64,000 nt of DNA, from positions 1,178,001-1,242,000 of the forward strand of contig JAPYXD010000745.1 of the NCBI GenBank assembly GCA_030998225.1, in the 5' to 3' direction. Positions 1-64,000 of the stretch are shown piece by piece. The stretch's first letter is position 1, and every line of letters begins with the position of its first letter. This stretch comes from Diplolepis rosae. Its lineage: Eukaryota > Arthropoda > Insecta > Hymenoptera > Diplolepididae. The notes below the pieces were generated by a model. The model was not told the origin of the DNA. It made no database searches and was given only the letters and a program-made list of their open reading frames with translations. A program made the position numbers and the translations under genes.

Positions 1-2
1 CT

Positions 3-103
3 GGTCCCATGCGTATCACAGTTACATAACAAATTTTTTTATGTAATTGTTATAGAACAACTATATAACGATTCTTATTATGTAACTGTGATCCGCATGG
101 GAC
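3..103. repeat. Short hairpin at left palindrome tip
   Basis: GTCCCATGCG near position 4 pairs with CGCATGGGAC near position 100, and the adjoining CACAGTTACATAA pairs with TTATGTAACTGTG. This gives an imperfect hairpin of about 100 bases with a TATAGTTGTTCTATAAC-like centre. The mirrored copy sits at about 23297-23396. Confidence 0.75.
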
Positions 104-637
104 GCCATTTTTATAGAACTGTTATGTAACAATGACGTAACAAATGTGAATGTTCACTGGGTTTTGCCTACTCTATGTATAAAAATCTATTCTTTTATTG
201 GGTATTATATTTACATATATTGCGTTACATTCTTTCTACATCCAGCATTCGTCTCCGTATATTAGATTACGTTGATTATTAAATTGAGCTGCCACGTCAT
301 AAAGGGCACATAAAATTATTTTAATATTTTTGGTCACACAATGACCTTAAGAATTTTTAGAAAATGTTTCTCCAAAACATACACTCTTATAGAAAATTCA
401 AGAACACAACTTTTTTCTCCCAAGCAATGTTACAAAGCTGTCAAACTCTTTTCACGTTCCTCTCTCCAGTGAGGAGACTTCAGTTGAGTCTTGATTCACC
501 TATTTATTTATAATTTGGGAAAATAATGTAAGGTATCATTTATGAAGAATCACTTTTTTTTTACACAATTAATTAATTTCGTTGTTTTTTAAATTGATAC
601 TTTTCGTGAAAAATATTAATTTATTTATAATGTAAAT

Positions 638-1760
638 TCTAAATGTATAAGATTTACCAGCGATAGACTCTAGTCGAACTGCATGCATGGGCTAACGCAA
701 GACGTAGTCAAGTGCCACGTAGAGGCGGTTCGACTTCTCCATCAGCTTATCAAGTAGTCAAAAAAAATATTCCAAAAAGTTTAAGTCAAACTTCTTGGAA
801 TATTCCATGATTTTTGATAATTTTGGGTTGGCATATCTGTATACATAATAAACTTACTTCATAAAGGCTGAACAATTAAAGCTTAATTATCAGCAACATG
901 ATGAAATTAATATTTTATGAGCTTGTAGAATACAAAATGAATTTTAATTTAATTATAATCATTTTATCCACTACAGTTTTTTATCGTTTATCAAATTACC
1001 ACGTTTTATGCTAGATACTAATTCCTTTATCTTATAAATTCTAAATGTATAAGATTTACCAGCGATAGACTCTAGTCGAAGTGCATGCATGGACTAACGC
1101 AAGACGTAGTCAAGTGCCACGTAGAGGCGGTTCGACTTCTCCATCAGCTTATCAAGTAGTCAAAAAGAATATTCCAAAAAGTTTAGGTCAAACTTCACGG
1201 AATATTCCATGATTTTTGATAATTTTGGGTTGGCATATCTGTATACATAATAAACTTACTTCATAAAGGCTGAACAATTAAAGCTTAACTATCAGCAACA
1301 TGATGAAATTAATATTTTATGAGCTTGTAGAATACAAAATGAATTTTAATTTAATTATAATCATTTTATCCACTACAGTTTTTTATCGTTTATCAAATTA
1401 CCACGTTTTATGCTAGATATTAATTCCTTTATCTTATAAATTCTAAATGTATAAGATTTACCAGCGATAGACTCTAGTCGAAGTGCATGCATGGACTAAC
1501 GCAAGACGTAGTCAAGTGCCACGTAGAGGCGGTTCGACTTCTCCATCAGCTTATCAAGTAGTCAAAAAGAATATTCCAAAAAGTTTAGGTCAAACTTCAC
1601 GGAATATTCCATGATTTTTGATAATTTTGGGTTGGCATATCTGTATACATAATCAAATTATTTCATAAAGGCTAAACAATCAACGCCTAATCATCATCAA
1701 CATGAATAAATCAATATTTTCTGGGCTATTAGGATACAAAATGAAGATTAATTTATATTA
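638..1760. repeat. 402-base tandem repeat, about 2.7 units
   Basis: The motif TCTAAATGTATAAGATTTAC starts at 638, 1040 and 1442, giving a period of exactly 402 bases. Units 1 and 2 are almost identical. Unit 3 matches until about 1650 and then diverges. Each unit contains the inverted pair GAATATTCC...GGAATATTCC and a palindromic TGCATGCA. No coding frame runs through it. Confidence 0.9.
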
Positions 1761-2342
1761 ATTTTTTTCATTATAAATGTTTAGTTAAATTTTTCGGAAA
1801 TTTATAATTATATATATATACATCTAGTCTTTGGCCCTGCAGAAAATAACTTACCTGCAAACATTATTTGTTATTCATGGAATTCTATCATGAATTCTCC
1901 TTTACAAAAATCTCGCATTGAACTGTTGGAGGCCAATACTTTTCATTGCGCTACTGGTAATTGAACTCAATACACACTTGATTATACAATCCATTTTGCC
2001 TACTTTTGCACATACCTGTGTCTAAGGTTTAGAAGGGCGTGGATACTTTCAAATCTTATATAATATTAATTTGTCCAGTCTAATTTTGCTACCGTCTTAA
2101 TTTATCACAAAATACATAACTCACTAATAGGTCATTCAATGAAAACATTATCATTTGAAGCAACGTTTCAAAAAATTCTCTCGTTATGTGTGCAAATTTT
2201 TATCAAGGCGTATTCCCATCTAGTAGCCATCTACCTGGATTTCTAGCTCAGTGATCTTGTGGTCAATTGAGTTTGTACAAACTCAGGCTGTGGAAAAATC
2301 TATACCTACTACGAAATAAATACCAAATTATACCTGAAACTA
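1761..2342. other. Non-coding arm DNA, nothing recognised
   Basis: AT-rich sequence with stops in all frames, mirrored at about 21060-21640. It contains a short TATATATATA run near 1810. No gene, RNA or element end was seen. Confidence 0.6.
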
Positions 2343-2430
2343 GTGTTGTAAATTTACCGGTGTGTCCTCCTTCAACCTTTAGCGACATGACTATAGATTA
2401 AAGGTGGAAAAATCGTTAAATTTACAACAC
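2343..2430. mobile_element. 88-base MITE with TA duplication, left arm
   Basis: GTGTTGTAAATTTA at the left pairs with TAAATTTACAACAC at the right, directly flanked by TA at 2341-2342 and 2431-2432. This is the form of a very short Tc1/mariner-type MITE. It has no coding capacity. Confidence 0.6.
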
Positions 2431-3936
2431 TACCTCAAACTGTCTACAGGTCGCCTATAAGTTCGAGATGTGAATCCTCTTTTAACAAGGATTAATTCCG
2501 AATAAGTTTTCTGGGTGATTTAGGAATCAAATTTTTTCCGGACTATTTCTATCTTGAAAATTTCCTAAATTATCCTTAGTCTCTAGACCACTTTTGTCAG
2601 AGGTACTTCTAAGCAAATGCTGTGCAAGAATTGTGACATAGTGTGAAGAATAAATTCAGAAGCAAGATAATACTGCAAAATATTGTCTTTTACGTAAGTA
2701 TTCATTTGCATAAAATTGTTAATACAGTTATATTTTTGACGTGATAATAAGGTTTATTTTGTAGAAATTTAATTACATTGAGGAAATTAATTTGTGAAAC
2801 TACTCGAATGAGTTGAGTAAATATTTATTCAGGCTACTCTTTTCAGCCACAGTTAGATACAAAGACAATTGGATAAGTTTATTAAATATAGGAGTTTAAA
2901 AAAAAAATTAAAACAGAAGATTTATTGTGCAGTTCAATAATTAAAAGATAGTTTAACTGAAGGTTAAAGTATAATTCGCAGTTGTGTAAAATGTAAGGTA
3001 CAATGTAGTATGGTGGAAACCAGTCGAAGAAACCGTGAGAGTCTGCAAAGAAACTTTCAAGCAGTGTTTGCAACATAAAGCACTTACTTTTGAAAGCTTT
3101 GCTATATACATTTACACTTTCGAGCATATACACAATACACATATGCATACAGAAACATATAGTCTTGTTTATAGCTTATAATTTTATAAAATTTCGCAGA
3201 CATACAGTGTGAATACTTAGCTATGATTTACGTACATATATACTAAACTATTCTTATATTACACGCTTGTATAAACCTATACCCAAGTACTCGAAACTTC
3301 CATCGCTTCACATTGAGAGTAAAGTTTTGCACTGTCCTTCAATACTGATACCTTTATATTTATTTTTTTCTGTGTTATATTCTAAGTGGAACAAATGTCT
3401 CACTGCTTGTAAAAAATGACGCGCCAAAAATTGCTGGTTCTCCAAGTTCTATCTATAAAGGATCAAACATTCTATGGACCCAGGGTAATTTGAGAAAATT
3501 AGTACATTTTTCTGAAAATATTGTAGTTAAGGTTTGAATAAAATATTCAATAAATATAAACTTTCACTAACCGTTTGCTGACCATTCGCTGCGATCTCGT
3601 AATAATATAAATAAAAAGAGCATAAAAGACATTTAAATTGTTTCAATTATGATAAAAACGTAAAATTTAATATTGAATATTACATTTTCAATTTTACGTT
3701 ACACATATTTTCATCTCACTTTTTTGCAGCCTAATCACAGACTTTTCATTCAAAAAATGAATTGCTTTACGGAAAGGTAAAATTTTCTAATAGAAGGAGA
3801 TAAATTAAAAAGCTGAAAAATGTGTTGAGTGATATTTGCATATGACCACATAAGTATTTATTAATTTCAAATTTGACATGAAAATTTTTTTTTCAAGTTA
3901 GTGTTTAAATCTTGTCACGATTTTACAAGATCTTAT
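2431..3936. other. Non-coding arm DNA with relative at 32.7 kb
   Basis: No gene is supported here. An 88-codon frame at 2882-3148 (minus; mirrored 20255-20521) lacks any recognisable domain. From about 3660 onward the sequence matches 32700-32966 with moderate divergence, so it belongs to an interspersed repeat family. The mirror lies at about 19470-20970. Confidence 0.6.
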
Positions 3937-4418
3937 CCCTATTGAAAAACTTGACGTAAAAAATGACGTAAAAAACGACGTAAAAAATGGCGTAAAAAAT
4001 GACGTAAAAAATGACGTAAAAAACGACGTCAAAAATGGCGTAAAAAACGACGTCAAGAATTGGGATAGTTTTTTACGTCATTTTTTACGTCATTTTTTAC
4101 GTCAAGAATCTGTTGTCTTGAAAAGTGATATTGAAAAAGTGTGCGTGCATGTTGTAAATAATGGCACTGAGTATTTGTGTGTGGTACCTAATTTATACTC
4201 TTATTAGAAAAATATAGTCGATTCATTATATTTAATTGAATATACTCTTATAGAATCAGTAAACTAAAGTTAACCATAAAATATTGTACTATTTATTTTC
4301 CTCTTACATTTTTATGTCACTCCTTTACGGTAGGCGATTAAATATAAATTGTTTAGGCTTCTTAAAGAAAAACTTTACATAAAAAATGACGTAAAAACTT
4401 TACATAAAATCAATAGGG
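3937..4418. mobile_element. 482-base foldback MITE with 12-base repeats, left arm
   Basis: Ends CCCTATTGA / TCAATAGGG are flanked by AT on both sides. The left part is a run of 12-base units of the type GACGTAAAAAAT or GACGTAAAAAAC. After a short loop the same unit returns inverted as ATTTTTTACGTC, and further GACGTAAAAA units lie near the right end. The related sequence at 32966-32967 lacks the whole element, which defines it as an insertion. No coding frame. Confidence 0.75.
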
Positions 4419-5194
4419 ATGGACAGCTGCAATCTGTTAAATGGAATATTTTGTAATTCTTAACTTGCCTGTTCTTATGAAATCGTATGAAAAATTTAAA
4501 GTCGATAAATGGTTAAAATTTTATATCAAGATTTTAATTACAACATTTTGCAGCTTTGTGAATAAACTGTTTCATTTAGAAAATACTTCAACTCTGTAAA
4601 GCATATTTAAATTTTAAGTATAAAATCCGTACTTAAGTCACAAAAAGTAAGATAAAAATACTCTCATTATAAAATTAAGAATGTAGATTTAGCACTCATT
4701 AGGTCAAATGTTTATTTTTTCTTCATGTAAAATACTTTGCACATAATTCTCTGATTAAATATTTTTTAAATGTTGGAACATTTAAGAAATTCATGAATAT
4801 TTAACCTATTTATAAAAAAACTAAAAATTAACAAATAAAGCTTCGACTGAAAAATCTGAGAATTTGTCAATTGTTGATCTTTTTTCTTGTAAATTTGAAC
4901 ATAGGAGGACTTGAAATACCAAAATGACATTATTTTCCAAGTGATGGTTAAACCTTTCTTTATTTTTATGAGGATTCTTTCCGACGTTTATTTCAGGTGA
5001 GTGACTTTTTTTTAATGAAAGATTTTGTAATTCTAAATTATAGGCTCATCTTGTAACATTGTAAAAAGATTTAAAAACTTTAAAGTTAATTGTATAATAC
5101 AAGTACTTTTATCCCAAGTTTTAGTCGACCTATCTACAGACTTTTAATTTGAAAATTGGGATTCTTTATAAAGAGGAAAAAATTGTGTTATTAA
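4419..5194. other. Non-coding arm DNA, repeat family shared with 33 kb
   Basis: No gene seen. It aligns by eye with 32967-33640 in forward orientation and with 33730-33990 in reverse, showing that an inverted version of this family exists elsewhere. The mirror lies at 18216-18984. Confidence 0.6.
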
Positions 5195-5596
5195 CCCTCC
5201 GTTACCAAACTTAAAAATTGCTAGACGGTTACCAAACCCTAGAGGATTTCTCCCTGCGTGTTAGAACATCTGCAGTGTTGCCAAATGTTGCGACTACTTG
5301 GTTGAACATGTAACATCAAAATGTGGCAACACCGCACTCCAGGAACTCAAGCTATTTTCATTGCACGAAAGCCAAACTATGGAGGGATTCCCTCAGAATC
5401 CACGCACCTCTGGTTTTGAAAAGTGATTATTGAATGAGTATTCTTACTTGAACATTTTTTATTGCTACAAAAAGCTTCAGGAATAATTCGTGGAAAGGTA
5501 TTCAAACGGACCAGACTGTGTCAAGCGCAAAATAGAAGTTATTTCGAAAAAACTGACCCCACTGAGGGAATCCCTCATATGTTTGGTAACGGAAGG
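5195..5596. mobile_element. piggyBac-like MITE, TTAA duplication, left arm
   Basis: Ends CCCTCCGTTACCAAAC and GTTTGGTAACGGAAGG are flanked by TTAA at 5191-5194 and 5597-5600. TTAA duplication and CCY termini are the hallmarks of piggyBac-type transposition. The related sequence near 33723-33726 has a single TTAA and no insert. Sub-terminal inverted pieces GAGGGATTCCCTCA and TGAGGGAATCCCTC occur inside. No transposase frame, so it is non-autonomous. Confidence 0.8.
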
Positions 5597-5600
5597 TTAA

Positions 5601-7671
5601 AGCAGTTAATTCCCAGAGTTTGAATATCTTTCATTTAATATTTTGATTTGAAACATTGAAAATATTATTGAAATTGATATACCAAAGACAATTTAATTTT
5701 AATACGGATATATTCATATTTCAATAAACCTGTATATCAGCTGAAATCAATATTCCAAAATATTTGAATCTTCAGACTTATACATTTCAAGCTTAATTTG
5801 TTCATGATACATTTTATCAAACTTTAATAAAAAGTTATACTTTTTTATGTTATTTTATGACAAGTTGCATGCATTTAATACATTTTTTTCATAATAATAA
5901 TTGCCCAAATAAAATCCCATTCTACTGTTTGAAAGTTTACTCAACTGCTTCGGAATCATTTTTAATTTGCTATCGAATAATGAAACAAAATTATTGTAAA
6001 ACTTCCTCCTAAGCCTTCCCAGATAGCAAAATGTCCACATGGAGCCCGCATGGTGCGGGCGCAACGTGCGTATTAATCCGCACGTCGTGAGGGCAAGGTT
6101 TGAGACACTTGTGTCAACAATTGCGTCGCATATGCGCCGCACGATGTGCGGGCACGCATGTGTCGGTATATTGCTCTCATACAGTTACGCAATGATTAGT
6201 TTCAATAAATATTACATGTTTATAAAAGTGACAAAAACAATGTGTTACGACAGTTTTAGAAAAAGGTTCCTGATTCAAAAATAATTTTTTTACATTGTTA
6301 AAAAAGACAGGAGTTATTTAAGCTAAATGCGATACTCTACATTTAATTATTGTTTCTGTCATTATTTGAAATGCTGAAAATTAGTATAATATCAATAAGA
6401 ATAAGACGGTGAAGAGGCAGTTGTTTTTAACAAATAATATTTTTATTGTATTAAAAGTATGAAAATACGAGTAATTCGGTTTTCTTCTTTAAACATATAT
6501 AAACCTTCCGTATATAAGATATATTTAAAGTATAATCGTAAAAGAAACATAATTTGAACGCATTTTTCTATTAAATAGACAACGCTAAGATATATTTTTT
6601 TGTTTTATCAAGCCCTTTGTCGCGCTTTTTTGACTAAAAAACTATAATCTTAAGGGAAAATTTGTTATAATCCAGGGTGTACAAAGACCCCCGAAGCATA
6701 AAATAAAATACGATTTTAAAAAGTTTATAAATGTTAGAACTTTTCAATTTCAATTTAAAAAATATTATATCACTTTAAGAAACTCGATCGAGTCTAGTCG
6801 GGAGGTTTTTGTACTCCGAATAGGAAAACTATTAAAGCATTAGAACTTTGGTTATTTTTAAACACTTTTTTAAAAATATACAAAGATTACTTTCTCAAAA
6901 ATCGCAACTTTCTTCTTGCTAAATTGTTACTGTGTAAAAAATTCTTTTAACCATAAAAGTGCTTTGGCACGCTTGAAGCTTACCTGATTTTCAGTTTTAC
7001 GACTAAGAATTTAGCGCAAAAATTTAAGTAAAAAGAAAGGTTGGGTTTTTGAGAAGATCGTCTTTGAATATTTTCAGGAAACCCGCCACCATTTTTCTAA
7101 TTTTCAATATTTTTTAATTTTCCAACCACGTGTTGAAAAAGGGCAATAAACCTCACTAGGTACAGAAAAAAACTTCAATATCTTAATTAGTTCAAAAGTG
7201 ATAAAAGTTTTAGAAAAACTGTATTTTTTTAACACCTTTAAAAAATTAATTACTCATAACTTCGCGAAATTTTGTCCCTCAAAACATTATTAAATACGTG
7301 TCGTTTTATTTTCCTTAAAAAAAAAAAACATTTCCTCGGCGACCGATTCTGTGACTTGAAATTGTACTGCATATCTTATTTGAAATGGATTCGGTCTGGG
7401 TATTTTTAAGTTACACTTTAAGGACTTTTTATTGGCCGGAGAAACTGAATTCAATTTTTAGGTTCGAGTTTGTGCACACTCTGGAACGTATTAAGATACA
7501 AGAACTTTGGCCCTTCTTGGGCCTTTATCAGAATAATTTGTTAACGACATAAACTTATAATCATGAAATGAACAATGAAAGAAACGTACAACGAAATTTA
7601 AAATAATTTATCACGCCCTTTTTCGATCTTTTTGATTAAACCTCTATAATTGCAAGAAACAAACTTTGGTC
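5601..7671. other. Non-coding arm DNA with GC-rich hairpin patch
   Basis: Mostly AT-rich with no supported gene. A GC-rich patch at about 6035-6165 contains GCCCGCATGGTGCGGGC, which can fold into a tight stem, and repeated CGCAC/GTGCG words. Frames through the patch (5855-6142, 6039-6284) look incidental. The mirror lies at about 15740-17811, with the patch at 17245-17375. Confidence 0.6.
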
Positions 7672-9813
7672 TCAAGCATCACTCTCATTGGATGAGGAAT
7701 CATTCCTTTCACTCTGTCTATCTTCTATCTGTCTGTCTTGCGAGAGCTGAACGTGTTCATTTTCCGAGTTACTATTATTATCCTCATCGTCTTCTTCGGA
7801 AAGAAAATCACGTTCTTCATCTACCTCAATCTCTTGTTCTGGTTTGAGTTTTCGGCGAGAGTTATTTTGTTTTAGGCTATTTCGGTACCTTTGTTTTGCA
7901 TTTCTTAATACCTCGATCATTTCTAACTTGAATGCTGTTTGTGATTCTGGTTCTGGGAAATTAGGACATTTCTGCATTACTCCTGAAATTACAAGAGTAA
8001 ATATGATTTAGGCTATTAATGTTTTTCGCAACTATTTTCATCATTTCAATAAAATATTTCTGTAGTTTGAGGTCTATATTTTGTCTGTACTTACTAAATA
8101 AAAGTGCAGCCATTTTAGAACCACTGAACTTTGTAGTTTTTTTTTCCCCACACCACGTAAATTCTGTAGCAAGTTTGTCGCTAATGCTTCCTTTGAAAGC
8201 AAAATTAAGCGCTTCTCGTATCTTTTGTTCCTCCATATTTCCTTAATTCACGGTACTGTGAAAAATATGTAAAATAAATTTCTCCAGGAATTATATGGCA
8301 CATTTAGGAATAAAAAATAAGATTGTTGTGGATATAAAAATGTGAGTGAGAGCTAGTTGAATGATAAAAAATACCATAAATATTAGAGCCATGATACGAA
8401 AGAATGCTAAACTACTTTCGATTTTAGATTCGGATTCTATGAAGGAAAGAAGTATTGAAATCAATTGTCATTGGTCCAGCGATCTGAAATGTATGAAATT
8501 TTTTCAACTTGTGTAATAAATAAGAACAACGACTCATACCAGCTTGTTTTGTTTCATTTCATCTTGCTCAAATGAATTAAATTCTTGTAAAGTTTGTAAA
8601 GGAAAACCTTGAGGAGGAGCAAACAACGGTTTCGATTTTCCAATAGTAGCATCTTCTTTCAAAACTGCAAGAGAAGTTTTCATTTCTCTGCAATAATTTT
8701 CAACATTCCTGTAAATATTTTCAATATTCATAACTGATAACCTTGTAATGCATAACTACATACATTTGAATAATTTTAAACACGAATTCTTATTTGTAAA
8801 AGAACAAAGACAAATATTAATGATTATTCTGCACAGTTATTAAATTCTGTTATAAAATAACGTTTAGAAGCTTTCAATATACATTTTACCTTTTCGAATA
8901 TCGATGATTTAAAGATTTTTCATTTCGATTAAAAAGACTAAGTATTACGTCCCACGGAGATGATATAAACTTACAAGTAACATTTAAAAAAAGAATGGTC
9001 ATTCATTCATTGCCAATTACACATTACATTTTTTAGATATATGGAAATTTACATTAACTTACTGAAGACGTTGAGCTATGTCTAACAAAATGTTTTCCTT
9101 TACAGTTATTTCTCTTGATGCTAAACTCCTTACGTGGTTTGAAGCATTTGCGCAAGGAGTTGAGAATAACGAAGGAGATACAACATCCCGTACTGAAGCA
9201 CAATTATGCTTTGTAATTTCTCTGAAAGTAGTAATAAAGAATGCACATTAGAACTTAATTTTCATTGCTTATTTACATTCACGATAACGTATTCAGTGTT
9301 CTTGTGCAGTAAATATTTTTTTGACATAATGTTGAAAAATACGAATCTGAATAGATATTGCCACCTAAGATTATATACTTACCGGGTAGAATTAATTTTA
9401 TCGATTGACCTATTTTCGAATGTTACTATTCCATTCTCGCAGTTTTTTGATTGGATTAGGCTTTCTGAAGATATCATACCCGTCAATTTTTCAACTTGTG
9501 AATTTGGCACAATAGATTTTTTCGATGTCTCAACTGAGACCCGCTTGAAGGCAGAGCTAGAGGCAGAGTTAGAGGCAGGAACACTAGTTTCGTCCACGTA
9601 TGTTTTTTCCAAGACATCTGTAAATGCATCTTTGGATTGAGGCTTTGCTTTAGGCTTCATTCTTTTAACAGTTTGCACAGGTGTTATGATATCGAAACTT
9701 GATTTTAACATTGAAGCGAGTTCAGGATTCTTTTGTACCAGGGCTCTTAAATCTTGTACGCCTTTTCCTACAGAAGGGAATTTGGATTTCGGCTTTCTAA
9801 TAGGCTGTTCATC
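7672..9813 (-). pseudogene. DUF4806 protein gene, left arm, frameshifted copy
   Basis: Mirror of the five-exon gene at 13600-15739. Exons by symmetry are about 9383-9813, 9063-9221, 8540-8741, 8095-8255 and 7672-7982. The DUF4806 exon (8095-8255) has an extra A in the run following GGAGGAAC, four A where the right arm has three, which shifts the frame just before the IREALNFAF segment. All splice signals seen in the right arm are kept. One other coding difference is an Asp in the acidic tail where the right arm has Gly. Otherwise it is close to identical, so inactivation is recent or is a sequencing error in an A-run. Confidence 0.7.
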
Positions 9814-9830
9814 TGAAGATGATTATAAAA

Positions 9831-11550
9831 CTAATTTCGTGGGAGGGACAGTGATTCTAAATGAGTAACGCAAACCCATTCGTTTTGAACAATATTTTCT
9901 TCTAGACCTTCTGCTTCATTCCATTTTGGCATTCGATAACACTTTACTTTTACATCAGTCAAAGGCACAATATTTGATTCAGGTGACAAATTACTGCAAT
10001 GATATACACCAACGGATTGGGATGTCAGACCAACATCATACAACTGCTGCACATCGCGAAAATGCCTTGCAATAAATAAAATATTTTCTTCAACTAACAC
10101 AATATTTTCGATTAAACATATTCTTTTATTATTTGAAACAAAGCAATTGTCACGCAAATCTGCTGCAAAAGTGTATTTACCGATGACAATTTTCTTGAAC
10201 TGAGTGCAGTTTTGTGCTTCAAGATCCAATAGAGGCCCTTCAGCATGAACATGAGACTGCTGAATGAGGTCCTCACCATTAATGGGATCATTAGAAAACT
10301 CACTCCGTTCTAACATTCTTTTATAGTACTGTTGAAGCGAAAGATCAGGTTTTCGAAGAAATTTAGGGAACTGCGACATGTTATTCTCATAGCAGAATGC
10401 ACTGAAAGTTTTCCAAACCTCCTAAATTTCTAACATCTTCTACAATATGAAGCAAACCATGAACGTTGTACGATAAAAACGGCTCCCCAAACAGTGTTAC
10501 GCACATACTAACGTACATTTCTAAACTTTGCTGACAGAAATCCAACATAACTGGTGTTGTACTTTCCGACACGAGAAGGCGTATTACACAATGCAATATT
10601 AAGAAGTGTTGATAATATTCTTCAGAGAAAATATCTTTTAAAATCACGACACAACTATACAATAATAGCTGCCTGAATTCCACAGCTTTGAAGTTACTGT
10701 ACGCTGTTATTTCCCTTGGCCGTTCGGCAAACTCTCTAGGACAATAATCGGATAAAGTATTCATTCTTGCATCAAGAATGTTTAATTGTCTACCACTTAG
10801 CCTCCTGCAAATGTATTTACCGGCGACGTGTGCTTCGAACACTTTTTTAACGTTTCCGAGGTATATTAAATGCATACATTCGAATGGTACACGAGTTACC
10901 AAATCTATTGGTATCTGAGACAGAGGACTGTGTCCTTTATGGTGGTCATCATCAGTAATATTTCTGTATTCTTCATTTGTACGAGGTGGGTGCCGAGTTC
11001 CTGGAAAAATCATTGTATTCCGATAGCCTTCTACATCGCATCGATGTCCTTCGACTTTAAATTTAGAACATGCTCTTGAGGAAGTATGGCCGTAGTGATT
11101 TAAAATCATAGCTCGTGCGGGGGCGTCTGCAATAAAGCATCGACTTTGGAGAGGAATTGTTCGACCACCGATTTTAATTCCGCCATTCCCAATGACTTCA
11201 TTTATTTCCTGAAAAAACATTTCAAAAAAATCGAAGGGATTTGATGGTTTATGTCGTCCTTTAAACACACCAGCTATCATAGGCCTCTTATCTGGAATGT
11301 TGATAATTCGATATTGGTGTGGCCAGAATTGCCATTTCCCACCTTTATCTAGCCTCCCACCGTCTGTACTTAAATCAATAATTATCTCAGGAGGCAACTG
11401 CTCTCTGGGAATGATACTCAGTTTCTTCTTAAGTCCATCTTAAAATCCAATGTGCAAATACTCTCCTCCTGCAGTTTCATGAACAAATCTACTAGCAACA
11501 AAGGCAGGTGTATTCAATATAGTTCTACTATCTTTGGGTAGATGCAAATA
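9831..11550 (-). pseudogene. CACTA/EnSpm-like transposase, left arm, broken copy
   Basis: Same protein as 11974-13581, read on the minus strand, with 36 more codons at its 5' side. A splice acceptor (CCTTTCCAG) ends at 11551. The exon then encodes the family motif LPKDSRTILNTP and GGEYLHIGF, followed by an in-frame TAA at 11440-11442 before the GLKKKLSIIP segment. A second break is one extra A in GGTTTGGAAAACTTTC near 10414 (three A in the right arm), which splits the frame into 10387-11397 and 9831-10379. Earlier exons are absent, and an antisense SINE lies directly upstream in the presumed intron. The gene is truncated and doubly inactivated. Confidence 0.75.
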
Positions 11551-11565
11551 CTGGAAAGGATTAAG

Positions 11566-11670
11566 AAATTTTCTGTGAAAAAAGGAACGCTTCCCCTCCG
11601 CTGGGTATCGAGCCCAGGTCCTTTCGATTGCCAGTCGAATGCTCTGCCACAACTTTTCTCACAGAAACTT
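11566..11670 (-). repeat. tRNA-derived SINE fragment, antisense
   Basis: On the minus strand the sequence has an A-box-like GGCAGAGCATTCG, an anticodon-type arm TTCGACTGGCAATCGAA with 5-base stems, and a T-arm CTGGGCTCGATACCCAG, followed by GCGTTCCTTTTTTCACAG. The core resembles the anticodon region of eukaryotic tRNA-Cys (GAGCATTCGACT...ATCGAAAGG) with an altered anticodon loop. Related pieces lie at 11870-11936, 31368-31425 and 40150-40235. Confidence 0.65.
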
Positions 11671-11869
11671 GTTAACGCCAATCATGGCTACGGATAAACC
11701 GGGAACAATTTTCTGATCTTTCTAAATCATTTCAGTCGATTATGTCGATCATTAGAAGAGTGTATCACTGTATGTGATAACGGAACTCTACTATATCGAC
11801 CTTATCAACCTATGATTCAGAATTAATGTAACGTCTCGCAAGACTAGATGGAATTATTAATCATAATTA

Positions 11870-11936
11870 TTAAGAAATTTTCTGTGAAAAAAGGAACGCT
11901 TCCACTCCGCTGGGTATCGAGCCCAGGTCCTTTCGA
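11870..11936 (-). repeat. SINE tail fragment, second central copy
   Basis: Nearly identical to 11566-11633 (AAGAAATTTTCTGTG through GTCCTTTCGAT, one substitution) and in the same orientation, but cut off before the A-box part. It supplies the spurious N-terminus of the right-arm transposase frame that starts at 11848. Confidence 0.65.
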
Positions 11937-11973
11937 TACAGTGATACACTCTTCTAATGATCGACATAATCGA

Positions 11974-13581
11974 GATGGACTTAAGAAGAAACTGAGTATC
12001 ATTCCCAGAGAGCAGTTGCCTCCTGAGATAATTATTGATTTAAGTACAGACGGTGGGAGGCTAGATAAAGGTGGGAAATGGCAATTCTGGCCACACCAAT
12101 ATCGAATTATCAACATTCCAGATAAGAGGCCTATGATAGCTGGTGTGTTTAAAGGACGACATAAACCATCAAATCCCTTCGATTTTTTTGAAATGTTTTT
12201 TCAGGAAATAAATGAAGTCATTGGGAATGGCGGAATTAAAATCGGTGGTCGAACAATTCCTCTCCAAAGTCGATGCTTTATTGCAGACGCCCCCGCACGA
12301 GCTATGATTTTAAATCACTACGGCCATACTTCCTCAAGAGCATGTTCTAAATTTAAAGTCGAAGGACATCGATGCGATGTAGAAGGCTATCGGAATACAA
12401 TGATTTTTCCAGGAACTCGGCACCCACCTCGTACAAATGAAGAATACAGAAATATTACTGATGATGACCACCATAAAGGACACAGTCCTCTGTCTCAGAT
12501 ACCAATAGATTTGGTAACTCGTGTACCATTCGAATGTATGCATTTAATATACCTCGGAAACGTTAAAAAAGTGTTCGAAGCACACGTCGCCGGTAAATAC
12601 ATTTGCAGGAGGCTAAGTGGTAGACAATTAAACATTCTTGATGCAAGAATGAATACTTTATCCGATTATTGTCCTAGAGAGTTTGCCGAACGGCCAAGGG
12701 AAATAACAGCGTACAGTAACTTCAAAGCTGTGGAATTCAGGCAGCTATTATTGTATAGTTGTGTCGTGATTTTAAAAGATATTTTCTCTGAAGAATATTA
12801 TCAACACTTCTTAATATTGCATTGTGTAATACGCCTTCTCGTGTCGGAAAGTACAACACCAGTTATGTTGGATTTCTGTCAGCAAAGTTTAGAAATGTAC
12901 GTTAGTATGTGCGTAACACTGTTTGGGGAGCCGTTTTTATCGTACAACGTTCATGGTTTGCTTCATATTGTAGAAGATGTTAGAAATTTAGGAGGTTTGG
13001 AAACTTTCAGTGCATTCTGCTATGAGAATAACATGTCGCAGTTCCCTAAATTTCTTCGAAAACCTGATCTTTCGCTTCAACAGTACTATAAAAGAATGTT
13101 AGAACGGAGTGAGTTTTCTAATGATCCCATTAATGGTGAGGACCTCATTCAGCAGTCTCATGTTCATGCTGAAGGGCCTCTATTGGATCTTGAAGCACAA
13201 AACTGCACTCAGTTCAAGAAAATTGTCATCGGTAAATACACTTTTGCAGCAGATTTGCGTGACAATTGCTTTGTTTCAAATAATAAAAGAATATGTTTAA
13301 TCGAAAATATTGTGTTAGTTGAAGAAAATATTTTATTTATTGCAAGGCATTTTCGCGATGTGCAGCAGTTGTATGATGTTGGTCTGACATCCCAATCCGT
13401 TGGTGTATATCATTGCAGTAATTTGTCACCTGAATCAAATATTGTGCCTTTGACTGATGTAAAAGTAAAGTGTTATCGAATGCCAAAATGGAATGAAGCA
13501 GAAGGTCTAGAAGAAAATATTGTTCAAAACGAATGGGTTTGCGTTACTCATTTAGAATCACTGTCCCTCCCACGAAATTAG
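11974..13581 (+). CDS. CACTA/EnSpm-like transposase, right arm (5' truncated)
   Basis: Cut-and-paste DNA transposase of the CACTA/EnSpm (Transposase_21-like) type found in insects. The open frame runs from 11848, but its first 42 codons derive from a SINE tail and junction DNA. Homologous protein begins at GLKKKLSIIP (11977). Two family blocks are visible: STDGG.L.KG....FWP near residues 66-82 of the long frame, which fits the first acidic catalytic site, and FIADAPARA near 144-152, which fits the second. These are followed by a Cys/His-rich stretch (RACSKFKVEGHRC) and an HHKGHSPL motif. The C-terminus matches the end of the transposase ORF in the left arm. The N-terminal exons are missing, so the copy is probably inactive despite its long frame. 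The DUF4806 gene follows 18 bases downstream on the same strand. Confidence 0.75.
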   Translation, partial: DGLKKKLSIIPREQLPPEIIIDLSTDGGRLDKGGKWQFWPHQYRIINIPDKRPMIAGVFKGRHKPSNPFDFFEMFFQEINEVIGNGGIKIGGRTIPLQSRCFIADAPARAMILNHYGHTSSRACSKFKVEGHRCDVEGYRNTMIFPGTRHPPRTNEEYRNITDDDHHKGHSPLSQIPIDLVTRVPFECMHLIYLGNVKKVFEAHVAGKYICRRLSGRQLNILDARMNTLSDYCPREFAERPREITAYSNFKAVEFRQLLLYSCVVILKDIFSEEYYQHFLILHCVIRLLVSESTTPVMLDFCQQSLEMYVSMCVTLFGEPFLSYNVHGLLHIVEDVRNLGGLETFSAFCYENNMSQFPKFLRKPDLSLQQYYKRMLERSEFSNDPINGEDLIQQSHVHAEGPLLDLEAQNCTQFKKIVIGKYTFAADLRDNCFVSNNKRICLIENIVLVEENILFIARHFRDVQQLYDVGLTSQSVGVYHCSNLSPESNIVPLTDVKVKCYRMPKWNEAEGLEENIVQNEWVCVTHLESLSLPRN

Positions 13582-13599
13582 TTTTATAATCATCTTCAG

Positions 13600-15739
13600 A
13601 TGAACAGCCTATTAGAAAGCCGAAATCCAAATTCCCTTCTGTAGGAAAAGGCGTACAAGATTTAAGAGCCCTGGTACAAAAGAATCCTGAACTCGCTTCA
13701 ATGTTAAAATCAAGTTTCGATATCATAACACCTGTGCAAACTGTTAAAAGAATGAAGCCTAAAGCAAAGCCTCAATCCAAAGATGCATTTACAGATGTCT
13801 TGGAAAAAACATACGTGGACGAAACTAGTGTTCCTGCCTCTAACTCTGCCTCTAGCTCTGCCTTCAAGCGGGTCTCAGTTGAGACATCGAAAAAATCTAT
13901 TGTGCCAAATTCACAAGTTGAAAAATTGACGGGTATGATATCTTCAGAAAGCCTAATCCAATCAAAAAACTGCGAGAATGGAATAGTAACATTCGAAAAT
14001 AGGTCAATCGATAAAATTAATTCTACCCGGTAAGTATATAATCTTAGGTGGCAATATCTATTCAGATTCGTATTTTTCAACATTATGTCAAAAAAATATT
14101 TACTGCACAAGAACACTGAATACGTTATCGTGAATGTAAATAAGCAATGAAAATTAAGTTCTAATGTGCATTCTTTATTACTACTTTCAGAGAAATTACA
14201 AAGCATAATTGTGCTTCAGTACGGGATGTTGTATCTCCTTCGTTATTCTCAACTCCTTGCGCAAATGCTTCAAACCACGTAAGGAGTTTAGCATCAAGAG
14301 AAATAACTGTAAAGGAAAACATTTTGTTAGACATAGCTCAACGTCTTCAGTAAGTTAATGTAAATTTCCATATATCTAAAAAATGTAATGTGTAATTGGC
14401 AATGAATGAATGACCATTCTTTTTTTAAATGTTACTTGTAAGTTTATATCATCTCCGTGGGACGTAATACTTAGTCTTTTTAATCGAAATGAAAAATCTT
14501 TAAATCATCGATATTCGAAAAGGTAAAATGTATATTGAAAGCTTCTAAACGTTATTTTATAACAGAATTTAATAACTGTGCAGAATAATCATTAATATTT
14601 GTCTTTGTTCTTTTACAAATAAGAATTCGTGTTTAAAATTATTCAAATGTATGTAGTTATGCATTACAAGGTTATCAGTTATGAATATTGAAAATATTTA
14701 CAGGAATGTTGAAAATTATTGCAGAGAAATGAAAACTTCTCTTGCAGTTTTGAAAGAAGATGCTACTATTGGAAAATCGAAACCGTTGTTTGCTCCTCCT
14801 CAAGGTTTTCCTTTACAAACTTTACAAGAATTTAATTCATTTGAGCAAGATGAAATGAAACAAAACAAGCTGGTATGAGTCGTTGTTCTTATTTATTACA
14901 CAAGTTGAAAAAATTTCATACATTTCAGATCGCTGGACCAATGACAATTGATTTCAATACTTCTTTCCTTCATAGAATCCGAATCTAAAATCGAAAGTAG
15001 TTTAGCATTCTTTCGTATCATGGCTCTAATATTTATGGTCTTTTTTTATCATTCAACTAGCTCTCACTCACATTTTTATATCCACAACAATCTTATTTTT
15101 ATTCCTAAATGTGCCATATAATTCCTGGAGAAATTTATTTTACATATTTTTCACAGTACCGTGAATTAAGGAAATATGGAGGAACAAAGATACGAGAAGC
15201 GCTTAATTTTGCTTTCAAAGGAAGCATTAGCGACAAACTTGCTACAGAATTTACGTGGTGTGGGGAAAAAAAAACTACAAAGTTCAGTGGTTCTAAAATG
15301 GCTGCACTTTTATTTAGTAAGTACAGACAAAATATAGACCTCAAACTACAGAAATATTTTATTGAAATGATGAAAATAGTTGCGAAAAACATTAATAGCC
15401 TAAATCATATTTACTCTTGTAATTTCAGGAGTAATGCAGAAATGTCCTAATTTCCCAGAACCAGAATCACAAACAGCATTCAAGTTAGAAATGATTGAGG
15501 TATTAAGAAATGCAAAACAAAGGTACCGAAATAGCCTAAAACAAAATAACTCTCGCCGAAAACTCAAACCAGAACAAGAGATTGAGGTAGATGAAGAACG
15601 TGATTTTCTTTCCGAAGAAGACGATGAGGGTAATAATAGTAACTCGGAAAATGAACACGTTCAGCTCTCGCAAGACAGACAGATAGAAGATAGACAGAGT
15701 GAAAGGAATGATTCCTCATCCAATGAGAGTGATGCTTGA
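13600..15739 (+). CDS. DUF4806-domain protein, five exons, right arm
   Basis: Five exons join in frame with consensus splice sites: 13600-14029, 14191-14349, 14671-14872, 15157-15316 and 15429-15739, giving about 420 codons with a stop at 15737-15739. Exons 1-2 encode a Ser/Lys-rich low-complexity region. Exons 3-4 encode the DUF4806 pattern: FPLQTLQEFNSFE, then IREALNFAFKGSISDKLATEFTW.G (positions 15190-15260) and KFSGSKMAALLF. Exon 5 encodes KCPNFPEPE, a basic helix and a long acidic tail ending SSSNESDA. DUF4806 proteins are of unknown function and are often found beside transposase genes. The first exon begins at an acceptor (CATCTTCAG), so the true start lies upstream and was not found. 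Its place just behind the transposase suggests an accessory protein of the same transposon. No stop or frameshift was seen. Confidence 0.72.
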
Positions 15740-17811
15740 GACCAAAGTTTGTTTCTTGCAATTATAGAGGTTTAATCAAAAAGATCGAAAAAGGGCGTGA
15801 TAAATTATTTTAAATTTCGTTGTACGTTTCTTTCATTGTTCATTTCATGATTATAAGTTTATGTCGTTAACAAATTATTCTGATAAAGGCCCAAGAAGGG
15901 CCAAAGTTCTTGTATCTTAATACGTTCCAGAGTGTGCACAAACTCGAACCTAAAAATTGAATTCAGTTTCTCCGGCCAATAAAAAGTCCTTAAAGTGTAA
16001 CTTAAAAATACCCAGACCGAATCCATTTCAAATAAGATATGCAGTACAATTTCAAGTCACAGAATCGGTCGCCGAGGAAATGTTTTTTTTTTTAAGGAAA
16101 ATAAAACGACACGTATTTAATAATGTTTTGAGGGACAAAATTTCGCGAAGTTATGAGTAATTAATTTTTTAAAGGTGTTAAAAAAATACAGTTTTTCTAA
16201 AACTTTTATCACTTTTGAACTAATTAAGATATTGAAGTTTTTTTCTGTACCTAGTGAGGTTTATTGCCCTTTTTCAACACGTGGTTGGAAAATTAAAAAA
16301 TATTGAAAATTAGAAAAATGGTGGCGGGTTTCCTGAAAATATTCAAAGACGATCTTCTCAAAAACCCAACCTTTCTTTTTACTTAAATTTTTGCGCTAAA
16401 TTCTTAGTCGTAAAACTGAAAATCAGGTAAGCTTCAAGCGTGCCAAAGCACTTTTATGGTTAAAAGAATTTTTTACACAGTAACAATTTAGCAAGAAGAA
16501 AGTTGCGATTTTTGAGAAAGTAATCTTTGTATATTTTTAAAAAAGTGTTTAAAAATAACCAAAGTTCTAATGCTTTAATAGTTTTCCTATTCGGAGTACA
16601 AAAACCTCCCGACTAGACTCGATCGAGTTTCTTAAAGTGATATAATATTTTTTAAATTGAAATTGAAAAGTTCTAACATTTATAAACTTTTTAAAATCGT
16701 ATTTTATTTTATGCTTCGGGGGTCTTTGTACACCCTGGATTATAACAAATTTTCCCTTAAGATTATAGTTTTTTAGTCAAAAAAGCGCGACAAAGGGCTT
16801 GATAAAACAAAAAAATATATCTTAGCGTTGTCTATTTAATAGAAAAATGCGTTCAAATTATGTTTCTTTTACGATTATACTTTAAATATATCTTATATAC
16901 GGAAGGTTTATATATGTTTAAAGAAGAAAACCGAATTACTCGTATTTTCATACTTTTAATACAATAAAAATATTATTTGTTAAAAACAACTGCCTCTTCA
17001 CCGTCTTATTCTTATTGATATTATACTAATTTTCAGCATTTCAAATAATGACAGAAACAATAATTAAATGTAGAGTATCGCATTTAGCTTAAATAACTCC
17101 TGTCTTTTTTAACAATGTAAAAAAATTATTTTTGAATCAGGAACCTTTTTCTAAAACTGTCGTAACACATTGTTTTTGTCACTTTTATAAACATGTAATA
17201 TTTATTGAAACTAATCATTGCGTAACTGTATGAGAGCAATATACCGACACATGCGTGCCCGCACATCGTGCGGCGCATATGCGACGCAATTGTTGACACA
17301 AGTGTCTCAAACCTTGCCCTCACGACGTGCGGATTAATACGCACGTTGCGCCCGCACCATGCGGGCTCCATGTGGACATTTTGCTATCTGGGAAGGCTTA
17401 GGAGGAAGTTTTACAATAATTTTGTTTCATTATTCGATAGCAAATTAAAAATGATTCCGAAGCAGTTGAGTAAACTTTCAAACAGTAGAATGGGATTTTA
17501 TTTGGGCAATTATTATTATGAAAAATGTATTAAATGCATGCAACTTGTCATAAAATAACATAAAAAAGTATAACTTTTTATTAAAGTTTGATAAAATGTA
17601 TCATGAACAAATTAAGCTTGAAATGTATAAGTCTGAAGATTCAAATATTTTGGAATATTGATTTCAGCTGATATACAGGTTTATTGAAATATGAATATAT
17701 CCGTATTAAAATTAAATTGTCTTTGGTATATCAATTTCAATAATATTTTCAATGTTTCAAATCAAAATATTAAATGAAAGATATTCAAACTCTGGGAATT
17801 AACTGCTTTAA

Positions 17812-18211
17812 CCTTCCGTTACCAAACATATGAGGGATTCCCTCAGTGGGGTCAGTTTTTTCGAAATAACTTCTATTTTGCGCTTGACACAGTCTGGTCC
17901 GTTTGAATACCTTTCCACGAATTATTCCTGAAGCTTTTTGTAGCAATAAAAAATGTTCAAGTAGAATACTCATTCAATAATCACTTTTCAAAACCAGAGG
18001 TGCGTGGATTCTGAGGGAATCCCTCCATAGTTTGGCTTTCGTGCAATGAAAATAGCTTGAGTTCTTGAGTGCGGTGTTGCCACATTTTGATGTTACATGT
18101 TCAACCAAGTAGTCGCAACATTTGGCAACACTGCAGATGTTCTAACACGCAGGGAGAAATCCTCTAGGGTTTGGTAACCGTGTAGCAATTTTTAAGTTTG
18201 GTAACGGAGGG
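17812..18211. mobile_element. piggyBac-like MITE, TTAA duplication, right arm
   Basis: Mirror of 5195-5596, with TTAA at 17808-17811 and 18212-18215. Ends CCTTCCGTTACCAAAC and GTTTGGTAACGGAGGG. Confidence 0.8.
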
Positions 18212-18984
18212 TTAATAACACAATTTTTTCCTCTTTATAAAGAATCCCAATTTTCAAATTAAAAGTCTGTAGATAGGTCGACTAAAACTTGGGATAAAAG
18301 TACTTGTATTATACAATTAACTTTAAAGTTTTTAAATCTTTTTACAATGTTACAAGATGAGCCTATAATTTAGAATTACAAAATCTTTCATTAAAAAAAG
18401 TCACTCACCTGAAATAAACGTCGGAAAGAATCCTCATAAAAATAAAGAAAGGTTTAACCATCACTTGGAAAATAATGTCATTTTGGTATTTCAAGTCCTC
18501 CTATGTTCAAATTTACAAGAAAAAAGATCAACAATTGACAAATTCTCAGATTTTTCAGTCGAAGCTTTATTTGTTAATTTTTAGTTTTTATAAATAGGTT
18601 AAATATTCATGAATTTCTTAAATGTTCCAACATTTAAAAAATATTTAATCAGAGAATTATGTGCAAAGTATTTTACATGAAGAAAAAATAAACATTTGAC
18701 CTAATGAGTGCTAAATCTACATTCTTAATTTTATAATGAGAGTATTTTTATCTTACTTTTTGTGACTTAAGTACGGATTTTATACTTAAAATTTAAATAT
18801 GCTTTACAGAGTTGAAGTATTTTCTAAATGAAACAGTTTATTCACAAAGCTGCAAAATGTTGTAATTAAAATCTTGATATAAAATTTTAACCATTTATCG
18901 ACTTTAAATTTTTCATACGATTTCATAAGAACAGGCAAGTTAAGAATTACAAAATATTCCATTTAACAGATTGCAGCTGTCCAT

Positions 18985-19468
18985 CCCTATTGATTTTATG
19001 TAAAGTTTTTACGTCATTTTTTATGTAAAGTTTTTCTTTAAGAAGCCTAAACAATTTATATTTAATCGCCTACCGTAAAGGAGTGACATAAAAATGTAAG
19101 AGGAAAATAAATAGTACAATATTTTATGGTTAACTTTAGTTTACTGATTCTATAAGAGTATATTCAATTAAATATAATGAATCGACTATATTTTTCTAAT
19201 AAGAGTATAAATTAGGTACCACACACAAATACTCAGTGCCATTATTTACAACATGCACGCACACTTTTTCAATATCACTTTTCAAGACAACAGATTCTTG
19301 ACGTAAAAAATTACGTAAAAAATGACGTAAAAAACTATCCCAATTCTTGACGTCGTTTTTTACGCCATTTTTGACGTCGTTTTTTACGTCATTTTTTACG
19401 TCATTTTTTACGTCATTTTTTACGTAGTTTTTTACTTAATTTTTTACGTCAAAGTTTTTTCAATAGGG
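18985..19468. mobile_element. 484-base foldback MITE with 12-base repeats, right arm
   Basis: Mirror of 3937-4418. The repeat block differs in unit order and has several substitutions (for example GACGT to TACGT). This is the most diverged stretch between the two arms. Confidence 0.75.
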
Positions 19469-20971
19469 ATAAGATCTTGTAAAATCGTGACAAGATTTAA
19501 ACACTAACTTGAAAAAAATTTTCATGTCAAATTTGAAATTAATAAATACTTATGTGGTCATATGCAAATATCACTCAACACATTTTTCAGCTTTTTAATT
19601 TATCTCCTTCTATTAGAAAATTTTACCTTTCCGTAAAGCAATTCATTTTTTGAATGAAAAGTCTGTGATTAGGCTGCAAAAAAGTGAGATGAAAATATGT
19701 GTAACGTAAAATTGAAAATGTAATATTCAATATTAAATTTTACGTTTTTATCATAATTGAAACAATTTAAATGTCTTTTATGCTCTTTTTATTTATATTA
19801 TTACGAGATCGCAGCGAATGGTCAGCAAACGGTTAGTGAAAGTTTATATTTATTGAATATTTTATTCAAACCTTAACTACAATATTTTCAGAAAAATGTA
19901 CTAATTTTCTCAAATTACCCTGGGTCCATAGAATGTTTGATCCTTTATAGATAGAACTTGGAGAACCAGCAATTTTTGGCGCGTCATTTTTTACAAGCAG
20001 TGAGACATTTGTTCCACTTAGAATATAACACAGAAAAAAATAAATATAAAGGTATCAGTATTGAAGGACAGTGCAAAACTTTACTCTCAATGTGAAGCGA
20101 TGGAAGTTTCGAGTACTTGGGTATAGGTTTATACAAGCGTGTAATATAAGAATAGTTTAGTATATATGTACGTAAATCATAGCTAAGTATTCACACTGTA
20201 TGTCTGCGAAATTTTATAAAATTATAAGCTATAAACAAGACTATATGTTTCTGTATGCATATGTGTATTGTGTATATGCTCGAAAGTGTAAATGTATATA
20301 GCAAAGCTTTCAAAAGTAAGTGCTTTATGTTGCAAACACTGCTTGAAAGTTTCTTTGCAGACTCTCACGGTTTCTTCGACTGGTTTCCACCATACTACAT
20401 TGTACCTTACATTTTACACAACTGCGAATTATACTTTAACCTTCAGTTAAACTATCTTTTAATTATTGAACTGCACAATAAATCTTCTGTTTTAATTTTT
20501 TTTTTAAACTCCTATATTTAATAAACTTATCCAATTGTCTTTGTATCTAACTGTGGCTGAAAAGAGTAGCCTGAATAAATATTTACTCAACTCATTCGAG
20601 TAGTTTCACAAATTAATTTCCTCAATGTAATTAAATTTCTACAAAATAAACCTTATTATCACGTCAAAAATATAACTGTATTAACAATTTTATGCAAATG
20701 AATACTTACGTAAAAGACAATATTTTGCAGTATTATCTTGCTTCTGAATTTATTCTTCACACTATGTCACAATTCTTGCACAGCATTTGCTTAGAAGTAC
20801 CTCTGACAAAAGTGGTCTAGAGACTAAGGATAATTTAGGAAATTTTCAAGATAGAAATAGTCCGGAAAAATTTGATTCCTAAATCACCCAGAAAACTTAT
20901 TCGGAATTATTCCTTGTTAAAAGAGGATTCACATCTCGAACTTATAGGCGACCTGTAGACAGTTTGAGGTA

Positions 20972-21059
20972 GTGTTGTAAATTTAACGATTTTTCCACCT
21001 TTAATCTATAGTCATGTCGCTAAAGGTTGAAGGAGGACACACCGGTAAATTTACAACAC
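20972..21059. mobile_element. 88-base MITE with TA duplication, right arm
   Basis: Mirror copy of 2343-2430, with TA at 20970-20971 and 21060-21061. Confidence 0.6.
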
Positions 21060-21638
21060 TAGTTTCAGGTATAATTTGGTATTTATTTCGTAGTAGGTAT
21101 AGATTTTTCCACAGCCTGAGTTTGTACAAACTCAATTGACCACAAGATCACTGAGCTAGAAATCCAGGTAGATGGCTACTAGATGGGAATACGCCTTGAT
21201 AAAAATTTGCACACATAACGAGAGAATTTTTTGAAACGTTGCTTTAAATGATAATGTTTTCATTGAATGACCTATTAGTGAGTTATGTATTTTGTGATAA
21301 ATTAAGACGGTAGCAAAATTAGACTGGACAAATTAATATTATATAAGATTTGAAAGTATCCACGCCCTTCTAAACCTTAGACACAGGTATGTGCAAAAGT
21401 AGGCAAAATGGATTGTATAATCAAGTGTGTATTGAGTTCAATTACCAGTAGCGCAATGAAAAGTATTGGCCTCCAACAGTTCAATGCGAGATTTTTGTAA
21501 AGGAGAATTCATGATAGAATTCCATGAATAACAAATAATGTTTGCAGGTAAGTTATTTTCTGCAGGGCCAAAGACTAGATGTATATATATAATTATAAAT
21601 TTCCGAAAAATTTAACTAAACATTTATAATGAAAAAAT

Positions 21639-22761
21639 TAATATAAATTAATCTTCATTTTGTATCCTAATAGCCCAGAAAATATTGATTTATTCATGTT
21701 GATGATGATTAGGCGTTGATTGTTTAGCCTTTATGAAATAATTTGATTATGTATACAGATATGCCAACCCAAAATTATCAAAAATCATGGAATATTCCGT
21801 GAAGTTTGACCTAAACTTTTTGGAATATTCTTTTTGACTACTTGATAAGCTGATGGAGAAGTCGAACCGCCTCTACGTGGCACTTGACTACGTCTTGCGT
21901 TAGTCCATGCATGCACTTCGACTAGAGTCTATCGCTGGTAAATCTTATACATTTAGAATTTATAAGATAAAGGAATTAATATCTAGCATAAAACGTGGTA
22001 ATTTGATAAACGATAAAAAACTGTAGTGGATAAAATGATTATAATTAAATTAAAATTCATTTTGTATTCTACAAGCTCATAAAATATTAATTTCATCATG
22101 TTGCTGATAATTAAGCTTTAATTGTTCAGCCTTTATGAAGTAAGTTTATTATGTATACAGATATGCCAACCCAAAATTATCAAAAATCATGGAATATTCC
22201 GTGAAGTTTGACCTAAACTTTTTGGAATATTCTTTTTGACTACTTGATAAGCTGATGGAGAAGTCGAACCGCCTCTACGTGGCACTTGACTACGTCTTGC
22301 GTTAGTCCATGCATGCACTTCGACTAGAGTCTATCGCTGGTAAATCTTATACATTTAGAATTTATAAGATAAAGGAATTAGTATCTAGCATAAAACGTGG
22401 TAATTTGATAAACGATAAAAAACTGTAGTGGATAAAATGATTATAATTAAATTAAAATTCATTTTGTATTCTACAAGCTCATAAAATATTAATTTCATCA
22501 TGTTGCTGATAATTAAGCTTTAATTGTTCAGCCTTTATGAAGTAAGTTTATTATGTATACAGATATGCCAACCCAAAATTATCAAAAATCATGGAATATT
22601 CCAAGAAGTTTGACTTAAACTTTTTGGAATATTTTTTTTGACTACTTGATAAGCTGATGGAGAAGTCGAACCGCCTCTACGTGGCACTTGACTACGTCTT
22701 GCGTTAGCCCATGCATGCAGTTCGACTAGAGTCTATCGCTGGTAAATCTTATACATTTAGA
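21639..22761. repeat. 402-base tandem repeat, right arm copy
   Basis: Mirror image of 638-1760 with the same period and only a few base differences, so the tandem array existed before the arms were duplicated or has been kept homogeneous since. Confidence 0.9.
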
Positions 22762-23245
22762 ATTTACATTATAAATAAATTAATATTTTTCACGAAAAGT
22801 ATCAATTTAAAAAACAACGAAATTAATTAATTGTGTAAAAAAAAAGTGATTCTTCATAAATGATACCTTACATTATTTTCCCAAATTATAAATAAATAGG
22901 TGAATCAAGACTCAACTGAAGTCTCCTCACTGGAGAGAGGAACGTGAAAAGAGTTTGACAGCTTTGTAACATTGCTTGGGAGAAAAAAGTTGTGTTCTTG
23001 AATTTTCTATAAGAGTGTATGTTTTGGAGAAACATTTTCTAAAAATTCTTAAGGTCATTGTGTGACCAAAAATATTAAAATAATTTTATGTGCCCTTTAT
23101 GACGTGGCAGCTCAATTTAATAATCAACGTAATCTAATATACGGAGACGAATGCTGGATGTAGAAAGAATGTAACGCAATATATGTAAATATAATATCCA
23201 ATAAAAGAATAGATTTTTATACATAGAGTAGGCAAAACCCAGTGA

Positions 23246-23436
23246 ACATTCACATTTGTTACGTCATTGTTACATAACAGTTCTATAAAAATGGCGTCCC
23301 ATGCGGATCACAGTTACATAATAAGAATCGTTATATAGTTGTTCTATAACAATTACATAAAAAAATTTGTTATGTAACTGTGATACGCATGGGACCAGAA
23401 CAGTTATGCAACAATGACGTAACAAATGTGAATGTT
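23246..23436. repeat. Extended inverted repeat at right palindrome tip
   Basis: The 100-base tip hairpin is flanked by a further inverted pair: AACATTCACATTTGTTACG on the inner side and CGTAACAAATGTGAATGTT on the outer side. The whole stretch is an imperfect palindrome centred near 23340. It may be a foldback MITE sitting exactly at the arm end, or the place where the large symmetry was nucleated. Confidence 0.6.
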
Positions 23437-24167
23437 GAATTGAATCGAATTAGTCTATCCCTCTCTCTCTCTCTTCCATAACGCGATACTCATTCGCCAA
23501 CGATTTGAAAAAAATACGCAACCTAACCTGACAGTCTTAAAAATGTAAACAAGAACTACGCTGTCGCTAGTAGAGTGAGAGGGCTTCACCAACCTCACCT
23601 TCTCTCTCTTTCTAACGACCGTACGCTTCCACTTTAACACGCCCCTATTGCGTGCCTACTCTATAATAACTGTATGAAAAAAAACCCATGAAACTTCCCT
23701 AGGGTGAACTATGTACTCATTTCTGTTGAGCATTCAGTTGACATCACTGACATCTAGCGGATAAATTCTCACTTCACAAAGTATCCAGCAATCATTAGCA
23801 GCGACATCTCCCGACAAAACTGCAATTTAACTTTTATTTGCTCTGTGGGTAAGAGATACATTTTGTTACAGAACTAGCAAAAGTCGACAATGTCTCCACC
23901 TCTCGGTTAAGTTTGGAACTATTTTTTGCTAATGAAATATGAAGGTCCCAGAAATGTTTCGGTGGGACTTTCCGGTAACGTCCCTTCGGAACGTCCCCGG
24001 AGTGCGGACATTTCGCACGTTCCATGAATGTTTATGGAATGTACTGTGCTATTAGGGAATTGATATAAAAAGTTTTTTTGTGCACTATACTATTAATTGA
24101 AAGTGCAAGTTGTATTGACCTTTCGTCTTAAATACTGGTTTATTGTTGGAAAAGATTGACTTTCTGG
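23437..24167. other. Intergenic DNA right of the palindrome
   Basis: Contains a (CT)n run at about 23460-23475 and a second CT-rich stretch near 23600. A moderately GC-rich part at 23935-24025 reads open on the minus strand for 63 codons without a recognisable domain. No element ends were identified. Confidence 0.5.
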
Positions 24168-24193
24168 TCGAAAATGATGAAGTTAATATGAAT

Positions 24194-24229
24194 CTGACAT
24201 TTTGGCTCAGATCGGAGCCCTTATTAGTG
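24194..24229 (-). ncRNA. Degenerate hammerhead-like motif
   Basis: On the minus strand it reads CACTAATAAGGGCTC then CGATCTGAGCCAAAATGTCAG. A perfect GGCTC/GAGCC stem is present, but the core is CUAAUAA and AAAA instead of CUGANGA and GAAA, so it would not be expected to cleave. Confidence 0.35.
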
Positions 24230-24623
24230 ATTTTTATTAAAACCTGTTAAAACCTAAAAATACACAGAAAAAATGGGAAGCTGAATTGAGATTTTTTTGG
24301 AATAAAATATTTTAGATTTGAAAATACGTAGCTTTTTTACATGGTAAATATATTATATATTTGAAAACGAAAGGCTTGAATATAAAACAATCCTAAGAAC
24401 ATTTTTTTCAAGAAAAATATTCCAATGAAATTCTTTACGTGACATTTTTTGCACGGCAAATTGAGTATGTATTGTATGGGTGTAAAATACATGATTTATA
24501 TTTCTTGGAATAAGTATACTTAGTAAACCCCAAAAACAAACTATTACAATTGTCATATAAAAAAGTTACGTCAATTTAACAACCGACTTTTTCTGTATAT
24601 TTTCATAATTTAATAAAAAAACC

Positions 24624-24656
24624 CTGATGAGGGTTCCGATCTAAGCTGAAATGTCA
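24624..24656 (+). ncRNA. Hammerhead-like motif
   Basis: CTGATGA matches the hammerhead core, followed by an imperfect stem GGGTTCCGATCTAAGC, then TGAAATGTC. One extra G precedes the stem compared with the canonical fold. Such motifs are known from Penelope-like elements. Activity is untested. Confidence 0.4.
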
Positions 24657-24683
24657 GATTAATATTAATTTTATCATTTATGG

Positions 24684-26343
24684 ACCTCAAAGCAAATTTT
24701 TTCCAAAAATATACTACTATTAATTTCTACTTATATCTCAATATGGTATTCAAATTAATCGATTAATTATAAAAAAATACAATAATAGAACAATATTTTT
24801 TAAACCCTTTTACAGACAATTTCAAAACAGCATTTAAGAAGAGATATCAAAATATTGAAATAAGACGATAATCTTAGAAATTATAAACTTTTTTTACCTT
24901 TGTAAAAAACAAGATTCAGATATACTTTCAACTTAAAATTTTCGCATAAAATGTCTTATTTTTTTATTTAAATTTAAAATTTGTTGAACTTCAAATAAAA
25001 TTATTTAAGCAAAGAAGTCGAGGCATATCAATTTTATTTTCCGAAGTTGGAAAGTTTATGCTCCTCTTTATAGCTCTTAGACTTCCTTTTTTACAACAAA
25101 ATTATATATAGAGTATAGAACAGAACTTAAAATTATTAGCAAGCATATCCCGCTCAAAAATGCAACAAATAGCATCTATGTGACAAATTTCATTATACGG
25201 AAATTCTCGATGAAATAATCAATGAAAAAAGTTCGTCAAAATATCTCTCTTTAAATATTCTACACTTAACATTACTTGATTGAAATTAAAACAATAGGAA
25301 TAAATTAAGTTAAAATTATATTTAAGACTATTAATGTACTGAGTAATAAACCAGCAATATTTTTATGAATTTTTTTCATTATTTTAATGGAAAGAAAGAA
25401 ATATAAATTATGTATTCGCAAAGAAAGACTCTAACCAAGAAGAAAATTATTCAAACCATAGAAAATATGTTCTCGAAATTGGAAGTTCTGATATTTTGAT
25501 ATTGGAAGATATTGCGAGTTGTTTTATTGAATAATGAAAATATTTTCAGTTACGATGGAATAACTATAAGAATTGTTATTTATAAACCATATTTATACTT
25601 TCAAATACAAAAATGCAGTAATATCGTATAAAATTTAATACTTTTATGTTTTACTCAATTTTTTTGATTTTTTAATTTAATTTCCCCGACACTCCAAATT
25701 GATTAAAATTATTGTAAAAAAAAATTTATTTACTTACTTTCATTTAAAATTTTTTACCAACCTTTATTAAATTTATAGTTGAGGAAAAGAATTTGCAAAA
25801 TAAAATAAAGAGGGTATAGAAGTGGTTTGGATTATAATTATAATTATTTTAAAATAATTGATTAAATATATATGAATTGCGAGAATATATGGTGGGTTCC
25901 ATGGCAAATCGGACGGGTTCAGGACTCCATGTTTCCGATTTACTTGAAATTTCAAGGATTGATAGACTAACATAAATAATGAAGAAACCCAAAATTTGAG
26001 ATTATTTCATGCATTATTTAAAAAGTTATGGGATAAACAAAACAAAAAAAATATTTTTGTTCTTTTTCAATTATTTTAAAACTGAAACTAGGAAAAATTC
26101 TGAAAAAAATGACATAAACGTATCATTAGATGGCCGATGTAGTAGTATTTTTTGGGAAAATTTTTACTTCAAATTTAATGACAAAAAAAATGTTTTTTTC
26201 AAACAAATTGATTTTTTGAAAAAACGCCATCTTTGAAAAATCTGAAAAATTTCATAGTGATAGCTGCAAGTATTACGCAAATTTTAGGTATATTATTAAG
26301 GTGCGCACTCAATAATTGTGCGAAATATGAATTTTTTTGTAAA
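24684..26343. other. AT-rich DNA, nothing recognised
   Basis: Very AT-rich with homopolymer runs. The short frames (for example 25773-25973 and 26009-26236) are Phe/Lys/Ile-rich and look accidental. I see no element end, RNA or gene. Confidence 0.5.
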
Positions 26344-26446
26344 GTGATGCGCGTGGAATCACGATCTTCGATCGACGCGGCGTCGGGCGCAATTTCCACT
26401 AATGTTCTATTACTATCTGCTTTTTCGAGAACGTTATTATCAAAAA

Positions 26447-26574
26447 GCGATGGGAAGTGATTATTAATTGTTTAATTACCGCTTTATACTCATAACATAT
26501 GAATAATGTTGCGATGGGAAGTGATTATTAATTGTTTAATTACCGCTTTATACTCATAACATATGAATAATGTA
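26447..26574. repeat. 64-base tandem duplication
   Basis: Two adjacent copies of a unit starting GCGATGGGAAGTGATT, at 26447 and 26511. The inverted partner near 27330-27395 has one copy, so the duplication arose after the foldback formed. Confidence 0.8.
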
Positions 26575-27461
26575 ATGAGTTTTATAATTATACATAAATT
26601 ATCAAAAAAATAATTTTTTTATTATCATGAAAATAAATTAGTTGGTAAAAAATCCACGAACAAATTTGTTGCGTCAGAAAGTATGAAGAGTGATTTTTTG
26701 AATTGTACGTTGATGAGAATGTGATAAATCGCAAGGACTCTGATTTTTCGTCAATATTATTGTCTTCGAGAGATTTTTGGAACCGGATGGTACCTGGAGG
26801 CCGTGAGAAGGAAGATTTTGCGAGTCATTCACCGATTTCTGGTAATTTTAACAATTCAGAAAGAAATCATAAATGCTAGGAGGAACAAATCTTATTATTT
26901 TCTATCCTTCTTCTAAAGCTTCATCTTTTATAACTCTTATCCTGTATGTGTTGCAAAGGAGAGCATTTTTTTTTGACATCTTTGAATTTATTGAGAAAAT
27001 GCTCTGGGAATGCCCTTAAACTGCTTTCATTTGAATCTGCCAGTATAATCTATTAAGAGGAAAATGATTTTTAAGCTGAGGCTTGATAAATTATTTATAG
27101 ATCAGCACGTGATGATTTCACTATATTTCTATTTGTATCGAGAGTGAAAAATCACGTAATATTCACTTACGGTTTTTTTTGTATGGATTACAACAATGTT
27201 TCCTTTTTTGTCGAATCATGTCAACTGCTCTTTGAAAATAAACTCTCGTGGATTTTTTACCAACTAATTTATTTTCATGATAATAAAAAAAATTATTTTT
27301 TTGATAATTTATGTATAATTATAAAACTCATTACATTATTCATATGTTATGAGTATAAAGCGGTAATTAAACAATTAATAATCACTTCCCATCGCTTATT
27401 GATAATAACGTTCTCGAAAAAGCAGATAGTAATAGAACATTAGTGGAAATTGCGCCCGACG

Positions 27462-28526
27462 CACAGTGGTCCAAAGTCAAAAAAAGCTGGCCAAAATATG
27501 AAGGTGTCGATTCATTTCAATAAAATTTTGGGGAAAGGCTTTTCAAGGTCGCTGATTATAAAAATGAAGTTCAATTTCCAAAAAAAAAAATTGCGGATCT
27601 AAAATGGCGGATGAGTTTAGTTTCCTTTAGTTTTTAAGGTGGCTGATTACAAAACTGAAGTCAAATTTTGAAAAAACAAAATGGCGGGTCACTTATGTGA
27701 AAAATTATCAGATTTAGGTAAAACTTAATTTCCTTTAGTTTTTAAGGTGGCTGATTACAAAACTGAATTCAAATTTTGAAAAAACAAAATGGTGGATCTA
27801 AAATGGCGGGTCACTTATGTAAAAGATCATTAGATATAGGTGAAATTTAGTTTACTTTGGTTTTTTAGGTCACTGATTACAAAACTGATGTCAAATTTAT
27901 AAAAAACAAAATAAAGGATTGAAAACGGCAGACCACTTAAGTGAAAACCCGTAAGATTTAGGCAAAATTTAGCTTCTTAGGGTACGACGAAATGTCGTGC
28001 CACATCTAAAGTCGCAGAAAGTCGCAAGAAAATTATGAAGACTACTGTTTGTTATAGCAATATCTGAACCAGGAATGTTACAACAGCATGAGATCTCTTG
28101 GGATGACAACTATTTACATGATTTTCAGAAGACAGATCGATAAATATTGATATTGTACAGGTGGTTATTTAACGTCATTTTTATGTTTCGAAAAGTATCA
28201 TAATTTAGAATTTCCAAGCATGAAATTATTCTATATACCGTCAGGATCCACCTCCATTTCGCCGATTTGCGAACAAACTCTCCGATCACGTTTTATCGCA
28301 CTGAATAACTCGTAGAATATTTAGAACAGATGTAGCGTGCCGAGATACGCTCCAGTAGGGCTGGATTGTGAATGACCCACAATGGGGAGTAGCTGAGCTA
28401 CTTAAGTTTCCATGCACTATAAGATGTAGAATAGGCCCCCTTACAATAATACATTCTCGAAACTTTCAAATTTTTTATTTCATTTTTTGACTTTTGGCCA
28501 GCTTTTCTTGACTTTGGACCACTGTG
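27462..28526. mobile_element. Non-autonomous Transib-like element
   Basis: Perfect ends CACAGTGGTCCAAAGTCAA and the inverse, with about 35 bases of terminal inverted repeat and one mismatch. It is flanked by CGACG at 27457-27461 and 28527-28531. The uninterrupted sequence in the partner repeat (26370-26385) has one CGACG-containing site and no insert. Transib elements make 5-base CGNCG-type duplications and start with CAC-type heptamers, and CACAGTG equals the RAG signal heptamer. The 1065-base element has no transposase frame and contains an internal tandem repeat. Confidence 0.7.
27545..27965. repeat. About four degenerate tandem units inside the Transib-like element
   Basis: Units of about 95-120 bases each begin AGGTNGCTGATTA.AAAACTGA and run to TTTAGTTT.CTTTNGTTTTT. 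They start near 27546, 27639, 27747 and 27868, with increasing divergence. Confidence 0.7.
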
Positions 28527-28568
28527 CGACGCCGCGTCGATCGAAGATCGTGATTCCACGCGCATCAC

Positions 28569-29345
28569 CCCAGGTGGAAATTTACAACTGGCTTGGTACC
28601 GCGCCAGTACCGCCGGGCGGATGTCGGTACTGGCATTGTACTGGCATAATACCGGGTGGAAAACGGCTGGGTACTGGTATTCGTCCGAAATGTCACTCGG
28701 CTGGGAGTTGTTTGTCGGTACTGGCGCGGTACTAAAAATGGTACTATGCCTGTACCAAATATCTGTACCGGCGCTGTACTGGAAATAGTAGTATGCCTGT
28801 ACCGAAGGACTGTACTGGCGCGGTACTGGCATTAGTACAAAATGTCACTCGGCTAGGAGTTGTCTTTTAGTACTGGGGCGGTACTGGGAAATGTACCGAA
28901 AATCTGTATTGTACTAAGATAAAAAATACAGGGAAAGTTTGAGTTAAGACTAATATTTACCGTTTTGAACGGCAACGGAGGGATATTCGCTTGGTAGGTT
29001 AAGTTCACTGTTTTCAAAGTAAAATATCTGTTTTCAAACTAGAAAATTTTTTCTGAGTAAATTGACAATACTTTTTCGTTACACGTACACCGAAAAAAAA
29101 TCTCAGTAGGTTTGACTACTTTTTAACTTACATTCCGTAGTTTGTAAAGGCCCCAGTGTCATTTTTGAAGTTAAGTGAACTGCAGGAACATAGCTAAATC
29201 AAATAAGATCAGTAGTTGAATCGATGAATATTCTTAGTACATTTCAAAACTTTATTTACTTTCAAGCAGTCTTTAATTTACTATTTTTATATACAAACCT
29301 ACCTACAAACACACATTTCCCCCCTCTACACTACACAAACACAAA
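28569..29345 (-). repeat. Interspersed repeat with GC-rich GGTACTGG block, copy 1
   Basis: The reverse complement matches 41690-42470 over most of its length (for example CACTGGGGCCTTTACNAACTA and GAATATCCCTCCGTTGCCGTT). The part at 28569-28905 is rich in GGTACTGGC and GCGCCAGTACC words. The open frame 28398-28832 crosses three different repeats and is not a gene. Confidence 0.7.
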
Positions 29346-29347
29346 TA

Positions 29348-30188
29348 CACATTATTCCAACATCTTATTATTAAAGCACTTTTTATAATAATAGTAGACT
29401 AATGAAAAAAAAATTGTTATTTGCTAATAAACCTCTAACACGGTTTACTGCTGAAATTTTTGCAAAATATTTACATGCATTCTGAACAAATGGTTGATTG
29501 TGATTATTTGCAAGTCGAAATAGTGTTGCGAAAAATATCTTTTCGTATTCTTGAATATTTTTCGAATATACAGGTGAAATTAATTTCTCTTTGTTAAAAA
29601 TAACATACTCATTTTTCCACACAAGACATGAAAAATACCCTCAAATCGTCCTTCAGTTAGTTTAATTCTTGAAATTTTAATGAACACAAATGATAAGAAA
29701 AGTTCGCAAATTAAATAATTAATTAACTTGGATTTCTGGATAACAAACCATTTTTAGCAGCTATTTTGCATTACATTACTTACATTTTCGTTACATTTCT
29801 TTATGAAGTTTTGCCCGTTAAAAAATTTAGTCCGTTCAAAAACTGTTCGTTTTAAATCAAAGTGATATATAATATGTAAATTGGTTTTCCTACAAAAATA
29901 TATTTTTTTGCCATCGAGTTTTTACAAATATAGACGGTTATATAAATTATTCATCATCGCATTCATTTTCGCAACACTATTTCGACTTGCAAATAATCAC
30001 AATCATCCATTTGTTCAGAATTAATGTAAAAATTTTGATTTTTTGCAACAACCAAAATTCGCAAAATATTTTGCAAAAATTTCAGCAGTAAACCGTGTTA
30101 GAGGTTTATTAGCAAATAACAATTTTTTTTTCATTAGTCTACGATTATTATAAAAAGTGCTTTAATAATAAAATGTTGGAATAATGTG
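29348..30188. mobile_element. Tc1/mariner-type foldback MITE
   Basis: Ends CACATTATTCCAACA / TGTTGGAATAATGTG are flanked by TA (29346-29347, 30189-30190). About 180 bases at each end are inverted copies, including the TGCAAGTCGAAATAGTGTTG segment. No transposase; the frame 29383-29622 lies in the inverted repeat and is incidental. Confidence 0.75.
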
Positions 30189-30190
30189 TA

Positions 30191-31099
30191 TTTTGACGGT
30201 TTTTATTTTTTTACCCCCATCCACACCTTGAAAAAATCTGCAAAAATTCTCTTTTAATTATCGATAGGTAACTAATGCATAGCATAATTCAAAAGAGTGG
30301 TCGCGCAAATCAAACATGAATAAAATTGTGTGCAAAAATTTTCGCAATTTCTTGCATCACGAATTATACAGAAAAAAATCTGCAAAAATTCACAAATGTA
30401 TCTTTTATTGGAAAAAATAATCCTGATTTTTTTCAAAATTTTCCTATGATTAGTTTTGCTGAAAAACGCAATAAACGAAAATGGTAAAATATAGTCGATG
30501 CGAAATTTGATTTGGTTTCAAGGCCGATTTCACATAGAGACCCGGTTATGCCCTTTGGCTCGAAGCGATAAGAAAATAAGTTTGGGCAAAAATAAAATTT
30601 ATTAATAAAATTATTTTTGTATTTCAAATTTTTTTCATGAAAAATAATCTTTTCTCTTTCAAATTAGCCCTTCAATAATAATATTGCTATTCCTGAAAGC
30701 AAAATTATCTATTTTTGCCTGAGGTCTAATTTTCGTGAATGAACTACCTTAATACAATTACTTTAATACCTAGACAAAATTTCAAGTGTTTATCTTTTTA
30801 ACTTTTCTCCCGAAAAATTCAAGAAAATGGTATAGCTTTTTGACTCAACAAGGTAGAAATCCTCCTTAACTTGGAACATGAATAAAATTTGGGGCCATGA
30901 ATGAGCTCAATCAGCCTGAGGATTTATTTATATAGGCATCCTAAAATATTAAAAAGTGGATAAAAATTATTCAATTTCCACACCTAAAAGAAGTCATAAA
31001 AATCATGCTTTAACGAAGTACAAGATCTCGAATCTGTAAATTACCTATTCATATAATTGAATATGTATGAAATTGAAAAATATTATTTAGTTTTTCAAA
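30191..31099. repeat. Non-coding DNA with a repeat fragment
   Basis: About 30565-30750 (GAAGCGATAAGAAAA through TTTTTGCCTGAGGTCTAATTT) is a direct copy of 45577-45740, the right half of the foldback at 45.1-45.7 kb. The rest is AT-rich with no gene. Confidence 0.55.
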
Positions 31100-31103
31100 A
31101 TGT

Positions 31104-31134
31104 GTTTCGGTTCTAATCGGAGCCCTCGTCACAG
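31104..31134 (-). ncRNA. Hammerhead-like motif
   Basis: Minus strand CTGTGACGAGGGCTCCG then ATTAGAACCGAAAC. GAAAC is intact and the stem GGCTC/GAACC is imperfect. The core reads GUGACGA instead of CUGANGA. Confidence 0.35.
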
Positions 31135-31367
31135 ATTTATTTTTCAAATAAAAAATGCATAATAAAAAGTTGTTAACTTAGGATTTCTTTGTTGGAAATT
31201 TTTAAAAATCAACATACTTTTACATGCGAGACAATAAGAAACTTGACATTGTTTCGAAAGAAGAGGTTGAAAGAATTCAACAATTTTTAAAATATTTATT
31301 TGGTATAAAATAATTGTAAATAATTTTAAATTAATAGGTTGAGTTCGAAATTTTTCCACTGAGACTT

Positions 31368-31425
31368 AGGCTCAAATCCCAGCGCAGTCGAAAGCGTCTT
31401 TTTTCCACACAAAGAATTCAAATTC
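31368..31425 (+). repeat. SINE fragment (B-box and tail)
   Basis: AGGCTCAAATCCCAGC resembles a tRNA B box or T-arm, and GCAGTCGAAAGCGTCTTTTTT is the tail seen in the other SINE pieces of this window. The 5' half is missing. Confidence 0.45.
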
Positions 31426-31611
31426 TTCAGATTGAAAATAATGTTGTGGGATATAATGATTTGGTTTCATATCGATGAAAGGACTTAATGATAATTTTAG
31501 GCAGCTTTTTACAAGTTTTCTTTCTCAAATGTTGATTTTTAAAAATTTCCATCAAAGAAATCTTAAGTTAATAACTTTTTATTATGCATTTTTTATTTTA
31601 AAAATAAATCT

Positions 31612-31640
31612 CTGATGAGGGTTTCGATCAGAACAAAAAC
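31612..31640 (+). ncRNA. Degenerate hammerhead-like motif
   Basis: CTGATGA is intact, but the stem is weak and GAAA has become AAAA. It is the inverted partner of 31104-31134. Confidence 0.3.
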
Positions 31641-31643
31641 TTC

Positions 31644-32094
31644 TATAACTGCGTAAATCTAAGTTTTTATTTACTTTGGAACCTAGAGTCAAGTATCAAC
31701 AACAACACATATCGTCAATTAAAATACTTTTAAAAATTCACTTTTAAAATATTTTGGATCTTAATTATTAATTTAATATAATTTAAAAGTTCGACACTTA
31801 TTTAGAAATTATTTTTTATTCGTAATTGTAATTCTTAATTAATCATCATGCCATAACTTTTGTTTACATTATGTTGTCAAGCTGTCAAATTTGACATTCC
31901 TAACCTTAAAAGTCTTTGAAAAGAATTTTTGGCTCTGCTTTATCCAAACGTTATCGACATTTCTTTGCTGGGTTTGATTTGGCTTGGTAGTACGATGAGG
32001 GCAGCACTTCGATATGGCGGAAAAAGTGGTAAGCTATATATATCGTTCCCCCACTCTGACGCCCTGCACCGCATCTAGGTTTATAATCAGTGAT
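31644..32094. other. Intergenic DNA, nothing recognised
   Basis: No element end or gene. ATGGCGG and GCTATATATATCG near 32013-32045 look like a promoter-type patch, but no downstream coding frame is convincing. Confidence 0.4.
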
Positions 32095-34088
32095 CCCAGA
32101 TCTGAAACCGACGCAGTGTCTCGCAATCTCAGCCTGCCTGTCGGTGTGAATCGGGTAGGGAGCGAAGACGGGGCACGTTGCCATTTTTCTTTCCTCGTCA
32201 CTCTTGCATGCGAGAACGACTCGTCCCATTTCCCCTTATTCACCTCGCTTCTTCGTTACAATGCATGCGTTTTCAACTGTTCCAAGTCTTAGATTTCAGG
32301 CTGTCGTTTATCGAGTCGAAATTGAGAAATGTGTTTTTCTCGACTCCGTGCAAAAGAGGCGCGAAGCAGACGACAATTTCAAATTTACAGAATATGTAGT
32401 TATGGAAATAATACTTCTTTTTTCGATATTTTAATCAATTTTTCCCTAAAATAAACATCTATAAGATTTACAAAAATGGTGGAATCATTTTGAAAGTCTA
32501 AAAATTATTTTTAAGTGGAAATTTGTAATTAATAAATATTTACAATTTGAATCTATATATAAATTGAAAATATTTGAAATTTTTAAACGAAAGCTTAAAT
32601 TATAAATTACGAATTTCCATACTTTATACCAATTTTGTACACTTAAAAAATTTTCAATTAGCGAATTGTTTAGCATTAAGAAGAGATAAACATAAAATTT
32701 AAGATTGAATATTACATTCTCAATTTTATGTTAGACATATTGTCATCTCACTGTTTGCAGCCTAATCACAGACTTTTCATTCAAAAAATGAATTGCTTTA
32801 CGGAAAGGAAAAATTTTCTAATGGGAGGAGATAAATTAAAAAGCTAAAAAATGTGTTCTGTGATATTTGCATATGATCACATAAGTATTTATTGATTTCA
32901 AATTTTACATGAAATTTTTTTTTTCCAGTTCGTGTTTAAATCTAATCACGATTTTACAAGATCTTATGGGCAGCTGCAATCTGTTAAATGAAATATTTTG
33001 TAATTCTTAATTTGCCTGTTCTTCTGAAATCGTAGGAAAAATTCAAAGTCGATAAATGGTTAAAATTTTATACCATGATTTAAATTCCAAAATTTTAAAG
33101 CTTTGTGAATAAACTGCTTCATATTTAGAAAATACTTCAACTCTGTGAAGCATTTTTATATTTTAAGTGTAAAATCTGTGCTTAGGTCACAAAAAAGTAA
33201 GATAAAAATACTTTCATTATAAAATTAAGAATGTAGATTTAGCACTCATTAGGTCAAATGTTTATTACTTCTTCATATAAAATACTTTGCACATAATTCT
33301 CTGATTACATATTTTTTAAATGTTGGAACATTTAAGAAATTCATGAATATTTAACCTATTTATAAAAAATAAAAATTTACAAATAAAGCTTCGACTGAAA
33401 AATCTAAGAATTTGTCACTTATTGATCTATTTTCTTGTAAGTTTGAACATAGTAGAACTTAAAATTCCACAATGACTTTATTTCTTAAGTGATGCTTAAA
33501 CCTTTCTTTAATCTTGAGAATTCTTCCAGAACTTTATTTCAGGTGAGTGACTTTTTTAAATGAAAGATTTCGTAATTCTAAATTAGGCTCATCTTGTAAA
33601 ATTGTAAAAAAATTCTAAAGCTTCAAAGTAAATTTTTCTGTCTAATTCAAAGCTAATAAGTATTCAGTGTTTCAAATCAAAATATTAAATGAAATATATT
33701 CAATCTTTGGGAATTAACTGCTTTAACATAATCTTTCCTCCTTATAAAAAAATCTCAATTTTCAAATTGAGTCTTCGGATAGGTCACTAAAACTTGGGAT
33801 GAAAATACTTGTATTATACAATTTACTTTAAATTTTTATATCTTTTTATAATGTTGCAAGATGAGCCTAATTTAGAATTACAAAATCTTTCATTAAAAAA
33901 AAGTCACTCACCTGAAATGAACTTCCGGAAGAATCCCCATAAGAATAAAGAAAGGTTTAAGCATCACTTGAAAAATAATATCAGTTTGGAATTTTAAGTC
34001 CTTTTACTCGCTCCCTACCCGATTCACACCGACATGCAGGCTGAGAGTGCGAGACACTGCGTCGATTTCAGATCTGGGATCACTGATT
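32095..34088. mobile_element. Foldback element enclosing a relative of the palindrome-arm repeat
   Basis: AATCAGTGATCCCAGATCTG at 32095 pairs with the inverse ending at 34088, and about 85 bases at each end are inverted copies, including CGGTGTGAATCGGGTAGGGA. Inside, 32690-33640 matches arm sequence 3660-5080 in forward orientation and 33660-33995 matches 5650-4920 in reverse. The relative lacks both the 12-base-repeat MITE (empty at 32966) and the piggyBac-like MITE (single TTAA at 33723). The frames at 32014-32292 and 33809-33997 show no domain. Confidence 0.65.
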
Positions 34089-34308
34089 CAGTAATACAAA
34101 TAATTCATAACCTCAGTCTGTCACGCGAACATTTGCTATCAATGCTATTAATTGCTATTAATGCGCAGTGCGGCCACAGTGGCGCTGGAGTTCGATTCAG
34201 ATGAATTGTTTTATTTTGCGACTCCACGAATTATTCCGGAAAACTCCGACGTGACCAATGGCTTTGATATGTCTCCTTATACTCCTCCATGGGATGCACA
34301 ATCAATGC

Positions 34309-35081
34309 AAAGTCGTATGCTTCATTGAAGGCTGAGCCGCCATCTTTACTTAGGTTGATTCCATAATTCAGTATGGCGGCAGTACACTAGGTCAATGCAA
34401 CACAGCTGCGAATTAATATTTATTAACGCTGTAGTGATATTATTCAATCAATAATTTCTAATAGTTAAATTTTCCTTATCTTCTTTTAAGAATTGTTTAT
34501 TTATTACTTTTGCATGTAGTTTAAGAATTAAGGTGTTGAATTAGTCACTACTTCCGTTTGACATTTAAAACTTCTTGTTTGTGATACTTGAATGTTAAAT
34601 TATGAAGCGCGAATTAATTTATACTAAAAGTAGTTATTATATGTGACTATTATTAATAGTTCACGTTCAGAACGTGAGATAATTTTTACACTACTCCAAG
34701 GTACGTTTACTTGTTGAATTCTCTAATCTATATTTGATAAATTTATAATAAATTTATACTTAGTTATAGTTAATAAATAAATACATATGCCCATTTAAAT
34801 ATATACAACCTTATATACCATAATAATAAATATTAGCGAGTTATATTTTAGTATTGTTTATTAAATTACATTTCACTAGTTTAATTATGTATACTATCAA
34901 AACTAATACCGGTAAAAAAGCATGGATTTCATATTTTTTTTTTTATATTTACACTTTTCCCTTTTTACTATATTTGAATTTACCGCAACATTCTTTGTAA
35001 TCAATCTAAGTAAATATGGCGGCTCAGCCTTCAATTGGGCACACGACATTGCGGACTTTCCCATTGGCATTGTGCATCCAG
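34309..35081. mobile_element. Foldback element, about 75-base inverted ends
   Basis: GAAGGCTGAGCCGCCATCTT near 34327 pairs with the sequence near 35010-35033, and the outer GGGATGCACAAT pairs with ATTGTGCATCC near 35068-35078. The middle is AT-rich without coding capacity. Confidence 0.65.
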
Positions 35082-35113
35082 TGTATTATAGATATCAGTG
35101 ACGGATCCCAATT

Positions 35114-35452
35114 AGTCAATGACTATTGACCACGGTCGTATAGACAGGTCTGGCATCTCCCGTGGTGGGGGATGTTCCCTTATTGTAGTCAGAATGTTTT
35201 ATATTTTTGCCACGGATAGCGCTAGTATCGAGTAGTGGCCCGAATGACCGCACCGTAGCATGTATGTATATAGATATACCCAGAACGTAGTCAGCTGTGA
35301 AAGCTGCTGTGAACCACGGGCATTCCTTCAACTACTTGATTGCAGCGCAGCCCAAGCGGTTACTTTCGAAACTACTATTCGTCACGATAAGGGAACATCC
35401 CCTACCACGGGAGATGCCACACCTGTCTATACGACCGTGCTATTGACTCATG
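35114..35452. mobile_element. Foldback element, about 75-base inverted ends
   Basis: ACGGTCGTATAGACAGGT followed by CTGGCATCTCCCGTGGT near 35132-35170 is mirrored at 35400-35440. Open frames on both strands (GTSPTTGDA...) are products of the same inverted repeat and are not genes. Confidence 0.7.
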
Positions 35453-35526
35453 GAACTCCAGCCTCATTGGTAAAAACTTTAGCTCCAGGCAGCCCTGTCC
35501 AACTAAAAACAAAATGGCGGTTCTTA

Positions 35527-35675
35527 AGGTGAAATCCGATGACAGCAGAAAACGCAAAGCGGAAAACGGACAGCCAATTACAGAAGATCTTTAGATTTCT
35601 TTCTTCTTAGAGCTGTTCTGTAATTGGCTGTTCGTTTTCTGCTTTGCTTTTCCTGCTGTCATCGGATTTCACCTT
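35527..35675. mobile_element. 149-base MITE with TA duplication
   Basis: AGGTGAAATCCGATGACAGC pairs with the inverse at the other end, and the stem continues for about 60 bases. TA lies at 35525-35526 and 35676-35677. It is almost a complete hairpin. Confidence 0.8.
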
Positions 35676-35677
35676 TA

Positions 35678-36692
35678 GTGATTATAGTTTGTATGTACGA
35701 AGTTTTCTCACCAGAGCGCGTTGCACGCTCTACAATACATAAAATACACATTTTCCATAAATCAATTAATACAAAATAAAAAAAAAAACACATTAAACTT
35801 CGTAAAATACATACTGTGGATACGCAGGAAGAATTCTTGAGACCCTGAACAAAATTTTTTTTATGTTATCCCAGTATAACTGAAAATATATTTAAAAATA
35901 AATAAAAAGCTTAAGCTTCTAAATAGAAGTATTTTCCATTTTTATTTTCCAGCTTCAAACGAATGAAATGAATAATAAATATTTTGTGAAGCCCTGTGTT
36001 CAACATAAAAAACCATGTGAAGGGAAATATATACTCAATTAAAAATTTGTAAATGTAGCAAAAAATATTCATTACTATAAAATTTGCTAGTACATATTTT
36101 TAACATGTACAGATCGATGATGACTAGTTAAGTGTCGCAAAGCTTGGCTGCTTTTTTCTTCAAGACGCTAACTTTTTAAATCTCAGCCATTTCCTGTCTT
36201 ACGAATTGTCTCATCCGTATTTGAAGATATAATTTAATTATATATGCTAATATCTCCACAGCTTCATTGGCATGTTCTTTGCATTGAAAACTAAATTTTG
36301 TTTCAGATGAAATTAAATCGTCTAGAATTAAATCAAAAGAATTGCTAATGTGAGATGAAATTGTCAAATTGATCCAAGTCAGAATGGTTATGTTGATTGA
36401 TTTTTTGATCATTTGCAAGCGGCAGATATTTGTTCAATTTCAATTTAGTTAAAAAAAAAAACATATTATCTCAGGACTCCTATAAAGCTAAAGGAGTACA
36501 TTATAAAAGTGGTAAGTATATATATTGAATATAAGATTGTAAATCTTGAAATTATGGTATTTGTTATTACTTCGTAAATCGTGTGTTAAATAATGTTGAA
36601 TAGTATTTTCCTTTAAAGGTGAGGGAATTTAATCCGAGAAATTTTCAAAATTTTGAAGATCGCATGTAATATAATAAATTTTTTTCTTAGCA
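35678..36692. other. AT-rich DNA, nothing recognised
   Basis: A poly-A-rich stretch lies near 35775. An 80-codon minus-strand frame (36176-36418) has a Lys/Ile-rich composition and no domain I know. Confidence 0.4.
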
Positions 36693-36930
36693 ATGTCGTG
36701 TCGTGTACCGGGTTGCATAACCTTGCTGGCCTAGATCAATTTGACAATTTCGTCTCACTCGCACATTTTCCCGCGAGTAAGAAGAGGACAACTGCGCACT
36801 TGCGCACTGCTTTCCACTACTTCCAAATTACAAGCCGGGCACTTACCGTGCCGTTACTCCTGCCAGATTTGGAAAAGTTTCCCATGGCAGTTTGGTCTCC
36901 TTATAGGGACCGAGAGTTCAGAGGGAGGGG
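36693..36930 (+). pseudogene. Possible THAP-domain remnant
   Basis: ATG at 36693 starts MSCRVPGC, the typical THAP opening (C-x-V-P-G-C), but the frame stops after 13 codons. In a neighbouring frame AHFPASKKRT follows at about 36762, resembling the THAP H-x-FP block. The rest of the domain is not recognisable. It may be a frameshifted THAP start or chance. Confidence 0.3.
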
Positions 36931-37022
36931 ATAGAAGAATCGGTCGCCGCGCTCGCAGTGGCGAAAAGTGAAACTTATGGAGTAAATATATGTACGTGTT
37001 GTTATAGCAAAATTAAATAACA

Positions 37023-37175
37023 ATGGGTTTTTCATGTTGTATAGTTAACTGTAAAAATACAGCTTCGAATAGCAATTACAAATTTTTTCGATTCCCGACT
37101 GCCGCACACAAAATACAGCACAGAGTTCAATGGATTTCTGCAATAAGACGCATATTGTTAAAGCAAAAACTTTAA
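37023..37175 (+). pseudogene. THAP-domain N-terminal fragment (50 codons)
   Basis: The frame starts MGFSCCIVNCKNTASNSNYK and continues FFRFPTAAHK...VQWISAIRR before a stop at 37173-37175. This is the first half of a THAP zinc-finger DNA-binding domain: C-x4-C near residues 5-10, FRFP near 22-25 and the conserved Trp at 37. The C-x2-H half of the zinc site is absent from the next 300 bases. THAP domains occur in P-element-type transposases and in host DNA-binding proteins. It is either a first exon whose continuation lies in an unrecognised exon or a truncated copy. Confidence 0.6.
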
Positions 37176-37526
37176 CTATACCCAGTCACAAGAAGATAAA
37201 GAATAAATGTTGCAGTACGGAAAACGAGGAGTATGCTGAGATAAATAATTGAGTGGAGAAACCCAAGAGTTGGGAACAGGAAGACGTTATTTTCAAGGCT
37301 ACGAGTCACTGTAAAAAGAGGAACAACATTTGGGCTTGGATGGAGTTAGTTATGGCACTTTTGATTTTTTGTTAGAAAGAACACTCGTACCATCAGATAA
37401 CTGTAAATTTAGTCGAAAGAATTCTAATCCTAAAATCCATAATTAAATTGTCCAAATCTAGTCATATTTTTTATTTACTGAAAAAAATCTTACCTACTGA
37501 ATGTAAATACATATACAGAAAATAAT
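37176..37526. other. Region after the THAP fragment
   Basis: GA-rich sequence at 37190-37340, with short open stretches but no motif that completes the THAP domain. No element ends. Confidence 0.35.
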
Positions 37527-37528
37527 TA

Positions 37529-38393
37529 CAGTACCGGTCAGAATTGTCCGGCCACCTGTTTTTCGATAATTGCTTAAATTATCTTAATTTGAATTATGTA
37601 AGTGAAAAAATTTGTTCTTTTAATTAAATTTAAAGCTATCAAAATTCTTTATAAAATGAGCCCAACATGAATTCGTTTTGTTAAATTTTGAAGAAGTTAT
37701 TGCAGAAAGAAGATTTCAATGCTTTCTTAAATTTCAAATAACTTTCAAAGTAATCAACATTTTTTAATGTTCTTGCACTAATTTTAAAGCTAAATTTCTA
37801 AAAAATCGATCAAAATTCTTAGAATTGATCCGTAATTTTTTTCTAGCATACTGCACGAGGTTAAAGATCAAATAAAAAAGTTGGAAAAATTCCAATATTG
37901 CTTTTTCTTAGAAAAACATTTCTATAAGATATATAAAACATATAATCATGAATTTTGTATCGAATCCCTTTAAAATATATATTTATATGATCTTTATTAT
38001 GATTTACCTACAGATGAAATGTTTTCGAAATTTCCCTACTTTTTTGTTACAATTTTAACTCCTTGCATTATGCAAGAAAAAATTTATAGATTTATAATGA
38101 TAATTTATTGCGATTCTGTAGAATCTTAGCTCCAAAATGAGCCCAAGAACATTGAAAAATGTTGATTACTTTGAAAGTTATGTAAAATTTAAGAAAGCAT
38201 TGAAATCTTGATTATGTCTGCAATAACTTCTTCTAAATTTAACAAAACAAATTCATGCTAGGCTCATTTATAAAGAATTTTGATAGCTTCAAATTTAATG
38301 AAGAGAACAAATTTTGTCACTTACATAATTCCAATTAGGATAATTTAAGCAATTATCCCAAAACAGGTGGTCGGACAATTCTGACTGGTACTG
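37529..38393. mobile_element. Tc1/mariner-type foldback element
   Basis: Ends CAGTACCGGTCAGAATTGTC and the inverse (CAATTCTGACTGGTACTG) are flanked by TA at 37527-37528 and 38394-38395. About 250 bases at each end are inverted copies. The CAGT...GGTCAGAATT terminus is typical of Tc1-like elements. No transposase frame. Confidence 0.8.
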
Positions 38394-38395
38394 TA

Positions 38396-39115
38396 CGAGC
38401 TAACGACCTTTCAATCGTCATGTAAAACTAACACGAACATAACCTTACATGATCGAGTCTATCTTAGTAAAATCACAATTTTCCACTGTTATACTTAATG
38501 TTTATAATTTTTATATATTGACACTCGATGTTGTTAATACGATTGAACTCCAATCGATGCTCTGTAAGTGTTCTATTTTGATATACAAATTATTTTCATG
38601 CTATTTACCTGGCATTGCTGCAAAAACTTTACTCCTTTAACTTGTCTGTTTCAGTCACCAGATAGCGCAACATGCTTTTCTCGGTCCCTATTATTCCTTC
38701 GTGACAGAATCACTAAAATCAGTGTCTTCACAATCGATTACTGCTTTCAACTTTTCTCGAATTTCATGAATTGCGCTTTTACTATTCGACTGAGGTAATT
38801 CTTTCAATTTTGAAATTGTTATTAAGGGCTGTGAAGGGTTGCCATCGAAAGTACTACACTCAGAAAAAATATTTGATTGAATCAAACAAATTATTTGTAT
38901 AAAACACTTTTTTTGATGTAAAGAAATATTTTGTTTTAATAAAACAAAATTTTTTTGATTCAAACAAAATATCTTTGGATCAAATAAATATTGGTTTGAA
39001 TCAAATAAATTTCTGCCTTGAATCAAACAAATTATATCTTTGACCATATATCAATGCATCAATTTCTTTGTTTTGAAGAAAAATTAATTTGATTCAAACA
39101 AAATAACTCGATATG
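38396..39115. other. AT-rich DNA with GAATCAAACAAA repeats
   Basis: At 38870-39110 the words TTGATTCAAACAAA and GAATCAAATAAAT recur many times in both orientations, a simple diverged repeat. The minus-strand frame 38691-39047 runs through it. Its C-terminal 50 residues (AVIDCEDTDFSDSVTKE at the end) look more protein-like but match nothing I recognise. Confidence 0.4.
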
Positions 39116-39207
39116 CCTCAGCCGCGGAAACTCGTTTTTCCGTTACAGCTGAGAGTAAAGGAATGTTGTATATTCCGTTACAGAGAAATACAATGTAGAA
39201 ATTGAAC

Positions 39208-39219
39208 TGCGCATGCGCA
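39208..39219. promoter_or_regulatory. NRF-1/ewg-type palindrome
   Basis: TGCGCATGCGCA is the full palindromic recognition sequence of the NRF-1 family (erect wing in insects). A second site, TGCGCATGCGT, lies 115 bases away at 39323. No downstream gene was identified. Confidence 0.35.
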
Positions 39220-39322
39220 TATAGTCTTGCAGTGGAACGCAATCTTTTTCTTATTCTTCTTGTTCTCACTTCTTCTTCGGACAGCGTTAGCACCTTACTG
39301 GCAAAGCCTTGTACATTTAAAC

Positions 39323-39333
39323 TGCGCATGCGT
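39323..39333. promoter_or_regulatory. NRF-1/ewg-type half-changed palindrome
   Basis: TGCGCATGCGT differs from the perfect palindrome only in its last bases. It is preceded by the same AACTG context as the site at 39208, so the pair may be parts of a repeat. Confidence 0.3.
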
Positions 39334-40149
39334 CTATTAGAATTCATTACTACGATTACTACTACACAAGATCGATAAAATCAAAATGGCCGGGACTAGT
39401 CGTGACATATCAAGTGTAATGACTAGCGCCGCAAACAACTAAAATACTAGATTAGATTCGAGTGTACGCATAAAAACTCGTATCCGCACCAACGTCACAT
39501 AAAATAGAATACATGCCAAGTATGTAAAAAAATTAAAATTTTAAAAGATTTTGTTCAGTATGTCTTCATAGTGATTTGTTAACCTAATTAAAATATTTTT
39601 AGAAAGTCTTTTCTGGATTCTATATGCTGGGGTTGAACATGTTACAAAAAGTCGTGTAATTTTAAAAATGTGTATCCCCATACCAATGAAATCTTAAAGT
39701 GTGCTGTTCGATAAAATATTAGATATAATATATTTTACTTTTGAATAATCAAACCTTTTATTTATACTTATATATTGAAATTTTCATTTATAATATGTTA
39801 TGTATTCTGAAAGTTTTTTCAAAATGTTTTATTCTAAAGGATTTATTTTCAATTTTACTTCAAACCAAATTAAAGTTAGTGTACGATTTCTTGTGCTAAT
39901 TTTGACATAATTTATGTATTTTTCAAATATTTAATCCTTTTATACTCAAACATTCAGAATTATTTTGAATTTAAAATGTTTTATTAAATTGCATTGGCTT
40001 TAGTGTCCATAAATGAAGATTTCTATTATAAATTAAATCAAGGGTCGTTACAATCTACTATTTTAATTGTTTTAATAAAACATTGAATAATTTAAAAACA
40101 TTAAACATATTAATACGTTCATAGTTACATACTTAAGTTTAAAGAATTT

Positions 40150-40235
40150 GAAAATCTTTCTGTGGAAAAAAAGACGTTTTCGAATGCACCGGGATTCGAG
40201 TCCGGGTATTTCGATTGCCGGTCGACTGCATGTAC
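40150..40235 (-). repeat. tRNA-derived SINE fragment, antisense
   Basis: The minus strand reads GCAGTCGACCGGCAATCGAAA, then CCCGGACTCGAATCCCGG (T-arm/B-box) and ACGTCTTTTTTTCCACAGAAA. Same family as 11566-11670 by its anticodon-arm region and tail. Confidence 0.6.
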
Positions 40236-40584
40236 ATTCATGTAAAAATATTAAATATTTTGAAAATTTTTTTTCAAGTATTTTACTTTATAGTAATGAT
40301 TTGTCGAATTTACTTCACACCGAATAAATCTCAAAGTGCAAGATCGCATGCGAATTCAAATACAATTTATGCTTTTTTTGTAATATTTAAAACCTTTCGT
40401 TACACAGACACTTCCAACGGAAATAAGAGGTTCATATGTTATTTAAGCTATTGTTAAAGTAACTTAATTTTTATAATAAAAGATTAACATTTTTTCCTGA
40501 TGCTAAAATAAAAGTTAACACAGTTTTGCTTCTAATAAGCCGAAGTTAAGAGCAAGATATTAATTTTGTAAAAATATACTACAA
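40236..40584. other. AT-rich DNA, nothing recognised
   Basis: Short frames only. No domain or element end. Confidence 0.4.
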
Positions 40585-40890
40585 AAAATCTGCCCGCTTC
40601 TTGGGCACATTCTCATCGCGCGCTTCGCTTGCAAGTTTGAGCGCGCCTGGGGCGCGCGTTTCGATCGTCGCACTCGGTCTTATATTCTTCGGACCCTAAA
40701 GCCAACTAAGAACATCAACAATATTTGAATATTAATACTAAGGATCGATATAAGTCCTGTTTCATTATTATTTAAATTTATTACTTGTAATTTGATACTT
40801 AAGTTCAAGTCAATTTTATAATATTATCGATGTGAATTACATTTTCTCAAAGTTACTAAATTTAATGTTTATTCATTTCTTTGGCATAGG
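40585..40890. repeat. GC-hairpin repeat, copy 1
   Basis: CTGCCCGCTTCTTGGGCACA, then TTCTCATCGCGCGCTTCG and GAGCGCGCCTGGGGCGCGCG. It matches 43335-43610 in the same orientation, including the following AT-rich 200 bases. It can form several stable GC stems closed by TTC or TTCG loops. Confidence 0.65.
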
Positions 40891-40956
40891 GTCAGTTTCT
40901 TCTTATTTTCCTTGATTAAAATTATTATTAGATTTAATAATGCGCAAAAAGAAAGA

Positions 40957-40999
40957 AAGGCAAATGTTTCGGCCACATATGGGGGCCCTCTTCAGTGCC
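40957..40999 (-). ncRNA. Hammerhead-like motif with intact core
   Basis: The minus strand reads GGCA-CTGAAGA, then GGGCCCCCATATGTGGCC, then GAAAC and ATTTGCC. CUGANGA and GAAA are both intact, stem II can form as GGCC/GGCC after one extra G, and GGCA can pair with UGCC as stem I. Stem III would be minimal, as in Penelope-type hammerheads that act as dimers. It is the best-preserved of five such motifs in the window. Confidence 0.45.
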
Positions 41000-41584
41000 A
41001 TAAATTCAAAGATTAATTCAAAATTTCTGTAAAGAATTACAATATAGAAGATAATTAAAAAAATGCGGTACTGGTATAGTACTGTCCCAGTATGGAGTCC
41101 ATGTGTACTATTTTTTTTAATAGTACTTCATAAGTTGGAATAACTTATTGCGAACTGGAATGCATAATTTCGTTATGAGATAATTTTCTTGATTCCAAAG
41201 TTTCATCATATTTTTGAAATTGAAAAAACTCAAAATTTTCAGATTCTGAACATACGTTGATTTTACTCTTGAAAACAAAGATTAAAGGAAGCATAACCTG
41301 TATAAAGTATCACTAATATACAATAATAAAAGTTAATAATTCTAAAATGTATATAAATCTTTTTATGATGTAATGTTCTTTAATTCAAAAATTTGATCGC
41401 TTTCTTTCAAAAATATTTTATTTTATAGAAAATTGATTTAATAATTAAAAATCTTAAAAATTATAATCAGAATCATAAATTGGGATAAAATCTAAAAATT
41501 CCCGATTACACGGGGCCTATACACTTCTTACACGGCCCTGCAGTAGTTGAAGGTTATAAGCGCTATTTCCTTTCTTGTATTCCA
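41000..41584. other. AT-rich DNA, nothing recognised
   Basis: No gene or element end seen. Confidence 0.4.
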
Positions 41585-41587
41585 AGC

Positions 41588-41668
41588 GTGCGCAGCCGAG
41601 AGGCTTAGTCGTTAGGTTAGTAATGCGTTAATTGTAAGTAGAGAGGGTTCGAACCCGCAGCCTTAAGA
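41588..41668 (+). repeat. tRNA-like head (Ser/Leu-type A box)
   Basis: GCGCAGCCGAGAGGCTTAGT has the A box of class II tRNAs, and AGGGTTCGAACCCGCAG is a good B box/T-arm. The acceptor ends do not pair well and the T stem has a mismatch, so it looks like the head of a SINE rather than a working tRNA gene. It lies directly upstream of repeat copy 41690-42470. Confidence 0.5.
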
Positions 41669-41689
41669 ATAATTTTTAATACTACCTAT

Positions 41690-42470
41690 ACGAGCGTTTG
41701 TGTAGTGTAAAGGGGAATGTGTGTTTGTAGGTAAGTTTGTATATAAAAATAGTAAGTTAGAGTCTGCTTGAAAGTAAATAAAGTTTTGAAATAATGTTCA
41801 TCGATTCAATTACTGCTCTTATTTGATTTACCTATGTTCCTGCAGTTCACTTAACTTCAAAAATGACACTGGGGCCTTTACGAACTACGGAAAGTAAGTT
41901 AAAAAGTAGTCAAACTTACAGAAATTTTTTTTCTGTGTACGTGTAACGAAAAAGTATTGTCAATTTACTCAGAAAAAATTTTCTAGCTTGAAAACTGATT
42001 TTTTACTGTGAAAACAGTAAACTTAACCTTCCAAGCGAATATCCCTCCGTTGCCGTTAAAAACGGTAAATATTAGAGTCTTAACTCGAACTTTCCCTGTA
42101 CTTTTTATCTAAGTACATTACAGATTTTCGGTACATTTTCCAGTACCGCCCCAGTACTAAAAGACAACTCTCAGCCGAGTGACATTTTTTACTAGTGCCA
42201 GCACCGCACCAGCACTGAAGGCCAGCGCTAGTGCAGTACCGCTGGTCAGCACTATGCCGTTGTTAACTATCGGAGTTCCGCCAGCACTGAAGGTCAGCGC
42301 TAACGCAGCACTGCTGGTCAGCACTATGCCGGTGTTACCTTTCGAAGCTTCGCCAGCACCGCGACAGACTTCATGCGGATCTACTGCCAGCACTATGCCA
42401 GCGCTGGAAGTCGGCTGGCAGTGCTGGCGCGGTGCTGCGCCGGTTGTAAATTTCCGCCTGGGTATTACTG
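41690..42470 (+). repeat. Interspersed repeat with GC-rich block, copy 2
   Basis: Inverted relative to 28569-29345. Its GC-rich end holds a 72-base tandem unit (CAGCACTGAAGGNCAGCGCT...) starting at 42210, 42282 and, partly, 42354. Frames on both strands (42157-42393, 42179-42508) merely translate this repeat into 24-residue units. Confidence 0.7.
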
Positions 42471-42995
42471 TTGTAGATCTTTATGTAGTAAACCATTTTT
42501 TATCATAACTTTTATTCGTATCTCGTATAATTTAAGTGGAAAATGGATATTGACTTTTTTCAAGTTTTAATATACTGTAACTTTCTTAAATTTATTTTAA
42601 TTGCAAAATATTATCAGGATAATTAGTAGAGATTTACGAGAATTATCAGAAACCAGTCTTAAAAATTTTTATTTTTTTATAAAGTTTTTTTCAAGAACAC
42701 AAAAAATGCTCCTATTTTGACAATTTTTGTCGGATGTAGCTGGTTAACGAACTTGCCTTTACTTTTTCAGCTGCGATAATGTATGCATAAGCTCAATTTA
42801 ATCCGACAATTTTTTTCTATCCAGAGTTATCGAGTATATGGTCATATTACTAATGCAGACGGACAGACAGACAGACAGACACTTTCGTAAAAACCGTTTT
42901 TTCTGACTCAGGGGATCTCAAAACGTAAAGATTTGACGGAAATTCCGAAAATTATATTTCACATAAAACCAAAACCTTAATTCTCATATGATGAG
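42471..42995 (+). repeat. GACAGACAGAC repeat family, copy 1
   Basis: Direct repeat of about 44230-44750. Shared landmarks are TCGTATCTCGTATAATTTAA, GTAGCTGGTTAACGAACTTG, the GACA microsatellite, ACACTTTCGTAAAAACC, TCTCAAAACGTAAAGATTTG and a terminal ATGATGAGAAT. No coding frame. It is a non-autonomous or eroded element. Confidence 0.6.
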
Positions 42996-43334
42996 AATCT
43001 AAAAGACATCAAGTAGTAGTCTCATTTCAAAGGTATGTTTTCATAGTATTTTTCTAACTAATTAAGATGTTTTTGGAATTTTTCTGCTAGATTCTGCTCT
43101 AGAATCAAAGATGGTAATGAAAAATCATCAAATTTCAAATGATGATTGTACTACATTCATTTGAAGAATCCAAAAAATCCAAACTATCGATATTTTGATA
43201 AAAATTTCTAAATTTATTAAAATATGATATACGTCGATTTTTAAAAACTTCTTGAAGAAGCTACATATTTTAAAAATTGCATGACTTTTTTGAATTCTGT
43301 TCAACACCAAGATAGAATCCAGAAAATAATTTCT

Positions 43335-43610
43335 AAAAATCTGCCCGCTTCGCGGGCACATTCTCATCGCGCGCAGCTCGCTTCGCTCGCAAGTTTGAGC
43401 GCGCCTAGGGCGCGCGATTCGATCGTCGGGCTTCGCGCTCCGTTCTTTCTGGACCTCGCGCTTCGCGCTCGGTCTTGTGCTCTTCGCATATATTTAAGTT
43501 TATTTCTTATATTTTGATACTGAAGCTCAAACCAATTTTATAATAATATTACAGATGATATGAATTACACATTTTCTCAAAGTCACTGAATTTCTTTTTG
43601 AATTTAAGTG
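43335..43610. repeat. GC-hairpin repeat, copy 2
   Basis: Contains GCCCGCTTCGCGGGC (6-base stem, TTC loop), GAGCGCGCCTAGGGCGCGCG and several CGCTTCGCGCTCG words. The frame 43281-43517 across it is incidental. Confidence 0.65.
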
Positions 43611-43639
43611 CAACAGGAAATTCAATTTACTTAAGGCTC

Positions 43640-44750
43640 TATCGGCCTTAAGGAACACATTCTCATCATGACACTCGCGCTTCGCGCTCGATTTTCTGTA
43701 TACATTTCAGTATAACTTTTTAATAAATTACATGATTAAAAGAATTTACTTTCTTCCACATATCTAAAAAGGAAAAACAATCGTAGACTTTATTTAAGGA
43801 AACGATTTTGCAGAACAACGCTTATTTCGTATCTCACATATTTTGGTGAAAAAAATCGAATTTTTTCAATATTAAAAATCAAAACATAAAATATACATCC
43901 TGTCCCGAAATTTCTTTATCAGAATTTGTAGACCTCATTTAGGCAAACAATTTTCCATCTAAATGTTTTTTTTGCATCTCACATATTTTGTCTAAAAAAT
44001 TGAATTTTTTCATTTTTATCGTATTTTTTGGAATTGAAACGAAAAATATATCTTTTATCAGAAACTGTGTCAGACAAAATTTGTAGATCTTTTTGAAACG
44101 AACAACTTTGTATTCTTACGTTTTTTTGGTATTTCCAATATTATTGTTAAAAAATTGAATTTTGGATTTTCAATAGTTTTTTTTTAATTAAAAAGAAAAA
44201 TATGGATCTTATGAAAAAATGTTATAATTCAAATTTGTAGGTCTTTATGTATTCAATAATATTGTATCATAACGTTTTTTCGTATCTCGTATAATTTAAC
44301 TGGAAAATGGAATTTTGATATTGACTTTTTTCGAATTTGAATGTGCTGTAACATTTCTAATTTTGATTTAATCAAAAAATGTTATTAGGATAATGTTTAG
44401 AGATTTATGAGCACTATCAAAAGCCAGGATTGGAATTTTTGATTTTTTCAAAAAATTATTTTCAAAAACACAAAAGTAGTGCTCCATTCCTCAATTTTGA
44501 TTGGATGTGGCTGGTTAACGAACTTGTCCTTACTTTTTCGGCTCCGATAAAGTGTACCAAAGCTCAATTCAATCTGATAATTCTATCGAGAGTTATGCCG
44601 CACACGACCTACAGACAGACAGACAGACACTTTCGTAAAAACCATTTTTTCTGACTCAGGGGGTCTCAAAACGTAAAGATTTGATGAAAATTTCGAAAGC
44701 CATTTTTCACATAAAACCAATACTTTCTCATCCATGATGAGAATGTAAAA
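43640..44750 (+). repeat. GACAGACAGAC repeat family, longer copy 2
   Basis: It starts with a small GC hairpin patch (CACTCGCGCTTCGCGCTCG, 43671-43689), followed by three or four diverged units of about 170-190 bases between 43795 and 44340, each with TTTGTAGNNCTTTNTG and TCNNATNTCNNATATTTTG words. It ends with the block shared with 42471-42995. Confidence 0.55.
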
Positions 44751-44900
44751 ATATTTTGATTAGGTTAAGAAATCACTATGAAGACATACTGAAAAAAACT
44801 TTTTGAAATCTAAATTAAAATTTCTTTTGTCATATCTTTCTATAAAATAAAACACTTTGACGAAAGTTGAAACTCTAGGTCAATCTGTAATTTCCGATGG

Positions 44901-44906
<6 letters not shown>

Positions 44907-44933
<27 letters not shown>

Positions 44934-44934
44934 C
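44907..44934. repeat. (TA)n microsatellite
   Basis: About 13 to 14 uninterrupted TA units. Confidence 0.9.
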
Positions 44935-45122
44935 GAATTGTCATGTAAAAGATGTTAAATTCAAAAAAATTTTATTCAATGTATTTTATTTTTTAGTAAC
45001 CGTTTGACGACTTTGCTTCATATCAAGAAATTTTTGAGGTGTAAATTCACATATAATTTATGTAATTTCTTAAATCGGCAAACACTTCATTTACATTCAT
45101 CTATTGAAATTGCCATATGTCT

Positions 45123-45725
45123 TAGGTAAAAAAAGATAATTTTGCTTCCAAAAATAGAAAAATTATTATTGAAGAGATCATTTCAAAGAAAAGAGATTAA
45201 TTTCCAAGAAAAATATTTGAAGCATAAGAAAAACTAAATTTAAAAAATTTTATTTTTACCCCGACTTTTTGTCTTTTCGCTTCAAACCAAATTTAAAAAA
45301 AAATGACGTGATTCAAATAAATCAAGAATCGTTTTTTCAGGAAAAAGACCTAATACAACCTAGCCGTTTCCATATTTCTAAAATGAATAAGTTTTTACCA
45401 AATTCAGTAATTTTTTTACAAGAATTTTGTTTTGGAAAATTTATTTTTAATGCTTTCAGCCATTAAAGAATTTATTATAATTTCCAAAAAATGGAAACGG
45501 TTAAGTTGTAGAAAGCCTTTTTCTTAAAAAAATTATACGTGACTTCACAGAATCACATCATTTTCCAAAATTTGGTATGAAGCGATAAGAAAACAAGTCC
45601 GGGTAAAAATAAAATTTGTTAAATGCATTATTTTTTCTTGGAAGCTAATCTCTTTTCTTCCAAATGATCTCTTCAATAATAATATTGCTATTCTTGAAAA
45701 CAAATTTATCTATTTTTGCCTGAAG
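45123..45725. mobile_element. Foldback element flanked by direct repeats
   Basis: 45123-45390 and 45480-45725 are inverted copies (for example AGCCGTTTCCATATTTC against AAAATGGAAACGGTTAAG, and TTCAATAATAATATTGCTATT on the right). Outside it, about 50 bases (CTTAAATCNGCAAACANTTC...) occur on both sides in direct orientation at 45073 and 45757, longer than a usual target duplication. Confidence 0.6.
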
Positions 45726-46149
45726 TCTAATTTTTGTGGATGAACTACCTTAAATCAGCAAACAATTCATTTACATTTATTTATCGAAATTTTCATACAA
45801 AAGATGTTACCTATTATGAAAATGTTCAAACTCTTCATTTTTGAAACTTGTATCTCATCTTGAATGATATCTTATTATAAAATATTCTCTACATAATTTT
45901 TAAAATAAATGCTGAAATCGATATTTTGTTTCGAATCTTCAAGCATTTATTGACTTTAAATTTCATTAAAAAATTATTTTTCAAGTATTTAAATCATCTT
46001 AAAATTTCACAAAATCTTTTAGATACTTATTTCAGATGAATATTTTTCAAAGTATATAGAAAAAAAGTGAAATGTTCTTAATGCTATATTCCGTAATTTT
46101 ATTACGGAAATTAAATACATTACTTTAGCAATCTCCCAACTCATCTCTG
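45726..46149. other. AT-rich DNA, nothing recognised
   Basis: No gene or element end. Confidence 0.4.
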
Positions 46150-46152
46150 ATA

Positions 46153-46274
46153 ATGATCAGTAAAATGGATAAACTAAGTGAAAAACACGTATAAAAATAC
46201 AGAAAGTTTAAGAAATAAATTTTCTGATATTTTTATACATTTTTTCACTTAGTTTATCCATTTTACTGATCATT
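46153..46274. mobile_element. 122-base hairpin MITE with TA duplication
   Basis: ATGATCAGTAAAATGGATAA at the left pairs with the inverse at the right, and the stem runs nearly the full length. TA at 46151-46152 and 46275-46276. Confidence 0.75.
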
Positions 46275-46321
46275 ATAGTCAATTTTTTAAATTATCAGAC
46301 AATGCAATATAAATAAAAATA

Positions 46322-46724
46322 TTAAAGAATTTGATTCCCATCTTTTTCAGGCAACAACACTGAAGGCACTATTTTTTTTTTAAACACATTTCGCGGACCA
46401 CATAAATAATCCTGATCGCGAAAATGCAAATAACACACTCGATAGCCGCTCTTGTGAATTTCTTCGTAGGTTAGGTTCTTCAACAGTGAGTTTGACACTG
46501 CCTCTAACCACAACAAAACCCTGCTTTTCATCCTTGGGGAACTGGTGATGCTTCGCGTGACGAGACGAGGCACACCCAGGAACAACACACCTCCGTTTAT
46601 TCAAAATCACCTTCCTTGAATTCATTTTTCGCTGTTTGCAGTTTTTCACGTTTGTTGACATTCGTGCAACGCTGTGCGAAGTGCGACGAGGACCAAACGA
46701 TGATATGCGAGGACGGACGCACAC
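46322..46724 (-). pseudogene. THAP-domain gene, frameshifted
   Basis: Minus strand. Residues from about 46588 read RRCVVPGCASSRHAKHHQFP KDEK, the first zinc half-site and FPKDEK block of a THAP domain. The second half (NLTYEEIHKSGYRVCYLHF, with the C-x2-H-F zinc ligands, and VPSVLLPEKDG) lies in another frame ending at 46322. The shift falls between about 46500 and 46540. All four zinc ligands are therefore present in the DNA but not in one frame. The Gypsy LTR starts only 30 bases upstream of the frame's first Met, so the promoter has probably been lost. It may be a host THAP gene or a P-element-type transposase N-terminus. Confidence 0.65.
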
Positions 46725-46753
46725 TTCGGTGAGCGGGGCGGGGTGCAGCAGGG

Positions 46754-47870
46754 TGTGACGCGCCGAGCCGTTTTGGCGATAAACGTCGGTAATTTTTAAA
46801 TTTAACTTTGAATAAAATTTAAATTGTTTAATCCTGAGTATGGGTTCACCACTTTTAAAGAGTGGAAACTCACCTTGCCCGAGTTATCTAAAATGGGTAA
46901 CCTTATTTAATTAATTTAAAATTAAGCTAATTATCCGTAAAAGGTAATAATAATAATACGTAATTTATAAGATTACACTAATGAAGCTTTTATTATGAAT
47001 ATAAAAATATGTTAGAAAAGATAAAAAACTTTACAAAAAACTCTAAGTCCAAACAGTAATAATTGAAAAGAAAAGAGAGACCGACAAAATAATCTGATCC
47101 AGTGCGGATCTACCTATCGAAACGTCAGATTATTTCTGGTCCTTCGTCGATGCAGCCTCTCGCGCTTCGCTGACGAAAATCCTTTGCGCACACTTACTGC
47201 GTTTCCCCACTAATTAATTAGAATATTATAAGCCAATCAAACGCATTTTTTATCCCTTCTTTTTAACATTTTCTCTGAGGGATTTCATATGAGCTTAAAG
47301 TCACGTTTCCTAAACACAAAATTCGTTAGAAATTTAGATCGTTAAATTTAACGACGTGTAAAAGAAAATCTCTCTCGACATCTTAAAAGTCTTTATCAAC
47401 TACTTATCTGTTTTTTTACCGCGACAATCCGTTGCCTCGGTCCGTTTTAAACTAAACAAAATTGAACTATCCTGATAACTAATATTAAACCTTATTTCTA
47501 TGAAAAATCAACTATAAATTCTATCAAGACGTAAAAGTAAGCCTTACGCTAGCAATTTATAAATATTCTAAATTATTAAACAAAGTTCGTTATGTTCCAT
47601 CAAATTTCATCACTCTCATTCTCCATTCTACAAATTCATATTATAGTATAATATTATTTCATGTCGAATTGCTCCTTAGTCTCTAGTTTTGCCAATCTCG
47701 ATTATCTCTATTCTATATTTCTTAAATTATTTTAATTTAAATCTTTTGTTTTATACTTTTCTTTCCTTTACTTAGTAAAGGAAGTCTTCAGTGTCAATTA
47801 AAATGTCTTAATTCAAATATTACCGCTAATTTTAAAGCGCACTCTTGTGACAAAAATGGCCATCGTCACA
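46754..47870 (-). repeat. Gypsy 3' LTR
   Basis: TGTGACGCGCC ... GGCCATCGTCACA, near-identical to 62456-63611. It lacks about 39 bases present in the other LTR (at 62979-63018), where CTCTGA joins directly to GGG; the missing piece is bounded by TGA repeats. Confidence 0.92.
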
Positions 47871-47881
47871 CTCCTCCCCTT
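47871..47881 (-). other. Gypsy polypurine tract
   Basis: AAGGGGAGGAG on the minus strand immediately precedes the 3' LTR, the expected primer for plus-strand DNA synthesis. Confidence 0.75.
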
Positions 47882-49648
47882 ACAAAAAGGGCGCTTCCAT
47901 AGAACGGCTGTAACACGCGGAAGCGATTCAGCGCGCGAAACTCAATTAATTTAAATGAAGACTGAGTTCATTTCCACAATTAAGGGTTTGAAAACCCAAC
48001 CCTGCGGTGAAATCTCCTTCCTCGTAGATTTTAGATCCTTGGTATTTAATTTGAAGTGAAAATAAGGAATAAATGGTAATTTTTATACTCGGTAGTAAGT
48101 AAATTTATTAAAGTTTTACAATATCAAAATATTTACAATATCGAGTAGTCGCGAGCGCATTCTAATTGAGTCTGATCTAGTCTAAGTTTCTAATTGCTCC
48201 GAAATCGTGAACCTCGGTACCACCAAGTGGTCCTTGGCTTCCCCATCCTTTCACTCTCTGTCATATACCTTCACCAATCATATTCATTCTAATCCCTACC
48301 TTCGATTATAGAGAATTCATAATAATTACGCAATGGTTTACTACTGAGAATAGCGAACTCTTGTTTCATAGTTTTGCGATAAAGTCCGAGCGTGAAAGAA
48401 TTTATAAACTTAACAGTCAATCCGCGACCAATACTCAGAATAAGTCTTATCTTACGTCCAAATAGTGGTCGAGTCGGTCCTTGTCAAAAGCAAAGCCTTA
48501 CAGATTGGCGACTTCATGTCGTCAGTTCTTGATATTGAAATCTAAATTACTCAACTTACAATCTAAGTTAATATTATTAAGTTGCCTATATAGCATTTCA
48601 CATTCAAACCATCATCTTCAATCATACCGACATTCTATTCTAAATTGTTATGAAGAAACTTTATCTTCTATGTTTTGCCGACGTGCCCAACTATTGCTTG
48701 CCAATCTTATCGCAACTTGATTTCTATAGATTAAAAGTTTAATCTTTCTTCTTCTTATATATATTTTTAATCATTTCCTCACTTATTTCTATTAATTTTA
48801 ACTTATAATTTTCAAATGAAACCGCGTATTGTAGCCGCGATAGTACTGTTCCTAGCGGAAAAACTGTGCATTTACATGCGCCCGTCACACGGCCTTTTCC
48901 GAACATAGTTTGTTTTGAATTTGCTGCGGTGGAAATTAAGTGTCCTTTAATTGTATGTGGATAAATTTTGATTTGCTTTTTGGTAAGTATTTAATCCTTA
49001 ATATAATTCATCTAATCTATTTCATAGCCATTATAACTCACTTCAATGTACGCATGTTCACTATAATATATTTATAGGTTATATCCCGTTTCCCCCCTAA
49101 TAACAAGCATTAAAGGTGTATTAACACACTAAACAACCTTTATTTATTTATTTTTTATTTATGACATGTAGTTCTCAGCTGATTTCAAGCAATTTAAAGT
49201 TAAAGTTAATATATATGTGAACATAATCATGAGTGTTCCACGGTATGGGGTATCCACCCAGGAGGAAAAAGAACACCGTTTACTAACTGAATATCATTAT
49301 TAATTTTTTAAAAATTTAAAATAATTTTTAATCATAGAAATGATAATTAGTAAGGTATTTTTCATTTTATAGTTTTATTTACAATGTCTTAATAAACCTG
49401 TTACTTTTTAGTGATCTAATTCTCAAAAGGCACTGAACAAGTGTTTATTCATAGCTGACACTCACGAGCAAGTAATGCCTGCACACTTGGATGCGATGCT
49501 GTCTCCCTGACCTACGACAACCACGTGCTCAACGCTAATAAAGCTGAGAATTTACTTGATGGCAATCAAATTTTTATTAATTTAAATATATATATATTTT
49601 TTTGCATGGATAAAAATATTTACTCAAATAACGTCCTTACTCATGATT
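47882..49648. other. Gypsy 3' non-coding region
   Basis: About 1.77 kb between the pol stop and the polypurine tract, without a long frame on the minus strand. The plus-strand frame 48481-48720 has no domain. An envelope gene would sit here in an errantivirus; none is visible. Confidence 0.7.
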
Positions 49649-52600
49649 CTACGTAAATCGCAAATAAGCATGTCTTACGCGATTCATGTGTACTATTTTA
49701 GTTTCAGTTCGAGAAATTTGCAATTCTAAATTTACGTTATTTAAAATTTTTTTAATTTTATAAGGTCCTTCATAATAATCATCAAGTTTGTCACAATTTT
49801 CTACTAAAAGCATTACGTGTTCTCCTACTTGAAAGGTTTTTTCATTGAGTTTAAGATCGTAATATATTTTGCAGCGCTGCTTTGCGGTTTCAAGTCTGGC
49901 TGCACACAAGGATTTAGTCTCTACGATTTTGTTTAACAATTCATCGACCATACCTATATACGTTAAAGGTATGTTTTCTTCAGCAAACTCCGAAGGAAAT
50001 CGAACTTTGCGTCCGAAAACAGCCTCATGTGGAGTTATTCCCGTGGATTCATGGACCGATGTATTAAATGAAAACATTGCGTAAGGCAACCACTGGTCCC
50101 ACGTTACTTTAGAGCTATAATGACGTAAGTATTCTACGAATGTATGGTGACTCCTTTCAAGTGCACCTAATGATTGAGGATGATATGCACTAGAATGGTA
50201 TTGCTTGATCTTAAACAATGCGGCAAAACTATTCATAAGTTGACTCATAAATTGACTACCTTGATCGGTTTGAATTATTTCCGGGCAACCAAAAATACAA
50301 ATGATATTTTCTGCTATCGCTACAGCTACGTGTGGAGCATCTATTTTTGACAACGGAATAGCACCTGAATATTTGGTAAGGCAGTCTTGCCACGTAAGAA
50401 TGTGCGTATCCCCTGATTCTGTGGTTGCTAATGGCCCTACAATATCTATTTGCACCTTCTCGAGAAATCTTTTTGGCGTATCTGTAATCTGCATCGGCAA
50501 TTTAATTGTTTGTCTTTTTAACTTTTTTCTTTGACACGAATCGCATGAACGAACATAATCTCGAATTTCTTCTCGCATGCCTTTCCAGTAAAAACGCTCA
50601 CGAACACGCTCAAACGTTTTATTTTCACCCTTATGCCCTGCCATTGTCGAATCATGACATTCTTCAATAATTCTCAGTCTATCTACCTCAGGTGGAGTTA
50701 TAACCTTACCGTTACAAATACAAATCTCAAAGCTACCATCACTAAAATAGGTTCTAAATATTTTTTCTATCACATTCCAAGGTACATTGTCTAGTACATT
50801 TCCTATTCTTGATACACTAATAGTTTTTAAGTTCATTGATTCCATTGCACCTTGTAGTGTAGACACGGCTAATTCAATATTTTTCGCAAATACTTTAGAA
50901 TCATAGGTTTCTTTTATGAAAAGGTTAAAAATAAATCGTTTATTTTGTTTTACGGATGTTACGGTTCCTAATTCAGGGTTTACTTCACGAATGTCAGACA
51001 AAGTTATTAAAGAATTTTCCATTAGTTCTCGACCCGTTGGTGTTGTCAATATACCATCACAAGAAACGAAATTGATCAAGTGATCATTTCTCAAAAATAA
51101 CTTATCATTGCTAATTTTGAATAAGGGCTTAAGTATAATATTTCCTTTCTTTTGTTTCGCGATCAGGACGGATTTCGTAACAACGGACTCGCCATTCTCA
51201 ATTCGCATTTTCTTTGCCGAAATTTTGCCCTTTACTGGCACCTGTTTAATTCGAATAACATCATTCCAAATACCCTTTATCTGTGAAGTTTCTCTTTCAC
51301 CAATATTGTCACTGTCATAATCGTCATTGCATATAGTCATTTTTTTTATGTTAACAATCCCTGTCTCATTCTTATCATAGGTCGAGTGCAGTGCTTCCTG
51401 ATGGATAGGTGGTCCCTCAAAGTGGTTGGCCAGGCCACACTTCTCTCTCTCTCCGAGTATATGGATTACTTCACTAGTGACTCCACACTCTTTAAAATCA
51501 CGATTTTTCCTCTTACTTCTCTCTCCGAGTAAAGGGATCAAGTCATAATTGACTTTTTCCACACTCTTCAAAACCCAATTCTTTCTCTCTCCATTGGGTT
51601 CATCGTGAATTGCTGAGGGACTTACACCCCTATCCTTGATTCTCGTCAGAATCCTACTCTCTCCGCACTTAAAGCACTCACCGTCTTCTAGATTCTCGTC
51701 TCTCTCATCCTCACAATCAGTCTCACAATCTGTACTGTCTTCATTTCCGAATTCTCTGGATATATTCGGAAAAACTCTCTCAATGGGATATTCATGAAAG
51801 AGAACTTCATTTCTAACATTCAAATTTTTTGACATTATATCATTAACTTTACAAACATCACTCTCCCCACTACCTTTGTTATTTATCGGATTTCTCGAAA
51901 GCGCGTCCGCGTTGGCGTTTACCCGTCCTGGTTTAAAAACGACTTCGTATTCGAACTTTCGCAGTTTGATTTTCCATCTAGCTAGCCTTGAACCTACAGT
52001 TGGATCTTTCAAATTTAACAGCCACACTAAAGGTCGATGGTCCGTTACTAATATAAATTTTTGACCATAAATGTATGGACGAAATTGTTTTATCGCAAAA
52101 GTTATGGCTAACAATTCCTGTTCGGTAGTTGTGTAATTAAGTTCTGCACTATTCATAGTACGAGAAGCATAAGCTATTGGTAAGTCTTGCCCTATAGGTC
52201 CTTGGCTAAGAACGGCGCCTAACGCGAAACTACTACTATCTGTCGTCACTACAAAAGGTTTAGAAAAATCAGGGTATTGTAATAAAGGTTTGCAACATAA
52301 AATTTCTTTCAGTCTATCAAAAGCTAATTGTGCTTCATTCGTCCAATGAAATTGAATATTCTTTTTTAACAATTTTATTAATGGCTTAGCTACTGTTGCG
52401 AAGTTTTGAATAAAGCGTCTATAGTATCCTGACAAACCGAGAAATTGTTTGACATTTTTACGTCCCTTGGGAACAGGAAATTTCGCAACTGCTTCAACCT
52501 TTTTTGGATCTGGTTTGACCCCATTTTCAGATATCGCATGACCCAAATAAACTATTTCCTTACAAAGAAATCGACATTTTTCAGGTTGTAGGACTAAGCC

Positions 52601-54514
52601 AGCTGTTTTTAAGCGACCCAGCAACCTTTCGAGTTTCTCCTGGTGCTCCTTCAGGGATTTTGCGTAAATGACTATATCGTCCATATAAATGAACAACTCG
52701 ACACCCTGCAATCCTGAGAGAATCCTGTCCATAATCCTCTGAAAAGTAGCTGGTGCATTTTTCAAGCCGAATGGCATTCTGGTAAGCTCAAAATGACCAA
52801 AAGGCGTTGAAAAGGCAGTTTTGTGTCTATCCTTAGGTTCTACTTCAATCTGATGGAATCCGGAAGCCAAGTCAAGCACTGTGAAGTACTTTGCGCCCCC
52901 CAACTGGTCTAATATATCTGTAATATTAGGCAGTGGGTAAGCATCACCCACAGTTTTTTCGTTAAGCGAACGGTAGTCAATAACCATCCGCCAACGTTTA
53001 TTGCCAAACTCGTCTGGCTTCTTAGGAACCACCCATACTGGAGAATTATATGGGGAGTCTGAATTCTGAATTCGTTTATCTTCATAAAGTTCTTTACATT
53101 CCTTTTCTACAAATTCTGCATGAACTTTAGGCAATCTATGATTATGTTTTCGTACTGGATCGTCGTTAATTGTATTAATACTATGTTTCAAAATATTCGT
53201 ACTTCCAAGTTTATCACCTTCTAAATAAAACTGATATGGAAATTTATTAAGTACTTTATGTAAACTTTCCCTTTCTTCCGAATTGAAATTTGTCAGATTT
53301 AGTGAATTTATCAGTTCTTCATGTCTACTTCTAGAAGAATTTGTTGCATTTTTATTCCTGGTAGCTCTCTTTTTAGTTCTTGGATTTGGTTCAATTTTTT
53401 CAAACTCTTCTATTTCTACTGGGGGTATTGATATTTGCAAATCCTGAGTAGATGTGTTTATACAATAAACACGAACGGTTCCTTCTTTTACTGTGACTAA
53501 ACTTTTTCCTAAATACACTCCCGGACCTGCTGGTATTTTTGGTAAATAACCCTCCTTTAAATTTGTTGGTTTTACTGGTAACGTAATTAACTGTTTAGTT
53601 CTAGCCTTTAAATTTAACGTTATTGCCTTATTTTCAATTAATATAGAAAAATTACCAAACTCATTTTGAATTTCTTTTTCTTTCAGGTCTATAACGGATT
53701 CAGACAAAAATGGCATCCCTACCATACCGTCGGATTCTATTGGAAAACGGTTGGAAATCAATTGTCGTTTCTCACACTCTGCAATAATATGTCCTGTCTT
53801 TTTACAATAAGCATAAAATTTTGTAATATTCTTGTTTTCAGAACAATTTCGAGCTAAATATCCGATTTTATGGCAATTATAACAAATTGGACCCTTATTG
53901 TCTGGGCATGCTCTAGCAAGATGATCCGGCTTTTTACAAATATAGCAAACTCTTTTTTCGCTCTCAATGACGCGTAAACAACCCTTAGCTAGATGACCTA
54001 CTTCGCCGCAACGCTGACAATCTCCTGATGGTCCTGATGCTTTCGCATTTCTATTTTCGTAATTAGTGTCTTTTCTGGTATTTCTGTATCCCATACCTCG
54101 GCCACGACTTTGTCCTATCCCCCTGCTAAACTCACCCCCAACCTTACGGGCTTTGGCATTACTATGATACGGTCGGAATCTTTCTTGAGTATTTGCTGAT
54201 TTTTTCGAATCTTGATCTTGAGTTATTTTGTCTGACGTCATAATTTCCGGACATTTTCTATTTAATTCAGATTCATATCCAATTTCCCATTCTGCAACTC
54301 TAGCAAGATTGATTGCCTCGTGTAAAGTATTTGGTCTACCTACTTTGACACGAACAACTAAATCACGTTTCAAACCAATCACGAAGTTTTCACAGGCCGT
54401 ATCGCGAGCTGATTTAATCATAATTTTGGCCACATTTTCAGAATTCAAATCTTCGATTAATTCAATAAGAGAAGTTAAAATCTTTCCTACCCTAGTTCCG
54501 TACTCTAAAACTTT
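49649..54514 (-). CDS. Gypsy Gag-Pol polyprotein with macrodomain (5' cut off)
   Basis: Residues are numbered from codon 54448. Four zinc knuckles lie at about 144-225; the third has Tyr in place of His and the fourth lacks its first Cys. The usual D-T/S-G protease site is missing; only a GMVGMPFL flap-type block remains (241-248). Reverse transcriptase spans about 470-640 with YMDD at 588-591. RNase H acidic residues are Asp737, Glu776, Asp803 and Asp848. An unusual 400-residue inter-domain region follows, acidic at 903-922, with three GERxxK-type repeats, then a macrodomain at about 1105-1250. Integrase has His1265, His1272, Cys1302, Cys1305 and Asp1335, Asp1395, Glu1431 (D-x35-E), then a GPY-type end. 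Relative to the gag fragment at 61104-61692 the frame is off by one near the A5 run at 54512-54516. Confidence 0.9.
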   Translation of the reverse strand, partial: KVLEYGTRVGKILTSLIELIEDLNSENVAKIMIKSARDTACENFVIGLKRDLVVRVKVGRPNTLHEAINLARVAEWEIGYESELNRKCPEIMTSDKITQDQDSKKSANTQERFRPYHSNAKARKVGGEFSRGIGQSRGRGMGYRNTRKDTNYENRNAKASGPSGDCQRCGEVGHLAKGCLRVIESEKRVCYICKKPDHLARACPDNKGPICYNCHKIGYLARNCSENKNITKFYAYCKKTGHIIAECEKRQLISNRFPIESDGMVGMPFLSESVIDLKEKEIQNEFGNFSILIENKAITLNLKARTKQLITLPVKPTNLKEGYLPKIPAGPGVYLGKSLVTVKEGTVRVYCINTSTQDLQISIPPVEIEEFEKIEPNPRTKKRATRNKNATNSSRSRHEELINSLNLTNFNSEERESLHKVLNKFPYQFYLEGDKLGSTNILKHSINTINDDPVRKHNHRLPKVHAEFVEKECKELYEDKRIQNSDSPYNSPVWVVPKKPDEFGNKRWRMVIDYRSLNEKTVGDAYPLPNITDILDQLGGAKYFTVLDLASGFHQIEVEPKDRHKTAFSTPFGHFELTRMPFGLKNAPATFQRIMDRILSGLQGVELFIYMDDIVIYAKSLKEHQEKLERLLGRLKTAGLVLQPEKCRFLCKEIVYLGHAISENGVKPDPKKVEAVAKFPVPKGRKNVKQFLGLSGYYRRFIQNFATVAKPLIKLLKKNIQFHWTNEAQLAFDRLKEILCCKPLLQYPDFSKPFVVTTDSSSFALGAVLSQGPIGQDLPIAYASRTMNSAELNYTTTEQELLAITFAIKQFRPYIYGQKFILVTDHRPLVWLLNLKDPTVGSRLARWKIKLRKFEYEVVFKPGRVNANADALSRNPINNKGSGESDVCKVNDIMSKNLNVRNEVLFHEYPIERVFPNISREFGNEDSTDCETDCEDERDENLEDGECFKCGESRILTRIKDRGVSPSAIHDEPNGERKNWVLKSVEKVNYDLIPLLGERSKRKNRDFKECGVTSEVIHILGEREKCGLANHFEGPPIHQEALHSTYDKNETGIVNIKKMTICNDDYDSDNIGERETSQIKGIWNDVIRIKQVPVKGKISAKKMRIENGESVVTKSVLIAKQKKGNIILKPLFKISNDKLFLRNDHLINFVSCDGILTTPTGRELMENSLITLSDIREVNPELGTVTSVKQNKRFIFNLFIKETYDSKVFAKNIELAVSTLQGAMESMNLKTISVSRIGNVLDNVPWNVIEKIFRTYFSDGSFEICICNGKVITPPEVDRLRIIEECHDSTMAGHKGENKTFERVRERFYWKGMREEIRDYVRSCDSCQRKKLKRQTIKLPMQITDTPKRFLEKVQIDIVGPLATTESGDTHILTWQDCLTKYSGAIPLSKIDAPHVAVAIAENIICIFGCPEIIQTDQGSQFMSQLMNSFAALFKIKQYHSSAYHPQSLGALERSHHTFVEYLRHYSSKVTWDQWLPYAMFSFNTSVHESTGITPHEAVFGRKVRFPSEFAEENIPLTYIGMVDELLNKIVETKSLCAARLETAKQRCKIYYDLKLNEKTFQVGEHVMLLVENCDKLDDYYEGPYKIKKILNNVNLELQISRTETKIVHMNRVRHAYLRFT
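50699..51136 (-). other. TARG1/OARD1-like macrodomain inside Gypsy pol
   Basis: Residues 1105-1250 of the polyprotein. The order and spacing match the ADP-ribosyl hydrolase TARG1: DHLINFVSCD near 1122-1131 (first strand and Asp), KRFIFNLFIKE at 1170-1180, then about 30 helical residues, then SVSRIGNVLDNVPWNVIEKI at 1211-1230 and EICIC at 1241-1245. Lys1179 falls where TARG1 has catalytic Lys84 and Asp1220 where it has catalytic Asp125. The glycine-rich loop that holds ADP-ribose is altered (TTPTG). TARG1 removes ADP-ribose from glutamate; whether this copy does is unknown. It is in frame with reverse transcriptase and integrase, so it is made as part of the polyprotein. Confidence 0.78.
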
Positions 54515-54531
54515 TTAAATGCTTCAATAGG

Positions 54532-54742
54532 TGTTTGGTGAACAGTTGATTCGAATTTACCGCTTTAGCGCCTCCTATTGTTGGATCTTGACATCTTCAT
54601 CTTCGAAAGCTCCTATAGCGCTCCCTTGTTTTTGTACCAAGTAACCTTTTTTTAATGGCGAATATATTGTATAATTGACCACGCACGTCTTGTTCATTTT
54701 TCGATTTTTTCCTGTGAAATCCAGCACAAGCTATTACTAACA
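54532..54742 (+). repeat. BEL 5' LTR
   Basis: TGTTTGGTGAACAG ... TTACTAACA, with the same boundaries as 60893-61103. Differences include TCTTCATC against TCTTTATC and ACCAAGTAAC against ACCATGTAAC. Confidence 0.95.
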
Positions 54743-54760
54743 TGGTCCTTCGAGCCGGAT
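54743..54760 (+). other. BEL primer-binding site
   Basis: TGGTCCTTCGAGCCGGAT directly follows the LTR, the usual primer-binding sequence of insect BEL/Pao elements. Confidence 0.8.
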
Positions 54761-55397
54761 CGCATCGATAGCAAAGTCAAGTGTAATCAAATCTGGTATT
54801 TCGATGGGCATGAAAGGCCTAAATGTGAACAATCAATGCGATAGTTAATTCGAACAAACAGCGCGTCGTATCGTCACAAGTGCGAGTGCGTGGCTTTGAA
54901 CAATTTTCAATTTTGGACTTTCAATTTCGGGACAAATGCCTGTACAAGGTAGCAAACTTAGACTTCGTTGGTGACAAAACCAACTCTAGAACTGACTTCA
55001 ATTCGCCATTCGAAAACACCTGCAAATCGTAGTGCAACAAGCAAGTGTTACAAACTTCAAGCATCGCCATATTTAATTGCTACAAGGCGTATATCGTTCA
55101 ATCACATCACTTCTTCGAGCTTCGTCTCCGTTAACGGAATTCAACGCAGAGGCTACCATCAAGGTCACCACAGTCCCTGAAAACCCTGGAAAGGATCATC
55201 ACTTCGTATTAACGTCTACTGCAGGTTTTGGTTAGAACAAAACATCGCTTCGCCCATTTGCATCGCAGAATCTAAACATTGTCGATTCCTGGAGGGACGT
55301 CACGAGTTAAAAAGGTCACGTGAGCATTCCTTTGTCCATTCACTTACCCTTTCACCTGCTTCTGTCCGAAATGACAGACTGTCAGAAACTGTACTGA
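54761..55397 (+). other. BEL 5' leader
   Basis: Untranslated leader between the primer-binding site and the first Met codons. Several short upstream frames, none with a domain. Confidence 0.7.
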
Positions 55398-58300
55398 ATG
55401 AATTGGGCAACAATGCCGCCAAAAAGCAAAAAAGAGAAATTAGTTAAACAACGCGAATCTACAAAAATCAAATTAAACCTTTTTATCAAACATATAAATT
55501 TTATCGCGCAAACATATCTCGATGAGCGGATCACATTGCCTGAATTAGTAAAGTTGGAACTGAGTTGTAGGTTAGATCATTTAAAATTGGCATTTCAAGA
55601 TTTCGAAGAATGCCAAGGAGAGTTGGATGAGCTAACCGACGATGAAGTAGAAGCTACCGATTATCGCGAGAACTTTGAATCAGAGTATTTTCGAATATTA
55701 GCTCAAGCACAATGCTTATTGTCGCGTGGAGCGCCAGTTGCTCGGGCTCAACCTCCCCCAATCCATGATCCACAAGGAAATAATGCAGTTAATAATAACC
55801 TCAACGCACCGCGCTTGCAAAATGTCAAGTTACCGACGATCGAATTGCCGAAGTTTGGAGGCAAGCTCGACGAGTGGTTAGGTTTTCGCGATACTTTTAC
55901 TTCACTGATTCACGAAAATGCTCAAATTAGTAATATCCAAAAATTTCATTATTTAAGGGCAGCATTAGAAGGCAATGCTGAACAAGTAATAAAGTCTCTT
56001 GAGCTTTCCGCGACTAATTATACCGTGGCTTGGGAAACCCTGCTGAATCGATTCGATATCAAAAGTCTTTTAATACACAACCACATTAAGGCAATTTTTG
56101 AAATTGAACCTATTCATAAGGAAAGCGCATGTTTAATTCGGAAAATTTTAGATAATTTAAACAAGCATTTGAGAGCTTTAACAGCATTAGGCCAACAAAC
56201 CAATCATTGGGACGTTTTATTAATTTACATCGTATCAACAAAATTAGATAAAATAACTGCGAGGGCTTGGGAAAAAGAAAAAACAGAAAATGAAGAACCT
56301 TGCACATTAGAAGAATTGCGAAAGTTTTTGGAGTCTAGAGCTGACATGTTGGAGACATTAGAAATAAACAGTTTTCAAGCAGACAAGAAATCTAAACCAA
56401 TCAATGTCAACAATCTGTCAAAAAAATCTCTCCTTACGAAAAGAATAAATTGCGTAATTTGTGAAAGCGAACCCCATATCCAACAATGTCCTAGGTTTCT
56501 TGAGCTCTCTCCCCAACAAAGGGCCGAAAAGGTAAAGAGTTTCAAGCTTTGTATAAATTGTTTTAGGCCAAGACATTTTGTAAAAGATTGTAAGGGTTCT
56601 AGGTGTCAGAGGTGCCAAAACAAACACAATACACTTCTGCACTTCGAGAAAGTCGAATCAGATAACACATTAGATGCTTCGCCATCGCAAGAAACCAAAA
56701 CTGTCACGTCATGTTGTATTACCATCAAGGATGATGGAATTTTGTCCACAGCATCGGTATTAGTAGCAAGTTTCAATAATCAATTTAAGTCAGCTCGTAT
56801 GGTTTTGGACAACGGCTCTCAAACGGGACTTATTTCTGAAGAACTTTGCAATTCACTTAATTTACAAAAAATACCTATAGATGTTACTCTGAGCGTTGTA
56901 AATAATCTTGCATCTAGTATCAAATATAGATGTAACGTCAAAATTCTTTCAAAAATAAAAAATTTTGAATTCAAGGTTTCGTGTCTTGTTGTTCCGGAAA
57001 TCACAAATCACACTCCAAGTTCAACAATTAGTGCAATCGTTTCAAAGATTCCTTCTCATCTCAATTTAGCGGATCCTCAATTTGACAAGGCCGGTAAAAT
57101 AGACCTCTTAATCGGTAACAACGTGTTCTGGAATTTGATTTGTGTAGGACAAGTTAAGTTGAATAATGACGGTTTGATTTTGCAGAAGACTAGGTTGGGT
57201 TGGATTCTGGCAGGTCCAATTCCGGAGTTTTCACTGAATCCTCAATTCAACATGATTCTTTGCAATCTGAGCAAAACCGAACATGTTGAAAAGCAAATAA
57301 TCAAATTTTGGGAACTAGAGGAATGTTCAAACGAAAGGTCAAAATCTGCTGAAGAAAAATCGTGTGAAGAATTTTTCTTGAAAACCTTAAGTAGAGATGA
57401 AACAGGTAGATTTATCGTTACAATTCCGTTGAAGGCAAATCTTAATAATTTAGGTGAATCCAAGGAGAAAGCTATGCGACGGTTTTTGCAATTGGAAAAA
57501 AGGTTAGAAAGAAAACCTGAACTTAAAAAAGAGTACACACTATTTTTAACCCAGTACGAGAATTTTGGGCACATGACCAAGGAATTGGATGAATCAAGAT
57601 CTCCTTACTCGTATTATATGCCACATCATTGCGTGGTTAGAGAGGATAGCAGTTCGACAAAGGTACGCGTAGTGTTCAATGCCTCGGAACCAACCACAAG
57701 TGGAGTGTCCTTCAATGACCTTCAAATGGTGGGACCAATCCTGCAAGATGATTTATTTTCAATCTTGGTTCGTTTCCGGAAGCACTCTTATGTCGTGAGC
57801 AGTGACATAGAGAAAATGTACCGTCAGGTCCTCGTAACGCCTGCACAGCGTCCTCTTCAACGAATATTGTGGCGCTCAGATCAAGACCAGCCAGTGCAGA
57901 TTTACAACCTAAACACTGTCACCTATGGTACGGCATCAGCTTCGTATCTCGCTATTAGGTGTCTTTTCCAATTAGCGGATGATTGTGAACAAGAGCTTCC
58001 CAACGTAGCCAAAACGATCCGAAAGGATTTCTACGTCGATGATTTGGTCACTGGGTCCGATTCAATAGAGGCGGCAAGGTCTCTCGCGAGGCAGGTGTCC
58101 CAAGTCTTGGAAACTGGGGGCTACAAGCTCAGAAAATGGGTATCAAATCACCCTTGCATAATTGAAGGAATGGAAGATAAAGAACATTCAGACAATTTGA
58201 TCAGCTTTGCGAATGACGATCAAGTAAAAACTCTTGGCTTAAGATGGTAAGCGAATTCAGACAATTTGAGTTACGCGGTATGTGTCTCAAACAACACAAA

Positions 58301-60572
58301 AATTACCAAAAGACAAATCCTATCAGAAATATCTTGCATTTTTGATCCTCTCGGTCTTCTGGGTCCCAGCATCGTATTGGCCATAATTATTCTGCAAAGG
58401 CTTTGGTTGGAAAGTCTTTCATGGGACGAGAGCTTGCCAGTCGAACTTCATTCGCGGTGGTTAATTTATAGGGAACGACTCACAGCCTTGAATCTGATAA
58501 AAATACCAAGGCACGTCATTTGCAAGAAACCCATCAATGTGCAATTACACGGGTTCTCTGACGCCTCGAAGGATGCGTACGGAGCCTGCATCTACATGCG
58601 ATCAGAAGACGAGGAAGGAAATGTCATTGTTAGACTGATATGTTCCAAATGTAGAGTCGCACCCGTGAAAACTCAGACTATACCTAGGTTGGAACTTTGC
58701 GGGGCCCTCGAGTTGGCAAAATTAAGTTCTAAAGTCGAAGCTGCGTAAGATTTGTCGATCAATAATAATCATTATTGGTGTGATTCGACTATTGTGTTGT
58801 TTTGGCTCCAAATGCAACCCAACAATCTAGAAGTTTTTGAAGCAAACAGAGTGGCTCGAATACAAGAATTAACAAACGTGGGGTCATGGAAGCACGTTCC
58901 CAGCCAGAGCAACCCAGCTGATTGCATTTCACGTGGTATTGCTCCAAATTTTCTCGAGAATTGTAGATTGTGGTGGGAAGGCCCTGAATTTTTGGGCTTG
59001 AGCGAATCTGATTGGCCTTCAATGCCATCATTGTCTCATGACGTGCCGGGAACGAAAAAACGTTGCAACCTTGTAGCCAAAGAAGAAATATGGGACCTAT
59101 CTATTTTTAAACGATACCAAAACCTAGATCGACTTGTTAGAGTAGTATCTTATTGCAAAAGATTTTCAAACAATTGCAAAACTAAAAACAACAAACTAAT
59201 AGGGTACCTACGCACTATCGAGCTTTCTCAAACAAAGATTGATCTCGCAAAACTTTCGCAAAGACAAACCTTCTCCAAGGAAATCAAAATGTTGACTGAA
59301 GGGGTGCCTATAGCGAAAGGCTCATTAGCTTCACTAAACCCCTTTTTAGATGATTGCGGAATTTTGAGAGTTGGCGCTAGATTGAATAACTCCAATTTCA
59401 ATGAGAACAAAAAACATCCTATACTTCTCTCCGCTTCAGATGATTTTACAAAAATGTTGTTCCATAGTGAGCATCAACGCCTTCTCCATGCTGGTCCTCA
59501 GCTGCTGTTATCTTCAATTCGTCAATTGTTTTGGCCATTGGGAGGACGAAATTTGGCTCGAAAGGTTGTTAGGTCTTGCGTTAGATGTTTTAAGGTTAAT
59601 CCTAGAGAAGTTACGCCTATGATGGGTGACTTACCAAAGCTTAGAGTCACACCTTCCCCACCTTTTTCTACCACCGGTGTAGATTATGCCGGTCCTCTTA
59701 TCATAAAGGACCGAAAGGGACGAGGCTCAAAAACCAGCAAGTGTTACGTTGGTGTGTTTGTATGCTTTTCTACGAAAGCTGTCCATCTCGAGCTTGTTTC
59801 TGACTTGACAGCTGACGCCTTTATCGCGACCCTTAGACGCTTTGTGTCCAGACGCGGCAAGCCTTCTCATATCTATTCTGACAATGGGACTTGTTTTGTG
59901 GGTGCAAAAAATGAGCTTGAGCAATTGGGTAGATTCCTGCAAAACGTGGCTGAGAACCTTTCAGAGATAATTGAGAATATGGGGCTCACTTGGCATTTCA
60001 TTCCAGCTTATTCTCCTCACTTTGGTGGAATTTGGGAAGCTGGAGTGAAGTCCACCAAGTATCACCTGAAGCGCGTTACGGGTAATAATGTGTTGACCTT
60101 TGAAGAATTATATACCTTGTTAGTTCAAATTGAGGGACTGCTAAACTCTCGCCCCCTCACCCCTCTTTCTTCTGACCCTAGTGATCTGTCTCCATTAACT
60201 CCTGCTCACTTTTTGATAGGAAGACCTCTTGACTCTATTGCTGATCCTGATTTAACGCATCTTCCTGAGAATCGGCTTTCCAGATGGCAACTGATTCAAC
60301 GCTTGCAGCAGCACTTTTGGAGAAGATGGAGCCAAGAATACGTTTCCGAGCTTCAGCAACTTGTCAAATGGAAAAGCCCGTATCCGGAATTGAAAAAAAA
60401 CACTCTTGTTTTGATCAAAGATAAAGATCTTCCTTCATTGCGATGGAAGCTTGGAAGGATTATTATGTTTCATCCAGGGAGTGATGGTACTTTCCGTGCT
60501 GTTACCATCGAAACAAGTACAGGCACATTAAGACGTGCACTTGCGGCTGTGTGTCCTTTACCCATTGACTAA
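55398..60572 (+). pseudogene. BEL/Pao Gag-Pol polyprotein, two in-frame stops
   Basis: One reading frame of 1725 codons with TAA at 58248-58250 and 58746-58748 and no frameshift. A likelier start than 55398 is the Met at 55413. Part 1 (950 residues): Gag of DUF1759 type near 140-330, Cys/His knuckles at 352-415, retropepsin DNGS at 471-474, reverse transcriptase from about 735 with YVDD at 879-882. Part 2 (58251-58745): end of the Peptidase_A17-type region and RNase H start (HGFSDASKDAYGACIYMRS). Part 3 (58749-60572): rest of RNase H, integrase zinc site with His238, His246, Cys276, Cys279, catalytic Asp311, Asp377, Glu429 of that part, and a DUF5641-type C-terminus. All catalytic residues seem intact; only the two stops prevent full translation. 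Confidence 0.92.
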
Positions 60573-60880
60573 AACTAACGTTAAGTTTTTTTTTTTTTTA
60601 TATAAAAAATGTTTGTCTTACTTCACTCCATCACAAAGTTTGTTTGTTTAATTCACTACAGGTTTAGTAGCTTAGTTTAGTAAATTTTCTATAACATTTT
60701 TATGTGTAACCATGTTCGAAATTACTGTTGGACTACGTTCTGATATTTTGAATTTATTCTTAAGGATATTCTATGTCAATTCTCATGATTAATATAAAGG
60801 GATTAGCTATAGATAATACTTATGGGTTTACGCATACAGTGTAAATGTCCTGCATTATTATTGAAAGCAGAATCTCTCAA
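60573..60880 (+). other. BEL 3' non-coding region
   Basis: A poly-T tract follows the stop, then 250 AT-rich bases up to the purine tract. No gene. Confidence 0.7.
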
Positions 60881-60892
60881 TGCTGGGGGGCA
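60881..60892 (+). other. BEL polypurine tract
   Basis: TGCTGGGGGGCA lies immediately before the 3' LTR, the standard BEL/Pao form. Confidence 0.85.
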
Positions 60893-61103
60893 TGTTTGGT
60901 GAACAGTTGATTCGAATTTACCGCTTTAGCGCCTCCTATTGTTGGATCTTGACATCTTTATCTTCGAAAGCTCCTATAGCGCTCCCTTGTTTTTGTACCA
61001 TGTAACCTTTTTTTAATGGCGAATATATTGTATAATTGACCACGCACGTCTTGTTCATTTTTCGATTTTTTCCTGTGAAATCCAGCACAAGCAATTACTA
61101 ACA
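60893..61103 (+). repeat. BEL 3' LTR
   Basis: Matches 54532-54742 with three visible substitutions and ends TTACTAACA before the ATAGG duplication. Confidence 0.95.
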
Positions 61104-61692
61104 ATAGGTCTTCTAATGAATCAATGTCCCGATCTTGAATTGAATCATAAGCACTTCCTGAAATTCTCGTACGAATCATAAGAAATAAATTGTGTCGTTG
61201 TTTAGAAGAAATAGAATTTCTCGCGTAAAGACAATCTTTAATAAATCTTGAAACAGGCATATTATGACCATCAAAAAATTTAGGCAAGAATTCCAGGGCT
61301 GCTTTGAAAGGAATAGGATCCTCAGGCTCTGCCAATGCAAAATACATATTTGAACTCGATGTGACGGATGCGCTGGATGTGCCAGATGATAGACTATTAT
61401 TTCTCGCTTCACGACTTTCAGCTAACTGTAACTCGGAATTACTACTAGAGCCGCTCGCTTGTTCAAAACCAGACCGTCCACTATTATCCGGAATATTTAA
61501 CTCTGCGCCTGCTTCTACAACCCTGCTTCGCAAATTCAAGACTGGACGAACGATTTCATTATTTCTAGCCTCATTTAATTCTGCTAAGGCCTCGCTCCCA
61601 ACAGATTGACTCATGGTTGTACCACGGCCTCTACCTGAAGTTTTTCCCCCTCTTGACACTTTTCCTCTAGTAGATTTTGTAGTTTTCCCCAT
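61104..61692 (-). pseudogene. Gypsy gag, 5' fragment
   Basis: Starts MGKTTKSTRGKVSRGGKTSG, with a Lys/Arg/Gly-rich then Ser/Asn-rich N-terminus. From about residue 125 a gag-like helical capsid region begins (ALEFLPKFFDGHNMPVSRFI ... SLEDL). The BEL element interrupts it after 196 codons. The continuation is on the far side of the insert at 54526 and downward, where a one-base shift also separates the two frames: the gag frame reaches a stop at 54492-54494. Confidence 0.8.
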
Positions 61693-62433
61693 TTTATAAA
61701 ATTTAAGAAAATCAAAGTCAAATTCAAAATGTTTTCTAAAATATTTTTTTTTTTTTTAATTTTATTTTATTTCAGAGATTGGCAATCCTGACTAATTAAA
61801 AGAGCAAAACGACTTACATTAAGACTTTCTCGCTGATGCCTGACTTGCATACACTTTCACTTTGAATCACTGTCACTTGACACACTTTGTTTTCACTTTT
61901 CACTTGCAAGTCAGCCTTTTCGGTTTGAAGTCCTAATCCTTATCTCCAAAAAATCCACAGAAGTTCTCCAAAAATCCAGAAAGACCTAGATGATTTTTTT
62001 TTTCTCCAGCAATTCCTCGTTGGGTCTGACAACAGCGGGTGACACCCCTTTTTGACCTTGAGGTGGCGGGACCCGAGTTGCTTCACAGCTTCGACCTTTT
62101 GCCGCTTAGATCTCCAGGAAACCCGCTAAAAACTTCAGCCTCAATCTCCTTTCCACCCACTTTCACTCAGCTACTCAATCCACCAAATTACTAAGGTAAT
62201 TTTTACCTTTTTTTTTTTTTTTTTTAATTAGTACTCAGAGAAAAAAGGCCATCCTCTTCAATGATCCAGATCCCGGTCCTTGATGCTCGTCGAATTCTCC
62301 AAAAATCGTAGTCCTCCAGTTCAACTTTTATTAAATACATGAATATGTATGTATATGGAAATTTTATTTTATTTTCACAGTCTCAATGTTCGGTTTTGAA
62401 TCACAAAGTCACTCGCGGCAAGTTTTGTAGTAT
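61693..62433. other. Gypsy 5' leader
   Basis: Untranslated region between the primer-binding site and gag, with poly-T runs near 61743 and 62209. No gene. Confidence 0.6.
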
Positions 62434-62451
62434 ATCCCACTTCTGACACCA
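62434..62451 (-). other. Gypsy primer-binding site
   Basis: The minus strand reads TGGTGTCAGAAGTGGGAT four bases inside the 5' LTR end, a form common in Gypsy elements. I did not assign the tRNA. Confidence 0.65.
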
Positions 62452-62455
62452 ATTA

Positions 62456-63611
62456 TGTGACGCGCCGAGCCGTTTTGGCGCTAAACGTAGGTAATTTTTA
62501 AATTTAACTTTGAATAAAATTTAAATTGTTTAATCCTGAGTATGGGTTCACCACTTTTAAAGAGTGGAAACTCACCTTGCCCGAGTTATCTAAAATGGGT
62601 AACCTTATTTAATTAATTTAAAATTAAGCTAATTATTCGTAAAAGGTAATAATAATAATACGTAATTTATAAGATTACACTAATGAAGCTTTTATTATGA
62701 ATATAAAAATATGTTAGAAAAGATAAAAAACTTTACAAAAAACTCTAAGTCCAAACAGTAATAATTGATAAGAAAAGAGAGACCGACAAAATAATCTGAT
62801 CCAGTGCGGATCTACCGATCGAAACGTCAGATTATTTCTGGTCCTTCGTCGATGCAGCCTCTCGCGCTTCGCTGACGAAAATCCCTTGCGCACACTTACT
62901 GCGTTTCCCCACTAATTAATTAGAATATTATAAGCCAATCAAACGCATTTTTTATCCCTTCTTTTTAACATTTTCTCTGAATCATAATCTCTACTTCTAA
63001 TTCTTTGAATGCACGTGTGAGGGATTTCATATGAGCTTAAAGTCACGTTTCCTAAACACAAAATTCGTTAGAAATTTAGATCGTTAAATTTAACGACGTG
63101 TGAAAGAAAATCTCTCTCGACATCTTAAAAGTCTTTATCAACTACTTATCTGTTTTTTTACCGCGACAATCCGTCGCCTCGGTCCGTTTTAAACTAAACA
63201 AAATTGAACTATTCTGATAACTAATATTAAACCTTACTTCTATGAAAAATCAACTATAAATTCTATCAAGACGTAAAAGTAAGCCTTACGCTAGCAATTT
63301 ATAAATATTCTAAATTATTAAACAAAGTTCGTTATGTTCCATCAAATTTCATCACTCTCATTCTCCATTCTACAAATTCATATTATAGAATAATATTATT
63401 TCATGTCGAATTGCTCCTTAGTCTCTAGTTTTGCCAATCTCGATTATCTCTATTCTATATTTCCTAAATTATTTTTTTTAAATCTTTTGTTTTATACTTT
63501 TCTTTCCTTTACTTAGTAAAGGAAGTCTTCAATGTCAATTAAAATGTCTTAATTCAAATATTACCGCTAATTTTAAAGCGCACTCTTGTGACAAAATTGG
63601 CCATCGTCACA
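62456..63611 (-). repeat. Gypsy 5' LTR
   Basis: TGTGACGCGCC ... GGCCATCGTCACA, with the same termini as 46754-47870. It retains the roughly 39-base segment missing from the other copy and differs by scattered substitutions. Confidence 0.92.
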
Positions 63612-64000
63612 GGGGTGTTACGAGCCGCGCAGGTGCGACAGTTCGCAAGTTTGTGATTGGTGGGTCCTGTCAGTCAAATTATTAAAATAAACCGGGAGAT
63701 TTTTGAAATAGAATAAAAACACTTTTGGCTCGTTCAATAAACTTTATAATTATTATTAACTTAAAATGTTCGGCTCAGTTCCATATTTTCATTTCGCCTA
63801 AACATTCTCTAAATCTAAACATGTCTCGCTGCTATCAGCCCCAGTGTGACAATTTTATAAACTGTTCGGATGAATTATAGATTATGATTTGATTTCTTAA
63901 CGCTTTCATATACCGCCTATTACGAACCTGATATCCGGACTTTGCCTCTAATCTAAACTTAAAAATTATTCGTAGAATAATAAAGATTAACAATGAAGTA
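63612..64000. other. Unassigned end of window
   Basis: GGGG then TGTTACGAGCCGCGCAGGTG. The TG start and GC-rich opening resemble the start of another LTR, but no second copy is in the window. No coding frame. Confidence 0.3.

What the first reader, a model, noticed from the sequence alone, without database searches (positions are those of the whole stretch)
50699..51136. A Gypsy retrotransposon polyprotein carrying a TARG1-like macrodomain
Between RNase H and integrase, in the same uninterrupted frame, lies a 145-residue segment with the strand/helix order of the ADP-ribosyl hydrolase TARG1/OARD1 and its catalytic Lys and Asp at the right spacing (Lys1179, Asp1220). A mobile element that makes a macrodomain could reverse or read ADP-ribosylation, a DNA-damage and antiviral mark, during reverse transcription or integration. 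The altered glycine loop may mean changed binding. I know of no described Gypsy family with this layout, but I cannot search.
Basis: partly seen in the sequence, partly recalled or inferred. Interest (0 to 1): 0.88.

Follow-up and report, generated by a model that had tools for sequence, protein, structure and literature searches.

The report
Retrotransposons carrying an ADP-ribose-type domain
A large group of jumping genes in this genome carries, inside its replication protein, a well-preserved copy of a domain that in other organisms removes or recognises ADP-ribose, a chemical tag used in DNA repair and virus defence; what it does here is untested.

The parts
50708..51130 (-). TARG1-type macrodomain (residues about 1107-1247 of the ORF)
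50912..50914 (-). Lys1179, equivalent of TARG1 catalytic Lys84
   Evidence: K at 59 of 64 distinct places
50789..50791 (-). Asp1220, equivalent of TARG1 Asp125
   Evidence: D at 52 of 63 places with a letter
50795..50797 (-). Val1218 at the phosphate-loop glycine position
   Evidence: glycine at 60 of 63 places with a letter, valine only here
51131..51889 (-). fast-evolving linker between RNase H and macrodomain, no Pfam match
51953..53026 (-). reverse transcriptase and RNase H (Pfam RVT_1, RT_RNaseH)
49649..50683 (-). integrase: H2C2 zinc finger and rve core (piece scanned)
49649..54448 (-). open reading frame (CCHC knuckles by eye, RT, RNase H, macrodomain, integrase)
60958..61692 (-). probable 5' part of gag, ending at the BEL/Pao-like insertion
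   Evidence: naming by inference
62456..63611 (-). 5' LTR (98.3-98.9% identical to the other in the two aligned blocks)
46754..47870 (-). 3' LTR (lacks 40 nt present in the other)
54532..61113 (+). BEL/Pao-like element inserted in the Gypsy, bounded by 222-nt repeats (97%)
   Evidence: naming recalled, not searched

Best explanation
An ancestor of a large Gypsy clade took up a TARG1-class (ALC1-like) macrodomain between RNase H and integrase and has kept it. Shown: fold, position, recurrence, purifying selection, retention of the Lys/Asp dyad at most places read, and loss of one or both residues in a few lineages. Inferred: the domain is made as part of pol, stays attached to or close to integrase (about eight residues lie between its last strand and the first helix of the zinc finger in the model), and removes ADP-ribose from the element's own DNA, from RT/integrase, or from host proteins at the cDNA and integration site, undoing host ADP-ribosylation of the incoming element. 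The DNA-or-protein range is inferred from the class: TARG1, DarG and SCO6735 act on thymidine-linked ADP-ribose in DNA, and TARG1 also on Glu/Asp-linked ADP-ribose. In lineages without the aspartate, a DarG-like lysine-only mechanism or binding alone would remain.
Against: No activity or binding was measured. The first loop (MGAG in TARG1; that it lies at the diphosphate and distal ribose is recalled) is of TT type: none of 64 places has glycine in the two columns counted, nor do the 8 extra loci show MGAG, so ADP-ribose binding may differ or be absent. The lineage without the aspartate still shows dN/dS 0.07-0.10, so the conserved role need not be hydrolysis. L077, L081 and L082 lack both residues; L095 and L096 have Arg for Lys, L092-L094 His for Asp. 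The mutual placement of macrodomain and zinc finger is not well fixed in the model (pTM 0.66). dS is high (0.67-1.49) in the macrodomain of the four usable pairs, so the ratios are rough.
Confidence: 0.5

Rival explanations
1. One reading: the macrodomain is an N-terminal extension of integrase that binds ADP-ribose on chromatin, DNA ends or modified proteins and steers integration, as the chromodomain does in chromoviruses.
For: At 54 of 64 distinct places the zinc-finger motif follows 9-10 residues after the domain in the same frame; at the other 10 the frame or piece ends early or the motif was not matched. Lineages without the aspartate, and one without both residues, persist, with purifying selection measured in the aspartate-less one. 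Chromodomain precedent: introduction of PMC9289625.
Against: The lysine is kept at 59 of 64 places, more than binding alone would seem to demand; no integration-site data.
Confidence: 0.2
2. The fold is reused for something unrelated to ADP-ribose: a structural or nucleic-acid-binding extension of integrase, or a spacer in pol maturation.
For: Loop 1 is remodelled at all places examined; both catalytic residues are lost in L077, L081 and L082; purifying selection continues without the aspartate.
Against: Lys/Asp pair kept in members of three of four deep lineages of the tree (L085, L097-L099, window clade); phosphate-loop glycine at 60 of 63 places.
Confidence: 0.25
3. A private chimera or chance resemblance of the window copy.
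For: Single-sequence E of only 0.04 against PDB sequences; no Pfam match to the linker piece and no Macro match in 22 members.
Confidence: 0.01

Closest known systems
TARG1/OARD1 (C6orf130), ALC1-like macrodomain class
   Different: Human TARG1 is a stand-alone enzyme; here the domain is inside a pol polyprotein. MGAG replaced by a TT-type loop; some lineages lack catalytic residues.
DarG macrodomain (DNA ADP-ribosyl glycohydrolase antitoxin)
   Different: Bacterial antitoxin paired with DarT; more distant than TARG1 in sequence (0.054 against 4e-15).
Gypsy elements with captured domains: chromodomain; AlkB-type 2-ODD in orchids (PMC9289625, passages and introduction)
   Same: LTR retrotransposon that took up and kept an enzyme or reader domain.
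   Different: The orchid AlkB is an additional ORF in one family; chromodomains are recalled to lie at the C-terminus of integrase. No word beginning with 'macro' was found in that paper's main text.
Macrodomains of RNA viruses (alphavirus, coronavirus)
   Same: Genetic parasite encoding a macrodomain inside a polyprotein; loss of catalytic residues is described for insect-restricted alphaviruses (PMC7729036, passage).

Membership tests
TARG1/DarG-type (ALC1-like) macrodomain | macrodomain fold and sequence closest to TARG1/DarG | tested here: met
TARG1/DarG-type (ALC1-like) macrodomain | Lys84/Asp125 dyad of TARG1 (not required in the class: DarG and SCO6735 lack part or all of it) | tested here: met
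   present in the window copy; 59 of 64 K and 52 of 63 D among places; lost in some lineages
TARG1/DarG-type (ALC1-like) macrodomain | phosphate-loop glycine (SCO6735 Gly128; TARG1 Gly123 by my alignment) | tested here: inconclusive
   glycine at 60 of 63 places, so met by the element families; not met by the window copy itself, which has Val1218
TARG1 proper | MGAG-type first loop (whether it defines the class was not established) | tested here: not met
   TT-type loop at the places examined; hence filed as TARG1-class, not as a TARG1 orthologue
TARG1/DarG-type (ALC1-like) macrodomain | ADP-ribose binding and hydrolysis | not testable with these tools
   needs protein
Pfam Macro (PF01661) | match to the Pfam model | tested here: not met
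   not among the 16 families listed for 22 members at E up to 1
Ty3/Gypsy LTR retrotransposon | RT-RNase H-integrase order | tested here: met
Ty3/Gypsy LTR retrotransposon | LTR pair flanking gag-pol | tested here: met
   46754-47870 and 62456-63611, 98.3-98.9%
Ty3/Gypsy LTR retrotransposon | aspartic protease between gag and RT | not tested
   that part of the ORF was not scanned

The most novel reading that the evidence does not exclude
A whole clade of animal Gypsy retrotransposons encodes an active ADP-ribosylhydrolase fused ahead of integrase to strip ADP-ribose that the host puts on retroelement DNA or on the integration complex. ADP-ribosylation would then be an anti-retroelement defence in this lineage and the macrodomain its counter-defence, with repeated loss of catalysis marking shifts in the conflict.
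Probability: 0.3. Interest if true: 0.9.

Novelty: new variant of a known kind. Interest (0 to 1): 0.74.

Why it matters
Macrodomains are known from RNA viruses, where they counter host ADP-ribosylation; I know of none described for reverse-transcribing elements. A hidden, strongly selected TARG1-class domain in a large retrotransposon clade would link ADP-ribosylation to retroelement control. It also gives a natural series of active-site variants, and sequences from which a profile can be built to look for it in other genomes where Pfam's Macro model misses it.

Tried and rejected
Pfam on the linker piece gave nothing, and on 22 copies only scattered weak hits to other families. Six scans of viral contigs found no retroelement relative: searches (domain pieces; integrase) gave none; (profile A1) gave one locus, L091, a free macrodomain in a phage-like contig. 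The one genome-contig scan gave none. Private chimera and chance were rejected. The second model (macrodomain plus zinc finger) did not settle their mutual orientation (pTM 0.66). A host TARG1 gene was not recognised in the 150 capped rows, but only the 8 fetched of those 150 were read (all 8 lie just before a zinc-finger motif), so absence of a host gene is not shown. Whether Gypsy elements without the domain exist in this genome could not be asked, nor what telomere repeat the host has. One search examined 11 pairs: four gave a between-family or subfamily ratio for the macrodomain, six were saturated, one (W-A2) is within a family. For C-C3 the integrase was not usable (58 codons, saturated). 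One search examined 10 pairs: three gave the 0.07-0.10 ratios, four were saturated, three are near-identical copies. The trees had only human TARG1 and one phage protein as outgroups, so a single capture is suggested, not proven.

Papers: ten searches (one search failed on a sign in a term). Passages seen: PMC8501950, PMC9411070 (also section 6), PMC5087735, PMC9289625 (also introduction), PMC6338049, PMC2577118, PMC7729036, PMC10221186. All others were seen as search listings only. None of what I saw describes a macrodomain in a Gypsy element. Most subscription literature and bioRxiv are not held. The 2013 TARG1 paper was not held.

Full report
What is there. On the minus strand, an uninterrupted frame of 1599 residues (49649-54448) encodes CCHC knuckles (by eye), reverse transcriptase, RNase H and integrase in Gypsy order. 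LTRs lie at 46754-47870 and 62456-63611, 98.3-98.9% identical in two aligned blocks. A BEL/Pao-like element (ORFs 55398-60572, bounded by 222-nt repeats) lies between pol and what looks like the 5' part of gag, so this copy appears broken there (naming recalled). The segment in question lies between RNase H and the integrase zinc finger, about 250 residues after the RNase H motif.

Not private. Linker plus domain finds 106 matches in the window's own genome of 758 Mb. The domain alone finds 150 (capped; 39-100% identity; 124 of the 150 rows show no stop inside, by my count of the table). The human TARG1 fragment finds 150 (capped; best 1.1e-13; open frames up to 1564 residues). By my comparison of the tables places are in both, so about 288 distinct places are listed, a lower bound. 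The 90 loci then fetched (chosen because they match, so this is no independent count) represent 64 distinct places. At 54 of these 64 the zinc-finger motif follows 9-10 residues after the domain in the same frame; at 19 of the 64 an RNase H motif also precedes it in that frame, 232-393 residues before the matched stretch. The 10 without the zinc-finger motif are frames that end within 13 residues (5) or where the motif was not matched in the 38-66 residues left (5); many pieces were too short to reach RNase H. Of the 8 loci read from the TARG1 search, 8 have the zinc-finger motif after the domain and 5 an RNase H motif before it.

Selection. In the four family or subfamily pairs with usable synonymous sites the macrodomain has dN/dS 0.05-0.07, like RNase H (0.02-0.08) and integrase (0.03-0.07, three pairs), while the linker has 0.38-0.48 (W-B, C-C3, F1-F2, F1-F3). 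dS in the macrodomain is 0.67-1.49, so the ratios are rough. Of seven further pairs, six were saturated and W-A2 is a within-family pair (macrodomain 0.26). In the aspartate-less lineage three comparisons give 0.066, 0.077 and 0.099 at dS above 2; near-identical copies there give 0.56 and 1.56, as expected for decaying insertions, and one such pair in the lineage without both residues gives 0.29, too few changes to judge. Macrodomain divergence follows integrase (r=0.94), linker (0.85) and RNase H (0.82) divergence across eight families or subfamilies, so it appears to be inherited with pol.

Active site. In TARG1 the proposed dyad is Lys84/Asp125; DarG keeps only the lysine; SCO6735 has neither but is active on thymidine-linked ADP-ribose (PMC9411070, passages and section 6; PMC8501950, passages). 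Here the lysine is kept at 59 of 64 places, the aspartate at 52 of 63 and the phosphate-loop glycine at 60 of 63. Asp to Asn/His marks one lineage (7 rows, support 100/98) and loss of both residues another (3 rows, 100/100). Among the 8 TARG1-search loci, three have His for Asp and two Arg for Lys. The dyad occurs in members of three of four deep lineages (L085, L097-L099 and the window clade), which suggests that it is ancestral. TARG1's MGAG stretch is replaced by a TT-type loop at the places examined, a shared change that fits one origin, though only two outgroup sequences were available. Val1218 of the window copy corresponds, by my alignment, to SCO6735 Gly128, whose mutation to glutamate reduced activity (PMC9411070 passage); no other of the 63 places has valine there.

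How it may work. The most economical reading is an eraser: the domain rides with integrase and removes ADP-ribose from element DNA, integration proteins or host factors. A reader that steers integration and a reused scaffold are serious rivals, because the first loop is remodelled and selection persists where the aspartate is gone. Nothing here measures binding or hydrolysis.

Known or new. Captured domains in Gypsy elements are known (chromodomain; AlkB in orchids, PMC9289625). The held library, searched, showed no macrodomain in an LTR retrotransposon; it lacks most subscription journals and bioRxiv, and the general protein database was switched off, so other hosts could not be searched. Hence: a new variant of a known kind.

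Noticed in passing
window 1-23398: Near-perfect palindrome: a chain of inverted arms (99-100% in the main blocks) making about 11.4 kb on each side of a 532-nt centre, reaching the window's left edge, with mirrored ORFs; real inverted duplication or assembly fold-back.
   Followed up: no
L091:3752-4246: Phage-like contig (IMGVR_UViG_3300037455_000173) with a free TARG1-like macrodomain keeping Lys and Asp, beside ORFs that look like an NAD-dependent DNA ligase (4460-6160) and a dUTPase (6509-6943); these names are recalled, not searched.
   Followed up: partly
L060 and L063: Integrase parts nearly identical (dS 0.08) while RNase H (dS 1.5) and macrodomain (dS 0.67) differ, which suggests recombination between element subfamilies.
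   Followed up: no
window 47871-49648: About 1.8 kb between the end of pol and the 3' LTR without a listed ORF of 100 residues or more.
   Followed up: no
window 55398-60572: BEL/Pao-like element as three adjacent plus-strand ORFs (naming recalled).
   Followed up: no
window 62380-62460: A few bases after the 5' LTR lies a TGG-starting stretch that may be a tRNA primer-binding site; the tRNA was not identified.
   Followed up: no
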